Of a stretch of DNA of 64,000 nucleotides, positions 1 through 64,000 are shown piece after piece. The position numbers were made by a program, and so were the translations under genes. This DNA comes from Balneolaceae bacterium (GTDB lineage Bacteria > Bacteroidota > Rhodothermia > Balneolales > Balneolaceae). Every line of letters starts with the position of its first letter. Positions within the stretch are counted from its first letter, which is position 1. The stretch lies in the NCBI GenBank assembly GCA_006969905.1, contig CP030887.1:186001-250000 (forward strand), given 5' to 3'. A model generated the notes under the pieces. It saw only the letters and a list, made by a program, of their open reading frames with translations, searched no databases and had not been told where the DNA came from.

Positions 1-1
1 T

Positions 2-1291
2 GTGATATTCCTGGTATTCATTCATAACCTACTGGAGTATTTAGTACTGATAGAAGAAAACCTCTTCATAAATGTAACCGGGTACATTCTGTTTTTCTTT
101 CTTCAATCACTGGTCCTTTCAAATCGTGCTGCACATTCTTTAATAAAAGCCAAAGAAAAAGCTGAGCAGGCATCAGTAGCAAAAGGTCAGTTTCTTTCTA
201 CCATGAGCCATGAACTCCGAACCCCTCTTAATGCGGTTATTGGATTCTCAGAACTATTAGTTGATACTAATTCTGCAAAAGAAAGAGTTGAATTTGCACA
301 AAACATTAAGAAAAGTGGTGAAAGCCTACTAGGTATCATTAACAACATACTCGACTACTCCAAAATTGAGTCTAACGACTCTTCACTTAATCTCCAAACA
401 ATACATTTGCCCTCTTTTGTTGAAGAAACCATTAAAACTCTTTCTGGCCTTACTTCTTCAAAGGATTTGGAACTTGGATTTGAATACAAACTAAATGAAA
501 CCGAGTATGTAAGTATAGACGCCACCAGGCTTAGACAGGTACTAATAAACCTTGTTGGAAATGCTGTAAAATTTACTGATAAAGGTAGTATTAAAGTAAT
601 TGTTGCAAAGAACAATTTAAATGATGCCCCTGGGAATATCCTATTCTCCGTTGAAGACACAGGCATTGGAATACCAACTGATCAAATACAAAAACTCTTT
701 CAAGAATTTTCACAATTAGATTCCAGTATAAATCGAAAATTTGGTGGAACCGGGCTTGGCCTCGCAATTTCTAAAAAACTGGTAGAGCAAATGGGAGGAA
801 CGATTTGGCTAACCAGTGCTCCAGATGAAGGAAGTATATTCTTTTTTACTATTGCAGCAGATATTGTGCTAAAGACTGAACCTCTCCCTCAAAAAGAATC
901 TCTGCCAATACCTGATAAAAAAGTTGCTCAAATTTTGATTGTTGAAGATAACCAGGTAAATCAAAAGGTTACAATAAAGCTCTTAGAAAGGCTTGGGTAT
1001 AATAATTACCACATTGCTGCAAATGGATATGAGGCTGTTGAACAGGTTAAGAAGAATGAATTTGATTTAATCCTCATGGATATTGAAATGCCTGTTATGA
1101 ATGGACTGGAAGCCACTAAAACCATTCTGCAACTTAGGAATCTTAAAAAAATGCCGATAATAATTGCAGTTACTGCCAATGCTACCAATGAAGATAGGGA
1201 ACGCTGTATGGGGTCTGGAATGAATGATTTTTTGGCCAAGCCTATTACTTTAGAATCACTTGGAATAACCATCAAAAAATGGATCGCTTGA
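2..1291 (+). CDS. Hybrid sensor histidine kinase, 5'-truncated by the window edge
   Basis: Membrane sensor kinase with a C-terminal receiver. The readable part starts in the last membrane segments (about residues 1-40). A HisKA domain follows with the phospho-acceptor His70 in [14 protein letters not shown], then a HATPase domain with the N box (NLVGNAVKF), DTGIGIP and GGTGLGL, and a receiver domain (about 310-429) with Asp360 in LMDIEMP and a conserved Lys in LAKP. The only initiator at the left edge is a GTG, and the N-terminal sensor domain present in the downstream paralogue is absent, so the gene almost certainly begins outside the window. It is a close paralogue of the kinase 48 bp downstream but has one receiver where that one has two. 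The signal sensed is unknown. Confidence 0.9.
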   Translation: MIFLVFIHNLLEYLVLIEENLFINVTGYILFFFLQSLVLSNRAAHSLIKAKEKAEQASVAKGQFLSTMSHELRTPLNAVIGFSELLVDTNSAKERVEFAQNIKKSGESLLGIINNILDYSKIESNDSSLNLQTIHLPSFVEETIKTLSGLTSSKDLELGFEYKLNETEYVSIDATRLRQVLINLVGNAVKFTDKGSIKVIVAKNNLNDAPGNILFSVEDTGIGIPTDQIQKLFQEFSQLDSSINRKFGGTGLGLAISKKLVEQMGGTIWLTSAPDEGSIFFFTIAADIVLKTEPLPQKESLPIPDKKVAQILIVEDNQVNQKVTIKLLERLGYNNYHIAANGYEAVEQVKKNEFDLILMDIEMPVMNGLEATKTILQLRNLKKMPIIIAVTANATNEDRERCMGSGMNDFLAKPITLESLGITIKKWIA

Positions 1292-1339
1292 AGTCAAATA
1301 AGTAAAAAATAGTTCGCATATCTTTTTATTAGCACTCTA

Positions 1340-4096
1340 ATGAAGCTAGCACCTGTATATAAAATCCTTTTGTGTTTTCCTTTTTTGATCGGAAGCCCCT
1401 ATTCCTCACTATCAGCTCAAGCATATCCCGAAATTCAAAAAGGTGTACTTGATGCTTCTTTTTTTGAATTCAAAAGAGGTGAAAAAATAGAGCTTACCGG
1501 AGATTGGGAATTTTATTGGGATTCTCTTTTAAGTCCCGGTCAGTTTCCAATAATTACTAAGCCAACTTATTACACTTTTCCAAAACTGTGGAATGAAGAT
1601 TTTCACGCATTTGGCTATGCTACCTATCGCTTAACAATAAAATTACCTGAAGACCATCCGCCTCTTGCTCTTTCTATTCCAGACTTCTATTCAGCATATA
1701 AACTATATATAAACGGAGAAATAGCTGCCCAAAACGGAAATGTTGGAAAAAGTAAAAGTAATTACATACCCAAATGGATTCCGCAAACTATTCCTATTGA
1801 AGAGTACGAAAACCATAAATTAGAACTCATCCTTCAAATAGCGAATTTTGACCACAGTAAAGGTGGGCCCAAACAAACCATTGAATTAGGAACTACCGGA
1901 GACCTGTATAGTGCCCGTGAATTAGAACTTGGTTATGCTTACGGGCTTACAGGAGCCCTGATTATGGGAGGGTTGTTCTTTTTTGGGTTATTCTTATTTG
2001 GCAGGCACGAGACTCCCATTCTGTTTTTCTCACTTTTTTGCCTTACCTATAGTTACAGGATCATCGGTTTTGGGATTTACCCACTCCATTTTTTACTACC
2101 TGAAATACCATGGATTGTAACACTAAAACTTGAATATATAACCTTGTTTCTATCAGGATATTTGTTTGGGATTTATACTCTTAATCTTTATCCAAGAGAA
2201 ACTTCCAGGCGGCTTGTCTATTTTCTCAGCTCCATTTCTGTATTATTCATAGTAATTACAATTCTTTTTAAACCCATTGTATTTACAAAATTAGTAGAAC
2301 CTTATTTTATAGTACTCACTCTTTATATCTTCTACGCTTTCTATATCTATATACTTGCAGTTATAAACAAACGTCTTGGTGCTCAATATGCCCTGGCAAG
2401 TACCGGAGTAGTATTTATAGTATTCCTTTATCAAATCATGGTTTACTTTGGTTTTGTAAGCCAGTCTCTTCTTCTAAACTTTTTCGGATACGTAGCTTTC
2501 TTCTTTTTTCAATCCCTGGTTCTTTCATTTCGTTTTGCAGATTCATTAAAAAGAGCTCTTTCTAAAGCGGAAGAAGCTTCAAGAGCAAAGTCTCAATTTT
2601 TGTCAACGATGAGTCATGAGATACGCACGCCATTAAATGCCGTTATTGGTTTATCAGGTCTGTTGATTGGAACCAAACTAGACAATAAGCAATCTGAGTT
2701 TGTAAATACTATCAAACTGAGTGGCGAAAACCTGCTCAGTATCATAAACAATATCCTGGATTATTCTAAGATTGAATCAGGAAAGCTTGAGTTAGAGGAT
2801 TCAGAATTCGGCTTAAGAGAATTGATCGAGAACGTGTTAGAAGTAGTCTCTTCTCTGAATAACAATCCCGATCTTGAGTTAATATACATGATGGAGGAAG
2901 GGGTTCCTGAATACATTATATCCGATCGTACCCGATTACAACAAGTACTTATCAATCTGGTGGGAAATGCCCTTAAGTTTACCGAACAGGGTGAAATTGT
3001 GATATATATAAGCATGGGTGAAGAAGACCAGCAAGAGGCAGAAATATTCTTTTCTGTAAAAGATACAGGCATCGGGATTCCGGAAAAATTGTCACATCGA
3101 CTGTTTCAAAGCTTTTCACAAGTTGATGCAAGCACCACTCGTAAATATGGCGGAACGGGACTTGGGCTGGTAATAAGCAAAAAACTGGTTAATGCATTGG
3201 GTGGCGATATTGCTGTAGAGAGTATTGAGGGACAGGGTTCTATTTTCACTTTTTCGATACATACAAAAAAATCCGACCGGGTTTCAGAGTTAATCACCTC
3301 TAAAATACTGGAAGGTAAAAAAGTATTTATCCTTGATGATAATCAGACTAACTTAGATATCCTTACACGACAGTGCCAGGATCAGGGAATTGAAGTTTTT
3401 GCAACAGATGATCCGGGTAACATTCTTAAAAAAATCCCAGAGCTTGATAAGTTCGATTTCGGGATCATGGATATGCAAATGCCTGAGACAAATGGAATCG
3501 AGATAGCCCAGGCTATTCGAAATAAATGGAGTAAGGTAGAGCTACCTGTCGTATTACTCAGTTCTATCCATGAGATCGAAAATCAGGAAGACATAAGTTT
3601 ATTTAATCTTTATCTAAAAAAACCGGTAAAACAATCTCAGCTTATAGGAAACCTTGAACGGCTTTTTTATAAGGATACTAATCTTTCTGAGCCTATTGAA
3701 CTGCCATCCGCAGGCTCCGGTATTCCCGAAAATGTAAGGATTCTTCTTGTAGAGGATAATGTAATAAATCAAAAAGTAGGCATTAAAATTCTTGAGCGTA
3801 TTGGTATTCAACCCGACCTGGCCATAAATGGATATGAAGCTATCCAGAAGTGTCGAAAAGTACCCTATGATATTGTTTTCATGGATATGGAAATGCCTAT
3901 AATGGATGGGATTACAGCAACTATTCGGCTAAGAGAACAAAAAGATAAACTCCCAAAAAATCCTGCCATCATTGCCATGACTGCAAATGCCTTAAGAGAA
4001 GATAAAGAACGTTGCATTGCAGCCGGAATGGATGATTTCATAGCCAAGCCCATCACGGTAGAATCTATGAAAGAGCTTATTAAGCTTTGGACATAA
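1340..4096 (+). CDS. 7TMR-DISM hybrid histidine kinase with two receiver domains
   Basis: A 918-residue hybrid sensor kinase. After a signal peptide comes an extracytoplasmic jelly-roll-like region (about 30-190) of the 7TMR-DISM extracellular type, then seven membrane helices (about 195-400). HisKA carries His426 ([14 protein letters not shown]), the HATPase domain has [16 protein letters not shown] and GGTGLGL, and two receivers follow with acceptor aspartates at about Asp711 (IMDMQMP) and Asp849 (FMDMEMP). Both receivers look catalytically complete. DISM extracellular domains are thought to bind carbohydrates or similar small ligands; the ligand here is unknown. The tandem arrangement with the preceding kinase suggests gene duplication, and the two may form a phosphorelay. 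No dedicated response regulator with a DNA-binding domain is next to them. Confidence 0.93.
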
Positions 4097-4145
4097 CAAT
4101 ATCATAGCAAACTTTTACTACTTGCTATCCCCACCTTTGCTATAC

Positions 4146-4165
4146 TTTGTTAATTAACTAACAAA
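4146..4165. repeat. Inverted repeat in the leader of the M28 peptidase gene
   Basis: Arms TTTGTTA and TAACAAA (7 bp, perfect) flank a 6-base centre, and the repeat lies 10 bases upstream of the peptidase ATG. There is no following T-run, so it is a poor terminator for the kinase gene. It could be an operator or a 5'-leader hairpin. A related AT-rich palindrome sits before the gene at 5575. Confidence 0.35.
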
Positions 4166-4175
4166 AGTACCTCTC

Positions 4176-5471
4176 ATGAAAAAGAGAATTGCCTCATATA
4201 CACTTGCCTTATTCATGATTTTGTGGATAGCAAACTGTACAGAACCATACCAGGTCAGTATTGAAAATTCTACCCGAATTTTGAAAACTCTCAGTTCTGA
4301 TGAAATGAGAGGCCGCCATGCCCTATCACAGGATATTAAAGCTGCAGAAGATTTTATCGCTTCCGAATTTAAAAAAGCCGGTTTAAAAACTTTACCTGAA
4401 AACGATTCTTACTACCAGGATTTTAACTTGTATTCAGTTTCTATGAATGAGGTTGATTTTCTTTACAATGGTAAGCAGGTAAAGTCATCTGCTTTCTTTG
4501 GTTTCTTTCGATCTTCTTCTTTTTCAATAGACAGATCCTCTACCAAAACAGTAACTATCGGCAGCCTAGATAACTTCAGATCACAATTCAATACATATAG
4601 AAATAGTGAAGAAGATTTGTTGGTTTTGGTAAGTCAATCTCATCAGGATGACTTTAGCCGCTATCAATCCTTTTTTTCAAGGCCAACACGAACTATGGAG
4701 CTTAATGGAGCCGGGAATGTAATATTCCTGCTCACTAATGATGCTCCGAATAGCTTTCAGGCTGATTTTAAAAACAAGGTAGAGAGCTTTGAATTACGGA
4801 ACATAACAGGAATGATAGAGGGTAAGCGAAAAGATGAAATCGTGCTCTTTTCAGCACATCATGATCACATTGGAATTCGAAATGCTGTTGAAAGTGACTC
4901 CATTGCAAATGGAGCTAACGATAACGCTTCCGGGGTTACTGCTGTAATAGAACTGGCCAATTATTTTTCCAGCCTCCGGAAACCGGAACGTACACTTTTA
5001 TTTGTAACCTTTACTGCCGAAGAAATGGGTGGATATGGTTCGCAGTACTTTTCGGAGCAGCTTAATCCCGATGAAATTGTAGCCATGTTCAATATAGAAA
5101 TGATCGGCAAACCCGCAGTTGAAGGCCCAAATTCTGCGTGGATAACAGGTTTTAACCAGTCAAGCTTTGGAGAGTTACTACAAAAAAGTGCAGAGGGCTC
5201 CATTTATTCATTCGCGCCTGATCCATATCCCCAGCAAAATCTCTTTTACCGTTCTGATAATGCCACACTAGCCAAGCTTGGCGTTCCGGCGCATACTATA
5301 AGTACTACCCCTATTGATGTGGACAAAGATTATCACCGTGTTAGTGATGAGTTTGAAACACTCAACGTTGAACACATTACAAACACCATAAAGGCTATTG
5401 CAAAGGGTGCCGAGGGAATTGTTTCAGGCAGAGATACTCCTACCCGCGTCAATCCTGATAATTTGAATTAA
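4176..5471 (+). CDS. M28-family zinc aminopeptidase, lipoprotein
   Basis: A 431-residue secreted metallopeptidase. The signal peptide ends in a lipobox (WIANC, Cys21), so it is probably a membrane-anchored lipoprotein. The N-terminal region (about 25-200) includes a PA-like insertion. The M28 catalytic domain shows His228 and Asp230 in AHHDH, Asp249 in GANDNASG, the catalytic and metal-ligand pair Glu282-Glu283 in TAEEMG, Glu308 in NIEMIG (often Asp in the family) and His387 in DYHRVSD. All expected di-zinc ligands are therefore present. The likely role is trimming N-terminal residues from peptides outside the cytoplasmic membrane, as part of peptide scavenging. It is transcribed alone, 79 bp after the kinase gene. 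Confidence 0.92.
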   Translation: MKKRIASYTLALFMILWIANCTEPYQVSIENSTRILKTLSSDEMRGRHALSQDIKAAEDFIASEFKKAGLKTLPENDSYYQDFNLYSVSMNEVDFLYNGKQVKSSAFFGFFRSSSFSIDRSSTKTVTIGSLDNFRSQFNTYRNSEEDLLVLVSQSHQDDFSRYQSFFSRPTRTMELNGAGNVIFLLTNDAPNSFQADFKNKVESFELRNITGMIEGKRKDEIVLFSAHHDHIGIRNAVESDSIANGANDNASGVTAVIELANYFSSLRKPERTLLFVTFTAEEMGGYGSQYFSEQLNPDEIVAMFNIEMIGKPAVEGPNSAWITGFNQSSFGELLQKSAEGSIYSFAPDPYPQQNLFYRSDNATLAKLGVPAHTISTTPIDVDKDYHRVSDEFETLNVEHITNTIKAIAKGAEGIVSGRDTPTRVNPDNLN

Positions 5472-5550
5472 CGAATTTCACTTTTTCTTTCTTCAGATAT
5501 TATTTACCATCAACTGACTATTCGAATTGAAAGACTCTGACTGGGCTATT

Positions 5551-5567
5551 TAATTAGTAACTAATTA
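5551..5567. repeat. 17-bp palindrome upstream of the small membrane protein gene
   Basis: Arms TAATTAG and CTAATTA (7 bp, perfect) with a 3-base centre end seven bases before the ATG at 5575. The position would overlap the ribosome-binding region or early leader, so it could be a repressor site or a translation-blocking hairpin. Nothing more specific can be read. Confidence 0.35.
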
Positions 5568-5574
5568 CACTATT

Positions 5575-6012
5575 ATGTCAGATGATATTTCATTAAAACC
5601 ACCGACCTGGTTTTGGATAGTAGCAGCACTCGCTTTGGTTTGGAACCTTTTGGGTGTTTTTGCTTACCTGGGCCAGGTTTTTGCGACTCCTGAAATGCTG
5701 GATGCTATGACAGCTGATCAACGCGCACTTATGGAAAATACACCAGCCTGGGCAACCGGAGCTTTTGCTATCGCTGTTTGGGGTGGCGCCTTAGGCTGTA
5801 TTTTGCTGCTACTCAGGAAAAAGTTATCCAAGATAGTATTTGTAGTTTCACTGATTGGTATCCTGGTGCAGATGTACTACAACATTTTCATGAGTAACTC
5901 TATGGAAGTGTATGGACCCGGTGGCCTGGTTATGCCAATTATGGTACTGCTAGTCGGGATTGGATTGATATGGATGGCCGATATGGCTGAAAAAAGGGAA
6001 TGGATTAACTAG
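5575..6012 (+). CDS. Small four-helix integral membrane protein, function unknown
   Basis: The 145-residue protein has four predicted membrane helices (about 12-35, 58-78, 85-107 and 115-135), and no signal peptide separate from the first helix. Similar short proteins in Bacteroidota are often labelled 'sugar transporter' in databases without experimental support, and I see no transporter motif. The ATG at 5575 follows a short palindrome. The gene is convergent with the 5-oxoprolinase operon, the two separated by a long hairpin. I do not assign a function. Confidence 0.75.
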   Translation: MSDDISLKPPTWFWIVAALALVWNLLGVFAYLGQVFATPEMLDAMTADQRALMENTPAWATGAFAIAVWGGALGCILLLLRKKLSKIVFVVSLIGILVQMYYNIFMSNSMEVYGPGGLVMPIMVLLVGIGLIWMADMAEKREWIN

Positions 6013-6021
6013 TGAGTTTTT

Positions 6022-6055
6022 ATGTAGCTGGTTTAATCATGTAAATCAGCTACAT
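6022..6055. terminator. Long hairpin between convergent genes, overlapping the pxpC stop codon
   Basis: Fourteen-base arms, ATGTAGCTGGTTTA and TAAATCAGCTACAT, pair with one G-T wobble around a 6-base loop. The hairpin lies between the converging gene ends at 6012 and 6050 and contains the TAG stop of pxpC. Neither side has a good U-tract (plus side continues CACTTT), so it may act as a bidirectional weak terminator or a 3'-end stabiliser. Confidence 0.5.
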
Positions 6056-6913
6056 CACTTTCCTGAATGATAAACTGTTGCCGGGTTTAAGTTGAGCCAG
6101 TTTCCATAAATCATCGTCAACTACTTTTGCGATTCGTGGATACCCACCTATAGTTTGACCATCTTTCATCAGGATAATTGGCTTCCCATTTTCTGGAAGC
6201 TGAATGATACCGGGAATAACAGGAGAAGAAATCATTTGCTGATCCGGACTTTTTAAAGCACGTCCGTCTAATCGTATTCCCATACGGTTACTTTGATTCA
6301 TTACTTTAAAATTACTGTCAAAGAACTGTTCCTGGATTTTTTTATCTAACCATTCCCATTCTGTTCCTAATGTAACTTTTACATTAGGAACTTTATCCAG
6401 ATCTATAGGCTTTAGTGTCTCGTGGCTAAATTCTACTTTCGCAGTTGGCTCCCATTTAAGAATATCATTTTTCTTTAACGCCCTACCTGAATAGCCTCCA
6501 AAACCAGCCAAAGTATAAGTGGAATAGCTCTCCATAATCTTATCCGCCTGCAACAATCCAAATATAGCTAAATAGGAACGGCAACCTTTCTCAGCAAATC
6601 CCAAGATCAATTCATCTCCTTTTGAGATTCTATGGGTACAATTCATTTCTATAAGTTTTCCATTTACAACCGGGTTCATCTCAGCGCCGGTAATTGCAAT
6701 TTCTGCATCTGAGTCAAAACGATATAAACCGCCTTGCAATGTACATTCCAAAACCGGATAATGGTGAGGATTACCGACCAATTGATTTGCTAGTTTAAAA
6801 GATTCAACATCCATTGCACCTGATACAGGGACTCCGTACTTCCCAAATCCAAACCTGCCACTGTCCTGGATGGTTGTAAATACTCCTGGATTTACAACGG
6901 TTAGTCTACTCAT
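6050..6913 (-). CDS. pxpC: 5-oxoprolinase subunit PxpC (biotin-dependent carboxyltransferase/KipA family)
   Basis: Subunit C of the ATP-dependent prokaryotic 5-oxoprolinase, which opens the damaged-metabolite ring of 5-oxo-L-proline to glutamate in the cytoplasm. The 287-residue protein is a standard AHS2/KipA domain, opening with NPGVFTTIQDSGRFGFGKYG, with GRAL near the middle and the conserved GYPRIAKVV near the C-terminus. I chose the ATG at 6913 over an upstream TTG at 6928, because MSRLTVVNPG matches the family start. The ATG overlaps the pxpB stop by 8 bases (ATGAGTAG), which suggests translational coupling. It is the last gene of the pxpA-pxpB-pxpC set. Confidence 0.94.
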   Translation of the reverse strand: MSRLTVVNPGVFTTIQDSGRFGFGKYGVPVSGAMDVESFKLANQLVGNPHHYPVLECTLQGGLYRFDSDAEIAITGAEMNPVVNGKLIEMNCTHRISKGDELILGFAEKGCRSYLAIFGLLQADKIMESYSTYTLAGFGGYSGRALKKNDILKWEPTAKVEFSHETLKPIDLDKVPNVKVTLGTEWEWLDKKIQEQFFDSNFKVMNQSNRMGIRLDGRALKSPDQQMISSPVIPGIIQLPENGKPIILMKDGQTIGGYPRIAKVVDDDLWKLAQLKPGNSLSFRKVM

Positions 6914-7592
6914 ACTCAAAGTGATCAAATACGTCTTTACTTATTGCCTTGAAAATCAATTTATCATCTGGTTGTAATTTTATGGGAGGATTTGATTCCA
7001 CATCAAAAAAAGAAAGCGGGGTTCTGCCAATAATCTGCCATCCTCCCGGACTTTCAAGAGAGTAAATACCCGTTTGCTGACCACCAATACCAATCGAACC
7101 TTTAGGAACAGAAGTTCTCGGGTTTGATTTCCTGGCACAAGCTAAGGAGGAATCCAACCCTTCAAGGAAAATGAACCCCGGAACGAAACCCATCATGGCT
7201 ACCGTATAAACCTGAGAGCTATGAGTTTCAACAATTTGGGCTTTCTCTATTTGGGTAAAATCTTCAACTTCAGCCCAATCCAATCCTAAATCGTAGCAGA
7301 CCGGAACCTCATACTTTTGGGGTTGTGAGTTTTTTTTGTCATTCCAGTTAATCCCCGCCAATAATTCTGATACCAAATGCAGGTTGACCGGACTCTTAAA
7401 CAGAAGAGCTATTGAATGATAAGCAGGAATAATATCTATCAAATGATTAATAGTAACTGATTCAAGCACATTCAGAACTTTTCGCACTTTTGCCGTCTGA
7501 TACCCTTCTTGCTCAAGTTCCATAAGGATCGCACATTCACCAAGCTGAGAGACCTTCCAGTTCTCCCGATTAAGCTGCAGTAATTTCGACAT
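6906..7592 (-). CDS. pxpB: 5-oxoprolinase subunit PxpB (KipI family)
   Basis: Subunit B of the 5-oxoprolinase complex, an AHS1/KipI domain protein of 228 residues. Visible family features are the central PVCYDLGLDW segment, VYTVAMMGFVPGFIFLEGLD, and the RKSNPRTSVPKGSIGIGG stretch followed by the GGWQIIGRTPL motif. In Bacillus the KipI homologue also inhibits kinase KinA, but here the neighbouring pxpA and pxpC point to 5-oxoproline breakdown. The ATG at 7592 lies 23 bases inside the end of pxpA, so the genes overlap and are probably co-translated. Confidence 0.94.
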   Translation of the reverse strand: MSKLLQLNRENWKVSQLGECAILMELEQEGYQTAKVRKVLNVLESVTINHLIDIIPAYHSIALLFKSPVNLHLVSELLAGINWNDKKNSQPQKYEVPVCYDLGLDWAEVEDFTQIEKAQIVETHSSQVYTVAMMGFVPGFIFLEGLDSSLACARKSNPRTSVPKGSIGIGGQQTGIYSLESPGGWQIIGRTPLSFFDVESNPPIKLQPDDKLIFKAISKDVFDHFEYE

Positions 7593-8325
7593 CGTTCCTC
7601 TTTAAAAAGTCATGAATTTCCCGTGCTAATTCGGATGCTCCACTGGTGTCACTATGCAAGCATATCGTTTCCGCCTTTACCGCAAGAGTGTTACCAGAAA
7701 AGCTTATCACCCTTCCTTCAAGCACCATACTTTTAACCTGATCTAATACTTTCGAAGTTTCAAATAGCACGGCACTAGGTTTCTTTCTTGAGCGAAGGCT
7801 CAAATCATCCTCATAAACACGATCAGCAAAAACTTCGCTTACAAATTGAAGCCCTGCATTAGTAACCGCATTTTCAAATACCAAACCGGATTGGCCGTAA
7901 ACTTTTGGGGCTGCATCGGTACTTGTAATAGCTGCAACAATAATCAAAGCCGTTTGTTCGTCAAAAGCAGCAGTATTATAAAGTGCTCCATGAGGTTTAA
8001 TGTGATGCAATTCACCGCCCGCATCTTCAACCAATGATTTAAGGTCTAACATCTGGGTGCGAATAGTGTTCTCCAATTCCTTGTCTTCAATTTCCATCCT
8101 TCTTCTGCCAAATCCTTTCCTGTCCGGGTAGCTTGGGTGGGCACCTATAGCCACATCATGCTTTAATGCCAGTTCAATAGTTTTTTTCATACTGTAAACA
8201 TCTCCGATATGCCCTCCACATGCTATATTGCATGAAGAAATAAAGGGCATAATGGATGCATCCAGTTCCGGGCCATTGTCACTCCTCCACTCACCTAAGT
8301 CGCAGTTTAAATCTACTTTCTTCAT
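7570..8325 (-). CDS. pxpA: 5-oxoprolinase subunit PxpA (LamB/YcsF family)
   Basis: Subunit A of the 5-oxoprolinase complex, a 251-residue LamB/YcsF-family TIM-like barrel. It opens with VDLNCDLGEW (family DLNCDLGE) and shows SCNIACGGHIGD, GAHPSYPDRKGFGRR, HIKPHGALYN and FADRVYEDD, all highly conserved in the family. It acts with PxpB and PxpC in the cytoplasm. Its start codon shares one base with the stop codon of the upstream transporter gene (TAATG), so all four genes form one translation-coupled operon. Confidence 0.95.
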   Translation of the reverse strand: MKKVDLNCDLGEWRSDNGPELDASIMPFISSCNIACGGHIGDVYSMKKTIELALKHDVAIGAHPSYPDRKGFGRRRMEIEDKELENTIRTQMLDLKSLVEDAGGELHHIKPHGALYNTAAFDEQTALIIVAAITSTDAAPKVYGQSGLVFENAVTNAGLQFVSEVFADRVYEDDLSLRSRKKPSAVLFETSKVLDQVKSMVLEGRVISFSGNTLAVKAETICLHSDTSGASELAREIHDFLKRNDVEITAA

Positions 8326-9557
8326 TACAGGAATTTGAAAACGGAATTGAGGCTTCTAAAACTGATTACTAGTGTAACTCCAATTACCAAAATGCTTAAT
8401 ACATTTTGGAAAGTGCTGTTTACCTGGTCTCCCAGTAAAGCGATTTTATTCATTATATATAATAGAAAAATAGCTACAATGGGTAATAATATCCCATTCG
8501 CAACCTGGGCAAACTGGATAATTACAACAGGACTAATGCTCAGCATTGAAAAAACTACTCCTACGAGTAATATCCCGATCCAAACTGTCCGAAACCTCCT
8601 ATCTGTAAGTCCGGCATCCCAACCTAAAATACCTTTTGCTGCGTAAGATGCTGCAAGCGGTGCTGTAACTGCCGAAGAAACTCCGGCTGCTAATAAGCCT
8701 GTTCCCAAAAAATATGCCGACCATTTACCTAAAACCGGCTCCAGCTGCCGGGCCATGTCTGCTGCATTTTTTATTCCTGACCCTTCACCAAACAGTGTGG
8801 CACTGGTAACTACAATAGCTATAGAAATGATACCGCCTAAAATGACAGCAACAGCATTTTCTATTCTGAGATCCGAAAGCTGATTTATGCTATGATACTT
8901 TTGCTTTATAGAAGAAGCATGAAGAAACAGGTTATAAGGAACAATAGTAGTACCCACCAAACCGGCAACCATTAACAGTTGATCTGGATGTAGTTTTGGA
9001 ATAAACAGGCCACTGATAATCTGGTTGATGTCCGGCTGAATTACTAAAGCCGTGGTTAAAAAGACTGCGCTCATTACCAAAACCAAAGCTATAAGAAAAA
9101 ACTGTATACGCCTGAAACTTCCTGAATAAAGTAACCAAAATGCAAGAGCACCTATAAGTAAAGGGGTTAGTCGAACTTCTATATTACTCACACTGACACT
9201 CAATGAAGGAAGTATCTCATTCCAGCCAAGTATCGCCCCTGAGATATTACCCCCTTGGTATGCTGCATTCCCAATTACAATTGCACCAAGTACAAAAACA
9301 ATCCCAAGCCATCTTAAAACAGGTTGCTTTAACTCTTTCCTAATAGCTTCGCCAAACCCAGACTGGGTTACCAGACCTAACCTGGCAGTCATCTCCTGAA
9401 GTATTATGGTGGCCAATACTGAAAAAAGAAGAGCCCAAAGAAGTACATAACCTGTATTGGCACCTGCTAGTGTACAGACAGTAATGGTTCCGGGACCAAT
9501 AAAGGCCGCTGTAACCAATGTGCTTGGACCAAAAAAATTCTTTATTCCCCCGAACAT
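8325..9557 (-). CDS. NRAMP-fold membrane transporter lacking canonical metal-site motifs
   Basis: A 410-residue integral membrane protein with about 11 helices and the overall NRAMP (SLC11) pattern. The hallmark metal-binding motifs are changed. The helix-1 DPGN is GPGT (residues 21-24), and the helix-6 MPH is VPY (206-208) within GTTIVPYNLFLHASS. In characterised NRAMP metal transporters the Asp, Asn and Met of these motifs hold Mn2+ or Fe2+. The gene is the first of the 5-oxoprolinase operon. B. subtilis ycsG, also NRAMP-like, sits in a comparable place beside ycsF, kipI and kipA. I infer that it imports a substrate related to the operon, perhaps 5-oxoproline, rather than a transition metal. 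Fold assignment is firm; substrate is speculative. Confidence 0.88.
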   Translation of the reverse strand: MFGGIKNFFGPSTLVTAAFIGPGTITVCTLAGANTGYVLLWALLFSVLATIILQEMTARLGLVTQSGFGEAIRKELKQPVLRWLGIVFVLGAIVIGNAAYQGGNISGAILGWNEILPSLSVSVSNIEVRLTPLLIGALAFWLLYSGSFRRIQFFLIALVLVMSAVFLTTALVIQPDINQIISGLFIPKLHPDQLLMVAGLVGTTIVPYNLFLHASSIKQKYHSINQLSDLRIENAVAVILGGIISIAIVVTSATLFGEGSGIKNAADMARQLEPVLGKWSAYFLGTGLLAAGVSSAVTAPLAASYAAKGILGWDAGLTDRRFRTVWIGILLVGVVFSMLSISPVVIIQFAQVANGILLPIVAIFLLYIMNKIALLGDQVNSTFQNVLSILVIGVTLVISFRSLNSVFKFL

Positions 9558-9620
9558 ATTTGAGTATATACATAGTAAGAGATAAAATCCTTTGAATTAT
9601 TAGTAAGCAGATAAAACGTA

Positions 9621-10037
9621 ATGGCACAAAATAAAACAATACCAACAGGCGCAAGTGTGGCCGATTATATACACCAAATTGATAATCCGCAGAGAAAAGA
9701 AGACTGCATCACCATTCTAGAACTAATGAAAGAGGCCACTGGAGAGGAACCCAAAATGTGGGGATCGAGTATTGTTGGGTTTGGAAGTTATCATTATAAA
9801 TATGAGAGCGGACGTGAAGGTGATATGATCCTTACCGGATTCTCGAATCGAAAACAAAATATTACCATTTACATTATGTCTGGTTTCAAAAAATATGACG
9901 ATCTTTTGGTTAAAGTTGGTAAGTTCAAGACTGGAAAATCTTGTTTCTATATAAAACGACTTTCTGATATTGATATAGAAATTTTAAAAAAAATGATAAA
10001 ACTGTCCGTTGAAGAGGTAAACAATAGATATAAGTGA
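9621..10037 (+). CDS. DUF1801-domain (YdhG-like) protein
   Basis: A small soluble protein of 138 residues with the DUF1801 fold. The features seen are an N-terminal helix region with VADYIHQIDNPQRKEDC, the family-typical EEPKMWGSSIVGFGSYHY, and a C-terminal FKTGKSCFYIKRLSDID segment. The family is related to the iron-chaperone YdhG/frataxin-like group, but the biochemical role is not established. It is the first of three closely spaced plus-strand genes (gaps of 3-4 bases to the following genes), so it is probably co-transcribed with the SRPBCC and methyltransferase genes. Confidence 0.85.
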   Translation: MAQNKTIPTGASVADYIHQIDNPQRKEDCITILELMKEATGEEPKMWGSSIVGFGSYHYKYESGREGDMILTGFSNRKQNITIYIMSGFKKYDDLLVKVGKFKTGKSCFYIKRLSDIDIEILKKMIKLSVEEVNNRYK

Positions 10038-10040
10038 TCT

Positions 10041-10478
10041 ATGGAAAATAAAATTGAGCTAAAAACCACTATTCACGCTACTCCCGAAAAAGTATGGGAA
10101 ACCCTCACTAACCCCGATAAAATTGAAAAATACATGTTTGGTGCCCGTTGTGACAGCAACTGGAAGCCGGGAAGTAAATCCAACTTTTATGTAAAACAGG
10201 ATGACAAAGAAGTTACCGTTGTTAAAGGAGAAGTTATTCGCTCAGAAGAAAATAGACTCCTTGAATACACCTTATTTCCTGCTAATTCAGATATTGAAGA
10301 CATCCCTGAAAACTACATAGTAGCCATTTTTGAGCTTGAAGAAGATGGAGATGAAACGCATCTTTATGTTACCCAAAAAGGATATTCTTATGTAGAAAAT
10401 GGAAAAGAACGATATATAGACACTATGAAGGGTTGGAAAGTAGCATTGCCTATGCTTAAAGAAGTTGCTGAAGAGTAA
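10041..10478 (+). CDS. SRPBCC/AHSA1-domain protein
   Basis: A 145-residue protein of the START/Bet v 1-like SRPBCC superfamily, AHSA1 subgroup. It opens with a beta strand and the TPEKVWETLTNPDKIEKYMFG motif and ends in the long C-terminal helix (YIDTMKGWKVALPMLKEVAEE). Such proteins bind hydrophobic ligands or help Hsp90-like chaperones; no ligand can be predicted. It lies 3 bases after the DUF1801 gene, a pairing common in Bacteroidota, and 4 bases before a methyltransferase gene. Confidence 0.88.
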   Translation: MENKIELKTTIHATPEKVWETLTNPDKIEKYMFGARCDSNWKPGSKSNFYVKQDDKEVTVVKGEVIRSEENRLLEYTLFPANSDIEDIPENYIVAIFELEEDGDETHLYVTQKGYSYVENGKERYIDTMKGWKVALPMLKEVAEE

Positions 10479-10482
10479 CTAA

Positions 10483-11274
10483 ATGTTCGACTTTCATAAA
10501 GACAAGAATACCTATTTTATTTATCAATACCGTACCAGTAAAGAGTACATTATACCATTTCTGCAAGAGGCTTTTGAACTGAAGCCAGAGTTTAAAGTAC
10601 TTGAAATAGGTTGTGCAGAAGCTGGTGTCTTAAAGGCTTTCACTGAATCAGGAAACGAATGTGTAGGTATAGAGCTTAGCCCGAGCAGGGTTGCGTTGGC
10701 ATCTAAATTTATGGCCGCTGAAGTTGCTGAAAAAAGAGTTCGCTTTATCATAAAGGATATTTATGATATAAATATTGAAGAAGATATAGGCTATACCTTT
10801 GACCTCATTATTCTTAAAGATGTAATTGAACATATACCTAATCAAGAATTGTTTCTGAATAGACTGAAGAGTTTCTTATCTCCGGGTGGTAAAATCTTCT
10901 TTGGGTTTCCACCGTGGCAGATGCCCTTTGGTGGTCACCAGCAAGTGTGCAGAAACAAATTCTTGTCCGCGCTCCCTTACTTTCATCTTTTTCCTAAACC
11001 TGTTTATAGATCAATACTCAGATTTTTTAAAGAGCCGGATGCTACCATCAAAGGGCTGATCGAAATAAAGGAAACCGGTATTTCTATTGAGCGATTTGAG
11101 CGTATTGTCAAAAAAGAAAACTATAAACTAGTACAAAAAAAGTTTTTTCTGATTAACCCTATATACACATTCAAGTTCAATCTCAAAGTCAGAAAGCAAC
11201 TTTCTGTTATAGGCGCAATACCAGTATTAAGAAACTTTCTAACAACTTGTGTGTACTACGTAATCTCCAAATAG
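10483..11274 (+). CDS. Class I SAM-dependent methyltransferase
   Basis: The 263-residue protein has a Rossmann methyltransferase domain in its first half. Motif I reads [15 protein letters not shown] (about residues 39-53), the acidic residue after strand 2 is in CVGIELSP, and motif IV reads [15 protein letters not shown]. The second half (about 150-263) is less conserved and basic, as in methyltransferases acting on lipid- or polysaccharide-linked substrates. The substrate is unknown. It is the last gene of a three-gene group before the VF530 gene, whose reading frame begins at or just after its end. Confidence 0.86.
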
Positions 11275-11297
11275 TACAAAACTTAACATCAGAAATA

Positions 11298-11516
11298 TTG
11301 GTACAAAACCAACCCAATAACCCTCTTCACGGTATTAAACTAAAGCAAATAGTAAAAGACCTTGTAGAATATTATGGCTGGCAACAGCTTAGCTACCACA
11401 TAGATATCAATTGTTTTAAAAATGACCCTAGTGTTAAATCCAGCCTATATTTTTTGCGCAGACATGAATGGGCCCGGAAAGAAGTAGAAGAGCTTTGGAT
11501 TAAGGTTTTTGGATAA
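11298..11516 (+). CDS. VF530 (DUF2132) family small protein
   Basis: A small protein matching the VF530 family along nearly its whole length: [51 protein letters not shown]. The family is structurally described as a compact helical, possibly nucleic-acid-binding protein of unknown role. There is no ATG in a suitable place. Both usable initiators are TTG, at 11247 (overlapping the methyltransferase by 28 bases) and at 11298. I prefer 11298 because family members start a few residues before NNPLHG. Start position is uncertain, the identity is not. Confidence 0.82.
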
Positions 11517-11526
11517 ATCTACAAAT

Positions 11527-11545
11527 GCCGGCTTGGCTTACCGGC
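11527..11545. terminator. Weak GC hairpin between convergent genes
   Basis: Arms GCCGG and CCGGC flank a 9-base loop and are followed on the plus side by TATTTTA. It lies 10 bases after the VF530 stop and touches the stop codon of the opposing glycosyltransferase gene. It is a plausible modest terminator for the plus-strand group. Confidence 0.4.
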
Positions 11546-12648
11546 TATTTTACAGACTCTAATGCATGTTCATATTGATTAATCAAAACCTGCCAATCAT
11601 ATTTGCTTACCAGAGATTGAAAATCGTAAACCCGGCTATTACTTATTTCTTTGATAGTCCTTCCCAGATAGCTACGTAGTAAACCATCCTCATAAATAAA
11701 TGCGCTTTTTAAGTCAGCAGGTATATGCTCGGGATATGTCAGGCGATTAGGCAATATAGGAATGCAATTACAGTACATCGCTTCTATTACACTGCCTCCA
11801 AAAAAATCCTGCCTTGAAGTAACGGGTAAAATATCCGCCCTCCATAACCAACGTGCATACTCTTCAAAAGAATTTGTATATCCCCAATGAACTATTTCAT
11901 CATTTAGTCTCTTTTTTGCTTCTTCAAAAATGGGTGGGTTCATCTCATTCTGTTCACCCAATACAACAAGCCTAAATTCATATCCTTCCTCTTTTAGTTC
12001 AAAGAGAGTGCTAAAAAACTCTTCAGGGTTCTTATCATACTCCCATCGATGATTCCAAAGCAAGGTGGCTACTTCACTTTTTTCCTTTTCGGCATCTCTA
12101 ACTTTATTGAATCTGGCTAAATCCAATCCTAAATGAAGAACTTCGCTCTTCTGCTCTATAATTTCGATGTTTTCTTTCCCTCTTTTGTCAGGAAATTGAT
12201 TTAGAAATTTCGGTAATGCTCCAAGAAAGGAATCCCGGTGATACTTTGAATTAAAGAACACTTTATCCGCAACCAATGCAGAAGTGTAATTAATGAATGA
12301 ATAGTGATTATCTCTTTTCTTTTTCTTATCCCGGTCTTGTGGTGACCAGGGATAAGTCAATTGATTCTCATGAAAATAAAAAGCCACTGGAATTTCAGAG
12401 GATTTCTCGCGAGTTAATGCCAAAAATGTAGTTAGATCCAACATAGATGTGGCAAGTATTAGGTCAGGCTTAGAACCCGGTTCATTAAATTGTTTTGCCA
12501 ATGCAACAGCCCCGCCATGCATTCTCCATTTCCAATGCCTGCCGGGCAGGCTTAGTATTTCAATTTTGTGTGAAGAATACTTTTGGAGCCCCAATGCCCA
12601 CTTTTTATGAGAGCCCGAAAAAAAAGGTTCGAGAAGTGTTATTTTCAA
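11545..12648 (-). CDS. DUF3524 glycosyltransferase, homologue of tRNA-queuosine mannosyltransferase (QTMAN/GTDC1)
   Basis: The 367-residue protein has the N-terminal DUF3524 domain, recognised from KITLLEPFFSGSHKKWALGL, LSLPGRHWKWRMHGGA and FYFHENQLTYPW. A GT-B C-terminal domain follows, with NHRWEYDKNPEEFF, a VVLGE segment and SRQDFFGGSVIEAMYC, the nucleotide-sugar/acidic motif of GT4-like enzymes. The animal member of this family, QTMAN (formerly GTDC1), transfers mannose from GDP-mannose to queuosine at position 34 of tRNA-Asp. The bacterial homologues are widespread, and the same tRNA role is a reasonable inference but not shown. It is a single gene, convergent with the VF530 gene. No signal peptide is present, so it is cytoplasmic. 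Confidence 0.85.
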   Translation of the reverse strand: MKITLLEPFFSGSHKKWALGLQKYSSHKIEILSLPGRHWKWRMHGGAVALAKQFNEPGSKPDLILATSMLDLTTFLALTREKSSEIPVAFYFHENQLTYPWSPQDRDKKKKRDNHYSFINYTSALVADKVFFNSKYHRDSFLGALPKFLNQFPDKRGKENIEIIEQKSEVLHLGLDLARFNKVRDAEKEKSEVATLLWNHRWEYDKNPEEFFSTLFELKEEGYEFRLVVLGEQNEMNPPIFEEAKKRLNDEIVHWGYTNSFEEYARWLWRADILPVTSRQDFFGGSVIEAMYCNCIPILPNRLTYPEHIPADLKSAFIYEDGLLRSYLGRTIKEISNSRVYDFQSLVSKYDWQVLINQYEHALESVK

Positions 12649-12759
12649 TAGTCTAATTTTTTGCTACTATTCTCAGATTAAAGCAGCCTCCGCTCTTCAC
12701 GATAAATTTATATAGTTACTTTATATATCCCATCCAAATTATGTATATGATCAATAACT

Positions 12760-13977
12760 ATGAAATCAATTGCCTCATTACTTCTCTCATTTCTTATTCC
12801 TGCTATTGTTTGTTCACAAGGTTTATATGAAAAAGGTTATTTCGTGACTAAATCGCAGGAACGCTATGATGTACTGATTGATATGTATAACCTCGATAAA
12901 AACCTTGAAGCAGTAAAGTATATTGAATCGTATGATGAAAAAGTAAAATCTATTCCCGTTTCCGATATTCTTGAGTTGAGTGTTTCTGATTTCAAGTTTA
13001 TAACTGAACAAGCAAGCATTGATACATTCAGAGAAGCCGGAGAAAAAATAGAACCAGCATTTGAAAGTAAATGGTTATTTTTGAGGGTTGAAATCGAAGG
13101 TTTTTTTTCACTTTACAGCACCTATTTGGAAGGTGATGAAATTTTTCTTTTCTCCGTTGACAATCAAAAGCCTCAAGAACTGATTTACAAAAAATTCATT
13201 CGGTATGACGGTAAAGAATCTGTAAATACAATGTTTAAAAAGCAGTTAAATAGTGCTGTTAATTGCCCTTCTTTTGGAATAAGAGAATTATCCAATGCTG
13301 TTTACACCAGGCAGAATTTGATTGAACTGGTAATGAATGCTAATACATGCACCGATAATAGCTATTCTGTTTTTAAAGGCATGAATACATCCTTTTTTGA
13401 ATTTTTGAATTTTTCGGTTTCCTTGGGTAGTTCACTTACCAGTGTAAAAAGTGTATCAGTAGTTCAAGGAAATGAAATAGTAAACTTCAGCGAGCTATCA
13501 CTTCCTGCTTTTGGAATTGAGGCTGAATTTTTAATTCCGCCTTCCAATAATACCATTTCTTTTTGGGCAAGAGGAGATTACTTGTTTGCTCGTGCGAACG
13601 AAATTGCCACTTTCCTTGATGTTGAACAGGAAGCAATACTTAGATATGAATACATAAATGCTTCTTTAGGCCTGAGATATTACCTGAAAACATCAAATAA
13701 TACTAAGATCTATACCGATCTGGGTTATGGCAAAAGTTTTAAAATTGATCAAGGCATACTAATTGATTACAGCGTGAAAGATGATTACCTCAAAACTGAG
13801 ATTCCGGGAAGTATAAACGCTTCACTCGCTTTTGTATTCAGGAACAGATATGTACTCGAAAGCAGACTGCTTTATTTAAATTCCGGGCTTAAAGAAGACG
13901 AAAATGCATTTGAAAATGTATCACATACTGCCTTTCTATTTAATTTTAAATACCTGTTTAAGAGCTACTATAAATAA
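12760..13977 (+). CDS. Secreted protein with probable outer-membrane beta-barrel C-terminus, function unknown
   Basis: A 405-residue protein with a signal peptide (MKSIASLLLSFLIPAIVCSQ). Residues about 25-200 form a domain containing cysteines in VNCPSFGI and NANTCTDN. From about residue 205 the sequence alternates aromatic and polar strands (FLNFSVSLGSSLTSV, ISFWARGDYLF, LGLRYYLKTS, YTDLGYGKSF) and ends in an aromatic-rich strand (FLFNFKYLFKSYYK). That resembles the porin-family beta-barrels of Bacteroidota. I do not recognise a named family. It is flanked by unrelated genes and converges with a GNAT gene 9 bases away. Confidence 0.72.
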   Translation: MKSIASLLLSFLIPAIVCSQGLYEKGYFVTKSQERYDVLIDMYNLDKNLEAVKYIESYDEKVKSIPVSDILELSVSDFKFITEQASIDTFREAGEKIEPAFESKWLFLRVEIEGFFSLYSTYLEGDEIFLFSVDNQKPQELIYKKFIRYDGKESVNTMFKKQLNSAVNCPSFGIRELSNAVYTRQNLIELVMNANTCTDNSYSVFKGMNTSFFEFLNFSVSLGSSLTSVKSVSVVQGNEIVNFSELSLPAFGIEAEFLIPPSNNTISFWARGDYLFARANEIATFLDVEQEAILRYEYINASLGLRYYLKTSNNTKIYTDLGYGKSFKIDQGILIDYSVKDDYLKTEIPGSINASLAFVFRNRYVLESRLLYLNSGLKEDENAFENVSHTAFLFNFKYLFKSYYK

Positions 13978-13986
13978 AATGCCTCA

Positions 13987-14454
13987 TTATTCAGCGTTCC
14001 AGATATAGTAGCAATGATCTTTATCCAATTCAAAGCCTGTGTTAGGATAAAGTTGATTACCAATGTAATTATCCGATGCCGTTTCTAACATCATACCTAC
14101 AGCATTAGTAGACCTACATAGTTCTTTGGCTTTTTCTATGAGTGCTTTTGAATAGCCTTTACCACGATATTCAGGAGCAACAAATAAATCATTTAATAAC
14201 CAAAAACGAGCCATTCTGGTTGAGGAAAAAAGAGGATATAGTTGGGTAAATCCGGTCGCGATGCCATCTTTATTTCTTGAGATGAAAATCACTGATTCAT
14301 CATTTTTAATTCGATCTGTTAAGAAAGCCCTGGCACCCCCGGGGTCTGATTTCTTCTCATAAAAAACCCTATACCCGTCAAAAAGCTTTACCAATTCATC
14401 CAGATCATGTATACCTGCTTTTTTCACAGATTTCTTATTTGAGCCCACCCTCAC
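13987..14454 (-). CDS. GNAT-family N-acetyltransferase
   Basis: A 155-residue acetyltransferase of the GNAT fold. The acetyl-CoA binding motif A is FVAPEYRGKGYSKALIEKA (R/Q-x-x-G-K-G type), preceded by ARFWLLNDLF, and followed by the C-terminal YPNTGFELDKDHCYYIWNAE. The substrate is unknown. There is no ATG near the family start. The GTG at 14454 overlaps the stop codon of the upstream lipoprotein gene (GTGA), indicating translational coupling. Confidence 0.87.
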   Translation of the reverse strand: MRVGSNKKSVKKAGIHDLDELVKLFDGYRVFYEKKSDPGGARAFLTDRIKNDESVIFISRNKDGIATGFTQLYPLFSSTRMARFWLLNDLFVAPEYRGKGYSKALIEKAKELCRSTNAVGMMLETASDNYIGNQLYPNTGFELDKDHCYYIWNAE

Positions 14455-15209
14455 CCCGGAAACCTGTCCATTCGTGTGAAAGTAAGTACTAAACCATAGC
14501 CCTCACGTGTCCAAATCATTCGGTCTTCTTCAATAGTAATATCCCAGTAATCAAACTCTTTTTCGTTATCATAATAAAGAATATCAATAACCGGCCTGTG
14601 AGCATCAATATTCCATACACCGTTTATCCTCCCTTTTTCGGTGAAGTCAATATATTTCCTGTCCCATCTAAGAAAAACAAACCGGGTTCCTGTGGGGTCA
14701 TACTCCTCAGTAACATCTTTCCCCATTCTTTGGGCTGATTCAAAATCCCAAATACCCGTTGCTATGTCCGGCAAAGCCTTGGGCAATGCCTTTATCTTCC
14801 TATAGAAAACGGATACTTCCTGCCCTTCTTCTATGCGTTTCCATACCATTGTTGAGTCTGTTGATGACAAAATATCAAAAGGTCCAAAAGGATCATAAAA
14901 ACCTGTATAGTTAGTGAGGGTTATTTCGGAATCTTCCGAATTGTACCTCCAGGTTCCATCCCCGTTTATAAGCCAGCCATTGCCCGTCTCAAATCTGCCA
15001 TTTGGTTGTAACCTGTTCCATTTTCCCCTGGGGGTCATTTGCTCTTCCCCAACCTCTACTTTTGTGACTTCCCAAAGTCCAGCTATGGAGTATGTAGCAG
15101 TAGCATTTACCCGTTGCTCTTCCTGCTTAAATGAAGAACTTGTAGAACAATTTGCGATAAGGAAAAAAACTGCTACTACCCCAAAAAATATACTTCTGAG
15201 TGTGACCAT
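14451..15209 (-). CDS. Lipoprotein with two lipocalin-like repeats, function unknown
   Basis: A 252-residue lipoprotein. The signal peptide ends in a lipobox with FLIANC, followed by serine-rich sequence. The mature part seems to hold two similar beta-rich units, each starting with a tryptophan motif (GLWEVTKVEVG at about residue 45 and GIWDFESAQRMG at about 150) and including NGDGTWRYNSEDSEITLTNYTG and KGRINGVWNIDAHRPVIDI. This resembles the lipocalin-like (DUF4923/lipocalin_4) proteins found in Bacteroidota. The function is unknown. It is coupled to the GNAT gene and lies 45 bases after a TPR protein gene, so the three may be one operon. Confidence 0.72.
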   Translation of the reverse strand: MVTLRSIFFGVVAVFFLIANCSTSSSFKQEEQRVNATATYSIAGLWEVTKVEVGEEQMTPRGKWNRLQPNGRFETGNGWLINGDGTWRYNSEDSEITLTNYTGFYDPFGPFDILSSTDSTMVWKRIEEGQEVSVFYRKIKALPKALPDIATGIWDFESAQRMGKDVTEEYDPTGTRFVFLRWDRKYIDFTEKGRINGVWNIDAHRPVIDILYYDNEKEFDYWDITIEEDRMIWTREGYGLVLTFTRMDRFPG

Positions 15210-15254
15210 AAAACTATACCTTTTTGTTTTCCAGTTATTAATATTAAATGAAAA

Positions 15255-15947
15255 CTACTCATTAAGAGATTCCAAAACTCTTTTAGCTCCTTCAAAATCC
15301 GGCGCAAGCTCTAGAGCCTGATTTACTAAATTTTTGGCTTCCTCTGTTCGATCCAACCCTACAGCTATAAGCGCTCTTAAATTTAACACCACTGCCTTAA
15401 ATAATACTTCCTGGGTTTGCCCAGCACTTGTATTGAGTGTTATTGTTTCTTCAGCGCCAATATTTTGTTCAACAACATTTAAATTTTCAAGGGCACTCTC
15501 AAACTTATTTGTGGAATACTCCAGATATGCGATTTGATAGAGCGTTCTGATGTTGCCGGTATCAATCCAAATAGATTTATAATACTCTATAGCCCTATCG
15601 TACAGCCCTATCTGCTCAAAACTCAGGGCCGCCATTTCTAATGCGATAAGATTGTCTGGGTACTTCTCCAAAAAATCCAATGCAACCAGTGCACTTGAAG
15701 TAAATTGCCTGTTATTATAATACAATTCCCCAAGTGTTCTTAGTACTGTTGAATCCTGGTCGTTGAGAACCAGCAACTCAAAAAGTGCCTGACGGGTCAT
15801 TTCAATATCATTATACTTTTGTGCCTGGTTATATAAGGCCAATGCTTTGGTATATTCGTTGGCAATGTAGGTGCTGTCTTGCGCTATAAGAGCAGGAGAA
15901 ATAGTAAACAGCCCCAAGGCAAGGGCTAAACTTAATTTTTTATTCAT
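15255..15947 (-). CDS. Periplasmic tetratricopeptide-repeat protein
   Basis: A 230-residue exported protein with signal peptide (ALALGLFTISPALIAQ). About four to five TPR units follow, seen in the regularly spaced LY/AL helices: YTKALALYNQAQKY, VLRTLGELYYNNRQF, LIALEMAALSFEQIGLYDRAIEYYKS, IRTLYQIAYLEYSTNKFESALENL and LNLRALIAVGLDRTEEAKNLVNQAL. TPRs serve in protein-protein contacts. It is the first gene of a minus-strand group with a lipoprotein and an acetyltransferase gene. The specific partner is unknown. Confidence 0.85.
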   Translation of the reverse strand: MNKKLSLALALGLFTISPALIAQDSTYIANEYTKALALYNQAQKYNDIEMTRQALFELLVLNDQDSTVLRTLGELYYNNRQFTSSALVALDFLEKYPDNLIALEMAALSFEQIGLYDRAIEYYKSIWIDTGNIRTLYQIAYLEYSTNKFESALENLNVVEQNIGAEETITLNTSAGQTQEVLFKAVVLNLRALIAVGLDRTEEAKNLVNQALELAPDFEGAKRVLESLNE

Positions 15948-16024
15948 TATTTATTTTTTGATTGTGGAGTGTATACCTCTGATGTAAACGTTTAAGATAA
16001 ATGGCAACGTGAACTTTTATTGCC

Positions 16025-17581
16025 TTAGTTTAAGCTTTTATTTACAGCTATGGCACATTTTTCTCCATCAATTGCAGCAGATACTATTCCACCAGCATAA
16101 CCGGCTCCTTCACCGCATGGATACAAACCTTTAATTTGATGATGTTGCAATGTAATCTTATCCCTGGGGATTCTCACCGGGGATGAGGTTCTTGACTCGG
16201 GAGCATGAACAATAGCTTCATTAGTTAAAAATCCTTTCATGCTTTTTCCCATTTCTATAAATCCCTTTTGCAGAGCTTCATAGATTACTTTGGGCAATAC
16301 ATTCTTCAAGTTTACTGAAGTAAGTCCCGGCGGGTATGAGCTTTTTGGCAAATCTTTAGATTCTACACCCTTTATAAAATCAATGAGACGCTGTGCGGGC
16401 ACCGCTTGTGTTTTTCCTGCCATCTCCCAGGCCCTTTGTTCTATCATTTTCTGAAATTCCATCACTTTTAATGGTCCGAAGCCTTCAAACTCTTTAAAAT
16501 CCTCCATTCGCAATTCAACCACAATTCCGGAATTTGCAGTTGGGCGGGATCGCTGAGAACCTGACCATCCATTCGTGACCACTTCTCCCGGACTCGTTGC
16601 ACAAGCAGCAACCACCCCACCAGGACACATACAAAATGAATACACTCCCCGGTCATTAACCTGTTTTACAATACGGTAAGGTGCGGGGGGCAGGTATTCG
16701 CCACGTGCTTCGCAATGATATTGAATAGAATCTATCAAAGACTGAGGGTGCTCTACCCTTACGCCTATCGCAATGGGTTTGGCTTCAATCTCTATGTCTT
16801 TGTTGAGAAGCAACTCAAAAATATCCCGGGCTGAATGACCTGTAGCTAAAATGAGTTGATCTCCTTCTATTACTTCTCCATCCAGTGTTTGTACTCCCTG
16901 CACTTCAGAGTCTTTGATTAGAATATCTGTTACACGTTTTTCAAAATAGATTTCTCCTCCGTGTTCCAAAATATATTCCCTGATCCTGGCAATAATTGCA
17001 GGCAATTTGTTCGTTCCTATGTGGGGATGTGCATCAACTAGTATTTCTTTTTTAGCCCCAAAAGCAATTAGTAGTTTTAAAATACGATTCACATCTCCAC
17101 GCTTTTTGGAACGTGTATAAAGCTTACCATCTGAGTAAGTACCTGCCCCTCCTTCCCCAAAACAATAGTTGGAATCAGGATTTACTATGTGATGTACATT
17201 GATATTTTTAAGATCTTTGATCCGGGATTTTACGTCCCTCCCCCTCTCAATAATAACCGGTTTTAGTCCAAGCTCAATACATTTTAGCGAAGCAAACAGC
17301 CCGGCAGGGCCCGCACCAACTATAAGTACAGGCTTTGATTCCCTTACAGATTTATAAAGAGGCGGCAAGACCGGCTTCTCATCAAATGTTTCATTAATGT
17401 AAACCCGAACTTTAAGATTTACTTTTACCTGCTTTTGCCGGGCATCAATCGAACGTTTCACGAACTCAACATGCTTTATATCTCCCGCTTTTACCCCGGT
17501 AGTTTTTGATAGATAGTTTTTTAAAAGTTTAAGCTCTCCCGCTACTTCCGGGGTAACACGTAATTGTAACTCTTTTTGCAT
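16025..17581 (-). CDS. COG2509-type FAD-dependent oxidoreductase
   Basis: A 518-residue flavoprotein. A short N-terminal domain (about 1-95) precedes the FAD-binding dinucleotide fold, PVLIVGAGPAGLFASLKCIELG, with the acidic ribose-binding residue in PVIIERG. Further family motifs are FGEGGAGTYSDGKLYTR, LILATGHSARD, FCMCPGGVVAACAT, and the C-terminal LYPCGEGAGYAGGIVSAAIDG. This matches the uncharacterised FAD-dependent dehydrogenase family COG2509, about 520 residues. The substrate has not been established. It stands alone and is divergent from the propeller protein gene. Confidence 0.92.
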   Translation of the reverse strand: MQKELQLRVTPEVAGELKLLKNYLSKTTGVKAGDIKHVEFVKRSIDARQKQVKVNLKVRVYINETFDEKPVLPPLYKSVRESKPVLIVGAGPAGLFASLKCIELGLKPVIIERGRDVKSRIKDLKNINVHHIVNPDSNYCFGEGGAGTYSDGKLYTRSKKRGDVNRILKLLIAFGAKKEILVDAHPHIGTNKLPAIIARIREYILEHGGEIYFEKRVTDILIKDSEVQGVQTLDGEVIEGDQLILATGHSARDIFELLLNKDIEIEAKPIAIGVRVEHPQSLIDSIQYHCEARGEYLPPAPYRIVKQVNDRGVYSFCMCPGGVVAACATSPGEVVTNGWSGSQRSRPTANSGIVVELRMEDFKEFEGFGPLKVMEFQKMIEQRAWEMAGKTQAVPAQRLIDFIKGVESKDLPKSSYPPGLTSVNLKNVLPKVIYEALQKGFIEMGKSMKGFLTNEAIVHAPESRTSSPVRIPRDKITLQHHQIKGLYPCGEGAGYAGGIVSAAIDGEKCAIAVNKSLN

Positions 17582-17721
17582 TGATCGATTATTATTCCAG
17601 TATAAAAGATATCGTATTTAGCTGAGCCTTGTAGGCTCTTCTTTATACAATAAATGATCAGCTAACACATTATGGTTTTACATTCTGTAACAAAGTGTTT
17701 TTAAGCTATCATTTATGTAAA

Positions 17722-17739
17722 CGCTTTTTACAGAAAGCG
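17722..17739. repeat. Short inverted repeat in the divergent intergenic region
   Basis: Arms CGCTTT and AAAGCG with a 6-base centre lie in the 231-bp region between the divergent flavoprotein and propeller genes, about 74 bases before the plus-strand ATG. It could be an operator; there is no T-run to make it a terminator. The rest of that region shows no readable gene. Confidence 0.25.
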
Positions 17740-17812
17740 CTATTTTGGCAAGTAATTAAAACAATTTTATTCTTTAAACTTCACCAGTTCATTTCTGAAA
17801 ACGACTTTACCT

Positions 17813-18769
17813 ATGAAATACATTATGCTACGATCTTTTTCAACCCTAGCCCTTTTGTTGTTTCTTTTTACTTCAACACAAGCACAGCTTAGCGTAAAGG
17901 GAGAACCGAAAATCCTTATTAAAACAGATACTCCTTTTCAAAACCCGGTTTGGTCTCCTGATGGAAGCAGGATAGCATTCACTTCGCATCGATACCAGGG
18001 CCTTTGGACAGCCAATGCTGATGGCAAACAAATTGAACTGGTTACCAATAAAGATGCCGGATATGGTTTCAGCTGGTCTTCTGACTCTGAGAGTATTTTA
18101 ACCCGGCTTTCTGAAACTGTGAATAGACGAAGAAATCATGCAATTGCTGTTTACGATGTATCGAGTAAATCAGAAACTCAGCTATCAGAGTTCAGGTCAG
18201 AAATGCCGGCTTTACCCAGATGGGCTCAATTCGATGAAAAAGCAGTTTTGATCACAGATGCAGGAGTTGAGACTTTTGAAACCGGTAAGCAGGCTGATGT
18301 TCGACAAAAAGCCATGCCAAACGCCCCTTTTTATGTATTAAAACAAGATCAGATTGCTAAAGGTATGGTACCCGAAAATAGTGTATCAGATATTTCTCCA
18401 TTTGACGAAGCAACATATCTCAACCTCAGTGTTTCACCAGACGGACAAAAGCTGGCATTTGAAGTATATGGTGGTAACCTTTATGTAATGAATGTAGATG
18501 GAACAGGGCTTATTGACCTTGGGAGATTAAATAACCCTAGTTGGTCTCCTGACAGCCGTTTTGTATTAGCAAACTCGATCAAAGATGACGGTTACAATTT
18601 TACTCAGGCTGATATTATTGCTTCACGAGTAGACGGATCTGAGTCTTTTAACCTGACTGCTTCTACTAATCTTATCGCCCTTAATCCTTCATGGTCACCT
18701 GATGGTCAGCGTATTGCTTTTGATGTTCCTAATGAAGGGGCCATCTATGTTTTGGAACTTATTAATTAA
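17813..18769 (+). CDS. Exported TolB-like beta-propeller (PD40/WD40-like) protein
   Basis: A 318-residue exported protein. After a signal peptide (LLLFLFTSTQAQ) there are repeated PD40-type blades of the form W-S-P-D-G-x-x-I/L-A-F: PVWSPDGSRIAFTSHR, FSWSSDSESILTRLS, LSVSPDGQKLAFEVYG, PSWSPDSRFVLANS and PSWSPDGQRIAFDV. These are typical of TolB and of propellers that dock other proteins in the periplasm. No enzyme domain is fused. It lies 20 bases before the amidase gene and is probably co-transcribed with it, which suggests an envelope or peptidoglycan-related job. Confidence 0.86.
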   Translation: MKYIMLRSFSTLALLLFLFTSTQAQLSVKGEPKILIKTDTPFQNPVWSPDGSRIAFTSHRYQGLWTANADGKQIELVTNKDAGYGFSWSSDSESILTRLSETVNRRRNHAIAVYDVSSKSETQLSEFRSEMPALPRWAQFDEKAVLITDAGVETFETGKQADVRQKAMPNAPFYVLKQDQIAKGMVPENSVSDISPFDEATYLNLSVSPDGQKLAFEVYGGNLYVMNVDGTGLIDLGRLNNPSWSPDSRFVLANSIKDDGYNFTQADIIASRVDGSESFNLTASTNLIALNPSWSPDGQRIAFDVPNEGAIYVLELIN

Positions 18770-18789
18770 TCAGAGAGAGTATTAACAGG

Positions 18790-21294
18790 ATGGACTTAAT
18801 GAAAAAAATCTCTACAACTCTATTTGCACTTCTTGTTTTACTTGGTGGTACCACTTATGCACAAGAAATAACCGGGCTAAATGGCTTCAGTATTTTTCTT
18901 GACCAGGGGCATAGCCAAACTGAAAACATGGGCCTGTACAATTATTCCGAAGCAGAAAAAACGTTGCGTGTTGGTTTGGCATTAAGAGACCTCTTACTAG
19001 AACTAACAGATATTGATACCGTTTATACTGCACGAACAACAGATAGTGACCAAATTGGACTTTCCCAGAGAAGTGACTTAGCAAATTCCTTAGGAGTTGA
19101 TTTCTATTATTCTATCCACAGTGATGCCGGCGGGCCAACTGCCAATAGTACACTTTTTATGTACGGGGGCTGGAGAGAAAATGGGCAAACCGTTGAGAAG
19201 AATCCGAAAGGTGGTAAAGATTTTTCAGATATTATGGAAACTGTCTTACCCGCTGCACTTAGGATTGGTTCACGTGGTGTATTTGCGGATAGAACCTTCT
19301 ACCAGGGTTTCCCGACTAATCATGATAATGACTGGCCTTATCTCAGTGTTAACCGCAGAACAAATATGGCTTCTATGTTAAGTGAGGCCGGATTTCATAC
19401 TAATCCATTTCAACAACAGAGAAACTTAAATGCAGATTATAAACGATTGGAAGCACAGGCTTCTTTTTGGGTAGTGCTGGAATACCTGGGGGTAGAAAGA
19501 CCCCCAATTGGTATTGCTACGGGCGTGGTAAGTGATGCAGATAATGGTTTGCCTGTAAATGGAGCTACCATCTCTATCAATGGACAAGATTATGTAACCG
19601 ATTCTTATGCTTCTCTTTTTAACCAGTATTCAAATGATCCCGATCAACTTAGAAACGGCTTTTATTACATTGAAAATCTTCCTGAAGGAATTAATGAAGT
19701 AATTACTTCGGCTCCCGGCTTTTATTCAGATACAACTGATGTAGATGTTATTACAACTGATTTCTCTTTCAAAGATATTGGTTTGATCTCTAGTAAACCT
19801 CCTGTTGTAACTTCAACATCTCCTGTTGAGGGAGATACAACATTGAATCCTTCAAATTCAATTGTCATTAACTTCAGCCGGAACATGGATCAAGCCTCAG
19901 TTATAGGTGCATTTTCTATTGAACCTGAAGTTACTGCTCCATTGGTTTGGTCCGGTTCAAAGAAGCTATTCATCCAAACCTCTGCGTTTGATTATGAAAC
20001 GGAATATACAATAACGATAGATTCTACTGCAAAAGACGGATCTGTTTATCAACACGGATTTGATGGCGATGCTGATGGCAATGCAGGTGGCGATTTTGTA
20101 TTGAATTTTAAAACCGGTCCTGAGGATATAGCTCCGCCTAAGGTCACAAGCATTTATCCTTTCAATACAATCGTTGATTTTGTACGCCCTATTGTTAGTA
20201 TTGTATTTGATGAATTGGTTGATACAAACAGTATAGATGCATCTTCAGTAACGATTCTTGACTCAAGTCAAAATGAAATAGCCGGAGAATATGCGTTATA
20301 TAATGTCGGAGAACAGAGTTTTATAAACTTTTTTCCTACGGAAGATTTGATTTCTAATGCCGATTATATAGTACGGTTGAAAGGTGGGTTTAAAGACCTG
20401 AATGGAAATATATCTCCGAATGATCGGGAAGCCCCTTTTGAAACTCAGGAGCTTAGCGCTATTAATACTCAAACTATTATTTCTGATTTTGAAGACGGAA
20501 TCTCGCCTTGGTGGTTACCTCAGCAAAGTGGCAGTACAACCGGTATTGTAACCGAGGGAACCGACTCAGGCATTGACACAACTATTACTAACCTATTAAC
20601 CGGCAGTGCCTCTGCTCTGCGGGTAGATTACGAGTGGGATGTGAGTGCCGGAACAAAATTAATCAGGGAATATCGAAATTCTTCGTCTCCTAAATTTTCG
20701 AATACTAGTAAGTTACAAGCCTATGTTTTCGGAGATGGATCCGAAAACAAATTTCGATTTATGGTCCGCGATGGTAGCAGCCAATTAGAGGGAAGTGAAT
20801 GGTATACCGTAGATTGGCTGGGATGGAAACTTGTTACATGGGATTTAGCCAGTGATCCGGTAGTAGGCTGGGCGAATGGAGATGGCACACTAAATGGCAG
20901 TCTTTATTTCGACAGCTTTCAATTAACCTATACTGAAGGAAGTAATCCAAGTGGTTTCTTTGTATTTGACGATTTAAGAGCGGTTACCCTTTTAGTTACC
21001 AGTATTGATGATGAAGGAATTAACCTGCCTACAGAAATTACTCTTAACCAAAACTATCCGAATCCCTTTAATCCTTCTACAAATATTGAATTCGGGCTGC
21101 CTAATAGAAGTGAAGTTCGTATTGAGCTTTATGATATGCTGGGCAGAAAAGTAGATACCATTTTTGAAGGCACAAAAAGCCCCGGGGTACATATTATAAA
21201 CTATGATGCCTCAGCATTGGCAAGCGGTATGTATATCTACAGGCTGGTAACAGGCAACACAGCTATTTCTAAGAAAATGATGCTTATCAAATAG
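18790..21294 (+). CDS. Secreted N-acetylmuramoyl-L-alanine amidase with Ig-like domains and T9SS sorting domain
   Basis: An 834-residue multidomain enzyme. After the signal peptide, an amidase_3 domain (about 30-240) has zinc-ligand motifs DQGHS, YSEAEK, SIHSDAGG and a catalytic-type Glu in LSEAGFHTN. A carboxypeptidase-regulatory-like domain follows (about 240-330), then two Big_5 Ig-like domains (PPVVTSTSPVEGDT, PPKVTSIYPFNT), then a carbohydrate-binding-like beta region (about 560-745). The C-terminus is a type A T9SS sorting domain with NYPNPFNPSTNIEFGLP and GMYIYRL. It should cleave peptidoglycan stem peptides after export across the outer membrane. A second ATG at 18799, nine bases downstream, has the better-spaced AGGA and may be the true start. 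Confidence 0.9.
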   Translation: MDLMKKISTTLFALLVLLGGTTYAQEITGLNGFSIFLDQGHSQTENMGLYNYSEAEKTLRVGLALRDLLLELTDIDTVYTARTTDSDQIGLSQRSDLANSLGVDFYYSIHSDAGGPTANSTLFMYGGWRENGQTVEKNPKGGKDFSDIMETVLPAALRIGSRGVFADRTFYQGFPTNHDNDWPYLSVNRRTNMASMLSEAGFHTNPFQQQRNLNADYKRLEAQASFWVVLEYLGVERPPIGIATGVVSDADNGLPVNGATISINGQDYVTDSYASLFNQYSNDPDQLRNGFYYIENLPEGINEVITSAPGFYSDTTDVDVITTDFSFKDIGLISSKPPVVTSTSPVEGDTTLNPSNSIVINFSRNMDQASVIGAFSIEPEVTAPLVWSGSKKLFIQTSAFDYETEYTITIDSTAKDGSVYQHGFDGDADGNAGGDFVLNFKTGPEDIAPPKVTSIYPFNTIVDFVRPIVSIVFDELVDTNSIDASSVTILDSSQNEIAGEYALYNVGEQSFINFFPTEDLISNADYIVRLKGGFKDLNGNISPNDREAPFETQELSAINTQTIISDFEDGISPWWLPQQSGSTTGIVTEGTDSGIDTTITNLLTGSASALRVDYEWDVSAGTKLIREYRNSSSPKFSNTSKLQAYVFGDGSENKFRFMVRDGSSQLEGSEWYTVDWLGWKLVTWDLASDPVVGWANGDGTLNGSLYFDSFQLTYTEGSNPSGFFVFDDLRAVTLLVTSIDDEGINLPTEITLNQNYPNPFNPSTNIEFGLPNRSEVRIELYDMLGRKVDTIFEGTKSPGVHIINYDASALASGMYIYRLVTGNTAISKKMMLIK

Positions 21295-21300
21295 CGAAGG

Positions 21301-22674
21301 TTAATCCTTTACCCAAAGAGGGATTTCGGATTCGAATATTAAAGGGCGACCTATAGAATCTCTGTGAGCATCTGCCTTATCAACAGATGCTCTTTTTATA
21401 TGAAGGATATTTTTACCTGCTACAAAGCGATCATCTATATGTAAAAAACTTTGATAGCCCGGTTGTTCTGTTTTTCTATGTTCAGTAAATAATAAATCTG
21501 TTTCCAGGGTATCCATTTCATTTACCAGTAAAGTGAAAAAGCTATTCGCACAGCTTAAATATTCACTGTTAAGTATGTCTCTTTTCTCAAACCTGAACAG
21601 GCTGTCAGCAGGTTCCCCAATCCGGCAATAACCCTCCAGTTTACTATCCAATAATTTGGAGTATGGGATGAAAAGAGACATAAACTCTCCTCGCTGTATA
21701 ACAGGAGAACTTATTACCGGCTCACTAATCATTATACCCTCTATCAATTCAGACTCGTATTGCTCCGGAACAAAGTTACCTGAAGTTGAAAGTGTAGTAT
21801 AATAATCACGAGCATCAAAAAAGCGGTCATCAGCCTCAGTAAGTGATGTACGTAACATCATTGCAAAGAAGAACACAAAGAAAACCCCCATATATACTAT
21901 GTACTTCTTCAAGGGCATATTTGACATGTAGGTAAGCAAAAGGTACTGAATGGGCTTAAGGATGAATGGAAAAATCACAAAGCTCATGCCCCAGGTTAAG
22001 CGGAAGTGAAACCTGGCAATTTTCTCATTTTCCCTGAACTTCTTCATATTCAGGATAAGAGAAAGTAACGCAACCGATAAAATAACAACCAACAGTGTTA
22101 TGTAAAGAATGTTGGAGTATATCTCATAAGCTGACTCTGAGAGAAAAACCTTCATTACGTTTATGAGCATGAAAAAAACAAAATACATAAAGCTGATACT
22201 GATAAGCATCAGGACTACAGCAAAGGCAATTGAAAAAATAACGCTGGCAACCCGGTCAACAGCAATGAGAAAATCCTCTGAATTACCAATCCTTTTTTTT
22301 ACTTCATTCTTGTAAAAATTGCTGTATTCAAGTTTTTCGTACTGTATACCCTTATCAAATACAGAGTTTAAACCAATCAGGCCCACCCAAAAAGCACGTA
22401 TCACAAAATGGAGAATAAAAGCAAAATTGAGAAATTCCAGTGCAGTGGTAAAAGACCCGTAAATGGTAAGTGGTAATGCTTCATCAAAAAAACCAACTCC
22501 CGACTGCAGGTTAAATGTATAGTATTCTAACCCGCTTTTCAGTATATCCGGCAACTGGCTGGTTGCATAGATAGCCAAACCTGATATCAGCAGCTCTGGC
22601 TCCCAGCTTTGTTCTGCTACCCGTTTCAGCCAGTTTCGCTGGTTTCCTGTGCCTTCAGTTTTTCCTTCTTTCAT
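21301..22674 (-). CDS. Multi-pass membrane protein, function unknown
   Basis: The 457-residue protein begins with a charged segment and WLKRVAEQSWEPELLISGLAIY. It has about six to seven hydrophobic helices between residues 30 and 275, then a soluble C-terminal domain (about 275-457) with few hydrophobic runs. The opening motif, in which a tryptophan- and glutamate-rich stretch is followed by ISG, resembles membrane proteins seen only in Bacteroidota, but I recognise no characterised family. It converges with the amidase gene with six bases between the stop codons. Confidence 0.75.
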   Translation of the reverse strand: MKEGKTEGTGNQRNWLKRVAEQSWEPELLISGLAIYATSQLPDILKSGLEYYTFNLQSGVGFFDEALPLTIYGSFTTALEFLNFAFILHFVIRAFWVGLIGLNSVFDKGIQYEKLEYSNFYKNEVKKRIGNSEDFLIAVDRVASVIFSIAFAVVLMLISISFMYFVFFMLINVMKVFLSESAYEIYSNILYITLLVVILSVALLSLILNMKKFRENEKIARFHFRLTWGMSFVIFPFILKPIQYLLLTYMSNMPLKKYIVYMGVFFVFFFAMMLRTSLTEADDRFFDARDYYTTLSTSGNFVPEQYESELIEGIMISEPVISSPVIQRGEFMSLFIPYSKLLDSKLEGYCRIGEPADSLFRFEKRDILNSEYLSCANSFFTLLVNEMDTLETDLLFTEHRKTEQPGYQSFLHIDDRFVAGKNILHIKRASVDKADAHRDSIGRPLIFESEIPLWVKD

Positions 22675-22736
22675 TTCATCCCAACTAGTTAGTTATATTC
22701 TAAAATGTTTCCATTGATTCAAAAGCAGAAAAAAAT

Positions 22737-22756
22737 AGCAATAGTCATTAATTGCT
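22737..22756. repeat. AT-rich hairpin in the divergent region before the secreted metallo-hydrolase
   Basis: Arms AGCAAT and ATTGCT with an 8-base loop are flanked by an A-run before and a T-run after, so each strand looks like a small terminator. No gene ends here; the flanking genes diverge. It may be a leader hairpin. Confidence 0.3.
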
Positions 22757-22811
22757 TTTTGAATGCTTTAATTTCAACAGTGGTTACAAAATTGAACTAA
22801 TCTTTTTAATT

Positions 22812-23555
22812 ATGAAAAAAATCTTTTCTCTTTTTTTATTTCTGATACTTGTTTGCCCAGTCATGTTGGCACAGCTTAATAAAGAAGCTGACTTCTATAC
22901 CACCGCTAAAGGTGATCTCAGCGTCCACCCCATCAATCACGGAACCGTTGCCTTTACTTATCTTGGAAAAACTATTTTTGTAGACCCTTTCGGAGCTGTT
23001 GACAATTATGAAGCTTTTTCTGCTCCTGATCTTGTATTTATAACTGATATACACGGCGACCATTACAGTACACGAACCCTGGACGTTTTGGACGTAAGCA
23101 ATGCCACTTTCGTAGTTCCGCAAGCCGTTGCGGACATCATGGAAGAGCGGTATGGTAAAGAAGTGATTGTAATTGGTAATGGGGAAACAAAAGAAATAAT
23201 GGAACTTTCTGTTACCGCAATCCCAATGTATAACCTCCCCGAAACAGAAAACTCCCGCCATACCAAAGGCAGGGGCAATGGGTATATCATTAACTTTGAC
23301 GGTGTGAATGTATACCTCTCGGGAGATACCGAAGACATCCCTGAAATGCGGGCACTTGAGAATATTGATATTGCTTTTGTATGTATGAACCTTCCCTATA
23401 CTATGGATATTAACCAGGCTGCCAGTGCTGTGCTGGATTTTAAGCCTAACCACGTGTACCCTTACCACCATCGCGGGCAGGATATCGAAGCTTTTAAAGG
23501 ACTGGTAAATGAGGGTAACGATACCATTAATGTGATCCTTAAAAACTGGTACTAA
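22812..23555 (+). CDS. Exported MBL-fold metallo-hydrolase (UlaG-like, COG2220)
   Basis: A 247-residue exported protein. I start at the ATG at 22812, where a clean signal peptide begins (MKKIFSLFLFLILVCPVMLAQ), rather than at an upstream in-frame codon at 22752. The metallo-beta-lactamase fold is shown by VDPFG, ITDIHGDHYS, YLSGDTEDIP and the late YPYHHRGQD. The usual HxHxDH motif reads DIHGDH, so the first His is Asp, while the remaining ligands are kept. Family members hydrolyse lactones or phosphodiesters; the substrate here is unknown. The gene is followed after 12 bases by a methyltransferase gene. Confidence 0.85.
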   Translation: MKKIFSLFLFLILVCPVMLAQLNKEADFYTTAKGDLSVHPINHGTVAFTYLGKTIFVDPFGAVDNYEAFSAPDLVFITDIHGDHYSTRTLDVLDVSNATFVVPQAVADIMEERYGKEVIVIGNGETKEIMELSVTAIPMYNLPETENSRHTKGRGNGYIINFDGVNVYLSGDTEDIPEMRALENIDIAFVCMNLPYTMDINQAASAVLDFKPNHVYPYHHRGQDIEAFKGLVNEGNDTINVILKNWY

Positions 23556-23567
23556 GCTTAGCATATT

Positions 23568-24200
23568 TTGAAATGCACCTTATGTTATAGTACCACGAAC
23601 CTTTTTTATGAGTACAACGAACGGGGTCTGGCTTACCACCAATGTACCACTTGCAATTCTGTACTTCTAGACCCCGCTCACTATTTACGCCCTGAGCAGG
23701 AAAAAGCTCATTATCTCACTCATGAAAATGATGTAAACGATCCCGGTTACCAGCAGTTTGTTTCGCCCATTGTAAAAGCGGTAATGAATAACCAGGTATT
23801 AACCGAAAAGGGATTGGACTTTGGATCGGGAACCGGACCGGTAATCACAAAACTTTTAAAGGATGCTAACTACGATATTACAACCTATGATCCTTTTTTT
23901 GATGCAAATCCATTAGCTCTTACCAACACTTACAATTACATTATTTGTTCTGAAGTAATGGAGCATTTTCATAATCCTCATGAAGAATTCAAGGTACTTT
24001 CATCGCTTCTAAACAAAAGCGGAAACTTGTACTGCATGACCCAGCTTTATCATGAAGGCATTGACTTCAAAACCTGGCGGTATAAAAATGATCCTACCCA
24101 CACCATCTTTTATCATGCGGATGCTATTTCGTACATGACAGGTGAATTCGGATTTAGTTCTAGTTTTATTGATGGGAAATTGATTGTTTTAAACAAATAA
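23568..24200 (+). CDS. Zinc-ribbon class I SAM methyltransferase
   Basis: A 210-residue protein. An N-terminal treble-clef-like zinc ribbon (CTLC at residues 3-6 and CTTC near residue 27) precedes a methyltransferase core with GLDFGSGTGPVITKLL (motif I), TYDPFF, and YIICSEVMEHFHNPHEEF. This matches methyltransferase_23-type enzymes with an N-terminal Zn site. The reading frame has no ATG near the ribbon; the TTG at 23568 directly precedes KCTLC and is the most likely initiator. The substrate is unknown. Confidence 0.83.
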   Translation: MKCTLCYSTTNLFYEYNERGLAYHQCTTCNSVLLDPAHYLRPEQEKAHYLTHENDVNDPGYQQFVSPIVKAVMNNQVLTEKGLDFGSGTGPVITKLLKDANYDITTYDPFFDANPLALTNTYNYIICSEVMEHFHNPHEEFKVLSSLLNKSGNLYCMTQLYHEGIDFKTWRYKNDPTHTIFYHADAISYMTGEFGFSSSFIDGKLIVLNK

Positions 24201-24206
24201 ATCGTT

Positions 24207-25859
24207 TTACTCTCCCAAAACATTAAAACTACCCACATAAAAATTAGGGTCAACGATCAACTTCTTCCCTCCATGTTCCATTTGTTGCCAGCTTTTTGTG
24301 GCAGATAACCAGTTTTCTTCCTTGTCAATCCAAACTTTTACCGGCATGTTGAATTCTTCAACTGTATTTGACCAGCGATACCATAACTCTCCATCTTTAA
24401 AGGAGTATTCTAACACGGGTATTCTCACATCTCTCAGGTACTGATCAAACACCGTACTTAGATCCTTTCCTGAATGATCAGAAATATAATTTTCAATTTG
24501 ACCGGTAGTTACCGTTTGATGGAAGAACTCTTTGTTCAGTCCTCTCATTATTTCTCTCCATTTTTTGTCATCATTCACTACATGCCGGATAGTGTGAAGC
24601 AAATTCCCACCTTTATAATACATATCTGAAGAACCTTCGTAATGCACATCATAAATCCCGATAATGGGTCTGTCGTTTTGGATAGCAATACGAACTCCTC
24701 TTGCATATTCATCAGCGGCTTGTTTACCGAAATGGTATTCCAGGAAAAGAAATTCTGAATAATGGGTAAATCCCTCATGAATCCACATGTCAGCGACATC
24801 TTTATATGTAATGTTATTGGCAAACCATTCATGCCCGGTTTCGTGCACAATAATAAAATCAAAATTCAATCCCCATCCTGACCGGCTTAAGTCTCTTCCA
24901 CGGTACCCATTTTCATAACCATTGCCATAAGTAACCGAGCTTTGGTGCTCCATGCCCAGGTAAGGAGCTTCCACCAGTTTATAGCTGTCTTCATAGAAAG
25001 GATAAGGACCGAACCAATATTCAAAGGCCTCTATAGTTCTGGGTACTTCGGCAAATTGTGCAATAGCTTTTTCTTTGTTATAGCTTAGCACATAGAAATC
25101 CATATCCAGTTCGCCCTTTTCTCCTTCATATATCTGCTCAAAGTGAACGTAATCTCCGATATTGATATTTACCCCATAGTTATTGATAGGATTGGATACA
25201 AACCAGTGCCAGGTTTTAGTGCCATCAGTATTCTGGACAACTTCCCGCAACCGCCCGTTTGAAACGTTGGTAAGTTCTTCCGGCACACGAACACTAATCA
25301 ACATACTGTCCGGTTCATCATACGCATGATCTTTATTGGGCCACCAAACACTGGCCCCGATTCCCTGGTTGGCTGATGCTACAAATGGATTTCCGTTTTC
25401 GTCTCTTGTCCAGGTTATCCCTCCATCCCAGGGAGGATTTGCAGCAACAACGGGTTTTCCTCCGAAATAGACAATAAGCTCTTTCACCTCATTCTTCTTT
25501 TGTTCTTCTTCTAACGAAATGAAAAAGGCATTGCCCTCCCGCTCGAAATTAAGCTCGGCCCCATTCTGGATCACCTTTGAAATATTCATCGGTTCTTGTA
25601 AATCTATTTGCATGCGCTCTCCTGAATATTCATTCACCTGGTACTGTACAGTATTGCTACCTGAGATTGTACTGTCTTCAAGGTTAACTTCGATATCCAG
25701 GTGATAATAAGTTACATCCCACCAGGCCCGCTCAGGAGTGATACTCCCTCTTAAAGTATCCTGCCGGGTGAATTCCGTTTGGGTTTGGAAGAACTGGGCT
25801 TGCATATCACTGCACATTATTATGTTTAAAACAAAAAGTAGAAATAGGTTTTTCTTCAT
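24207..25859 (-). CDS. M1-family metallopeptidase, exported
   Basis: A 550-residue exported zinc peptidase of the gluzincin M1 family. It has an N-terminal signal peptide, a beta-rich N-terminal domain (about 40-240) and the catalytic domain with HETGH at 339-343 and the third ligand Glu362 in HEGFTHYSE. The exopeptidase GxMEN motif reads GMEHQ (302-306). The length is that of the short M1 forms without the C-terminal ARM-like domain. It probably degrades peptides in the periplasm or outside the cell. It is convergent with the methyltransferase gene and the last gene before a 392-bp region without genes. Confidence 0.93.
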   Translation of the reverse strand: MKKNLFLLFVLNIIMCSDMQAQFFQTQTEFTRQDTLRGSITPERAWWDVTYYHLDIEVNLEDSTISGSNTVQYQVNEYSGERMQIDLQEPMNISKVIQNGAELNFEREGNAFFISLEEEQKKNEVKELIVYFGGKPVVAANPPWDGGITWTRDENGNPFVASANQGIGASVWWPNKDHAYDEPDSMLISVRVPEELTNVSNGRLREVVQNTDGTKTWHWFVSNPINNYGVNINIGDYVHFEQIYEGEKGELDMDFYVLSYNKEKAIAQFAEVPRTIEAFEYWFGPYPFYEDSYKLVEAPYLGMEHQSSVTYGNGYENGYRGRDLSRSGWGLNFDFIIVHETGHEWFANNITYKDVADMWIHEGFTHYSEFLFLEYHFGKQAADEYARGVRIAIQNDRPIIGIYDVHYEGSSDMYYKGGNLLHTIRHVVNDDKKWREIMRGLNKEFFHQTVTTGQIENYISDHSGKDLSTVFDQYLRDVRIPVLEYSFKDGELWYRWSNTVEEFNMPVKVWIDKEENWLSATKSWQQMEHGGKKLIVDPNFYVGSFNVLGE

Positions 25860-26251
25860 TGAATAACGTTAAAATCGTTTTTATGCATCTTAAACAAAAA
25901 GAATAACACTTTCACTTAAGTAAAGTGAAAAATCAGATCACCTATTTCTAAATGTTTTAGAGTTACTTGAGGAAATCTTTGAATCTCTTCTCATTAGCAA
26001 AAACTCTTAATACCAGCCATTTTAATTGGATTAAATAAAGACTTATATCTCAGATTGCTGGAAATATTTTAATAAGCTCTTTTTGTAATAACATTATACG
26101 CTATAGAGCTAAGAATCATATTTTATAATACTGATAATATTAAGTTTACAGTTGATAAAGAAATTAATAACGTTCATTTAATCTGCACTTAACCGGACCT
26201 TCCTAGCTTGGTTTTTAATCTTAAAACCAACTTTAAATTGCCTTCAAATTT
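25860..26251. other. Gene-free AT-rich region between the M1 peptidase and susC
   Basis: About 390 bases with no open frame of note. The region lies between two divergent genes and must hold their promoters, but I could not place a convincing -35/-10 or TAnnTTTG element. The only clear structure is an inverted repeat at 26208-26230. Confidence 0.6.
26208..26230. repeat. Inverted repeat 21 bases upstream of susC
   Basis: Arms TTGGTTTT and AAAACCAA (8 bp, perfect) with a 7-base centre end 21 bases before the susC ATG. This could be a 5'-leader hairpin or a regulator site for the SusC/SusD pair. Confidence 0.4.
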
Positions 26252-29158
26252 ATGAATTTCTTCTTGACTGTATTATCTCTGTTGTTGATTGCACCGGGTG
26301 CTGATTCAGCAAATCAAATTTCAACAACTATAACTGGAGTGGTTGTTGATGCGGTAACCAAAGAGCCCCTGATTGGGGTAACAATTAGCATCCCAAATAC
26401 TACAATTGGTGTTTTAACAAATAGAAACGGTGAATTTTCCATTACATTACAAAACACTGATTTAGAAAATAATTTCCTTGAAGTACGATATCTAGGATAT
26501 AAAACTTATCGAATACTTCGTGAAGATTTTTCTTCCAATGTATTTTTGCAAATCGAACTTGAACAAGATTTAATTCGTGAAAATGAGATTGTAGTAACCG
26601 GACAAGGAATAAATATGGAGAGGCGCCGGCTTTCTACCAATATTACGACTATCGATGAAAATTCGATAGAGTTAAGTCCGGCAAATAGAATTGACCAATT
26701 ACTACAATCTAAAGTTCCTAATGCGCAATTTAGAATAACAAACGGACAACCGGGAAGTACCTCAATTGTTAGAGCCAGAGGGGTGGTCTCGGCATTTATA
26801 AACTCAACACCTATTATATACATTGATGGCGTAAGAATTGATAATCTGAATACAGCAGCTCAACTTGGTGGTGGTTCGACAAGTGGTGCAGCTACAAGTT
26901 CTTTAGCAGATATTCCAAGTGAAAATATTGAGCGCATCGAATTTATAAATGGCGGTGCAGCTACAACACTCTATGGCTCTGATGCCGCAAATGGAGTGAT
27001 ACAGATTTTTACTAAGAAAGGTGGGGCAGGAACTCCACAAGTTACTTTTAATACCCAATTTGGTACAACTTCTCCTACAAATGATTATCTGCATTTTGAT
27101 AGAACAGCTGATTTACTGTATCAAACCGGGATTTATCAAAAATATGATCTGCAATTTAGTGGTGGAGACAAAAAGTTTGGCTATAGCTTTTCTGCGGGCA
27201 TTACCAATGATGAAGGTTTTAGAATAGAAAACCAAAATAAGAATCAGAAAGTAGATTTTAGATCTGGCTTTCAAGCCCAGCTCTCAGATCTCGTTTCTTA
27301 CAACAGTTCTTTCAGTTATACAAATAGCTCTTTCAACAGAGTAAGAAATGGAAATGCCGGAGGCTATACAGGGCTTTGGTATACTGAGTCGGGGGCATCA
27401 TTATTCACTGGTCCTGGGTTTAATCCAAACTTAAATGATCTTTCTAACGAAGATTTCGAACTCATGAGAGCCTATGTTTCAAGTGCTGAGAGACTGCAAG
27501 ATAATCAAACTCTTATAGACAGATTTCAGACTTCTCAGACTATAGAATATAAACCTGTAGCTGGTTGGTTAGTTAAAGGAACCTTAGGGGTGGATTACAG
27601 GGTACAGGATGAGGAGATATTTATCACAAACGAATACTTAAACCATGTAGATGCTCTAACTCCTGCTAATAGTTTATTTGACAGAGGATCTACGACGAAA
27701 TTTAACCGGACTTTTCTTGGACTAACTGCTGAACTTAATATCCAAAATAAGCTAGATATCGGAGACTTCTCAGTCATTTCTACATTTGGCGGACAGTTTT
27801 TTAGAAACAATGATCAGCAGGTTGCTTATACAGGAATCAATATAAGAGATGGTGCACAATCTGTTTCACAAGCAGCAACCACAGAAGCAGATGAAGTTCT
27901 ATTTGAAGTCGCCAATTATGGAATATATATCCAGGAAAATATTGGATATAAAAACAGATACTTTTTAGAGTTTGGCCTTCGTGGTGACGGTAACTCAGCA
28001 TTTGGTGAAGAAGTTGGAACTCAATACTACCCAAAAGCAGGGTTAGCTTACTTAATAAGTGCAGAACCCTTTTTCATAGATCTTTTTGGAAACTCGACCC
28101 TTTCTTATCTAAAATTTAAAGCTAATTATGGACTGGCAGGAAACTTTCCCACTCCATTTGCATCTGAAAGAACCGTTGCATTTGCAGGCTTCTTAGGAGG
28201 GCAATCTGCTACATTCGGGCAGCAGGGAAATACAAACCTGAAGCCTGAAAAAGTCAGTAGTTTTGAAGTTGGTGCTGATATTGGTTTTTTGAAAGACAGA
28301 ATACTATTCAATTTTAATTATTATTACACAGAAACAAATGATGCGCTTTTCTTTGTTCCTCTGGAGCCAAGTGTGGGTGAGGGCACACAACTCAGAAATG
28401 TCGGTACTATCGAAAATAAAGGTATTGAGCTGTCATTAACTGCCATTCCTATATTAACTCGTGATTGGAATGTTCGCCTTAACGCTGCCTTCAATACTCT
28501 AAACAATGAGGTAATAGATGCGGGTGGTGCAAGTCCTTTTAACATAAATGGATTTAGTGCCAGAACTATACAAACTGTAGTTGAGGAAGGCTTTCCTGTT
28601 GGTTACTTACGTGGTAATAAAGGGACATTCGAAAATGGTGTTATGACATCAACTACTGCCCAGTCATTTCTAGGCTCTACCATTCCTGACTATTTCGGAA
28701 GTGTATCCCTGGATCTAAAATTCAGAAATATCAACTTCTTCTCTAATGCAGATTTTCAAACAGGAGCATATGCTCATAGTTTTGAACAGCAATTTCGCTT
28801 TCGATATGGTGCAAGCGATGATAATGAAGGGATTCCGCAATCTGAAGTTGATGTAAATGGTACTTCCAACTGGCTAAACATTACAGATCAGTTTGTAGAA
28901 AAAACGGACTTCTTTAAAATTCGAACTATTGGCATCAATTACACTCTGGGTAAAAGCACTATTAGCAATTTAGCAGAACAAATTACTATAGGTTTTAGCA
29001 TAGTAAACCCCCTTAACTTTTATAAATCATCGTTTGACCCGGAAGCAACACAAAGCGGTGGTGATCAGGGGCAAAATGGAGCTACTACAGGTGGTATTGC
29101 TTATGCGGCTGAATCTGCTCCTCGCCAATTCCTCGGTACACTTAGAATCAAATTTTAA
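26252..29158 (+). CDS. SusC/RagA-type TonB-linked outer-membrane transporter
   Basis: The 968-residue protein has a signal peptide (about 1-19), then an N-terminal carboxypeptidase-D regulatory-like domain with ITGVVVDAVTKEPLIGVTISIP and NRNGEFSI. The plug domain follows (about 105-235), with EIVVTGQG, RIDQLLQSKVPNAQF, STSIVRARGVVS, YIDGVRID and the typical IERIEFINGGAATTLYGSDAANGVIQIFTKKG. A 22-strand beta barrel makes up the rest. Such proteins take up large nutrients with a SusD lipoprotein lid, using TonB energy. The partner follows 22 bases downstream. The substrate is not evident; a phosphoesterase after susD hints at a phosphorylated compound. Confidence 0.96.
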   Translation: MNFFLTVLSLLLIAPGADSANQISTTITGVVVDAVTKEPLIGVTISIPNTTIGVLTNRNGEFSITLQNTDLENNFLEVRYLGYKTYRILREDFSSNVFLQIELEQDLIRENEIVVTGQGINMERRRLSTNITTIDENSIELSPANRIDQLLQSKVPNAQFRITNGQPGSTSIVRARGVVSAFINSTPIIYIDGVRIDNLNTAAQLGGGSTSGAATSSLADIPSENIERIEFINGGAATTLYGSDAANGVIQIFTKKGGAGTPQVTFNTQFGTTSPTNDYLHFDRTADLLYQTGIYQKYDLQFSGGDKKFGYSFSAGITNDEGFRIENQNKNQKVDFRSGFQAQLSDLVSYNSSFSYTNSSFNRVRNGNAGGYTGLWYTESGASLFTGPGFNPNLNDLSNEDFELMRAYVSSAERLQDNQTLIDRFQTSQTIEYKPVAGWLVKGTLGVDYRVQDEEIFITNEYLNHVDALTPANSLFDRGSTTKFNRTFLGLTAELNIQNKLDIGDFSVISTFGGQFFRNNDQQVAYTGINIRDGAQSVSQAATTEADEVLFEVANYGIYIQENIGYKNRYFLEFGLRGDGNSAFGEEVGTQYYPKAGLAYLISAEPFFIDLFGNSTLSYLKFKANYGLAGNFPTPFASERTVAFAGFLGGQSATFGQQGNTNLKPEKVSSFEVGADIGFLKDRILFNFNYYYTETNDALFFVPLEPSVGEGTQLRNVGTIENKGIELSLTAIPILTRDWNVRLNAAFNTLNNEVIDAGGASPFNINGFSARTIQTVVEEGFPVGYLRGNKGTFENGVMTSTTAQSFLGSTIPDYFGSVSLDLKFRNINFFSNADFQTGAYAHSFEQQFRFRYGASDDNEGIPQSEVDVNGTSNWLNITDQFVEKTDFFKIRTIGINYTLGKSTISNLAEQITIGFSIVNPLNFYKSSFDPEATQSGGDQGQNGATTGGIAYAAESAPRQFLGTLRIKF

Positions 29159-29180
29159 AATCACTCAATTTATTATTGTC

Positions 29181-30617
29181 ATGAAAAAACAAATCATAAT
29201 TTCATTTTTTGCTGTACTGTGCTTTATACAAGGCTGCGACCTTTACGATGTTGAAAATCCAAATGTAACAACCGATAAGTTTGTAAATTCACCGCAAGCA
29301 GCTTCTATTTGGGTAAATGGTACACGGGCTGAAATGGCATCAACAATAGGTGTCATTGTAGAGCTAACTGAACTTACATCCGATAATTATTATAACAACC
29401 GAACGCTAAGTAGTAAGGTATTTGATATCCCTCAAATTGCATCCAACGATCTTGATGTAAACAGGATTCAATCTGCTGTACATGCCCTCAGGAGAAGTGC
29501 TCAGTTTGGTTTAGAAACAGTATTGCCAAACGATGCTGACAGTACTCCTGAACATGAAGCTGAATTACGGTTTTATCTGGGAGTTGCTCATCTTTTTTCA
29601 GGAGAATACTTTACTGCTTTACCAGTTGAAGCTTTAGGAGCAGCGTTGACTTCTGATATTCATTACGGATTGGCTAAAACAGAATTCGACAAAGTTATTG
29701 CATTAAATAGTACAAGTAATCTGGTTAATGCCGCTACCTTGGCAAAAGCCAGAATTGCATATCATGAAAATGATGTTCAAACTTTACAAAGCTTATCAAC
29801 AGCAATAATAAACCAGGCACCGCTATTTAATTACCAAGTGCAATTTGATGGATTGAATGGACCTGTCAATGCTTTTCAAAATTTTCTCTATGACTCTTCT
29901 CAAGATGAATTTGCACCCCTGCCTCGTCTTGATTTTCTGGATCCAAAATACTTCAGTGAAGACGGCTCAGGTTTGGATCAGAAACCAATAAGCTTATTCA
30001 AAATTGAAGAAGCATACCTGATGCTAGCTGAATTAGATATTGTGAATCAAAGCTTGCCTGCTGCAAGGACCAGGTTGATCAATTTATTGGATGATGTAAT
30101 TGCAAATCGTCCTATAAGTACAGTCAATGACTCAAGAGAAACCCGATCCGGCGGTAATCGTGATGATTACCCTTTGAGTGATACCGTCCAGATTCGAATA
30201 TCTCCCGGAGGACTTTTAAAAAGTAATCTTGTTTTAGATCGCCAGGCTGGTGACATCCAAGTTCCGGCAGTATCAGGTACAAGTGTTACAGAAAATGATA
30301 TCAACAATGCTACAACAGCAGATGAGCTTTTGGAACTTGTTTTTTTAATGAGACAAGAAATATTTATTAGTGAGGGACGCCGGGCTGTAGATCTAGGCAT
30401 TAAATACCCCGTTTCCGATGAAGAAGCTTCTAACAATACAAATATAGCATCTAATAGTACTATTCTGGACGCAGTAGTTCCTGGCTTTATTCCTCTTGAT
30501 TCTTCAATGGACGATTTCACTGTAGATCAGGTGCAAGGTATTATTACTATTTCTGTTAATATGAACAAAATCTTGATTGATAATAAAACCTCTGCTTTAG
30601 TTTTACCTCTTTGGTAA
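29181..30617 (+). CDS. SusD/RagB-like nutrient-binding lipoprotein
   Basis: A 478-residue surface lipoprotein. I chose the ATG at 29181, just before MKKQIIISFFAVLCFIQGC, because an upstream in-frame start lies inside susC and lacks a signal peptide. The lipobox cysteine is in FIQGC. The body is helix-rich with TPR-like pairs, as in SusD (AELRFYLGVAHLFSGEYF, KIEEAYLMLAELDIVNQSLPAARTRLINLLDD), and has the usual C-terminal LVFLMRQEIFISEGRRAVDLGI. It forms the lid of the SusC barrel and binds ligand at the cell surface. Confidence 0.9.
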   Translation: MKKQIIISFFAVLCFIQGCDLYDVENPNVTTDKFVNSPQAASIWVNGTRAEMASTIGVIVELTELTSDNYYNNRTLSSKVFDIPQIASNDLDVNRIQSAVHALRRSAQFGLETVLPNDADSTPEHEAELRFYLGVAHLFSGEYFTALPVEALGAALTSDIHYGLAKTEFDKVIALNSTSNLVNAATLAKARIAYHENDVQTLQSLSTAIINQAPLFNYQVQFDGLNGPVNAFQNFLYDSSQDEFAPLPRLDFLDPKYFSEDGSGLDQKPISLFKIEEAYLMLAELDIVNQSLPAARTRLINLLDDVIANRPISTVNDSRETRSGGNRDDYPLSDTVQIRISPGGLLKSNLVLDRQAGDIQVPAVSGTSVTENDINNATTADELLELVFLMRQEIFISEGRRAVDLGIKYPVSDEEASNNTNIASNSTILDAVVPGFIPLDSSMDDFTVDQVQGIITISVNMNKILIDNKTSALVLPLW

Positions 30618-30634
30618 TAACTGGCTTACTTTTC

Positions 30635-30662
30635 ACAGGCAATAGAAAACTCTATTGCCTGT
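30635..30662 (+). terminator. Strong hairpin between susD and the phosphoesterase gene
   Basis: Twelve-base perfect arms, ACAGGCAATAGA and TCTATTGCCTGT, with a 4-base loop, followed by TCAATTTTTAATTT. It looks like a Rho-independent terminator with an imperfect U-tract and sits 31 bases before the ATG of the phosphoesterase gene. It may reduce rather than abolish read-through. Confidence 0.65.
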
Positions 30663-30693
30663 TCAATTTTTAATTTCCCAAAAACCCACCATC

Positions 30694-32271
30694 ATGTCTA
30701 AAAAATCAATTTTACTTTTCCTTGTTTTGCCCTTCCTGTTCCAACCAGCTATTTTTTCTCAAGAAAATTCAAGAGTCGTAAAAGGAAAAGTTTTTCTTGA
30801 TAAGAATGAAAATGGAATTTACGATGACAATGAAACTGGGTTGGGAGGCATTATGGTTTCTAATCAAAGAGATGTTGTAATCACTAACAGAAAAGGTAAC
30901 TACAATATTACTGTAGAACCGGGACAAGCATTGATGGTTATTAAACCATCAGGTTATCAAGTACCTGTTAACAAAAATCAAATGCCTCAATTCAGTTTTA
31001 TTTATGAACCTGAAGGTTCACCCAAGGGTTTAAAATATGGCGGACTTGAACCGGTTACTGATTTCCCGGATCAAATAGACTTTGCTCTTACTAAAGCCGG
31101 TAATGAACATACATTTAATGCTCTTGCATTCGGAGATCCCCAGCCCAGAGATCATAAAGAACTGGGTTATGTTCGGGATGAATTTGTAAATCAAGCAGCT
31201 AATGAAGATGCTTCTTTCATGATCATACTAGGAGACATCATGTATGATGATCTTTCTCTATTTGATCGGCATAAAGAATTACTTGCTAAAGCTAATATGC
31301 CCGTATGGCATGTTATAGGAAATCATGATATAGACTTTGATGCTGATGGTAATCGCCATGCCCGTGACACTTATAAAAATGAGCTGGGAGCTAATTACTA
31401 TGCTTTTCAATATGGTTCCGTTACTTTTATTGCTTTAGATAATGTGGATTATCTTGGTATTGGTACAAACGGGCGTCCTTCATATAGAGGAATGATTTGG
31501 GGGGATCAGTTAACCTGGTTGAAAAACCTTCTACCTAATATTCCTGAAAATCATTTAATAGTAATTGGTACTCACATTCCGCTATATGCCTGGGGAGGGG
31601 AAATGCCGAATGTAAATACGCTAAATAGGAATGATTTATTCAAACTATTAGAAAAAAAAGAGCGGGTTCTGGCAATTTCAGGACATCTACATATGACATA
31701 TCATCATTTTCTTACTCAAGAGGAAGGCTGGAATGGAAAAAACTCTTTACATCATATAACTACAACTGCTGTCTCAGGAACCTGGTGGGGAGGCCCTGTA
31801 AATGAAAACAACATTCCCACAACTACCCAACGTGATGGCGTCCCAAATGGATATCATCGGTTCAGTTTTGAGGGTTCTGATTATTCTGAAAAACTCATAG
31901 GATTAGGAGAACCGGAGACTATGCAAGTACGTATTGAGTTAGTTCAGGATGTTATATCATTATCAGATCTTCCTAAAGAAATAGTAGCAAACGTATTTAA
32001 TGGAAGCGAAAAAAGTAAAGTTTGGTATCGCTTAAATGAAGGACAATGGAAAGAAATGAAACAAGTTTCCCGTTCCTCTCCTTTCTATGAATATTTACTG
32101 AAGCAATACCCGGATAACTGGTCATCCAATCTTAATGCTATACCTACTAATCATCTTTGGGTTTCTGACTTTAGTTCAGATTTAGAAATAGGTGTACATA
32201 GTCTTGAAGTAAAAACCCAGGATGCATATGGTCAAGAGTGGTCAGTCACAAAAGTAATTGAAGTAGAGTAA
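30694..32271 (+). CDS. Exported calcineurin-like metallophosphoesterase
   Basis: A 525-residue exported protein. The ATG at 30694 begins a clear signal peptide (MSKKSILLFLVLPFLFQ), preferred to the upstream TTG. A SdrD/CNA-B-like N-terminal domain with GKVFLDKNENGIYDDNETGLGG is followed by the metallophosphatase core: Asp148 (FGDPQ), Asp181 (LGDIMYDD), Asn210-His211 (GNHD), His294 (GTH), and His331/His333 (SGHLH). A C-terminal beta domain (about 400-525) is typical of this MetallophosN/C architecture. All di-metal ligands are present. It should hydrolyse phosphate esters outside the cytoplasm, and its place after susC and susD suggests it processes the compound they import. Confidence 0.9.
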   Translation: MSKKSILLFLVLPFLFQPAIFSQENSRVVKGKVFLDKNENGIYDDNETGLGGIMVSNQRDVVITNRKGNYNITVEPGQALMVIKPSGYQVPVNKNQMPQFSFIYEPEGSPKGLKYGGLEPVTDFPDQIDFALTKAGNEHTFNALAFGDPQPRDHKELGYVRDEFVNQAANEDASFMIILGDIMYDDLSLFDRHKELLAKANMPVWHVIGNHDIDFDADGNRHARDTYKNELGANYYAFQYGSVTFIALDNVDYLGIGTNGRPSYRGMIWGDQLTWLKNLLPNIPENHLIVIGTHIPLYAWGGEMPNVNTLNRNDLFKLLEKKERVLAISGHLHMTYHHFLTQEEGWNGKNSLHHITTTAVSGTWWGGPVNENNIPTTTQRDGVPNGYHRFSFEGSDYSEKLIGLGEPETMQVRIELVQDVISLSDLPKEIVANVFNGSEKSKVWYRLNEGQWKEMKQVSRSSPFYEYLLKQYPDNWSSNLNAIPTNHLWVSDFSSDLEIGVHSLEVKTQDAYGQEWSVTKVIEVE

Positions 32272-32369
32272 ATCTGAAAATAGCTTGGTTTATTTTAAAA
32301 ATTGAGATTTCATTATCACCTTAAATCTATGATCACAAAAGTATTTATTAAGAATATTTTAGAAAGCTA

Positions 32370-32939
32370 TTAACCCAAAAGCCTCAACATAAAAAATACC
32401 ATAACCCCGGTTACCGAAACATATAACCAAATCGGAAATGTCCATTTTGAAACTTTGCGGTGCTTTTCAAATCGGCCTGAAAAACCTAAATAAAAACTAC
32501 TGAGTACCAGGGGTACTACAAAGGCTGAAAGTATAATATGTGAAATCAGGATAAAGAAATATATCGGCCGGATAAATCCCTCACCCATAAACTTGGTGTC
32601 TCCGGCAAAGTGATGATACACTACATAGGTAGTAAGAAATAAAGCAGAGGTCACAAAAGCGCTCAGCATAAATTTCATGTGCCTGCTAAAATTTCGATTC
32701 TTTATTTCCCTAAATCCCAACAAAAGAAAAATTGTACTCAATGTATTGAAGCTGGCATTAAGCGCCGGTAAATTGTATACCCAATCTGCAATGGTTTCAG
32801 AAGGTGGTTTAATATAGATCAGCCAAATGAGAAATAGCAGCGCTGCCAGGCTGATGCCAATAATGATGCGGAAAGCAGTTTGGGGATTCAGGTTTTCGAA
32901 TACTTTCAGTTGTTCGGGTATTGGATTAGGTGTACTCAT
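32370..32939 (-). CDS. DUF420 membrane protein
   Basis: A 189-residue integral membrane protein with about five helices. I use the ATG at 32939 (MSTPNPIPEQ), because the longer frame adds a poorly conserved tail. The DUF420 family, seen in HMKFMLSAFVTSALFLTTYVVYHHFAG and SHIILSAFVVPLVLSSFYLGF, is often encoded near cytochrome oxidase genes and is thought to help oxidase assembly, related to CtaM/YozB. The histidine-rich helices (HxxxF, YHHF) would suit heme or metal contact. It is divergent from the adjacent ACIII/oxidase operon, supporting a respiratory role. Confidence 0.88.
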   Translation of the reverse strand: MSTPNPIPEQLKVFENLNPQTAFRIIIGISLAALLFLIWLIYIKPPSETIADWVYNLPALNASFNTLSTIFLLLGFREIKNRNFSRHMKFMLSAFVTSALFLTTYVVYHHFAGDTKFMGEGFIRPIYFFILISHIILSAFVVPLVLSSFYLGFSGRFEKHRKVSKWTFPIWLYVSVTGVMVFFMLRLLG

Positions 32940-33159
32940 GCTTAAGTCAGGTATGGAATAAAATTCTGGAAAATAAAGGTAAGATACACCCAACTATATT
33001 TATGTGAAATTCGATTCTTTTTTAAAGATTCTTTATCAAATCCGTTTTATCTTCATTTAACTATAACCCTCAAATCAAAAAGCTACTCATTTCTATTTAG
33101 AACGAATTTAAATAATTCAAATCGTTCATCATTTGCTTCGATATAAAGAAGAATTTAGG

Positions 33160-33167
33160 TAGATTTG
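33160..33167 (+). promoter_or_regulatory. Candidate -7 promoter element (TAGATTTG) for the ACIII/caa3 operon
   Basis: TAGATTTG matches the Bacteroidota sigma-factor -7 consensus TAnnTTTG and lies 57 bases before the actA ATG. A -33 TTTG exists upstream (33133-33136) but at about 23 bases is slightly farther than the usual 19-21. Whether this lineage's main sigma uses the same consensus is an inference. Confidence 0.35.
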
Positions 33168-33224
33168 CGCGGCATCATTTTGGGAGTAGTAAGTCCCGAT
33201 TTATAAATCAAAATAGCAATCTAT

Positions 33225-33869
33225 ATGGCGCAGATTTTCCCTAAGTGGACAAATCAAGTTCCTCGCAAATTACTGATCGGTTTAATCGTTTCCGTTAACG
33301 TTTTAATATTAATCGTTTGGTATTTTTTCTCCCCCAAGTATACCGATGTAGGATACGCTCCTACCCAACCCGTTCCTTACAGTCATAAAGTACACGTGGA
33401 TCAGCTAGGCCTCGATTGCCAATACTGCCACACCAGTGTATTCGATTCCAAGCAGGCAAATGTACCTGCTACACAAACCTGTATGAACTGTCACAACCAG
33501 ATTTTAACAGATAGCGACAAGCTTGCCCCGATACGTGAGAGTTGGGAAACAGGCCAGCCTGTTGAATGGGTGCGGGTGAACAACCTGGCCGATTACGCAT
33601 ATTTTAATCATGCCGCTCATGTGAATGTGGGTGTTGGATGTGAAAGTTGCCACGGGCGGGTCGATAAAATGGAAATTGTATATCAAACCGAGCCTTTGAG
33701 TATGGGATGGTGTTTAGATTGCCACCGTGAACCCGAGAAGTTTTTACGCCCGGTTGAAGAAGTTACTACCATGGGGTACAAAGCGGAAAACCAGTCGCAA
33801 TTGGGAGCAGAACTGGTAGAAAAGAATAATGTAAGTCCTCCTGAATATTGCCAGGGCTGCCACTATTAA
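33225..33869 (+). CDS. actA: Alternative complex III subunit ActA, pentaheme cytochrome c
   Basis: First gene of the ACIII operon. The 214-residue protein has an N-terminal membrane anchor (about 17-36) and five CxxCH heme-attachment motifs: C65-H69, C86-H90, C139-H143, C163-H167 and C209-H213. Five hemes match ActA of Rhodothermus marinus. It belongs to the periplasmic electron-transfer arm that passes electrons from quinol to the terminal oxidase. It lies 33 bases before actB. Confidence 0.93.
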   Translation: MAQIFPKWTNQVPRKLLIGLIVSVNVLILIVWYFFSPKYTDVGYAPTQPVPYSHKVHVDQLGLDCQYCHTSVFDSKQANVPATQTCMNCHNQILTDSDKLAPIRESWETGQPVEWVRVNNLADYAYFNHAAHVNVGVGCESCHGRVDKMEIVYQTEPLSMGWCLDCHREPEKFLRPVEEVTTMGYKAENQSQLGAELVEKNNVSPPEYCQGCHY

Positions 33870-33902
33870 TCACTACGGATTTTTGAACATATATCATTAC
33901 TA

Positions 33903-36900
33903 ATGAGCGAAGTTAAACAAAATACTTACTGGAAGAGCCTGAACGAACTTGCTCAAAACCAGGAATACCAAAAATTTGTTGAACGAGAATTCCCTGAAAA
34001 TGCTACTGAACTTACTGACGGATTCTCACGTCGTGGCTTCCTCGCCATTATGGGTTCAGCGGTACTGTTGGCCAGTTGTGATTTCGCCCGCCGTCCGGTT
34101 CAAAAAATCCTTCCCTATTCCAAGCAGCCCGAAGATATTGTTCCAGGCATACCTTTATATTACGCTTCTGCTATTCCGTTTTTAGGAAGTACCAATGGTG
34201 TTGTGGTTGAAAACCATGAAGGCCGCCCAACTAAAGTTGAAGGGAATGAAATGCACCCGGGCAGTAAAGGTGGTACTAACATCTTTACCCAAGCCTCTGT
34301 TTTAGGCATGTATGATCCTGACCGGTCAAAGAATGTATTAAATAACGGAAATGAAGCCACTCTCGAAGGTTTCAGTTCTTTTGTGGCTTCCCATTTTGCA
34401 GATACTGACAAAACAATTGCTTTTATTTCTGAAGCAAACTCCTCCCCTACCTTTGCAAAACTTAAAAATGATGCTCTTTCGAAATTCGATAATGCAACAT
34501 GGACTACTTACGAGCCATTTGGTGAGGAAAACTCAGTAGCCGGAAACGAAATTGCCCTGGGAGAACGACTCAGAACCTATAACCACTTTGACAAAGCCGA
34601 TGTAATTTTATCCCTGAACGATGATTTTATGGCAGGTACTCATCCTAACAGTGTTGAGTATGCTAAAATGGTCAGTTCTCGCCGCAAGGTAACCGGCACT
34701 ACCGATACCATGTCCAGAATTTATTCTGTTGAGGACTCTTTTTCTTTAACAGGTTCTTTTGCTGATCACCGGCTTAAAATAAAAGCAAGTGAAGTTGCCG
34801 CATTTACCTATGCACTTGCAGCAGCACTTAGCCAAAGGGTTAATGGACTAGGGGCATTCAGCAACGTATCAAACAAATTCAGTAACCATGAATGGATTTC
34901 CGTTCTGGTAGATGAACTCTCTAACAATATGGGAAGATCGGTTGTAAGCGCGGGTTTACAACAAGCTCCTGAAGTACATGCAGCCGTCGCGGCTATTAAT
35001 ATTGCCTTAAACAACCAGGCTACCGTTTCATTTTTAAGTGTACCCCATTTAGAAGATGACAATACTTCATTAAATACCGTTGTTGATTCTTTAAAAGCCG
35101 GAAATGTAGATACCGTCGTATTAGTTGGAACTAATCCTGCTTTTACTGCTCAAAACCTGGGTTTTGCAGAAGCACTTTCAAATGCGAAAGAAGTAATCCA
35201 CCTTTCTGATTATGTGGATGAAACTTCCAAACTGGCGAGCTGGCATGTAAACCGGGCGCATTACCTGGAAAGCTGGGGGGATGGTTATTCTTTCAAAGGT
35301 GATCTATCTGTAATCCAGCCACAGATTCTGCCTTTATATAACGGAGTGAGTGAAATTGAGCTGCTTAACCTGATTGTAAATGGTGAGATGCAAAGCGGTT
35401 ATGACCTGGTACAGGATACATTCCGTGGATTATACAAAAGAAATTTTGAATCACGCTGGACAGACACCCTCCATGACGGAGTAGTAATTCGTAACCAATT
35501 TGATACAAATACATTCAGATTGGCATCAGGTTTCTCCTCAAGAATTTCTTCTGCTCTTAATGTAGCAGAAACCACCGGAATTGAAGTGGTTATCCGCCCT
35601 GATGGAACTTTATTTGACGGACGATTTGCCAACATAGCCTGGTTGCAGGAGCTTCCGGATCCTATGACAAAGATTACATGGGACAATGTAGCCTTAATGA
35701 GCCCTGCAACAGCAGAAAGCTTAGGTGTGGAAAACCAGGATGTCGTTGAAATCACCACCAATGGGCAGTCTGTTAAAATAGCAGCCTGGATACAGCCCGG
35801 TCATGTAGACGGTAGCATTACCCTTACAGTTGGCTACGGACGCGATGGAATTGGCCGTGTTGCTAACAGCTGGATTGATTATACAACTGGTGGCGTGGAT
35901 ACATACCCATTGTTAGGCTCTGGATTATTCTCTGAAGCAACAGTTTCTGCAACAGGTGATGATTATGACATCGCTTGTGTCCAGGATCATCACAGTCTTG
36001 AAGGCCGTGATATGTACCGGATGGCTACCATTGATGAGTACCGTGACAATCCTGACTTCGCCTCTTTCCTTGATGTTCATTTATATCCCGTTCCGGGCTT
36101 AAAGGAAGCTGCTAAAAAAGGGGAAGACCAACCGATTTCTCTATTTGATGAGCAAACCTACCCTGATTATGAGCCTCAGTGGGGAATGGCTATTGACCTG
36201 AATTCCTGCTTTGGCTGTGGAGTTTGTGTGATTGCATGTCAATCAGAGAATAATATCCCTGTTATCGGGAAATCTGAGGTTATGAGTGGCCGGGAAATGC
36301 ACTGGATTCGTAACGACCGGTATTTTGTAGGTGATGATGTAGAACAGCCTATGGCTGTACACCAGCCCGTACCTTGTATGCATTGCGAGATGGCACCTTG
36401 TGAGCAGGTTTGCCCGGTTGCAGCAACTACGCATAGCGAAGATGGAATGAACCAAATGACGTATAACCGTTGTATCGGTACCCGTTATTGTGCAAATAAC
36501 TGCCCTTACAAAGTACGTCGCTTTAACTTCTTCAACTATCCTAAAGAATTCCTCGCTACAGGTTCTGAGCCTGATATTATCCAGATGGCAATGAACCCGG
36601 AAGTAACTGTTCGTTTCCGTGGGGTTATGGAAAAATGTACGTACTGCGTGCAGCGGGTTAACAGGGCTAAGATTGATGCCAAAATTGAAACGGGTTCTCC
36701 AAAGCCTGCAGATGGAACAGTAAAAACTGCTTGCCAGCAAGCTTGTCCTGCAGATGCTATTTACTTCGGAGATCTTACAGACGAAAACAGCACGGTAGCC
36801 AAAATGAAGCGTAACGAGCGTAACTATCAAATGCTTGAAGAACTGAATACACGCCCACGTACTTCATATATGGCGAAATTAAGAAACCCAAACCCAGCTT

Positions 36901-36908
36901 TGGCCTAA
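33903..36908 (+). CDS. actB: Alternative complex III subunit ActB, molybdopterin-like and iron-sulfur fusion
   Basis: A 1001-residue periplasmic subunit. The N-terminus has a Tat-like SRRGFLAIMGSAVLLASC with Cys59 as a possible lipid anchor. The first about 740 residues resemble a molybdopterin oxidoreductase domain (VVENHEGRPTKVEGN, WHVNRAHYLESWGD), which in characterised ACIII has no cofactor. The C-terminal part (about 755-955) is a ferredoxin-type domain with four cysteine groups: CFGCGVCVIAC (Cys769-779), CMHCEMAPCEQVCP, CIGTRYCANNCPYK, and CTYCVQRV with ACQQACP. These would bind the [4Fe-4S] and [3Fe-4S] clusters of ACIII. The length is normal for the fused form. Confidence 0.94.
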   Translation: MSEVKQNTYWKSLNELAQNQEYQKFVEREFPENATELTDGFSRRGFLAIMGSAVLLASCDFARRPVQKILPYSKQPEDIVPGIPLYYASAIPFLGSTNGVVVENHEGRPTKVEGNEMHPGSKGGTNIFTQASVLGMYDPDRSKNVLNNGNEATLEGFSSFVASHFADTDKTIAFISEANSSPTFAKLKNDALSKFDNATWTTYEPFGEENSVAGNEIALGERLRTYNHFDKADVILSLNDDFMAGTHPNSVEYAKMVSSRRKVTGTTDTMSRIYSVEDSFSLTGSFADHRLKIKASEVAAFTYALAAALSQRVNGLGAFSNVSNKFSNHEWISVLVDELSNNMGRSVVSAGLQQAPEVHAAVAAINIALNNQATVSFLSVPHLEDDNTSLNTVVDSLKAGNVDTVVLVGTNPAFTAQNLGFAEALSNAKEVIHLSDYVDETSKLASWHVNRAHYLESWGDGYSFKGDLSVIQPQILPLYNGVSEIELLNLIVNGEMQSGYDLVQDTFRGLYKRNFESRWTDTLHDGVVIRNQFDTNTFRLASGFSSRISSALNVAETTGIEVVIRPDGTLFDGRFANIAWLQELPDPMTKITWDNVALMSPATAESLGVENQDVVEITTNGQSVKIAAWIQPGHVDGSITLTVGYGRDGIGRVANSWIDYTTGGVDTYPLLGSGLFSEATVSATGDDYDIACVQDHHSLEGRDMYRMATIDEYRDNPDFASFLDVHLYPVPGLKEAAKKGEDQPISLFDEQTYPDYEPQWGMAIDLNSCFGCGVCVIACQSENNIPVIGKSEVMSGREMHWIRNDRYFVGDDVEQPMAVHQPVPCMHCEMAPCEQVCPVAATTHSEDGMNQMTYNRCIGTRYCANNCPYKVRRFNFFNYPKEFLATGSEPDIIQMAMNPEVTVRFRGVMEKCTYCVQRVNRAKIDAKIETGSPKPADGTVKTACQQACPADAIYFGDLTDENSTVAKMKRNERNYQMLEELNTRPRTSYMAKLRNPNPALA

Positions 36909-36935
36909 GATATTAATCAGGAATACATCCAAAAC

Positions 36936-38363
36936 ATGAGCAAATACGAATATGTACCGGAACCAGCGCTTGTAAAAGGCAATCATGATTTTGCCAGTAT
37001 TACAAGGTTGGTAACTGATGTAAACTTACGACCTACACCAAAAGGATGGTATCTGGCCATGATTGGTGCCAATATCCTGCTTGGTGTTTTCCTGGTAGCA
37101 GTAGGCTACCTGATTTGGGAAGGAACAGGTATCTGGGGACTTAACAACCCGGTAGGCTGGGGTTGGGCCATCATCAACTTTGTATGGTGGGTTGGTATCG
37201 GGCACGCAGGAACCTTAATTTCTGCGATTCTTTTCCTCTTCCGGCAGAATTGGCGTACAGCCATTAACCGTTTTGCGGAGGCTATGACCATTTTTGCAGT
37301 AATATGTGCGCTGGTCTTTCCAGGTATTCACGTAGGGCGTATATGGGTAATCTACTGGGTATTCCCCATCCCTAACCAGATGTATATGTGGCCAAACTTC
37401 AACTCTCCCCTGCTTTGGGATGTATTTGCAGTATCCACTTATTTCACAGTTTCTTTCCTTTTCTGGTATGTTGGGTTGGTTCCTGACCTTGCTACACTTC
37501 GGGATCGTGCAGTAGATAAAATCCGGAAGTTTACGTATGGGTTATTCTCATTAGGTTGGACAGGTTCAAACCGCCACTGGTGGAACTATGAAAAAGCATA
37601 TATGATTCTGGCCGGCCTTGCTACACCCCTTGTACTTTCAGTACACACTATTGTATCCTTTGACTTTGCCGTTTCAGTAATCCCGGGTTGGCATACTACT
37701 ATTTTCCCTCCTTATTTCGTAGCCGGGGCTATCTTCTCCGGTTTCGCTATGGTACTTACCCTGATGATCGTAGCCCGTAAGATTTACGGCATGAAAGATA
37801 TTATGACGGATGATCACATGGAGAAGATGAACATCATCATTCTTGTGACGGGTTCTATGGTTGGTTTTGCATACGCCATGGAGTTTTTCATAGCATGGTA
37901 CAGCGGTGTGGAATACGAACAAGCCATTTTTATACTTCGGGCAACCGGGCCTTATGCATGGGCTTACTGGATCATGATGGCCTGTAACGTGCTTTCTCCC
38001 CAGTTCTTCTGGTCCAAGAAATTAAGAACCAGCGTAGGTTTCACCTTCTTTATCTCTATCGTGGTTAACATCGGTATGTGGTTCGAGCGATTTGTGATTA
38101 CGGTTACCTCACTTGCAACCGATTACCTACCCTCAAGTTGGGACTATTATTCTCCAACAATATGGGACGTTCTTACTTATGTTGGAACTTTCGGAATTTT
38201 CTTCACTTTCTTCCTTGCATTCCTTCGCTTCCTGCCAATGATTGCAATAGCTGAAGTGAAAATGATTTTACCACAAGCTGATCCTCATAACTATGATGAA
38301 ACCAGCAAAGAATATATAGCTCCTAAAGTGGAGCTTCCTAAACCTCAAGCGCAGAAGGTTTAA
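36936..38363 (+). CDS. actC: Alternative complex III subunit ActC, NrfD-like quinol-oxidising membrane protein
   Basis: A 475-residue membrane protein of the NrfD/PsrC family with about ten helices. Recognisable parts are [60 protein letters not shown] and [37 protein letters not shown]. It forms the membrane quinol site with ActF. The gene follows actB after 27 bases and precedes actD by 5. Confidence 0.94.
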
Positions 38364-38368
38364 AGAAT

Positions 38369-38929
38369 ATGAGTACTATTGATAAAAAAATAACAGAGCC
38401 GGAAAAACTATACGGTATACTTGCGGAGTTTCGTAACCCAAAAGAATTGGTAGATGTAGCCAAAACTATAGTAAAATCCGGGTACACTAAATTCGACACT
38501 TTCAGTCCTTTTCCGATTCATGGAATGGATAAGGCTATGAGCTTAAAGAAATCAAAGCTGGGATGGATCGTGCTTCTTCATGGCCTTTTTGGACTAATCG
38601 GTGCTATATCCATGATTTATTTTATGTCTGTAGTGGATTATCCTCATAATATCAGTGGAAAGCCGTTTCTTAACGGTCCTGCCTGGGTTCCGGTTACTTT
38701 TGAATTAACCGTACTTTTATCATCGTTTGGAGCTGTTTTTGGAATGTTTTTCTTAAATGGTTTACCAAAGCTTCATAATCCCCTTTTCAACGTAGCTCGC
38801 TTCAAAAAAGCTACCGATGATGGTTTCTTTGCCTATGTTGAAGCCGATGACACTCTTTTTGACTCTGATAAAGTTCGTAAGCTTTTTGAAGAAGCAGGCG
38901 CAACACATATTGAGGAAGTATATGACTAA
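38369..38929 (+). CDS. actD: Alternative complex III subunit ActD (DUF3341)
   Basis: A 186-residue protein with a short cytoplasmic N-terminal domain (LYGILAEFRNPKELVDVAKTIVKSGYTKFDTFSPFPIHGMDKAM) and two membrane helices (about 70-90 and 110-130). This is the standard DUF3341 layout of ActD, a structural subunit of ACIII without cofactors. Its stop codon overlaps the start of actE by eight bases (ATGACTAA), which suggests coupled translation. Confidence 0.93.
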   Translation: MSTIDKKITEPEKLYGILAEFRNPKELVDVAKTIVKSGYTKFDTFSPFPIHGMDKAMSLKKSKLGWIVLLHGLFGLIGAISMIYFMSVVDYPHNISGKPFLNGPAWVPVTFELTVLLSSFGAVFGMFFLNGLPKLHNPLFNVARFKKATDDGFFAYVEADDTLFDSDKVRKLFEEAGATHIEEVYD

Positions 38930-39956
38930 CAGAAACCTTAAAAGTACTTTGATGACCTCAAAGGGTATTTTAAAAATTGCCTGCGTGCTTGGATTAGGAG
39001 TAATGCTTACCGCTTGCCGGGGCCAGCTTTCTGAAAAGCCACCGATCCACCCGAATATGAATATGGATCAACAGGAACGAAAAGAAGCACAGGAAGTAAA
39101 TAAATTTTTTGACGACAACCGCTCTATGCGCCAGCCTGTACCAGGCACTATTGCCAGGGGCCTGAAAAAAGATGACACTGCTTACTATGAAGGTGTTGAT
39201 GCGCAGGGAAACTGGATTGCTGAAAATCCTGTAGAGCTTACAAAATCATTTCTCTATAGAGGCCAGGAGCGCTATGATATTTTCTGTACCCCATGCCATG
39301 GCGGAACCGGGGATGGCAAAGGAATTATAATGACAGGTGGGTATGGTTATGTGCCTGCCCCTACGTACCACTCTGACCGTCTTCGGGAAGCAACAGATGG
39401 CGAGCTCTACTCTGCAATTTACAATGGGGTAAGAACCATGCCTTCATATGCTACTCAAATTCCCGTGGAAGACCGATGGGCAATTGTGGCATACATCAGG
39501 GCTTTACAGGCAAGCCAGAATGTTGACGAGTCAGAGATGAACAATTATGATGTAGACCTAGCTGCCTTGCAGCAGGAATACAGAGATGAGCAGGACCGCC
39601 TTGCTGCATTAGCTGAAGCCAGGGCAAAAGAAGATGCTCCGGAAGCTACTCCTGAACTTGGTGAGCAGCTGGTTACCCAAAATGGATGTATTGCCTGTCA
39701 TAATATTGATGGTGCTGCAGGAGGAATCGGCCCTACATGGAAAGATCTTTTTGGTTTCGATGCTGAAGTAGTTACTGATTCCGGTGAACGCATGACCATT
39801 ACCGTAGATGAGGAATACCTTCGTGAGTCAATTATTAATCCTGCTGTCAAAAAACGAGTTGGATATGAGCAGGGTGTAATGATTGCATACGATTACCTTG
39901 CAGATCACGAAATTGATGCCATTGTGGCCTATATAAAATCGCTTAGCGACAATTAA
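38922..39956 (+). CDS. actE: Alternative complex III subunit ActE, extended di-heme cytochrome c lipoprotein
   Basis: A 344-residue lipoprotein cytochrome. The ATG at 38922 overlaps the end of actD; an alternative ATG at 38952 also precedes the signal peptide. The lipobox is VMLTAC (Cys32). The first heme domain has CTPCH (122-126) with the probable Met173 ligand in RTMPSYA, as in the mono-heme ActE of R. marinus. A linker of charged residues leads to a second domain with CIACH (256-260). This second domain closely matches the C-terminal cytochrome domain of the CoxB encoded 3.3 kb downstream. The extra heme could relay electrons directly to the oxidase. Confidence 0.9.
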   Translation: MTNRNLKSTLMTSKGILKIACVLGLGVMLTACRGQLSEKPPIHPNMNMDQQERKEAQEVNKFFDDNRSMRQPVPGTIARGLKKDDTAYYEGVDAQGNWIAENPVELTKSFLYRGQERYDIFCTPCHGGTGDGKGIIMTGGYGYVPAPTYHSDRLREATDGELYSAIYNGVRTMPSYATQIPVEDRWAIVAYIRALQASQNVDESEMNNYDVDLAALQQEYRDEQDRLAALAEARAKEDAPEATPELGEQLVTQNGCIACHNIDGAAGGIGPTWKDLFGFDAEVVTDSGERMTITVDEEYLRESIINPAVKKRVGYEQGVMIAYDYLADHEIDAIVAYIKSLSDN

Positions 39957-39980
39957 GAATATTGCTTAACACACTATACA

Positions 39981-41201
39981 ATGAGTCATAAGCCTACCAT
40001 AACCGATTCTTTAGAATTCCCATCCGAAAGCCTGATTCCGCGTGCAGCCTTTGGCTTAGGTGTTGCAGGCCTTATCGCCAGCTTGGCCGGGTATTTCTTA
40101 AATGCAGATCAATTCTTTTTCTCATACCTGGTCAGCTTTACTTTCTTTACGGGTATTGCGCTTTCTTCCCTGATCATGATCATGTTTCATCACATTACAA
40201 AATCCTCATGGGGTGTTGTGGTTCGCAGAATCCCGGAAGTTTTCGCTTCCAATATCTGGATATGGGCTATTTTCTTTATTCCTATACTTCTTGGTATCCA
40301 TAACCTTTACCACTGGAGCCACCCTGAGCTGTTTGATAAGGCAAGTGCAGAGTTTGATAAAATCCTGTACGGTAAAAAGCCTTATTTAAACCAGACCTTC
40401 TTTATCATTCGCCAGTTTATCTATTTCATTATCTGGGGATATTTGGGACACAAACTCTATAAAGCTTCTAAAGAACTGGATGAAACCGGCGATTGGGGAA
40501 TTACCACTTATATGAGAAAACTCAGTGCTCCGGGTATTCTGTTGTTTTCCTTATCTATCGCTTTTGCAGGATTTGACTGGTTGATGTCGCTAGATCCTCA
40601 CTGGTTCTCTACCATGTTTGGAGTTTACTTCTTCGCCATCAACTTCCAGGCTTTCTGGCCGGTAATGATCCTTATGGTTTTCTTCCTCCAGCGCCAGGGA
40701 CTTTTAAAGAACACTATACAACAAGTTCACATTTATGACCTTGGAGCATGGTTTTTCGCATTCACTGTATTCTATGCGTATATCGCATTCAGCCAGTTCT
40801 TACTTATTTATTACGCCAACATCCCGGAGGAAACCCTCTGGTTCTATCATAGAATGGAACATGGCTGGGAATATATCGCCTACGGACTTCTCGGATTACG
40901 CTTTGTACTTCCCTTCATCGTACTGTTAAACCGGGAAAGCAAACACAATCGCACCATTTTAGGAATTGTATCTGTAATTGTGCTGGTCATGCATTTCCTC
41001 GAAATCTATTGGATTTCAATGCCGGCTATGCACCCGGGAGAAGGCCTTGGCATTCATTTTAGCTGGATTGACATTGCAACTTTCCTTGGGCTAGGCGGGA
41101 TTTTCTTTGGCATGTTTTTCAACCAGTTTAAAAAAGGCAGTATGGTTCCTCAAAACGATCCTAAGATGGATGACTGTCTTTCAAAATCTTATCACCAATA
41201 A
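39981..41201 (+). CDS. actF: Alternative complex III subunit ActF, quinone-site membrane protein
   Basis: A 406-residue membrane protein with about ten helices, related to ActC/NrfD. Features include WGVVVRRIPEVFASNIWIWA, GIHNLYHWSHPELFDKA, FAGFDWLMSLDPHWFSTMFGVYFFA, and FYAYIAFSQFLLIYYANIPEET, all usual for ActF. Together with ActC it embeds ACIII in the membrane. It is 10 bases upstream of the helix-turn-helix/anchor gene. Confidence 0.93.
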   Translation: MSHKPTITDSLEFPSESLIPRAAFGLGVAGLIASLAGYFLNADQFFFSYLVSFTFFTGIALSSLIMIMFHHITKSSWGVVVRRIPEVFASNIWIWAIFFIPILLGIHNLYHWSHPELFDKASAEFDKILYGKKPYLNQTFFIIRQFIYFIIWGYLGHKLYKASKELDETGDWGITTYMRKLSAPGILLFSLSIAFAGFDWLMSLDPHWFSTMFGVYFFAINFQAFWPVMILMVFFLQRQGLLKNTIQQVHIYDLGAWFFAFTVFYAYIAFSQFLLIYYANIPEETLWFYHRMEHGWEYIAYGLLGLRFVLPFIVLLNRESKHNRTILGIVSVIVLVMHFLEIYWISMPAMHPGEGLGIHFSWIDIATFLGLGGIFFGMFFNQFKKGSMVPQNDPKMDDCLSKSYHQ

Positions 41202-41211
41202 TTGCTGATTT

Positions 41212-41748
41212 ATGTCTTCTAAGCACAGCGCAAAATCTAAAGCTAACATCGCTCTTGAAGCACTTTCACTTTCTGAAAACGAATTGGATACACTAGCCGA
41301 AAAGCATGGCGTAACTAAATCAGAAATTAAAACCTGGATTAAGGATTTAAAGAAAAACGCCGCTGCCGTGTTTTCTGAGCAGGAAACCGAATCACATCAC
41401 CATCATGTTGCCGGTGAAGATGTTACTATTGAAACAGAAGACGAAGACCTTTACCGATATGTTCAGCATGGTGTTCATGAAGATAAACTGAATTACAAAA
41501 GACTGACTTTCTGGAGTGTTTTAGGTACTGCTTTGGTAATTATTATTATTGCTCTGTTGATCCCCTTTTCTCAAATGACTCTTTTTAGTGCACAAATGGA
41601 TGCATCAGCAAATAGCACTCCGGTAGAAATTCGCGAACTTAGAGCTCAGGATCAGGAAACGTTAAACAGCTTTGGTGTTGTTGATCTCGAAAACGGTATT
41701 TACAGAATCCCAATCGATAGTGCTATTTCTAAAATAGCCACAGAATAA
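41212..41748 (+). CDS. Membrane-anchored protein with IS3 OrfA-like helix-turn-helix domain, in the respiratory operon
   Basis: A 178-residue protein I cannot assign to a named family. Residues about 10-56 (ANIALEALSLSENELDTLAEK, HGVTKSEIKTWIKDL, NAAAVFSE) read like the N-terminal helix-turn-helix of IS3-family transposase OrfA proteins, including the typical end of that domain. An acidic stretch with a run of four histidines (62-65) follows, then one membrane helix (about 100-120) and a 58-residue C-terminal tail likely in the periplasm. It lies 10 bases after actF and 3 bases before the SCO gene, so it is cotranscribed. It could serve as a structural or assembly factor for ACIII or the oxidase, with the histidines binding copper. 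There is no catalytic transposase part. Confidence 0.8.
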   Translation: MSSKHSAKSKANIALEALSLSENELDTLAEKHGVTKSEIKTWIKDLKKNAAAVFSEQETESHHHHVAGEDVTIETEDEDLYRYVQHGVHEDKLNYKRLTFWSVLGTALVIIIIALLIPFSQMTLFSAQMDASANSTPVEIRELRAQDQETLNSFGVVDLENGIYRIPIDSAISKIATE

Positions 41749-41751
41749 TAC

Positions 41752-42588
41752 ATGAACCGCTTTGCACTGTTAGCTTTTACTTTGCTTGCAGTGCTTTATG
41801 TACCCGCAAATATTGCGATTGCGCAGGTTAACAACAGTCAACCTGAAGTGCTGCAAGGCGTAGGCGTTGAGGAAAAACTTGGAAATTTCATTCCTCTTAA
41901 CGCTACTTTCTCCACTATAGATGGGGACAGCACCACTCTGGGTACTCTCCTGGAACAAGGAAAACCTGTTATTCTTAATCCGCTTTATTATGACTGTCCG
42001 ATGCTATGCGGCCTGGTTATTGACGGCATGATTGATGTGGTTGATGACTTGGCATGGCAACCCGGTAAAGATTACCTGATTATCTCGTTCAGTATTGATC
42101 CGCTTGAAGACCATAACGTGGCAGCCACTTACCGGACCCAGTACCTCGGCAAACTGAAAAATACAGACGCTGAAACAGGCTGGTATTTTTTAACGGGTAA
42201 CAAAACCCAGATTGATAAAGTAGTAGAATCCGTTGGCTTTAAGTACACAGAAGTTCAGGGTACGGGTGAATATGCACACAGTGCGGCAATTATCATGCTA
42301 AGCCCTGAAGGCAAAATTACCCGTTACCTTTATGGCATTCGCTATAATGAATTTGATGTTCGCAACGCACTTTATGAATCTGCGGACGGAAAAATTGGGA
42401 GTACCCTGGAAAAAGTAATTATGTATTGCTACCAGTACGACCCAAGCTCTGGTAGTTATATTCCTCTGGCAATGAATATTATGAAGCTTGGAGGCTTGGC
42501 TACACTAATTATTCTCGGTATATTCCTCACCATTTTTTGGGTTCGGGAAAAACGTAAAAAACTAACCTCTAACATCGATTTTAACTAA
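41752..42588 (+). CDS. SCO-family copper chaperone for the oxidase CuA site
   Basis: The 278-residue protein has a signal peptide, a thioredoxin-fold SCO domain and a C-terminal membrane helix (about 242-265). The copper-binding pair is Cys82 and Cys86 in DCPMLC, and the distal ligand His176 is in EYAHSAAI. SCO proteins deliver copper to, or reduce, the CuA site of subunit II. The next gene encodes just that subunit, and the SCO stop overlaps the coxB start by one base (TAATG). Confidence 0.93.
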   Translation: MNRFALLAFTLLAVLYVPANIAIAQVNNSQPEVLQGVGVEEKLGNFIPLNATFSTIDGDSTTLGTLLEQGKPVILNPLYYDCPMLCGLVIDGMIDVVDDLAWQPGKDYLIISFSIDPLEDHNVAATYRTQYLGKLKNTDAETGWYFLTGNKTQIDKVVESVGFKYTEVQGTGEYAHSAAIIMLSPEGKITRYLYGIRYNEFDVRNALYESADGKIGSTLEKVIMYCYQYDPSSGSYIPLAMNIMKLGGLATLIILGIFLTIFWVREKRKKLTSNIDFN

Positions 42589-43526
42589 TGGGCAGATTAT
42601 TTGATTTCATGCTTCCTGAGGCTAAATCGCCTACAGCAGACAGCACCGACGCCTTATTCCATTTTATAAATGAAGTTAGCCTTGTATTACTTCTTGGAAT
42701 TACAATCGCCATCATTTATTTCGCAGTAAAGTACCGAAGGCGATCAAAAGATGACAAAACTCCCGTTATCACACACAACAATGCCCTGGAAGTTACCTGG
42801 TCGGTTATTCCCCTTATGCTTACCCTTGTAATTTTTTGGTGGGGGTATACCGGTTGGTTAAATCTGAGGGCTGTTCCCGATGATGCGTATGAAGTAAAAG
42901 TAACCGGTTTTAAATGGGCCTGGAACTTTGAATATGAAAATGGGGCTGTCAGCCCGAATGAACTGCATGTCCCGGCAGGTCGCCCTATTAAACTGGTAAT
43001 GATATCGCGGGACGTTCTTCACTCCTTTTATGTTCCTGAGTATCGTGTAAAACACGATGTTATCCCCAATCGCTATACGTATGTTTGGTTTGAAGCTGAA
43101 GAACCCGGTGAATCACAAGTATATTGCACTGAATATTGCGGTACCTCTCACTCCATGATGCTTGCAAAAGTAATTGTACATGAACCGGAAGAATTTAATA
43201 CCTGGCTGGCTACTGCGAACATTCCGGGATCAGGCACTCCGGTTGAACAAGGAAAGGCCCTTGTTGAAACCAACGCATGCCAGTCCTGCCATTCTCTTGA
43301 TGGTTCAGATTTAATCGGTCCTTCTTTTAAAGGGATTTGGGGACGCGAAGAGCTTATGTCTGACGGTACAACTATTACTGTTGATGAGAATTATATCAGA
43401 GAGTCAATACTTAATCCCGGAGCCAAGATTGTTGACGGTTACCAAAACCAGATGGCTTCTTATCAGGGTTTACTAGATGATGACCAGATTGATGCTATTA
43501 TTGAATATTTAAAAACACTTGAGTGA
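42588..43526 (+). CDS. coxB: Cytochrome c oxidase subunit II with fused cytochrome c domain
   Basis: A 312-residue caa3-type subunit II. Two membrane helices (about 25-47 and 70-92) are followed by the CuA cupredoxin domain: His145 ([10 protein letters not shown]), Cys180, Glu182, Cys184, His188 and Met191 ([12 protein letters not shown]). The C-terminal domain (about 215-312) binds heme c through Cys231-Cys234-His235 (CQSCH). It accepts electrons from ACIII or its cytochrome and passes them to subunit I. The short membrane segment sequence is typical of the enzymes from Rhodothermus and Bacteroidota. Confidence 0.95.
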
Positions 43527-43527
43527 T

Positions 43528-45282
43528 ATGGCTACAGCTGAAGCAACAACAAAAACGCTGAAGGTTCAGCGTTTCAAACCTTCTGAAAACCCAACGAACA
43601 CTTACCTGACTGATGAGAAAGGTGTTTGGGCATGGATGACAACCGTTGATCATAAGAAAATCGGGATCATGTATCTCGTGGCAGTTGCTTTTTTCTTTGC
43701 ATTAGGTGGTTTTCTGGCAATAGCTCTACGTACAAAGCTCCTCACTGGGGCATCTATCGATTTTATTGACGCTGATGCTTACAACCAGCTCTTTACGCTG
43801 CATGGTGCAATCATGGTATTCTTTGTGCTGGTACCTAGTATACCCGCTGCACTTGGAAACTTTATTATGCCCATGCAATTGGGTGCAAAAGACGTTGCCT
43901 TTCCACGGCTAAACCTCGCGAGTTTCTACATCTATGTGGTTGGCGCCATTTTCACCTTTATAGCTCTGGCTCTTAATGGCCTGGACACTGGCTGGACTTT
44001 TTATACACCTTACAGCACTGAATCTGGTTCCAGTGTAATATGGGTAACCACAGGGGTATTTATCCTTGGGTTCTCTTCTATTTTGACAGGAACAAACTTT
44101 ATCACAACCATTCATAAGCTCCGGGCACCCGGTATTACCTGGAGTAAGCTTCCGCTCAATATCTGGGCATTATATGCTACTTCCGTAATCCAGGTTTTAG
44201 CAACTCCTGTACTTGCCATCACTTTACTACTGCTTATCATGGAGCGTTGGTTAGGTATTGGTATTTTTGACCCGGCAATGGGCGGAGACCCTGTTTTGTT
44301 CCAACATTTCTTCTGGTTCTATTCTCACCCGGCTGTATACATTATGATTGTTCCGGGATTCGGAATTATTTCAGAAGTAATTTCAACCTTCTCAAAGAAA
44401 ACAGTTTTTGGCTATTGGGCTATTGCTCTTTCTTCGCTAGCTATCGCTTTTATTGGTTTCCTGGTTTGGGGGCATCATATGTTCACCTCAGGTCAGTCAG
44501 CCGTAGCAACTACCGTGTTTTCCTTCCTTACTTTCCTTGTGGGGATTCCAACGGGTATCAAGATATTTAACTGGGTTGCCACACTTTATAAAGGCTCGAT
44601 AAAAATGGATACGCCGATGTTGTATGTGTTCATTTTCTTATTCCTTTTCTCCATAGGTGGATTTACAGGTATTATGCTGGGTACACTTTCTGTGAATATT
44701 CACTTGCATGATACTTACTACGTAGTAGCTCACTTTCACTATGTAATGATGGGCGGAACACTTATAGCCCTGCTTGCAGGCTTACATTACTGGTGGCCCA
44801 AAATGACAGGTAAAATGTATAATGAGCGGTTAGGAAAAGTTTCTGCCGTACTTATCTTTATTGGCTTTAATGTCACCTTCCTCCCCCAGTTTGTAATGGG
44901 TTCTCAGGGTATGCCAAGGCGTTATTACAATTATATTGATCAGTTTGCTCCTTTCCATCAAACGTCGACTATTGGGTCATACATACTTGGAGTTGGGTTC
45001 CTGATCATGCTGTATTATTTACTCCACTCCCTCTTCAGAGGAGAAAAAGCCCCTGCTAATCCATGGGGAAGCCGTGCGCTGGAATGGCAGGCTACTTCAC
45101 CTCCCGACTTCCATAACTTTGGACACACACCCGTCGTGATCCATGGCCCTTACGACTATCACCAACCCATGGAAGAATTCCAGCTAGGCATTGCAGTTGA
45201 TACCAATGGACATGGTAAAGACACACATGTTGAGCCTGATGATCCAGAATTGGATAAGTGGAAAAATTACAGCCTCGGCTAA
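43528..45282 (+). CDS. coxA: Cytochrome c oxidase subunit I, A2-type heme-copper oxidase
   Basis: The 584-residue subunit I has 12 membrane helices. I start at the ATG at 43528 right after the coxB stop; an upstream TTG would overlap it. His92 (LHGAIMVFF) is a heme a ligand. The CuB site shows FYSHPAVY with His267 and Tyr271, GHHMFTSG, and the heme ligands in [17 protein letters not shown]. The Glu of canonical GHPEVY is missing, and Tyr265-Ser266 precede the His. This YS motif defines the A2 subclass, whose proton channel uses the tyrosine. Dioxygen is reduced to water with proton pumping. Confidence 0.96.
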
Positions 45283-45313
45283 GAAATTAATAACCAATAA
45301 TCGGAAGATATAG

Positions 45314-45967
45314 ATGGCGAATCATTCATCAACACATCCAGCTCATGTTCAGCATCACTTTGTTGATTCTGAACAGCAGTTTGATAGTGCAAAAATGGGA
45401 ATGTGGGTATTCATTGTAAATGAAGTACTCTTCTTCGGGGGATTATTTTGTGCCTACATCGTTTTTAGAACCTGGTACCCTGATCTTTTCACACAAGCAG
45501 CTACCCAGTTAGATACATTTTGGGGAGCTGTAAATACAGTGGTTCTCATAGGTAGTAGTTTAACGGTAGCAATGGCTATCCGGTCTGCCCAAAAAAATCA
45601 GCAACGCGGACTTGAAATAAACCTTCTTATTACTATTGCTCTGGCTTGTGTATTCCTGGTTATTAAGTATTTCGAGTACTCCCATAAAATCCATATTGGT
45701 ATCCTTCCGGGAGCTGAAAACTATACTTTTGAAGGTATTGATCACCCCTTAGCTCACGTCTTTTTTGGGATTTATTATATCATGACAGGGGTTCACGGAC
45801 TCCATGTTATTGTAGGTATCGGCTTAATGCTTTGGATCTACTTCAGGGCTCGCAAAGGCGAGTTTGGAAGTGAGTATTACACTCCTGTTGAAATAACCGG
45901 CCTGTACTGGCACCTGGTTGACTTGATCTGGATTTTCCTATTTCCACTACTTTATTTAATTGAATGA
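45314..45967 (+). CDS. coxC: Cytochrome c oxidase subunit III
   Basis: A 217-residue membrane protein with about five to six helices, shorter than the classic seven-helix form because it lacks the first two, as in bacterial caa3 oxidases. Typical parts are SAKMGMWVFIVNEVLFFGGLFCAYIVFR, YFEYSHKIHIGILPG, IYYIMTGVHGLHVIVGIGLMLWI and YWHLVDLIWIFLFPLLYLIE. Subunit III stabilises the catalytic subunit. It lies 31 bases after coxA. Confidence 0.95.
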   Translation: MANHSSTHPAHVQHHFVDSEQQFDSAKMGMWVFIVNEVLFFGGLFCAYIVFRTWYPDLFTQAATQLDTFWGAVNTVVLIGSSLTVAMAIRSAQKNQQRGLEINLLITIALACVFLVIKYFEYSHKIHIGILPGAENYTFEGIDHPLAHVFFGIYYIMTGVHGLHVIVGIGLMLWIYFRARKGEFGSEYYTPVEITGLYWHLVDLIWIFLFPLLYLIE

Positions 45968-45982
45968 TAAGAGGACTTAATA

Positions 45983-46303
45983 ATGAGCGATAATCATAAA
46001 CACGGACATCATATTTCCACACCTGCACAGTTATGGGCTGTAGGTGGCGCATTAATTGTACTAACTATCGTAACTGTACTTTTTGCAAGGGTTATTCATT
46101 TACCCTATCCTTTTAACATCATAACTGCACTGGCAATAGCTTTTACGAAAGCAGGACTGGTAGCAGCTTTCTTTATGAACCTGTACTGGGATGTAAAATT
46201 TAACTTAATGTTACTCATAGCATCTCTTGCATTCTTTATCTTAATGGTAGCAATCACTTTGCTTGATACGCTGTACCGAATTGAAGTGGTTCCTTCTTTT
46301 TAA
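45983..46303 (+). CDS. coxD: Cytochrome c oxidase subunit IV family protein
   Basis: A 106-residue protein with three predicted membrane helices (about 18-38, 43-68 and 75-97) and the pattern ALAIAFTKAGLVAAFFMNLYWD that identifies small subunit IV proteins of prokaryotic caa3 and quinol oxidases. It starts at the ATG at 45983 with a GAGG ribosome site at 45971. It is the last gene of the respiratory operon, 24 bases before a strong terminator. Confidence 0.92.
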   Translation: MSDNHKHGHHISTPAQLWAVGGALIVLTIVTVLFARVIHLPYPFNIITALAIAFTKAGLVAAFFMNLYWDVKFNLMLLIASLAFFILMVAITLLDTLYRIEVVPSF

Positions 46304-46326
46304 GAACCAGAAACCCTTTTACATTT

Positions 46327-46363
46327 AAAGTCCTGTACAATCATGTTGTGCAGGACTTTTTTG
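46327..46363 (+). terminator. Rho-independent terminator of the ACIII/caa3 operon
   Basis: Arms AAGTCCTGTACAA and TTGTGCAGGACTT (13 bp, one wobble) with a 5-base loop are followed by a run of Ts (TTTTG). The A-stretch before the stem completes the canonical shape. This ends the operon that starts at 33225. Confidence 0.92.
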
Positions 46364-46423
46364 TTCATCCCACTTATTACTTTTCTATTTTAAGCCATCT
46401 ATCTGTTCATCTAATTTTCTTGT

Positions 46424-47296
46424 ATGGAACTCACAAAAACTACACTCGGTGATTTTGAACTTTACACCATCCCTGCCGGCGATGTAAAACTTGACGGTGG
46501 TGCCATGTTTGGCGTTGTCCCTAAAACACTATGGTCGAAAGGCATTGAAGCGGATGAGAAAAATCGTATTCAAATGACCATGAGGTGTTTGTTAATCAAG
46601 TCGAACAAAACAGGCAGGGTCTATCTTATTGATAATGGCTCCGGAGATAAGTTCAATGAAAAGATGACGGCTATTTACGGGCTTGATTATAGCAAACATA
46701 CCCTGATCGATTCCCTTGAGCGTAATGGATTTTCATTTGATGATATCACAGATATGGTTTTTACCCATCTGCATTTTGACCATTGCGGAGGTACCACCTC
46801 TTTTGATAATGAAAACCTGGTTTTCAATTTTAAGAACGCTACTCACTACGTACATAAAGATCAGTGGGAAACAGCTACAATCCCTAATGCCAGGGAAAAG
46901 GCCAGCTTCTTGAAAGAAAATATAGAGCCTATGAAATCCAGTGATCAAATCCAGCTTATAGGTGATGATCATGTCTTTGAGCCAGGGTTATCTATCATGG
47001 TAATGAATGGACATACTCGTGGGCAGATACTTCCTAAAATAGAAGCTGATGGAAAAACGATCATTTTTGTAGCTGATCTGCTTCCTACTCATGTTCATAT
47101 TCCATTAGCCTGGGTTATGGGTTATGATATGTATCCAACTCAAACTTTGAAGGAAAAAGAAGAATTTCTAGAGATTGCAGCGAATGAAAAATGGTACTTA
47201 TACCTTGAACATGATTACTATAAAGAAGTGATACAACTCAAAAAGGAAGATGGCAAATACAAAGTAAGTAACACACTAACCTTATCTGATTTATGA
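46424..47296 (+). CDS. MBL-fold metallo-hydrolase (lactonase-like)
   Basis: The 290-residue cytoplasmic metallo-beta-lactamase fold protein has the full metal motif FTHLHFDHCGG (HxHxDH), a later His in MNGHTRGQ and Asp in FVADLLPTHVH. The N-terminal YTIPAGDVKLDGGAMFGVVPK resembles AHL-lactonase/metallohydrolase enzymes such as AiiA or AttM. It probably opens lactones or cleaves phosphodiester bonds; the substrate is unknown. It follows the terminator and is transcribed on its own. Confidence 0.87.
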   Translation: MELTKTTLGDFELYTIPAGDVKLDGGAMFGVVPKTLWSKGIEADEKNRIQMTMRCLLIKSNKTGRVYLIDNGSGDKFNEKMTAIYGLDYSKHTLIDSLERNGFSFDDITDMVFTHLHFDHCGGTTSFDNENLVFNFKNATHYVHKDQWETATIPNAREKASFLKENIEPMKSSDQIQLIGDDHVFEPGLSIMVMNGHTRGQILPKIEADGKTIIFVADLLPTHVHIPLAWVMGYDMYPTQTLKEKEEFLEIAANEKWYLYLEHDYYKEVIQLKKEDGKYKVSNTLTLSDL

Positions 47297-47363
47297 GGAT
47301 AATATTACCTTCCATTTACGGTTTTTTAGAACTAGTGTAATATAAATTCCCTTTATTTCTGTT

Positions 47364-50300
47364 GTGAAAGATTCAACCAAGCATACTAAAGCATTTGAAC
47401 TACGAGGGTTACTCAAAAAAGCCCATAGTTTATTAAAACTACGATCTCGCTTTAGTCACATACTTTTTGGGGTTGGGATATTTTTTGTGCTCCTGCTTTT
47501 CCTGGTTCTTTTTGAAAATTCGTTTTTTTTAAGTCCCTTTTTTAAAGGCAGCTATCTTTTGGCAGCAGTAATCATTGCTGCTTTAGCCTTATGGAGCTTT
47601 AGAAAAAAATCACAGCTTGATGATTTTAAGAACTTCTATCGCACCTTTAGCAAGTCATCCGGTTTTAATGAAGTAAACTATACATTAGACCTGGAAGATC
47701 ACTCTATAGCTGATCAGACTCTTGTAAATGCCGCCATTGAACAAAACCTCTCTAAGATCGATGCCCGGTTGTTTTCGGACAAACTCGATGAGTATGTAAA
47801 AACCCATACAATTACCCGCTTCTATCAACAGTCTATACTCCTGGTTTTATTCTCATTTAGTTTAATAGCCGTATCTGCGTCTTTTCTGGACCAGGCAACC
47901 ATCCGTACCCTTACATTTTGGGAAGTTTATGAAAAGCCAAATCCCTTTGAATACTCCGTTGAGCCCAAACACATAACTATTGAACAAGGCAGTGATTTTA
48001 TCGCAACCGTCACATTCCAAAATGAGAACCCGCCTGAACAGGTTTCCTTGAAACTCAAAACATCGGTTGAAGATGAATTCAGAATCCGTAATATGGAATA
48101 TTCGAATGGAGGTTATCGATCAATCCCGTTATCTGTAAGCAATAGTTTACAATACTTTATAGAAATGGATGGTTTTCGATCCGAAACATATACTGTTTCC
48201 GTTCAGTTGCGGCCCCGCTTCTCAGAATTAGCAGCTATAGTTACCCCTCCCTCCTACACTAAACTGGATTCAGCAATATCATCCTATCCGTTCTCAACAA
48301 TTCGGGCTTACCAAGGTTCTGAAATTAAATTAAGGGGGGTTCTTAATAAAAAAGTTGAGGAGGCTGTTTTCCAAAAAAATAATGAAAATAAAAATATTGA
48401 GCCTGTTCAAAACGCACTAACCACACAATTTAGTGTTGCTCAAAGGGATACCTTTTCTTTCAGCTTAAAAGATGAATCCGGCCTCACAAATCGAAATCCT
48501 TTCCGGTTCATAATTGAACCTGTTAAGGATCAATATCCCCTGGTAGAGCTTGTGGAACCTTCTGCCTCTTTTGAGATGATTGAACCTCAACTACTGAATC
48601 TCATTTATAAAGCTACTGATGATTTTTCCATTCAAAAAGCAGAATTAAGGTATGAGCTAAAAAAAGCCTATGTAGATGCCCCTGTTAAAGGAAATAAACC
48701 ACTGGTAAGGCCTGCGAGTGGGGTACTGCAAAATATTGAATGGAGTTTGAATGAATTGGAATTAGCCCCTCTTGATCAGCTTTCTTTCTGGATAGAAGCT
48801 ACAGATAATGATGGTTATAATGGGGCTAAGTCATCCAGATCTCAGGTTATTACCTTAACCGTTCCCTCCCTGGTCGATTATTTTGAAGGTCTGGATGAAG
48901 ATGAAACAGAAGTAGAAACCGGGCTTGAGGAAGTGTCTGATGCTTTTGAAAAAATAGAACAACAGTATGAAGAATTCAAAGAAGCTCTAAAAGAGAATCC
49001 CCAAGGCGGTTTTGAACAACAGCAACAACTGGAAGAAGTTCAAAAACAGCAGGAAAAACTTGAAGAGCGCATTGAGGAACTGAATAAGAAGTTTGAGGAG
49101 ATAAAAGAAGAAATCAACGAAAACAGCCTTCTATCAGAAGAGACTCGTGAGGCGTACGAGGAACTCCAAAAACTAATGGAAGAAATTGATGATCCTGCCT
49201 TTAGGGAAGCACTTGAGCAAATGACGGAGCAGCTCAATCAAATGTCTCCTGAACAAATGCGAAAAGCTATGGAGAATTTTGAGTTCAATGAAGAGCTTTA
49301 CAAGCAACGCCTTGAGCGAACTATTGAGCTTTTCAAACAACTAAAACTTATGTCGGATATGGAGAAACTGGCTAAGGCTTTTGAGGACCAGGCCCGGCAG
49401 GAACAGGAATTAGCGGAAAACCCTCCAGGTAATGAAGAACTGGAAAATAAGCGCTCAGAAGACCTGAATCAGCTGGAAAAACTCGAAGAAGCAATTGAAG
49501 AGCTTTCAGAAAACACATCACAAAAGACAGAGACCCCGGTAAAGGAATTCCAAAAAGAAGCTCAACAAGAACTGGATGACATTAAAAAACAAATCGAAGA
49601 GGCCCTGAAGGAAATGGGCGAACAGCCCTCTGAGAATAGTGACCAACAACAAAGCCAGCCCCAACAAAATCAAAACTTCCAGCAACAATATCAGAAATTA
49701 GCAGAAAAAACCCAGCAGGCTATGCAGGGAATGCAACAACAGCAAATGCAAATCAATATAGCAGGCTTGCAATATATTTTATACTCCTTGTTGAACTTAT
49801 CTAATGAGCAGGAAGTATTGGTTACTTCTACCCAGGAAACTGAAAGCCGTAGCCTGGCTTATGTTGACTATGCCCGTGATCAAAAGAATGTAGAGCTGAT
49901 TTTTAAAATTATGTCAGATTCGCTATACCAGCTTTCTTCTGAGATCCCGCAATTCTCAAATGAAATAAATAAGAAAAAACTGGAAGTTGAAAATCAACTT
50001 TCCCGCTCTATTGAGCAAATGGCAGAAAGGGACCGAAGAAATTCATCTGTGGCTTCCAGGCAGGCGTTTGGAGGGATAAATGAACTTTCGTTTATGATCG
50101 CTAATCTTCTGGAACAGCTTCAAGATGGTGATAATCAAGGCGGAGGAGGTGGTGGTTCTATGAGCCTGCAACAAATGATGCAGCAAATGGAACAGATGGG
50201 GCAAAGCCAAAAACAATTAAATGAGCAAATCCAGAATATGATAAATGATATCCAGGGAGAGCGATTATCGAATGATCAAATGGAGCGATTGAACCAGCTG

Positions 50301-50723
50301 GCTAAGCAACAAAATGCCATTCGTAAGCAGCTTGAAGAAATTCAGCGCAATGGGGGAGCTGATGGAGATCGTATTGGTAGCGAGCTGGAGCGAATGATTG
50401 AAGAAATGGAAGATACCATTAATGACCTGCGTGGTGGTGCAGTTGATCCACTGCTAATTGAGCGACAACAGAATATTTTATCTCGCATGTTGAACGCTGA
50501 AAAAGCACTACAGGAAAGAGATGAAGAGGAAAAAAGGGAAGGAAAAAGTGCCGATGCTTTAGAGCAGGCTACACCCCCTGAAATGACTTTGGAAGAGCTT
50601 GAAAAACAAATCCGTGCCCGTCTTAACGACCCGAATTTCACTAAATATGCGCCGGATTACCAGCGATTGATTGAGCGATATTTTGAATTACTCAAGCTCA
50701 TCCAATCAAGGCAGGTTCAGTAG
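47364..50723 (+). CDS. Very large coiled-coil membrane protein, DUF4175-like
   Basis: The 1119-residue protein has two membrane helices near the N-terminus (about 35-75) and a third at about 150-170. A beta-rich periplasmic region follows (about 190-500). The rest (about 500-1119) is a long coiled coil, rich in Glu, Gln and Lys, with Met-Gln-rich patches such as MQGMQQQQMQ and a glycine patch GGGGGGS. This matches the DUF4175-type proteins of Bacteroidota. Their role is not known; the neighbouring Bat-type gene is common. The start is a GTG at 47364, since no ATG lies before the first helix. It converges with a phosphatase gene two bases away. Confidence 0.82.
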   Translation: MKDSTKHTKAFELRGLLKKAHSLLKLRSRFSHILFGVGIFFVLLLFLVLFENSFFLSPFFKGSYLLAAVIIAALALWSFRKKSQLDDFKNFYRTFSKSSGFNEVNYTLDLEDHSIADQTLVNAAIEQNLSKIDARLFSDKLDEYVKTHTITRFYQQSILLVLFSFSLIAVSASFLDQATIRTLTFWEVYEKPNPFEYSVEPKHITIEQGSDFIATVTFQNENPPEQVSLKLKTSVEDEFRIRNMEYSNGGYRSIPLSVSNSLQYFIEMDGFRSETYTVSVQLRPRFSELAAIVTPPSYTKLDSAISSYPFSTIRAYQGSEIKLRGVLNKKVEEAVFQKNNENKNIEPVQNALTTQFSVAQRDTFSFSLKDESGLTNRNPFRFIIEPVKDQYPLVELVEPSASFEMIEPQLLNLIYKATDDFSIQKAELRYELKKAYVDAPVKGNKPLVRPASGVLQNIEWSLNELELAPLDQLSFWIEATDNDGYNGAKSSRSQVITLTVPSLVDYFEGLDEDETEVETGLEEVSDAFEKIEQQYEEFKEALKENPQGGFEQQQQLEEVQKQQEKLEERIEELNKKFEEIKEEINENSLLSEETREAYEELQKLMEEIDDPAFREALEQMTEQLNQMSPEQMRKAMENFEFNEELYKQRLERTIELFKQLKLMSDMEKLAKAFEDQARQEQELAENPPGNEELENKRSEDLNQLEKLEEAIEELSENTSQKTETPVKEFQKEAQQELDDIKKQIEEALKEMGEQPSENSDQQQSQPQQNQNFQQQYQKLAEKTQQAMQGMQQQQMQINIAGLQYILYSLLNLSNEQEVLVTSTQETESRSLAYVDYARDQKNVELIFKIMSDSLYQLSSEIPQFSNEINKKKLEVENQLSRSIEQMAERDRRNSSVASRQAFGGINELSFMIANLLEQLQDGDNQGGGGGGSMSLQQMMQQMEQMGQSQKQLNEQIQNMINDIQGERLSNDQMERLNQLAKQQNAIRKQLEEIQRNGGADGDRIGSELERMIEEMEDTINDLRGGAVDPLLIERQQNILSRMLNAEKALQERDEEEKREGKSADALEQATPPEMTLEELEKQIRARLNDPNFTKYAPDYQRLIERYFELLKLIQSRQVQ

Positions 50724-50725
50724 TA

Positions 50726-51478
50726 TTACACCAGTGAATGGTTGTACTCAATGATATCCTGATATGCTTCCAGTACAGCCTCCGTAACTGAGCTTTCTAA
50801 AGCAAAATCTACCTTCTCCCTTACATACTCTTTTGCATTTTTGGGAGCATAAGAACGCCCCACAATCTCAAGTCCCGGAAGGTCTCCCCCTGTATCTCCA
50901 ATATAAGCCATTTCGGATAGCCCGATATTCATGTATTTGGAGAGCTGCTTTATACCTTCACCCTTATTTGTACTTTTTGAAATTACATTGATAGAAGCAT
51001 CGGTATAATGTGCTTCAAAATCAGGATGGTTTTTTTGAACCCACTCAACAATGTCCGGATATATTTTGTGAATAATCTCAGGCTTTTGATTTATGATTCC
51101 GATATCTGTTCGTTTCGCAAACTCAGGAATAGTGCCCGGTATCCGGCTAATAAACTCTTTGTACAGATACTTCTTTATATGATCGAGTTCTTGTTCCCGT
51201 GCATCATCAAAAGTGGGGTGCCAAATAAGTTCATTTGTCTGCATGTCATAAATTCCACCCCCGCTTTCAAATATCATAGGTTGTTCCATACCAAACCATT
51301 GAGAAATAGCTTCGATATATGGCATGGGCCTTCCTGAGCAAATAGTCATTGGGGGAATTAGCCGTTCAGTTTTGCTCCGGCTTATTATTTCTTTAATCTG
51401 TAATGCCACTTCCCAATCCGGACTTTGCCAGGGCATACTCATGCAGCCGTCCAGGTCTGTGATAAATAGTTTTATCAT
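50726..51478 (-). CDS. HAD-superfamily phosphatase (type IIB)
   Basis: The 250-residue protein has the HAD motif I with the nucleophilic aspartate in FITDLDGC, motif II in TICSGRP, the Lys in TNKGEGIKQL and motif IV in YIGDTGGDLPGLE. The cap between about 85 and 180 is of the type seen in sucrose-6-phosphate or mannosyl-3-phosphoglycerate phosphatases. The substrate is probably a sugar phosphate. I start at the ATG at 51478, which shares one base with the stop of the upstream VWA gene (TGATG), so the two are coupled. Confidence 0.85.
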   Translation of the reverse strand: MIKLFITDLDGCMSMPWQSPDWEVALQIKEIISRSKTERLIPPMTICSGRPMPYIEAISQWFGMEQPMIFESGGGIYDMQTNELIWHPTFDDAREQELDHIKKYLYKEFISRIPGTIPEFAKRTDIGIINQKPEIIHKIYPDIVEWVQKNHPDFEAHYTDASINVISKSTNKGEGIKQLSKYMNIGLSEMAYIGDTGGDLPGLEIVGRSYAPKNAKEYVREKVDFALESSVTEAVLEAYQDIIEYNHSLV

Positions 51479-52494
51479 CAATTATTTTTTCTTGAGGTTG
51501 GGGTAAGATATCCGAAAACGAGACAGCATAAAGCCAGCGCCCCCATCCATTGATACTGATTTTTATAGTCGGCATACTCCTGGCTGGAAAACTCCCCTTT
51601 CTCTAACTCACCAATACGGGCTAAGAATGCATCAATTCCATCATTTCCTCTCTCTATTGAATAGTAGGCTCCGCTGCTTTTGCTTGCTATTTCCCGTAGC
51701 ACATCGCTTTGAAGTGAAGTAGTAACCACCTTGCCGTCCCGGTCTCGCTTATAGCCAATTAATGAACCCGTATTATCATATAATGGAATGGTTGTGCCCA
51801 TATTGGTTCCTATCCCAAGTGTATAAACATATATATTTTTATCGATCAGTTTTTCCAAGGCCTCATCATACGATTGGCCGTGATCTTCTCCGTCAGAAAT
51901 AATCAAAAGTACCTTTGCCGCCTCGGTAGCATTTTCTTCAAGGGTTTCAAAAGCCGTAAATGCTGTTTCCATGGCCGACTTAAAATCCGTAGCTGAACTT
52001 GGCATCTGATCAGTATCTGCTATCTCAAGAAATAGCTTTAATGCCGAGTAGTCCAATGTCATCGGACTTTGAAGGTATGCTTCGCCTGTAAAAACGATTA
52101 ACCCAACTCTGTCCCCTTTCAATCTCTCTATTAAGCGATTAACCTCGAACTTTGCTTTTTCGAGGCGGCTGGGCCTTACATCTTCAGCATTCATACTTGC
52201 CGAAAGATCTAAAGCTATCAACATATCAATACCCTGCCTCTTAACCTCACGAACTTCAGTCCCTATTTTTGGCCCGGCAAGTGCCAGGATAAGAAATACC
52301 AAACCAACAATAATAAATGTGGACCGGATGATATCCCCGGTCTTCCAATAGCCTTTTCTCAACATCGCAAACAACTCCTCGCTGAAAAGGGCTATCCTTT
52401 TCTCCTGCAGCTTTCTGCTACGTATCCATATTCCCAGAATAAGAATGGGAATTAGGATGAACAGCCATAGTAAAATCGGAGATTGCCAGATCAT
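51478..52494 (-). CDS. batA: BatA-like von Willebrand factor A membrane protein
   Basis: The 338-residue protein has two N-terminal membrane helices (about 8-25 and 57-76), a VWA domain with the MIDAS motif DLSAS (96-100), Thr in FTGEAYLQSPMT and Asp in ISDGEDHG, and a C-terminal membrane helix (about 310-330). This is the BatA (Bacteroides aerotolerance) layout. Bat proteins are linked to stress resistance, usually with a MoxR ATPase and BatB-E, which are not seen here. The gene is translationally coupled to the phosphatase gene. Confidence 0.88.
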   Translation of the reverse strand: MIWQSPILLWLFILIPILILGIWIRSRKLQEKRIALFSEELFAMLRKGYWKTGDIIRSTFIIVGLVFLILALAGPKIGTEVREVKRQGIDMLIALDLSASMNAEDVRPSRLEKAKFEVNRLIERLKGDRVGLIVFTGEAYLQSPMTLDYSALKLFLEIADTDQMPSSATDFKSAMETAFTAFETLEENATEAAKVLLIISDGEDHGQSYDEALEKLIDKNIYVYTLGIGTNMGTTIPLYDNTGSLIGYKRDRDGKVVTTSLQSDVLREIASKSSGAYYSIERGNDGIDAFLARIGELEKGEFSSQEYADYKNQYQWMGALALCCLVFGYLTPTSRKNN

Positions 52495-52541
52495 GTTTTC
52501 AAATTTGGAACGAAGATAAGATCGTTTTTTTGTTTGCTCAA

Positions 52542-53810
52542 CTAATCAATTAATACAACTTGTAAATCCATCAAATTTATTCCTGTATGCCCGGTTTTTA
52601 TATGGGTTCCCACTTGATCATGGAAATGATAGGAGTCATTATTTTTCAGAAATACCTCAGGTTCAAGCTTCTTCTTTCTGGCAATCAAAGTGGTTTCCGA
52701 ATTAACAATAGCACCTGCTGCGTCTGTTGGGCCGTCAATTCCATCTGTCCCCATGCTAAGGATGCTTATAGGGTGTTGGCCTTCTATTGATAATGCTGCC
52801 ATTAAAGCCAGTTCCTGATTACGGCCACCTTTTCCATTTCCTTTTACATTTACCGTACTTTCTCCATGAAAAACAAGTGCTGCGGGTTTTTTAGCCTCAT
52901 CCTTCCCTCCTAAAACTGCAACAGCCTTGCTGCATATTTGTTTCGAGACTTTTTGAACATTACCGGAATATGAATCCGGAGAAACCCAGGTATTATAACC
53001 TTCTTTTTTTAATCGTAAAGCTACCTGTTCAGCTAAACCAGAACTTTTTGAAACAACTTTCACAGTATGGTCAGGGTGCTCATCAGTACCTGGCTTAGGG
53101 TTCTCAGGTACAATCCCATCCATCCCAAATTGAATGTGATCCTTAATACCGGCAGGTATTTCATTCCATAACTTATAATTCATAAGAATATCATACGCAT
53201 CTTTGAAAGTAGACGAATCGTGTATGGTAGGCCCACTTCCAATAGTCCCGGGATCATCACCCGGAACATCAGATGATATTAGTGTGGTTAGCCTGGTATG
53301 TTTTAATTCCTGTGCTAACTTACCACCCTTTAGCTCGCAGGTATGTTTCCTTACCACATTCATTTCATGAATAGAAGCTCCTGAATTCAGAAGCAGCCTA
53401 TATAATTCTTGAAGGTCTTTTATCTCAACCCCAAAAGGTGGAATACAGAGCATAGCCGAAGCCCCTCCTGAAAGGCAAAAAACCACGTGGTCTCCGGCGG
53501 GAACTTTTTTGGCTAAATCCAATAGTTCATAAGAAGCTGCTACGGTATCCTTAGTTGGATACGGGTGTGAGCCTTCAAAAACCTGGTATGGTTTTTCTCT
53601 AATCTCTTTCACACCTGTAATTATGATACCATCAATAATATGCGAATCATCAATATTCAGGTCGTCACACATTGAAAGCGCCCCTTTCCCCACACCAATT
53701 AACCAAAAATCATTTCTCCCAAGATTGATGCCTTTACTCAAATCTGGTATTTGATTAAATGGAACTAGTCCTTTTAAAATATTGAACTGCTTCTTAAGCT
53801 TTTGCTTCAA
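52542..53810 (-). CDS. Glycerate 2-kinase (MOFRL family, GckA/TtuD)
   Basis: The 422-residue class-2 glycerate kinase phosphorylates glycerate using ATP, in the serine/glyoxylate and sugar acid routes. It has the N-terminal DUF4147 domain (GVGKGALSM, GSHPYPTKDT, VVFCLSGGASAMLCIPP, RKHTCELKGGKLA) and the C-terminal MOFRL domain (GGRNQELALMAAL, GTDGIDGPTDAAGAI). The start is a TTG at 53810: an AAGGAGG ribosome site lies 7 bases upstream (53818-53824) and a stop codon just before it rules out a longer frame. The TTG sits 17 bases inside the upstream membrane protein gene. Confidence 0.92.
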   Translation of the reverse strand: MKQKLKKQFNILKGLVPFNQIPDLSKGINLGRNDFWLIGVGKGALSMCDDLNIDDSHIIDGIIITGVKEIREKPYQVFEGSHPYPTKDTVAASYELLDLAKKVPAGDHVVFCLSGGASAMLCIPPFGVEIKDLQELYRLLLNSGASIHEMNVVRKHTCELKGGKLAQELKHTRLTTLISSDVPGDDPGTIGSGPTIHDSSTFKDAYDILMNYKLWNEIPAGIKDHIQFGMDGIVPENPKPGTDEHPDHTVKVVSKSSGLAEQVALRLKKEGYNTWVSPDSYSGNVQKVSKQICSKAVAVLGGKDEAKKPAALVFHGESTVNVKGNGKGGRNQELALMAALSIEGQHPISILSMGTDGIDGPTDAAGAIVNSETTLIARKKKLEPEVFLKNNDSYHFHDQVGTHIKTGHTGINLMDLQVVLID

Positions 53811-54258
53811 TCTTACTCCTCCTTTGCATCAGTATAAAAGGTATAAATCCAAGAGTACATATAGGTAACAAATACCTCACTAAAAAATCCATAATGATTA
53901 AACTTATCATGCTTTCCTTCAAACCTGCCAGAAAAAATACAGATGCCAAGCTCCAAATAGAGAAATGTGCCAATAGTAATATAAATACTTCTTTCTTTTT
54001 TGCTTCAAAAATGACTAATCCAATAGCTGTTATTACAAAAAATAACCCAAACGGCATTTTGAAACTGAAATCTAAAACTTCATCACCATAAGCATAAAGC
54101 ATATTTAATGAAGTACTGTAAATCTCTATGTGAAAAGTCTCTTCGATTTTAAAAAACTCCTCTATTAACTCTATCAACTTGACCCGTACCGGCCTTATAA
54201 GGAAAACATAAATTGCTATTACAGAAGTTATTAAGACGCTTTTCTTAAGCCACTTCAT
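53794..54258 (-). CDS. Small exosortase-associated membrane protein
   Basis: A 154-residue protein with about four membrane helices (about 7-22, 65-82, 92-110 and 118-142). I chose the ATG at 54258, which overlaps the exosortase gene by 14 bases, over an upstream TTG. No family motif is recognisable, but a small hydrophobic protein directly downstream of a Bacteroidota exosortase is a common arrangement. Its role is unknown; a helper or substrate-handling role for the exosortase is an inference from position. Confidence 0.72.
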   Translation of the reverse strand: MKWLKKSVLITSVIAIYVFLIRPVRVKLIELIEEFFKIEETFHIEIYSTSLNMLYAYGDEVLDFSFKMPFGLFFVITAIGLVIFEAKKKEVFILLLAHFSIWSLASVFFLAGLKESMISLIIMDFLVRYLLPICTLGFIPFILMQRRSKIEAKA

Positions 54259-54769
54259 TCGAGATTCTTTTGTTAGAGAAATCAAGATTAACCCAAATCA
54301 CCCATAGAATAAAAATCACCAAATAAAAAATCGTTGTGGTTGAATAGTCATGAGTAATTTCGAAAAGGCCGGGCCATTCAACCTTAGTAATAACTAAAAA
54401 GATAATTCGGCAAAGATTAACCAAGTAAATAATTGCTATACCCATTAATGAAAAGCTCAAACGGGTGCGCCAATCTCCCGGATAGGCAATTATGAAACCA
54501 AGAAATAAACCAATAGCAGATATACCGTTACACCCATCAATAACTTCTACCCCAGAGTATCCCATTATCCCGACAATTCTGTTTACGACATAAATATCAT
54601 ACCCAAGCCAATCAATGACACCCGCACTAATACCTACAATATTTAGTGAGATCCATTCATCGAGCCTGCCATCAGGAAGTATCCACATCTCATAAATAAT
54701 GTACCAAACAACAAAAAAGCCCAATGCTTTTACAAGGAAACGTACTATTGGTTTTTCAAAAACACTCAT
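54245..54769 (-). CDS. Exosortase/archaeosortase-family transpeptidase
   Basis: The 174-residue integral membrane protein has six predicted helices and the complete exosortase triad: Cys80 in IDGCNGI, Arg121 in NLCRIIF and His140 in ITHDYST. Exosortases cleave a C-terminal sorting signal of exported proteins at the membrane, thought to transfer them to a carrier or to the cell surface. Families of this size in Bacteroidota sit beside exopolysaccharide genes, as here: a polysaccharide export gene is divergent 107 bases away. No PEP-CTERM-like substrate was found in the window. Confidence 0.88.
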   Translation of the reverse strand: MSVFEKPIVRFLVKALGFFVVWYIIYEMWILPDGRLDEWISLNIVGISAGVIDWLGYDIYVVNRIVGIMGYSGVEVIDGCNGISAIGLFLGFIIAYPGDWRTRLSFSLMGIAIIYLVNLCRIIFLVITKVEWPGLFEITHDYSTTTIFYLVIFILWVIWVNLDFSNKRISNEVA

Positions 54770-54876
54770 AAATTATTTTACCAATAAAATACTCCTTTGT
54801 AAAGCTAAGTTACCTCTTTCATTGAAAAACCCGTATTATTAAGCAATTGTAAAGAGACTTATAATTGTACCCTAAC

Positions 54877-57273
54877 ATGCTAAAACATCTGTTTTTCTCA
54901 GTTTTCTTTTTGTTCATTTTAAGCTTGACTGCTTTAAGCCAGGATTTTGGAATTGATTTTGAGAACCTCAAATCTGAGGATTTAACCAACGAGCAGATTA
55001 TTGCTATGTATAGCAGGGCGCAGGCCCAGGGTTTTACTATACAGGAGTTAGAAAGCCTTGCCCTTGCCAGGGGCATGGCACCAACGGAAGTAAACAAACT
55101 TAGGTCCCGCTTGTTAAATATTCAATCAGGAGATACTGAACTTAGTGGGGCAATAGAAACCAGTCAGGATCGGCTCAGAGAAAATGTTGATGATACAGAC
55201 ATTTCGAGTTTAAGTACCGCTCCCGAAGAGGAAGCTGAAACTGAAAAGAGTATTTTTGGATCTGATTTATTTAACAACCAAAACCTGAGCTTTGAACCTT
55301 CTTTAAATATCCCTACACCTGTAGATTACAAGCTCGGTCCCGGAGACGAGCTGATTATTGATATTTGGGGCGCAGCTGAAAATAACTACCAGTTAACCAT
55401 CTCTCCTGAAGGAAAGATACAGATAAGCAACTTAGGACCTATTTATCTTAATGGGTTAACTATTGAAGCTGCGACAGATTTAATCCGAAATCGCCTTTCT
55501 ACTATTTATTCAGGCCTAAAAGGAAATAGAAAGGATACATTTGTTCAAGTTACCCTTGGCAAAATAAAAACTATCAGGGTTAATATTCTGGGAGAGGTAA
55601 ACCTTCCGGGTACTTATTCCATTTCGTCTTTATCCACAGTCTTTAATGCCCTATATGTATCAGGCGGTCCTTCTGAAAATGGTACCTATCGTGAGATTCT
55701 TGTTATCAGGGGAAATAATACTGTTCAAAAAGTAGATCTTTATAGCTTTCTTGTTTATGGGGATCAAAGCTCTAATATTCGGCTTCAGGACCAGGATATC
55801 ATTAAAGTCGGTCCTTATAAAAATCGTGTCTCTTTGAATGGAGAAACCAAAAGAAAAGGCTTATTTGAAACCTTAGACGGGGAGACAATGAAAGATCTTT
55901 TAGCTTTTTCTGGTGGATTTAATCAACAAGCTTATACCAAAAGAATCAAAATTCGCAGAAATACAGATACGGAAAAACGATTAGTGGAAATCAGTTATCC
56001 TGAAGAGGCAAATACGGTTTTGGAAAGCGGTGATGAGATATTGGTTGGAAAAATATTGGATCGGTTTGCCAACAGAGTTGAAATACAAGGTGCAGTATAT
56101 AGAGAAGGTGAATATCAACTGGAAGAAAACCCAACCTTACTAACTCTCATTAATAATGCGGATGGTTTGATGGGAGATGCATATATGGACCGTGCCATAA
56201 TCTATCGCACTAACCCTGACTATACCGTAAGGTCGATACCGGTAAACCTGCAGAGTATTTTGGATGATCCCGCGAGTAAAGATATTGAACTAAATAAAGA
56301 CGATATCATTCGAATATCTTCAATATTCGACTTACGGGAAGAACGATTTATAACGGTTTCGGGACAGGTAAATGAAGGTGGCACATTCCCTTTTATTGAA
56401 GATATGACTATCAAGGACTTGATTTTCCAGGCAAAAGGATTCACAGATGAGGCTGCTGTTTACAATATTGATGTAGCCAGGCGTATCCTGGACGATGCTT
56501 CCGGAAAGATTAGAAACCAGATAGCAGAAGTATTCACGCTAAGTGTTAATGAGAACCTGACCCTTATAGATCAAAATGGAGAGTTTAGGCTAGAGCCTTT
56601 TGACCAGGTTTTTGTAAGAAGCTCTCCTTCTTTTCAGGAACAGCAGACCGTTTCTATTTCAGGCCAGGTTTTATACCCGGGAACTTATGTAATAGAGAAT
56701 AGAGATTTCCGGATATCAGACCTCATAAAAAAAGCAGGTGGTATTACTGAGTTCGCTTATCCGGAAGGGGCTTCTTTAGAAAGAGATTTTAATAATCTAG
56801 TTGATACTCTAGAAACAGAAGAACCAATACTGAGCCAGGTAGGGATAAAACTTGAAGAAATTCTCGATAATCCCCGCTCTGATATTGACTTACTATTGGT
56901 TCCCGGTGATCAATTAAATATTCCTGTAAGGATGGAAACCGTAAATATCCAGGGAGAAGTTTTATTCCCTATTAACGTACGTTTTGATAGAGGGAAAAAT
57001 TTTAAATCTTATATTGGATCTGCGGGTGGATATTCTAACAATGCAGATAAAAAGAAAGCATATATAGTATATGCAAATGGAGAAGTTGGCAAGGTTAAAA
57101 AGTTTTTATTCTTCAAAAAGTATCCTGACGTGAGCCCGGGAAGTATGATTTATATTCCTGAAAAAATAGAGAAGCAACGAATATCTACATCAGAGCGAAT
57201 TGCCATTTACTCAACTATCGTATCTATGGCTGCGATTGTAACTAATACTATCTTCCAGATAAGAAGAAACTAA
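54877..57273 (+). CDS. Polysaccharide export outer-membrane protein with multiple SLBB domains
   Basis: The 798-residue exported protein starts at the ATG at 54877, giving a signal peptide that ends near SLTALSQDF. A Poly_export domain (about 145-240) with VDYKLGPGDELIIDIWGAAENNYQL is followed by about five to six SLBB-type repeats (ILGEVNLPGTYSISSLST, IQGAVYREGEYQLEENPT, VSGQVNEGGTFPFIEDMT, ISGQVLYPGTYVIENRDF, IQGEVLFPINVRFDRG) and a C-terminal hydrophobic helix ending FQIRRN. It is of the Wza/BexD/CapA type that conducts capsule or exopolysaccharide across the outer membrane. Its stop overlaps the convergent aminotransferase stop. Confidence 0.92.
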   Translation: MLKHLFFSVFFLFILSLTALSQDFGIDFENLKSEDLTNEQIIAMYSRAQAQGFTIQELESLALARGMAPTEVNKLRSRLLNIQSGDTELSGAIETSQDRLRENVDDTDISSLSTAPEEEAETEKSIFGSDLFNNQNLSFEPSLNIPTPVDYKLGPGDELIIDIWGAAENNYQLTISPEGKIQISNLGPIYLNGLTIEAATDLIRNRLSTIYSGLKGNRKDTFVQVTLGKIKTIRVNILGEVNLPGTYSISSLSTVFNALYVSGGPSENGTYREILVIRGNNTVQKVDLYSFLVYGDQSSNIRLQDQDIIKVGPYKNRVSLNGETKRKGLFETLDGETMKDLLAFSGGFNQQAYTKRIKIRRNTDTEKRLVEISYPEEANTVLESGDEILVGKILDRFANRVEIQGAVYREGEYQLEENPTLLTLINNADGLMGDAYMDRAIIYRTNPDYTVRSIPVNLQSILDDPASKDIELNKDDIIRISSIFDLREERFITVSGQVNEGGTFPFIEDMTIKDLIFQAKGFTDEAAVYNIDVARRILDDASGKIRNQIAEVFTLSVNENLTLIDQNGEFRLEPFDQVFVRSSPSFQEQQTVSISGQVLYPGTYVIENRDFRISDLIKKAGGITEFAYPEGASLERDFNNLVDTLETEEPILSQVGIKLEEILDNPRSDIDLLLVPGDQLNIPVRMETVNIQGEVLFPINVRFDRGKNFKSYIGSAGGYSNNADKKKAYIVYANGEVGKVKKFLFFKKYPDVSPGSMIYIPEKIEKQRISTSERIAIYSTIVSMAAIVTNTIFQIRRN

Positions 57274-58508
57274 AAAGCAGTTAACGCTGAATTCACAACA
57301 TCAACTACTTCCTCTAACTGATGGTCTTTAAGCTCTGGATAAATTGGTAATGATAAGACCTGATTACTGGCACAAATTGCAATCGGACAATCTTCCTTTT
57401 CATACCCTAAATGCCTAAAGCATTCTTGAATATGCAAAGGAACAGGATAGTATATCGCTGAACCTATATTGCTGCTTTTTAGACGTTCCTCCAAAAAGTC
57501 TCTTTTATTTGACCGGATTGTATACTGATGGTAAATATGCTTCCCGCTCATATCAGGAGCTCCTGTCATTTCAACCGGAAGTATCAATAATTTTTCATCA
57601 AAAGCTGAGCATTCTGAAGAATCAATTGTGCAACCTCCATCACAAACCTGAAATGATTTACTTACTAACCCTCGATCCGCAAAAAGTTGATTGTATTTCA
57701 AAGCAATTTCCCGTCTCGAATCCGACCATTGCTCTAAATACTTTAATTTGACTCTTAGAACGGCTGCCTGAATGGAATCAAGCCTGCTGTTAATGCCAAC
57801 ATATTTATGATGATACTTGGGCTTCGCTCCATGTAACCTGAGAATATTTGTTTTTTCAGCAAGCTCTTCATCTTTTACTGTAATCAGACCTGCATCTCCA
57901 AATGCACCCAAATTTTTACTTGGGAAAAAACTAAAACATCCAAAGTCACCGATTGTACCCGCTTGCATACCTTTGTATAATGCCCCGATAGATTGAGCAG
58001 CATCCTCAATGACTCTTAAATCAAACTCCTGGGCAATCTCCATAATCCTATCCATATCTGCCATTTGACCATAGAGATGAACAGGAATAATTGCTTTTAT
58101 CTTATCAATAGGAGCTTTTAACCGGTTTGATAAAGGACTTTTACCTTCCAAAAACTCACGAACTTTATGCGGATCTATGTTATAGCTACCCGGTTCAATA
58201 TCAACGAAAACAGGAATAGCACCGAGCCTGTCAATTGCACCTGCAGTAGCAAAAAAAGTAAAAGGAGAGGTAATTACATAATCGCCAGGTTTTATATCAA
58301 TAGCCATAAGAGCCAACAATAAAGCATCAGACCCGGAAGCGCACCCAAACGCATGGTTAGCACCTATATGATTTCTTACCTCCTCTTCAAATTCTTTTAC
58401 TTCAGAGCCCATAATAAAATGCTGCGTAGCTAGTACACCCTGAATGGCTTCATCAATCTCTTTTTTGATTGATCTGTATTGGGCCTTTAAATCAAGCAAG
58501 GGAATCAT
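57270..58508 (-). CDS. DegT/DnrJ/EryC1/StrS aminotransferase (WlbC/WbpE-like)
   Basis: The 412-residue PLP-dependent sugar aminotransferase has Lys198 (FSFFPSKNLGAFGDAG) as Schiff base, IIPVHLYGQMADM, and VIEDAAQSIGA. In the WlbA/B/C pathway it aminates a UDP-3-keto-GlcNAc uronic acid, and the neighbours (acetyltransferase, Gfo/Idh oxidoreductase) fit that. A roughly 35-residue insertion at about 283-321 with Cys289, Cys293 and Cys300 is unusual for the family, which is otherwise about 360-375 residues. It is the last gene of the minus-strand polysaccharide operon. Confidence 0.9.
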   Translation of the reverse strand: MIPLLDLKAQYRSIKKEIDEAIQGVLATQHFIMGSEVKEFEEEVRNHIGANHAFGCASGSDALLLALMAIDIKPGDYVITSPFTFFATAGAIDRLGAIPVFVDIEPGSYNIDPHKVREFLEGKSPLSNRLKAPIDKIKAIIPVHLYGQMADMDRIMEIAQEFDLRVIEDAAQSIGALYKGMQAGTIGDFGCFSFFPSKNLGAFGDAGLITVKDEELAEKTNILRLHGAKPKYHHKYVGINSRLDSIQAAVLRVKLKYLEQWSDSRREIALKYNQLFADRGLVSKSFQVCDGGCTIDSSECSAFDEKLLILPVEMTGAPDMSGKHIYHQYTIRSNKRDFLEERLKSSNIGSAIYYPVPLHIQECFRHLGYEKEDCPIAICASNQVLSLPIYPELKDHQLEEVVDVVNSALTAF

Positions 58509-58516
58509 ATAAAAAA

Positions 58517-59098
58517 TTAGGAATTAGATATTTGCTTTACTGTGTTACCAACTAATTTATATCTATCATTTGTTTCCGGGCAAACTGCTTTTCCTTCTTC
58601 GTCAAAAACTAACCGATGCCCTGCCCTGGAAACCCAACCAATCTGTTTCCCGGGATTTCCAACAACTAATGAAAAGGGTATCACTGGTTTCGTTATTACA
58701 GACCCTGCACCAATAAAAGCGTATTCTCCAATCTCATTTCCGCAAATTATGGTAGCATTTGCTCCAATTGAAGCTCCTTTTCTGACAATTGTTTTTTTGT
58801 ATTCATCCTTCCTAGTTACATGGCTGCGTGGATTTATAACATTTGTGAATACCATTGAGGGGCCACAAAACACATCGTCTTCAAGAATTACCTCATCGTA
58901 AATTGAAACATTGTTCTGAACACGTACATTATTCCCTAAGATTACTTTCCCGCCTACAAATACATTTTGACCAAGTACACAATCATTCCCGATCTTCGCA
59001 CCTGTAATTACATGAACCCAATGCCATATTTTTGTACCACTGCCAATCTCAACATCTTCTTCAACTATTGCAGACGGATGTATAAATACATTTATCAT
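58517..59098 (-). CDS. Left-handed beta-helix sugar N-acetyltransferase (WlbB/WbpD-like)
   Basis: The 193-residue protein has hexapeptide repeats throughout (IGSGTKIWHWVHVITGAKIG, VLGQNVFVGGKVILG, VQNNVSIYDEVIL) and ends with AFIGAGSVITKPVIPFSLVVGNPGKQIGWVS. The CxP and Y-K rich C-tail is typical of the WlbB/WbpD group, which acetylates the 3-amino group of UDP-2-acetamido-3-amino-2,3-dideoxy-D-glucuronate. Its ATG overlaps the stop of the oxidoreductase gene by 4 bases (ATGA). Confidence 0.92.
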   Translation of the reverse strand: MINVFIHPSAIVEEDVEIGSGTKIWHWVHVITGAKIGNDCVLGQNVFVGGKVILGNNVRVQNNVSIYDEVILEDDVFCGPSMVFTNVINPRSHVTRKDEYKKTIVRKGASIGANATIICGNEIGEYAFIGAGSVITKPVIPFSLVVGNPGKQIGWVSRAGHRLVFDEEGKAVCPETNDRYKLVGNTVKQISNS

Positions 59099-60129
59099 TT
59101 TATAAAGCCTCCGGCTTTGTAAATTTTTTCAATGAAGCCAACCACTTTCATCCCTTCAAAAACATTAGTGGTACTTGACTCATCTCCATTCAACGCATTA
59201 ACTACATTTTCTATCACATAATGATGATTGGCTGCACTACCTTTGTAAGGGCCATAATCGTTTGGTGGATTTGTTTCAGGAAGATCCGGTACTTCATGAT
59301 TTTCAATATGACAGTACTCAATCTCATTCATGTATTGCCCTCCTACTTTTAAACTCCCTTTTGTACCTACCACGGTAATACTGCTCTCCATATTTTGGCC
59401 CCAGCACGAAGTAGAATAGTTCAAACAACCGATACCACCTTTTACAAACTCGAATTGTGCGAAGCCTGAATCATCAAAATCTTTCAGCCCCGGATGAGTG
59501 AAGTTCTTCACAGTTGCATTTACATTTTTAATATCTCCGAATACCCAATATAAAAGGTCAATAAAGTGACTGAATTGAGTAAACAAGGCCCCCCCGTCTA
59601 AATCCCTGGTGCCGCGCCACTCACTGGTTGAATAATAGCGCTCATCTCGGTTCCAATAGCAGTTCGTCTGTACCATTAGCACGTCTCCGATTATTTTTTC
59701 TGAGACAACTTCTTTGAGCCAAAGAGAAGGTGGGCTGTAACGATTTTGCTTTACCACAAAAGCCTGCTTCCCAGTTTCGATCATCGTTGAAAGAACTTCT
59801 TCGCAACTTTCTGTTGTTAATCCCATTGGCTTTTCGATAAGTACATGATAACCCGCCTTCATCAATCGAACAGCGTATTCCGTATGATATCCGTTTGGAG
59901 TGGCTATTGAAACAATATCGGTAAGGTTGCCATCCTTACTCAGAAATTCCTCAAGACTATCATATGCAGGTAAGTGTTTCGGCAATCCCAAAGCTTCGGT
60001 GTTAACAAGCTGATTCGAGTCTGTATCAGCTACTGAAACAAGCTCTGAATTATTAAACTCATGAGCAATTTTTGCATGGCGTTTTCCTATTCGTCCGAAA
60101 CCTATAACTGAAAATTTTACTTTACCCAT
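59095..60129 (-). CDS. Gfo/Idh/MocA-family oxidoreductase (WlbA/WbpB-like)
   Basis: The 344-residue protein has an N-terminal Rossmann fold (VIGFGRIGKRH), the EKP motif at 99-101 (LIEKPMGL) and the catalytic-type HFIDLLYWVFGD sequence. WlbA/WbpB oxidises UDP-GlcNAc uronic acid at C-3, consistent with the acetyltransferase and aminotransferase encoded downstream. It lies 5 bases after the UDP-glucose dehydrogenase gene and overlaps the acetyltransferase gene. Confidence 0.9.
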   Translation of the reverse strand: MGKVKFSVIGFGRIGKRHAKIAHEFNNSELVSVADTDSNQLVNTEALGLPKHLPAYDSLEEFLSKDGNLTDIVSIATPNGYHTEYAVRLMKAGYHVLIEKPMGLTTESCEEVLSTMIETGKQAFVVKQNRYSPPSLWLKEVVSEKIIGDVLMVQTNCYWNRDERYYSTSEWRGTRDLDGGALFTQFSHFIDLLYWVFGDIKNVNATVKNFTHPGLKDFDDSGFAQFEFVKGGIGCLNYSTSCWGQNMESSITVVGTKGSLKVGGQYMNEIEYCHIENHEVPDLPETNPPNDYGPYKGSAANHHYVIENVVNALNGDESSTTNVFEGMKVVGFIEKIYKAGGFIK

Positions 60130-60134
60130 ATAAA

Positions 60135-61307
60135 TTAATCTTCGCCAAAAAGATCTCTTGTGTAAACTTTATTCTCAACATCCTTTATTTCTTCTACCAT
60201 CCGGTTTGCAACAATTACATCTGAGATCTCCTTAAAAGTTTCTAAATCTTTAATAACCCTGGAATGATAAAATTTATCTTCCTCCAGGTAAGGTTCATAA
60301 ACTATAACCTCAACACCTTTCGCTTTTATCCGCTTCATAATTCCTTGAATAGCACTTGCCCTGAAGTTATCCGAGCCTTGTTTCATAACCAAACGATAAA
60401 TACCTACTACTTTTGGATTCATTTTTAAAATCTGCTCAGCAACAAAATCTTTTCGGGTCCTGTTTGCGTCAACAATTGCCCGGATGAGGTTATTAGGCAC
60501 ATCCCGGAAATTTGCCAGAAGCTGTTTGGTATCTTTGGGTAAACAATAACCTCCATAACCAAAAGAAGGATTATTGTAATGATCTCCTATACGTGGATCC
60601 AAGCCAACCCCTTCGATTACTTGTTCTGAACTCAGGCCATGTGTTTCACAGTAAGAATCCAGTTCGTTAAAATAAGCCACACGCATAGCCAGGTACGTAT
60701 TTGAAAATAGTTTAATGGCTTCAGCTTCTGTAGAATTCGTAAATAAAACTGGAATCTCATTTGCAGGTTTTTCTGCTCCTTCGATCAGCAAATCTGCAAA
60801 AACTTTTGCCCGTTCAGATTGTTCTCCAATAACAATACGAGATGGATATAAATTATCATAGAGTGCTTTTCCTTCCCTGAGAAATTCTGGGGAAAAAATA
60901 AGATTCTTACAGTTTAATTCCTGTTTGACTCTTTCTACATAGCCCACAGGCACCGTAGATTTAATTACCATTACCGCTTCAGAATTTATTTCCAGAACAT
61001 CTCTTATAACAGCTTCCACCGAACGGGTATCAAAAAAATTCGTGTCCGGATCGTAATTTGTTGGAGTTGCAATTACCACAAAGTCAGCTTCTTTGTATGC
61101 CTCCTTTTTTTCCAGAGTTGCTCTAAGATTCAGGCCCTTTTCTTTAAGGAAGATTTCAATCTCAGGGTCATTGATAGGAGATCGGTGATTATTTATCAAA
61201 TCCACTTTCTTCTGTATTATATCCAGTGCAATAACTTCATGGTGCTGAGCTAACAATACAGAAAGAGACAAGCCAACATAGCCTGTACCTGCAACAGTTA
61301 TTTTCAT
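60135..61307 (-). CDS. ugd: UDP-glucose 6-dehydrogenase
   Basis: The 390-residue enzyme oxidises UDP-glucose to UDP-glucuronate with NAD+. Conserved blocks are the NAD site [17 protein letters not shown], the STVPVGY turn, [19 protein letters not shown], and the catalytic Cys255 in [18 protein letters not shown]. Its length and sequence follow the short E. coli Ugd type very closely, including [13 protein letters not shown]-like and [23 protein letters not shown]-like runs. The product is a likely building block of the exopolysaccharide. Confidence 0.94.
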
Positions 61308-61377
61308 GTAATCTAATTTATTTAAGCTTTAAAGGTAGGCATTATTGTTAAAGCTTACATAGGAAATTAGGTATAAA

Positions 61378-62565
61378 TTAAACTCTTGTTTTAAGTACTC
61401 CCTTTCTTTTGCGTGTCTTTTCTTTTGCCTCTTCTAAATGCTGATATAGTTGAGCATCCCTATCAGACCTGAATATGGCTTCAATGTCTATTCCTATTTT
61501 TTTAGCCATTTTTCTTTTTAAACCATTTGTAGGAAATACGAGAATAGTGGTCATCAAAATTATTGCAAGGGAAATATTTACATTCATAGAACTGGTTATA
61601 AAACCAGTTATAATCAAAACAAGTGCGGCAGCATATAAATATAAAACTGTTCTTTTTTGCCCCCATCCCATCTTTAGCAAGGTGTGATGAATATGATCTG
61701 AATCTGCACTGAATGGAGACTCTCCTCTTCTTACCCTACGAATAAATGATCTGATTGTGTCATATAAGGGAAGAGCTAGAAAAGCCACGGGTAATATAGG
61801 AGAAGAATTACCAAACACTTCACTAAAACTGGATGTGTTGCTCAATGGGACAAAATTCAAAACAAGAAAACCTAAAATAAACCCAACGACCAGCGATCCT
61901 GTATCACCCATAAATATATTAGCGGGATGAAAATTGTGGATCAGATAAGCCACTAAAACGGTAGTTATCATGAACGCAAGTACTGCAAGTGTTACTTCAT
62001 TGGCTATTAAAAAACCAATACCAAATGCAAATGAGGAGATAGCACCAATACCACCCGCAAGTCCATCAATACCATCAATCAAATTATATGCATTGATAAT
62101 TACAATCATAGTAAAAAGGCTAAGGGGAAATCCGATCCATACCGGGATATCTGAAACGCCTAGAACACCACCAATATCAGTAATTGTAAGCGAAGCACCT
62201 AGCAAAATGATACTTACCATTACAAACTCTGTCATAAGTTTCTTTGCAGGAGATAAGCCAACCAAATCATCTTTCAAGCCACAAAAGAAAAGTCCTATCA
62301 AAGAACCTAACAAATAAGGAGACCAGCTTTCAAGTCCAGCATAACCGCTGAATAGAAAGCCCAAAGCTATTGCGATAAAAATAGCGACTCCACCCAATGT
62401 AGGTATATACCTGGTATGTACCTTCCGATCGCCATCCGGTTTGTCATATAAATCTTTTAGGTATGCAACTTTTATAAGTACAGGTACACTCTTGTAAACA
62501 ATAATAAAAGCTGACCCAAAAGCCAATACGAGCTGGAGCCATCTCAGAATAGTCGGAGAATCCAT
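61378..62565 (-). CDS. MraY/WecA/TagO-family undecaprenyl-phosphate glycosyl-1-phosphate transferase
   Basis: The 395-residue protein has about 11 membrane helices. It has the family motifs DKPDGDRKVHTRYIPTLGG, DDLVGLSPAKKL, NAYNLIDGIDGLAGG, NIFMGDTGS and the HIHH-type DSDHIHHTLLKMG, which mark the WecA/TagO branch rather than MraY. It transfers a sugar phosphate, often GlcNAc-1-P, to undecaprenyl phosphate and so starts polymer synthesis on the inner membrane face. It lies 70 bases before ugd. A short AT-rich gap (62566-62691) separates it from the next glycosyltransferase gene. Confidence 0.92.
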   Translation of the reverse strand: MDSPTILRWLQLVLAFGSAFIIVYKSVPVLIKVAYLKDLYDKPDGDRKVHTRYIPTLGGVAIFIAIALGFLFSGYAGLESWSPYLLGSLIGLFFCGLKDDLVGLSPAKKLMTEFVMVSIILLGASLTITDIGGVLGVSDIPVWIGFPLSLFTMIVIINAYNLIDGIDGLAGGIGAISSFAFGIGFLIANEVTLAVLAFMITTVLVAYLIHNFHPANIFMGDTGSLVVGFILGFLVLNFVPLSNTSSFSEVFGNSSPILPVAFLALPLYDTIRSFIRRVRRGESPFSADSDHIHHTLLKMGWGQKRTVLYLYAAALVLIITGFITSSMNVNISLAIILMTTILVFPTNGLKRKMAKKIGIDIEAIFRSDRDAQLYQHLEEAKEKTRKRKGVLKTRV

Positions 62566-62691
62566 TTTTACCCTGTTAAATTAAGATGCACAATATACAT
62601 AATTAGGAACTAACATCCATTATCTCATGATTAAATTCTATTTCAGATTTTCCTTTCAGGAAGATCATTAAAAACCTTTTTGTAAAAGTTA

Positions 62692-63795
62692 CTAGTTTGG
62701 AATATTATTTAACTTCTCTAAATATTTTGAAATAACAATGGACTCATCAAATTCCTGAACAATTTTTTTTCTCCCATATTCTCCCATATTGAGCCTCTCC
62801 TCATCTTTCAATAAAACCATTGATTTCATTTTGCTGTAAAGGTCTTCAGTATCTTTTACGTTACACAAAAAACCATTTTTACCATGCGTTACAACTTCCC
62901 GACAACCAGGAACATCTGTTGTAATAATTGGTAGCTTCATTGCTGCTGCTTCAATTAAAGATTTTGATAAGCCCTCCCTATAAGAAGGCAATACCATAAT
63001 GTCTGAGTTTTTATATACTTCTCTCACATTATCTTTTTTTCCTAAAAATTTAATTTTTGGATTTTTAAGCCATGAATTAAGTTCTTCTTTTGGAATTGCA
63101 GTAGGGTTATTATTCTTTAATTCCCCTAAAATATAAAAAACCAGTGAAGGGTGTTCCTTTGATAATTTATCCGCAGCTGAAATAAACTCTCTTATTCCTT
63201 TATCCCCAATTATTCTACCTACAAATAAAATCTTTTTTCCAGTATTTTTTTTTCTTTCAAATTTAAAGAGGTCAATATTTACTCCAGAACCAGGTAGAAC
63301 ACTATTATTTTGAGGATTCACTAATTTGAGTTTTTCAAATATTTCTTTGTCTGATTTATTTTGAAAGAAAACCCAAAAAGAATTTCTAAGTGCGTATCGG
63401 TAAAGTATATAAGCAATATAAGAATAAGGGGTTTTCTTAATAAACAATGTACCTAGCCCACTTACATTAGCAATAACGGGAATTCCCAAAAATCTACCTG
63501 ATAAAGAAGCATATATATTTGGCTTGATTGTATAGGTCAAAATGACATCTGGATTTTTATCCTTTATCTTTTTTCTATAATCTCTCAATAGCTTTAAGTC
63601 CTGAAAGGGATTCTTCCCTTTTGAATTGATCTCAATGTCAATACATTCTACTCCCTCTTTTTGAAGCTCAGCTACATACTTATCGTATGGCGCAATACAA
63701 CTTACATGGTGTCCTTTTTTTTGTAGTGCCTTAATAAGCCCAAGGCGAAAATTATAGACATTCCAAGACGTATTAATTGCTACAAGTATTTTCAT
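62692..63795 (-). CDS. GT4-family glycosyltransferase
   Basis: The 367-residue GT-B glycosyltransferase has the N-terminal VAINTSWNVYNFRLGLIKALQKKGHHV, NVSGLGTLF, the sugar-nucleotide site ILFVGRIIGDKGIREF, and the EX7E motif in PSYREGLSKSLIEAAAMKLPI. It resembles PglA-like enzymes that add a sugar to an undecaprenyl-linked carrier. Its base composition looks clearly more AT-rich than the ugd-wlb genes, which may indicate recent acquisition. It is upstream of the initiating transferase gene and the first complete gene on this side of the operon. Confidence 0.92.
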   Translation of the reverse strand: MKILVAINTSWNVYNFRLGLIKALQKKGHHVSCIAPYDKYVAELQKEGVECIDIEINSKGKNPFQDLKLLRDYRKKIKDKNPDVILTYTIKPNIYASLSGRFLGIPVIANVSGLGTLFIKKTPYSYIAYILYRYALRNSFWVFFQNKSDKEIFEKLKLVNPQNNSVLPGSGVNIDLFKFERKKNTGKKILFVGRIIGDKGIREFISAADKLSKEHPSLVFYILGELKNNNPTAIPKEELNSWLKNPKIKFLGKKDNVREVYKNSDIMVLPSYREGLSKSLIEAAAMKLPIITTDVPGCREVVTHGKNGFLCNVKDTEDLYSKMKSMVLLKDEERLNMGEYGRKKIVQEFDESIVISKYLEKLNNIPN

Positions 63796-64000
63796 GGATT
63801 ATTCAGAGTGGTTCGGCACTAAAATAAAAAGTCATAGTTTGAACATGATATGCATTTTCAATTCGGATTGAACTAGAAATGCGCAAATCAATCTACATTT
63901 ACTATGATTAGTATTTTTTTTAGAATTCATTTAATTTTTTTGAAAACTCGATTGTAAATATATCCAGTAACCGTAGGATGATAAAACAAATTGGACTTCC
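63796..64000. other. AT-rich right edge, possible C-terminus of an upstream gene
   Basis: No gene is readable with confidence. On the minus strand an open frame runs from 63998 to a TGA ending at 63927 (about 23 codons, with KSNLFYHPTVTGYIYNRVF). This could be the C-terminus of a further polysaccharide-locus gene that lies outside the window, but nothing confirms it. Confidence 0.25.

Follow-up and report, generated by a model that had tools for sequence, protein, structure and literature searches.

NRAMP-like uptake of 5-oxoproline is already known as a general idea, thanks to PxpT of C. glutamicum and YcsG of B. subtilis. PxpT, described in 2026, is needed for growth on 5-oxoproline; pxpT alone complements in trans, and the known proline carriers cannot substitute for it (PMC13274462). 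The same paper reports that pxp mutants of B. subtilis build up 5-oxoproline inside and outside the cells, and that PxpT is 50% identical to YcsG, which means that PxpT belongs with YcsG. YcsG was first claimed for 5-oxoproline use and later re-described as the Mn2+ importer MntG; cells that overexpressed it contained more Mn, and the pxpA promoter is bound by MntR (PMC10448178). In A. baumannii, MumT has likewise been reported to import Mn2+. Cells deleted for mumT had less Mn, and the operon includes genes for an allophanate-hydrolase homologue and a biotin-carboxylase-family protein (PMC5050338). MumT and PxpG of C. difficile are placed here by papers or gene order only. The pxpBC and biotin-carboxylase genes beside a YcsG-type transporter in L206 resemble these neighbours of mumT. 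A 2026 preprint names EleNRMT- and MntG-containing groups and calls the remaining Nramp-related groups entirely uncharacterised (PMC12873925). The branch described here is presumably one of them.

The gene and its operon

The window is a stretch of 64,000 nucleotides (C1:186001-250000) from a Balneolaceae genome of 3.49 Mb. Its minus strand carries, in this order, an NRAMP-fold gene, pxpA, pxpB and pxpC:

8325-9557, minus strand: NRAMP-fold transporter, proposed 5-oxoproline importer (410 amino acids, intact open reading frame)
7570-8325, minus strand: pxpA, 5-oxoprolinase subunit A (LamB/YcsF; NCBIfam NF003814, 268 bits over cut-off; PF03746)
6906-7592, minus strand: pxpB, 5-oxoprolinase subunit B (TIGR00370, 159 bits over cut-off; PF02682)
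6050-6928, minus strand: pxpC, 5-oxoprolinase subunit C (TIGR00724, 286 bits over cut-off; PF02626; score under the strict PxpC equivalog cut-off)
9558-9620, no strand: intergenic gap of 63 bases toward the divergent DUF1801 gene (9621-10037, plus strand)

The transporter gene heads the 5-oxoprolinase operon, as the original prediction had stated. Its stop codon TAA and the ATG of pxpA overlap by one base (TAATG, 8323-8327) and each pxp gene overlaps the next, so translation of transporter and PxpABC is probably coupled. The gap before the DUF1801 gene is most likely the site of the operon promoter. Promoter-like matches near the operon were no more numerous than in shuffles. No Rfam element reached the gathering threshold between 5000 and 11000, which includes metal riboswitches near the operon, and an approximate palindrome for MntR-type boxes matched only at chance level, far from the operon. 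Metal-regulated expression was rejected on these grounds. The M28 protein at 4176-5471 was also considered as a glutaminyl cyclase and dismissed; its best solved relatives are aminopeptidases.

Fold, substrate site and branch

By profile and by predicted fold, the window protein belongs to the NRAMP-fold superfamily. PF01566 covers residues 29-381 (E 2e-83, 280 bits, cut-off 29.8). An AlphaFold2 model built with 47 relatives has a mean pLDDT of 92.7 and a pTM of 0.91. Its best structural matches are NRAMPs (Z 49 with DraNramp, 6c3i; Z 46 with EleNRMT, 7qia), and APC amino-acid transporters are among the next (Z 26-29). EleNRMT is also the best single-sequence match in the PDB.

The metal motifs are lost, as originally noticed. 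The protein has AAFIGPGT in TM1, GNI in TM3 and GTTIVPYN in TM6. In the alignment to DraNramp and BfraNramp, G21-P22-G23-T24 falls on DPGN and V206-P207-Y208 on MPH; D56, N59, M230 and H232 of DraNramp are thus G21, T24, V206 and Y208. The TM3 glutamate (DraNramp E134, BfraNramp E116), which contacts Mn2+ in BfraNramp (PMC12873925), is N104. Among 78 pxp-linked relatives, V206, Y208 and N104 are conserved in 100% and T24 in 99%; G21 stands at 99% due to a gap in one row, so that every relative covering these sites has G21 and Y208. With residues this nearly fixed, no acidic, thioether or imidazole ligand is left at the metal site. The protein lacks the DPGN and MPH of canonical NRAMP metal transporters, and with N104 and Y208 in place of the proton-path residues E134 and H232 the canonical proton path is mostly lost. 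It also lacks the TM1 aspartate (DAGG) and the TM6 APW of the NRMTs, having G21 and Y208 there. G21, N104 and Y208 are common to the window branch and the YcsG/PxpT branch, whereas DPGN transporters have D, E and H and NRMTs D, E and W. N354 is likewise common to both branches and is also found in NRMTs.

The parallel with B. subtilis ycsG, on which the original prediction drew, holds for the operon but not for the sequence branch. In a B. subtilis-type genome (L166) the order is pxpA-ycsG-D-Glu cyclase-pxpB-pxpC-IclR, and this transporter is about 20% identical to the window protein. YcsG-type motifs read SSIGPGFLTQT or SAIGPGFLTQT in TM1 and GGTVGGY in TM6. The deposited YcsG model 9a52, compared with the window-protein model, gave 19% identity and a Z of 41. 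The tree groups the YcsG-type proteins in a single clade (100/100), which has a very long branch and leaves the window protein outside. Support for the window branch, including its b and c subclades, is 90/96, and the NRMT rows form a clade of their own. A single sequence branch of window protein and YcsG is thus rejected by identity and tree. Their sister relation stays compatible: holding both pxp-linked branches as one clade was not rejected (AU test, p 0.356). The single NRAMP branch originally suggested has thereby become two supported clades, which may be sisters or separate recruitments into pxp operons. Judged by its sequence, the window protein is a member of a second NRAMP-fold branch, apart from YcsG/PxpT; this placement is what is new here.

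Two further NRAMP-fold proteins in the same genome (L053:5627-6877 and L054:5886-7145) likewise have neither DPGN nor MPH. A further clade in Bacilli (L152, L153, L155, L156, L163) has GPGS in TM1 and no MPH.

Partner enzymes across genomes

A survey of 198 Bacteroidota genomes from 102 genera, in which the transporter was counted at 45% identity or more to the window protein, found it in 26 genomes. It adjoins pxpA in 24, lies 1.2 kb off in one and elsewhere in another. All 12 transporter-bearing genera have pxpA, versus 28 of the 102 overall (hypergeometric p 2e-8, uncorrected for phylogeny). Chance alone would give far less linkage. None of the lower-scoring NRAMP-fold genes listed in the same genomes is adjacent to pxpA. 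Among the named genomes, four phyla have the window branch beside pxpABC: Bacteroidota, Bacillota, Actinomycetota and, mostly as MAGs, Pseudomonadota. The genes come in at least four orders: nramp-A-B-C in most, nramp-B-A-C (L077), A..nramp..B-C (L074) and B-C-A-nramp (L089). Another 22 window-branch loci (three sampled twice) have no pxp or hyu gene in the flanking DNA examined; some of these stretches, from the genome search, are only about 4 kb long, which makes the lack of linkage weak there. Viral contigs contained no relative of the window protein, and on plasmids window-type copies occur in haloarchaea only, plus one 38% relative in Qipengyuania.

In many marine Flavobacteria a DUF2891 gene (PF11199) lies directly upstream of transporter-pxpABC (L096:4875-5990, L127:4884-6002 and about 28 more loci); at L079:9773-10897 it lies downstream of pxpC. 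DUF2891 is a candidate partner in 5-oxoproline use. A window-type fragment with an internal stop beside pxpA (G128:C3:7272-8336) is a decaying copy.

The branch has a second enzyme partner. HyuA/HyuB, which is non-homologous to PxpABC, comprises ATP-dependent cyclic-amide hydrolases, among them the type of 5-oxoprolinase found in archaea and eukaryotes (PMC6507225). At 17 haloarchaeal loci the window-branch gene is directly followed by hyuA and hyuB; the haloarchaeal plasmid copies are 42-47% identical to the window protein. In the sister c-type subclade HyuA/HyuB is a neighbour at 6 of 13 loci, and two Bacteroidota MAGs (L080, L082) have a single-chain, fused HyuAB beside the transporter. Since the transporter is kept across two enzyme types, the common factor is more likely to be their substrate class than a cofactor that one of them needs. 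The HyuA/HyuB linkage is stronger evidence than the basis of the original prediction. Hydantoinases and caprolactamase belong to the family as well, models of the latter match the haloarchaeal pairs under cut-off, and one of these pairs adjoins a gene of the Asp/Glu-racemase family; the haloarchaeal HyuA/HyuB substrate may therefore be another cyclic amide. At L042:5176-7644, in front of hyuA-hyuB, the NRAMP-fold domain follows a stretch of about 400 residues that matches no Pfam family; part of this long frame may be spurious.

N104 is present in all 102 readable pxp- or hyu-linked proteins (78 and 24, respectively). The eight loci linked to an arginase-family gene (one place sampled twice) all have D104, without E or Q at 101. 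Those included in the tree form one clade, which means essentially one change. D104 also occurs in L146, with no arginase-family neighbour in the flanking DNA examined. An aspartate at 104 fits a cationic substrate, but this is only a hint. We regard it as possible, yet somewhat doubtful, that bacteria and archaea have a large NRAMP-fold family of organic-solute carriers that has gone unrecognised behind annotations as metal transporters. Its different subclades would track different amide- or guanidine-cleaving enzymes, and N or D at 104 would help to set an anionic lactam versus a cationic guanidino substrate.

Window-type transporters of Bacilli that follow an arginase-family gene and carry D104 were seen at L119:4248-5928 and in L101, L106, L122, L129, L149 and L150; in L119, L122 and L129 a YheO-type regulator lies in between. 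Members of the b-type subclade adjoin 2-oxoacid:ferredoxin oxidoreductase genes (L035:3988-7171, L036:3249-6214).

The likely substrate and the known transporters

In our view the window protein is quite probably a 5-oxoproline importer. As a LeuT-fold secondary transporter within the wider NRAMP family, it would bring 5-oxo-L-proline (pyroglutamate) into the cell, with H+ or Na+ as the coupling ion, and PxpABC would then open the lactam with ATP to yield glutamate. APC amino-acid transporters bind the carboxylate via backbone amides of a GSG/GTG segment. By analogy, the unwound TM1 segment IGPGT would offer its free backbone amides to the carboxylate, and N104, Y208 and N354 might hydrogen-bond the lactam. 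5-Oxoproline import is the best reading of the overlapping pxpABC operon and of the same pairing in four phyla with different gene orders. It also draws support from the pairing with the unrelated HyuA/HyuB, the N104 of all pxp- and hyu-linked loci, the G21, N104 and Y208 in common with the YcsG/PxpT branch, and the requirement for PxpT, a protein of the same fold class, on 5-oxoproline. An operon with 5-oxoprolinase would be expected of a 5-oxoproline importer, and the gene of the window protein lies in one. An organic substrate, most simply 5-oxoproline, is thus still favoured, as originally proposed, now with PxpT in support. The original grounds, motif loss and pxp linkage, are insufficient by themselves, since YcsG and MumT are reported Mn2+ importers (PMC10448178, PMC5050338).

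It is quite unlikely that the protein imports Mn2+ or another divalent metal via a rebuilt site, be it for the oxoprolinase or for the cell, the role that has been ascribed to YcsG/MntG and MumT. The Mn changes on YcsG overexpression and mumT deletion and the binding of MntR to the pxpA promoter speak for it; the Mn data are, however, cell-level and come from a branch of about 20% identity or from MumT. In the genome itself, no DPGN NRAMP and no ZnuA-type binding protein for Mn/Zn were found, which leaves room for a metal role, and arginases, which partner a subclade of the window branch, are Mn enzymes. Against this stand the complete loss of acidic and thioether side chains from the TM1/TM6 site, N104 at the place of BfraNramp E116, and the lack of a metal riboswitch near the operon at the Rfam threshold; even the Mg2+-transporting NRMTs keep the aspartate of D56. 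An organic substrate other than 5-oxoproline (glutamate, glutamine, proline, a pyroglutamyl peptide or a hydantoin), or export of 5-oxoproline, is also rather unlikely. Members of the branch do also pair with genes of the arginase family, of C-N hydrolases and of HyuA/HyuB and may therefore not all carry one substrate, and export would suit the 5-oxoproline found both inside and outside B. subtilis pxp mutants. Yet the co-occurrence is specifically with ring-opening enzymes of two unrelated kinds, and C. glutamicum cannot grow on external 5-oxoproline without PxpT, for which the known proline carriers are no substitute (PMC13274462).

Import of 5-oxoproline would give a function to an NRAMP-related group apparently among those uncharacterised in the 2026 phylogeny. 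It bears on the dispute whether Mn2+ or 5-oxoproline is the cargo of pxp-linked NRAMP proteins, and it predicts that NCBI's default name, Nramp family divalent metal transporter, misdescribes a branch found in archaea and in several bacterial phyla.

The known relatives differ from the window protein in distinct ways. Canonical NRAMP/MntH proteins (DraNramp, BfraNramp) are alike in overall structure (Z 43-49) but have DPGN, MPH and a TM3 glutamate, where the window protein has GPGT, VPY and asparagine, plus an operon with oxoprolinase. The Mg2+ transporter EleNRMT is like the window protein in having no MPH, whereas NRMTs retain the TM1 aspartate and TM3 glutamate that it has lost. APC amino-acid transporters (GkApcT, AdiC, ApcT) have the LeuT fold in common and a TM1 G-x-G segment that resembles GPG; at about 10% identity they are by sequence another family. 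PxpT of C. glutamicum, YcsG (MntG) of B. subtilis and PxpG of C. difficile combine NRAMP fold and pxp operon as the window protein does, and YcsG-type loci match it in GPG of TM1, GN of TM3, Y of TM6 and N of TM10. PxpT and YcsG, in contrast to it, have been studied by genetics, with a disputed substrate, and stand in a separate clade at about 20% identity (L166).

Follow-up and report, generated by a model that had tools for sequence, protein, structure and literature searches.

The protein encoded at 41212–41748 of the window (the whole stretch of DNA analysed, 64,000 nucleotides of a complete Balneolaceae genome of 3.49 Mb) is a respiratory subunit with an N-terminal domain that appears to come from a transposase. 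With near certainty, the body of the protein is ActG, which has been described as the seventh subunit of alternative complex III (ACIII) but is poorly understood, and the head of the protein is very probably of the IS3 OrfA type. The domain fusion on this known subunit is real and well conserved. It offers a clear example of a respiratory complex that has taken in the DNA-binding fold of a transposase, a fold that has apparently lost its DNA-binding charge. The overall explanation that we consider probable is that an OrfA-type head was domesticated on ActG and now docks a cytoplasmic partner. ActG is the least understood subunit of ACIII, and the headed family gives a handle on its role and on the partner beneath the complex.

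The neighbourhood of the gene is a full ACIII–caa3 cluster (Table 1). The gene lies, in the exact coordinates and frame of the original prediction, between actF and the gene of the SCO copper chaperone: the actF stop at 41201 is followed by 10 bases and the ATG of actG at 41212, and the actG stop at 41748 is followed by three bases and the SCO start at 41752. Upstream, ActA has a multihaem c domain, ActB has Fer4 and molybdopterin-type (Fe-S) domains and ActC has an NrfD domain; ActD matches PF11821 (E 5e-62) and ActE comprises two cytochrome c domains. Downstream, CoxB contains COX2 and cytochrome c domains, CoxA a COX1 domain and CoxC a COX3 domain, and the gene after coxC probably encodes subunit IV, judging by its position and size. 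The actE reading frame as listed (from 38817) overlaps the 3′ end of actD (38817–38929), and its real start is probably further downstream. Window ActE (38817–39956) has two CxxCH haem motifs, as do other Balneolaceae and one genome of a sister family (L084), whereas ActE in other families of the order has one; the second cytochrome c domain may have been gained near the origin of the clade of Balneolaceae and L084.

Table 1. Coordinates of actG, of the parts of its product and of the neighbouring genes in the window.
Feature	Position	Strand	Basis
actG, 178 aa, ActG-family subunit with N-terminal IS3 OrfA-type HTH head (head assignment very probable)	41212..41748	+	ORF reading, homologues, synteny, profiles
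HTH_Tnp_1-like head, residues 1–56	41212..41379	+	Pfam, AlphaFold2, OrfA HMM
Linker, residues 57–76, weakly conserved; HHHH at residues 62–65 (41395–41406)	41380..41439	+	Alignment, pLDDT
Conserved cytoplasmic juxtamembrane stretch, residues 77–97, EDLYRYVQHGVHEDKLNYKRL; the ActG core begins here	41440..41502	+	Alignment of 86 homologues
Sole membrane helix, residues 98–120, N-terminus inside	41503..41571	+	Hydropathy, positive-inside rule
ActG signature of the periplasmic tail, LNSFGVVDLENGIYRIPIDSAI	41662..41727	+	Core profiles
actF, upstream neighbour, ActC paralogue; no Pfam match at 1e-5	39981..41201	+	Synteny, Pfam
SCO1/SenC copper chaperone, downstream neighbour	41752..42588	+	PF02630, E 1.4e-10
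actA, actB, actC, actD, actE	33225..39956	+	Domain matches
caa3 oxidase genes coxB, coxA, coxC and probable subunit IV gene	42588..46303	+	Domain matches

The expected order of parts in the protein is borne out by hydropathy and by the AlphaFold2 model: an HTH-like head is followed by a patch of four histidines (HHHH), one membrane helix and a tail of ~57 residues. Hydropathy peaks in the window of residues 99–117, a single TM helix is predicted, and a cofactor motif is absent from the window ActG. Lys and Arg residues are more numerous on the N-terminal flank of the membrane helix in 59 of 86 homologues and on the C-terminal flank in 11 of the 86; by the positive-inside rule, the head would be on the cytoplasmic side. 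The HHHH patch is a genus-level feature, and residues 59–70 of the linker that contains it have pLDDT values below 50. Copper binding by this patch was considered and rejected, the patch being predicted on the cytoplasmic side and not conserved beyond the genus.

In line with the original prediction, the gene is conserved in related operons. A protein search found a homologue in 91 of 98 related genomes at E ≤ 1, and at nearly every related locus that covers both neighbours the gene has actF before it and SCO after it, all three being on one strand. Named genomes, when scanned, yielded 73 loci, nearly all in the actF–SCO slot. The slot is common to seven lineages (Rhodothermota, Balneolales, KSB1, Zixibacteria, Gemmatimonadota, Phycisphaerae and Silvanigrellales) and the named genomes with it include Rhodothermus sp., Roseithermus, Longimonas and Balneolaceae; one of the related loci (L085) shares 71% identity with a named Rhodothermus sp. 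locus. In Salinibacter, the gene is found directly after actF, yet SCO was not detected before coxB.

The part common to the homologues spans residues ~76–178 and consists of the juxtamembrane stretch, the single membrane helix and the periplasmic tail. The conserved tail ends in the motif 'GVVDxExGxYRIPID(S/R)A', and the 'RIPIDRAM' tail matches that of the solved Chloroflexus ActG. The top PDB match of the core profiles is the solved ActG 8k9e_G (E 0.002 and 5.3e-4); this match to Chloroflexus ActG is in the tail and spans only ~40 residues of it. The ActG-named PDB chains matched belong to 8k9e, 8k9f, 8x2j and 9ilt, which are Chloroflexus complexes. The ~40 tail residues and the synteny suggest that the ActG proteins of Rhodothermus and of Chloroflexus are one family. 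The R. marinus complex has ActG as its seventh subunit; a single TMH is predicted in it, and it is known from mass fingerprinting of the complex, without density in the map (PMC5928083). In the Cr respiratory operon of Chloroflexus, actG is followed by SCO (PMC3150298). Chloroflexus ActG has been called specific to Chloroflexus and absent from R. marinus (PMC9316378), and this paper and PMC5928083 are at odds over the presence of Chloroflexus ActG in R. marinus. The view that no described family has the layout of the window protein does not hold for its body, which is a subunit already named in the complexes of R. marinus and Chloroflexus; novelty is confined to the head.

A different N-terminal domain, of 110–150 residues and FN3-like by eye, is carried by the Salinibacter-type ActG of Rhodothermales (L129, L132, L134, L141, L144, L146, L147, L151, L156, L157 and L168). 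Searches of Pfam at 1e-3 and of PDB profiles at 0.1 gave no match to it. The N-terminus of ActG seems to collect domains.

The resemblance of the window N-terminus to the head of IS3 OrfA was recovered from both sides. With an HMM built from genuine IS3 OrfA only, taken from related genomes, the window protein scores 37.5 bits; the best of 1000 shuffles reaches 7.7 bits and headless ActG at most 0.2 bits. The reverse profile, built from ActG heads only, agrees: it recovers real IS3 OrfA genes with E-values down to 1.7e-11, and most of the OrfA genes so recovered have an rve-type OrfB overlapping them or adjacent after them. The Pfam family HTH_Tnp_1 (PF01527) matches 21 of 24 heads, with a best E of 3.4e-8, and in a whole-genome family-model search its curated cut-off was passed in five orthologues (G028, G010, G025, G008 and G034). 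For the window copy alone the best E in Pfam is 0.008–0.04, below the curated cut-off, and the window protein as a single query had no match in the genome contigs and none in the PDB; it took alignments of the whole family to make the assignment firm. Judged by the OrfA HMM, the head profile and Pfam in the orthologues, the similarity to OrfA-type HTH domains is significant. Together with the conserved operon position, the OrfA HMM also upholds the original prediction that a membrane protein encoded in the ACIII operon carries a domesticated OrfA-type head.

The predicted structure is consistent with this assignment. AlphaFold2 gives three helices, at residues 7–18, 22–32 and 36–58 (the third runs to 41385), with a head pLDDT of ~95; the isolated head, modelled alone, has a pLDDT near 79. 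In a VIA-align comparison, the joint top match is 2rn7, the IS3-type OrfA TnpE from Shigella (Z 5.8, rmsd 3.4 Å, 55 residues), a rank that it shares with other HTH and homeodomain folds, so the structure is evidence for the fold rather than for the family. A Foldseek search with the isolated head returned only generic homeodomain-like matches, which are weak (best E 0.56).

Among the 129 genomes of the order that were searched, the OrfA-type head is present on ActG in 71 of 92 Balneolaceae genomes, counted as frames of ~165–220 aa, and in none of the other 37, where the matches are OrfA-sized frames. The Balneolaceae examined include Gracilimonas, Fodinibius/Aliifodinibius and Rhodohalobacter. 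In a tree of ActF and SCO, the headed rows are all members of a single supported clade that also includes 11 headless rows; headless ActG accounts for 11 of the 53 Balneolaceae rows. The tree is naturally read as one gain and then four to six losses, with a minimum of five changes, a count that does not in itself distinguish gain from loss. Stubs of the head persist in headless ActG (MSDKQNSEHK in L021 and YSSESKAKED in L042), which indicates in-frame deletions. A search with PF01527 at 1e-3 gave no match in the window genome or its genus; the head is therefore inherited and not derived from a resident IS.

Three other accounts of the head were rejected. A recent IS insertion does not fit the gene, which has no OrfB and is flanked by actF and SCO at 10 and 3 bases in an ancient, conserved position, with no PF01527 match in the genus. 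A start-codon artefact is at variance with the codon-level purifying selection within the head. A resident paralogous head could not have served as the donor, since a search for resident paralogues found no second strong head in the window genome. In a literature search of open-licence papers, no published fusion of an OrfA head with ActG was found. The combination of an OrfA-type head and ActG appears to be undescribed, and the protein is a novel form of ActG rather than a family of its own.

At the cytoplasmic end of ActG there is, in sum, a head that is recognisable, selectively kept and repeatedly lost. Such a pattern might be left by a neutral or weakly useful relic, an IS3 fragment that has remained as a tolerated, folding N-terminal extension with no specific partner. 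The repeated clean losses fit this reading, as do the weak conservation of the linker behind the head and the pairs in which the head evolves faster than the core (L003/L005 and L018/L028). However, dN/dS of the head is far below 1 in the informative pairs (0.02–0.30 where there are enough substitutions, and 0.44 in one very close pair), and on this codon-level evidence the head is under purifying selection. The residues of the HTH core are kept across 42 sequences (K10 in 42/42, W42 in 41/42 and A17 in 40/42), and the head is present in 71 of 92 Balneolaceae genomes. The relic reading is quite unlikely.

The charge of the head has changed profoundly. The recognition helix has a mean charge of -1.8 (-4 to +1, n = 41) in ActG heads and +1.8 (+1 to +3, n = 15) in OrfA; the corresponding values for the N-terminal arm are +0.4 and +4.4. 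For the whole head, the mean is -2.4 (-8 to +2) in ActG against +6.3 (+4 to +9) in OrfA; the Mann–Whitney p of 1e-8 is overstated, as related sequences are not independent, and the main point is that the two whole-head ranges do not overlap. In this comparison, the basic arm and the basic recognition helix of OrfA were not found in ActG heads; given this loss, the head most likely no longer binds DNA. Charge and fold together make docking, rather than DNA binding, the likely function. The window head is among the least acidic (+1 for the whole head and +1 for the recognition helix), so weak DNA binding is possible in the window species.

These data weaken the suggestion that the protein is a membrane-tethered DNA-binding protein linking respiration to transcription. 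A transcription factor of this kind, similar to ToxR or CadC, would sense the state of ACIII–caa3 through its tail and helix and bind operators with its head. The head does belong, by fold and by family, to the DNA-binding domains, it is placed on the cytoplasmic side by the positive-inside rule, and the window copy retains Lys36, Lys40, Lys44 and Lys47–48 in or after the recognition helix. Yet throughout the family the basic arm and recognition helix of OrfA are gone and the net charges do not overlap, the head lacks the winged HTH that is typical in ToxR and CadC, and it was lost on several occasions from a gene and operon that persisted. A regulatory function is unlikely, and less likely than docking, though the case against it is weakest for the window species. 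It is scarcely conceivable that the head serves Balneolaceae signalling proteins in general for regulation or dimerisation and that ActG uses it to talk to a two-component kinase with the same head. PAS–HisKA_2 kinases beginning with this head do exist in G018 (L088:4052–6034) and G009 (L231:1474–3456), but these are only 2 of 92 Balneolaceae genomes; the window genome is not one of them, and it has no second strong head.

In the window's genus, the head has a history distinct from its surroundings in one group of loci. L008 and L007 (G006 and G007) share ~94–98% DNA identity with L003 and L005 (G001 and G003) in actF, the ActG core and SCO, but 70–72% in the head. Between L003 and L007, mismatches are dense at 1517–1684 of L003, corresponding to actG codons 6 to 62, and dS is 0.91 in the head and 0.06 in the core. 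This is best read as a replacement of the head alone in one recombination event, whose boundaries would coincide with those of the head. Among the remaining close pairs that were compared, divergence of the head is mostly in step with that of the flanks, and the exchange is a single clear case. An exchangeable head might be a specificity cassette that still binds nucleic acid and tethers ACIII–caa3 to the chromosome or to its own operon. This is very doubtful; if true, such tethering would couple the respiratory state or the assembly site to gene expression.

According to the docking explanation, which we prefer, the coding sequence of an IS3 OrfA HTH would have been fused in frame before actG in an ancestor of Balneolaceae, the composite nature of the gene being visible in the sequence. 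The head is predicted to form a three-helix HTH facing the cytoplasm, and the purifying selection on it would reflect a role in docking other proteins. The ActG helix and the periplasmic IPID tail would anchor it in the ACIII–caa3 assembly, where it may recruit or align a cytoplasmic partner, possibly a neighbouring complex, an assembly factor or another ActG. Several lineages have deleted the head alone yet kept ActG, so the function of the head would be accessory.

Four known systems can be compared with the window protein. The HTH_Tnp_1 domain of IS3 OrfA (PF01527; 2rn7) is, like the ActG head, a trihelical HTH with the pattern FKAxVAxEAL...LAEKxxVxxxxIxxWxxxLxxxAxxxF, but the ActG head has no OrfB or IS context, is net acidic instead of strongly basic and is fused to a membrane subunit. 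Solved and biochemically known ActG (8k9e_G; R. marinus) shares the gene position, the single TM helix and the periplasmic (Y)RIPIDRAM-type tail motif. ActG outside Balneolaceae lacks the HTH head, and the Balneolaceae protein is longer by ~55 residues and a linker. ToxR and CadC likewise combine a cytoplasmic domain of the DNA-binding type with one TM helix and a periplasmic part; unlike ActG, they have a winged HTH with DNA-binding charge and are not subunits of respiratory complexes. RodZ, which participates in the cell shape of E. coli, has the same layout as the headed ActG, with a cytoplasmic HTH, a single TM helix and a periplasmic C-terminus, and its HTH, which binds MreB, serves protein assembly. 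No RodZ-type HTH family was among the Pfam matches listed for the ActG head. RodZ differs from ActG in belonging to an unrelated HTH family, in its periplasmic part and in serving cell shape and not respiration; the likeness is an analogy only, with a protein whose topology has been established and whose HTH is required for function (PMC4890886).
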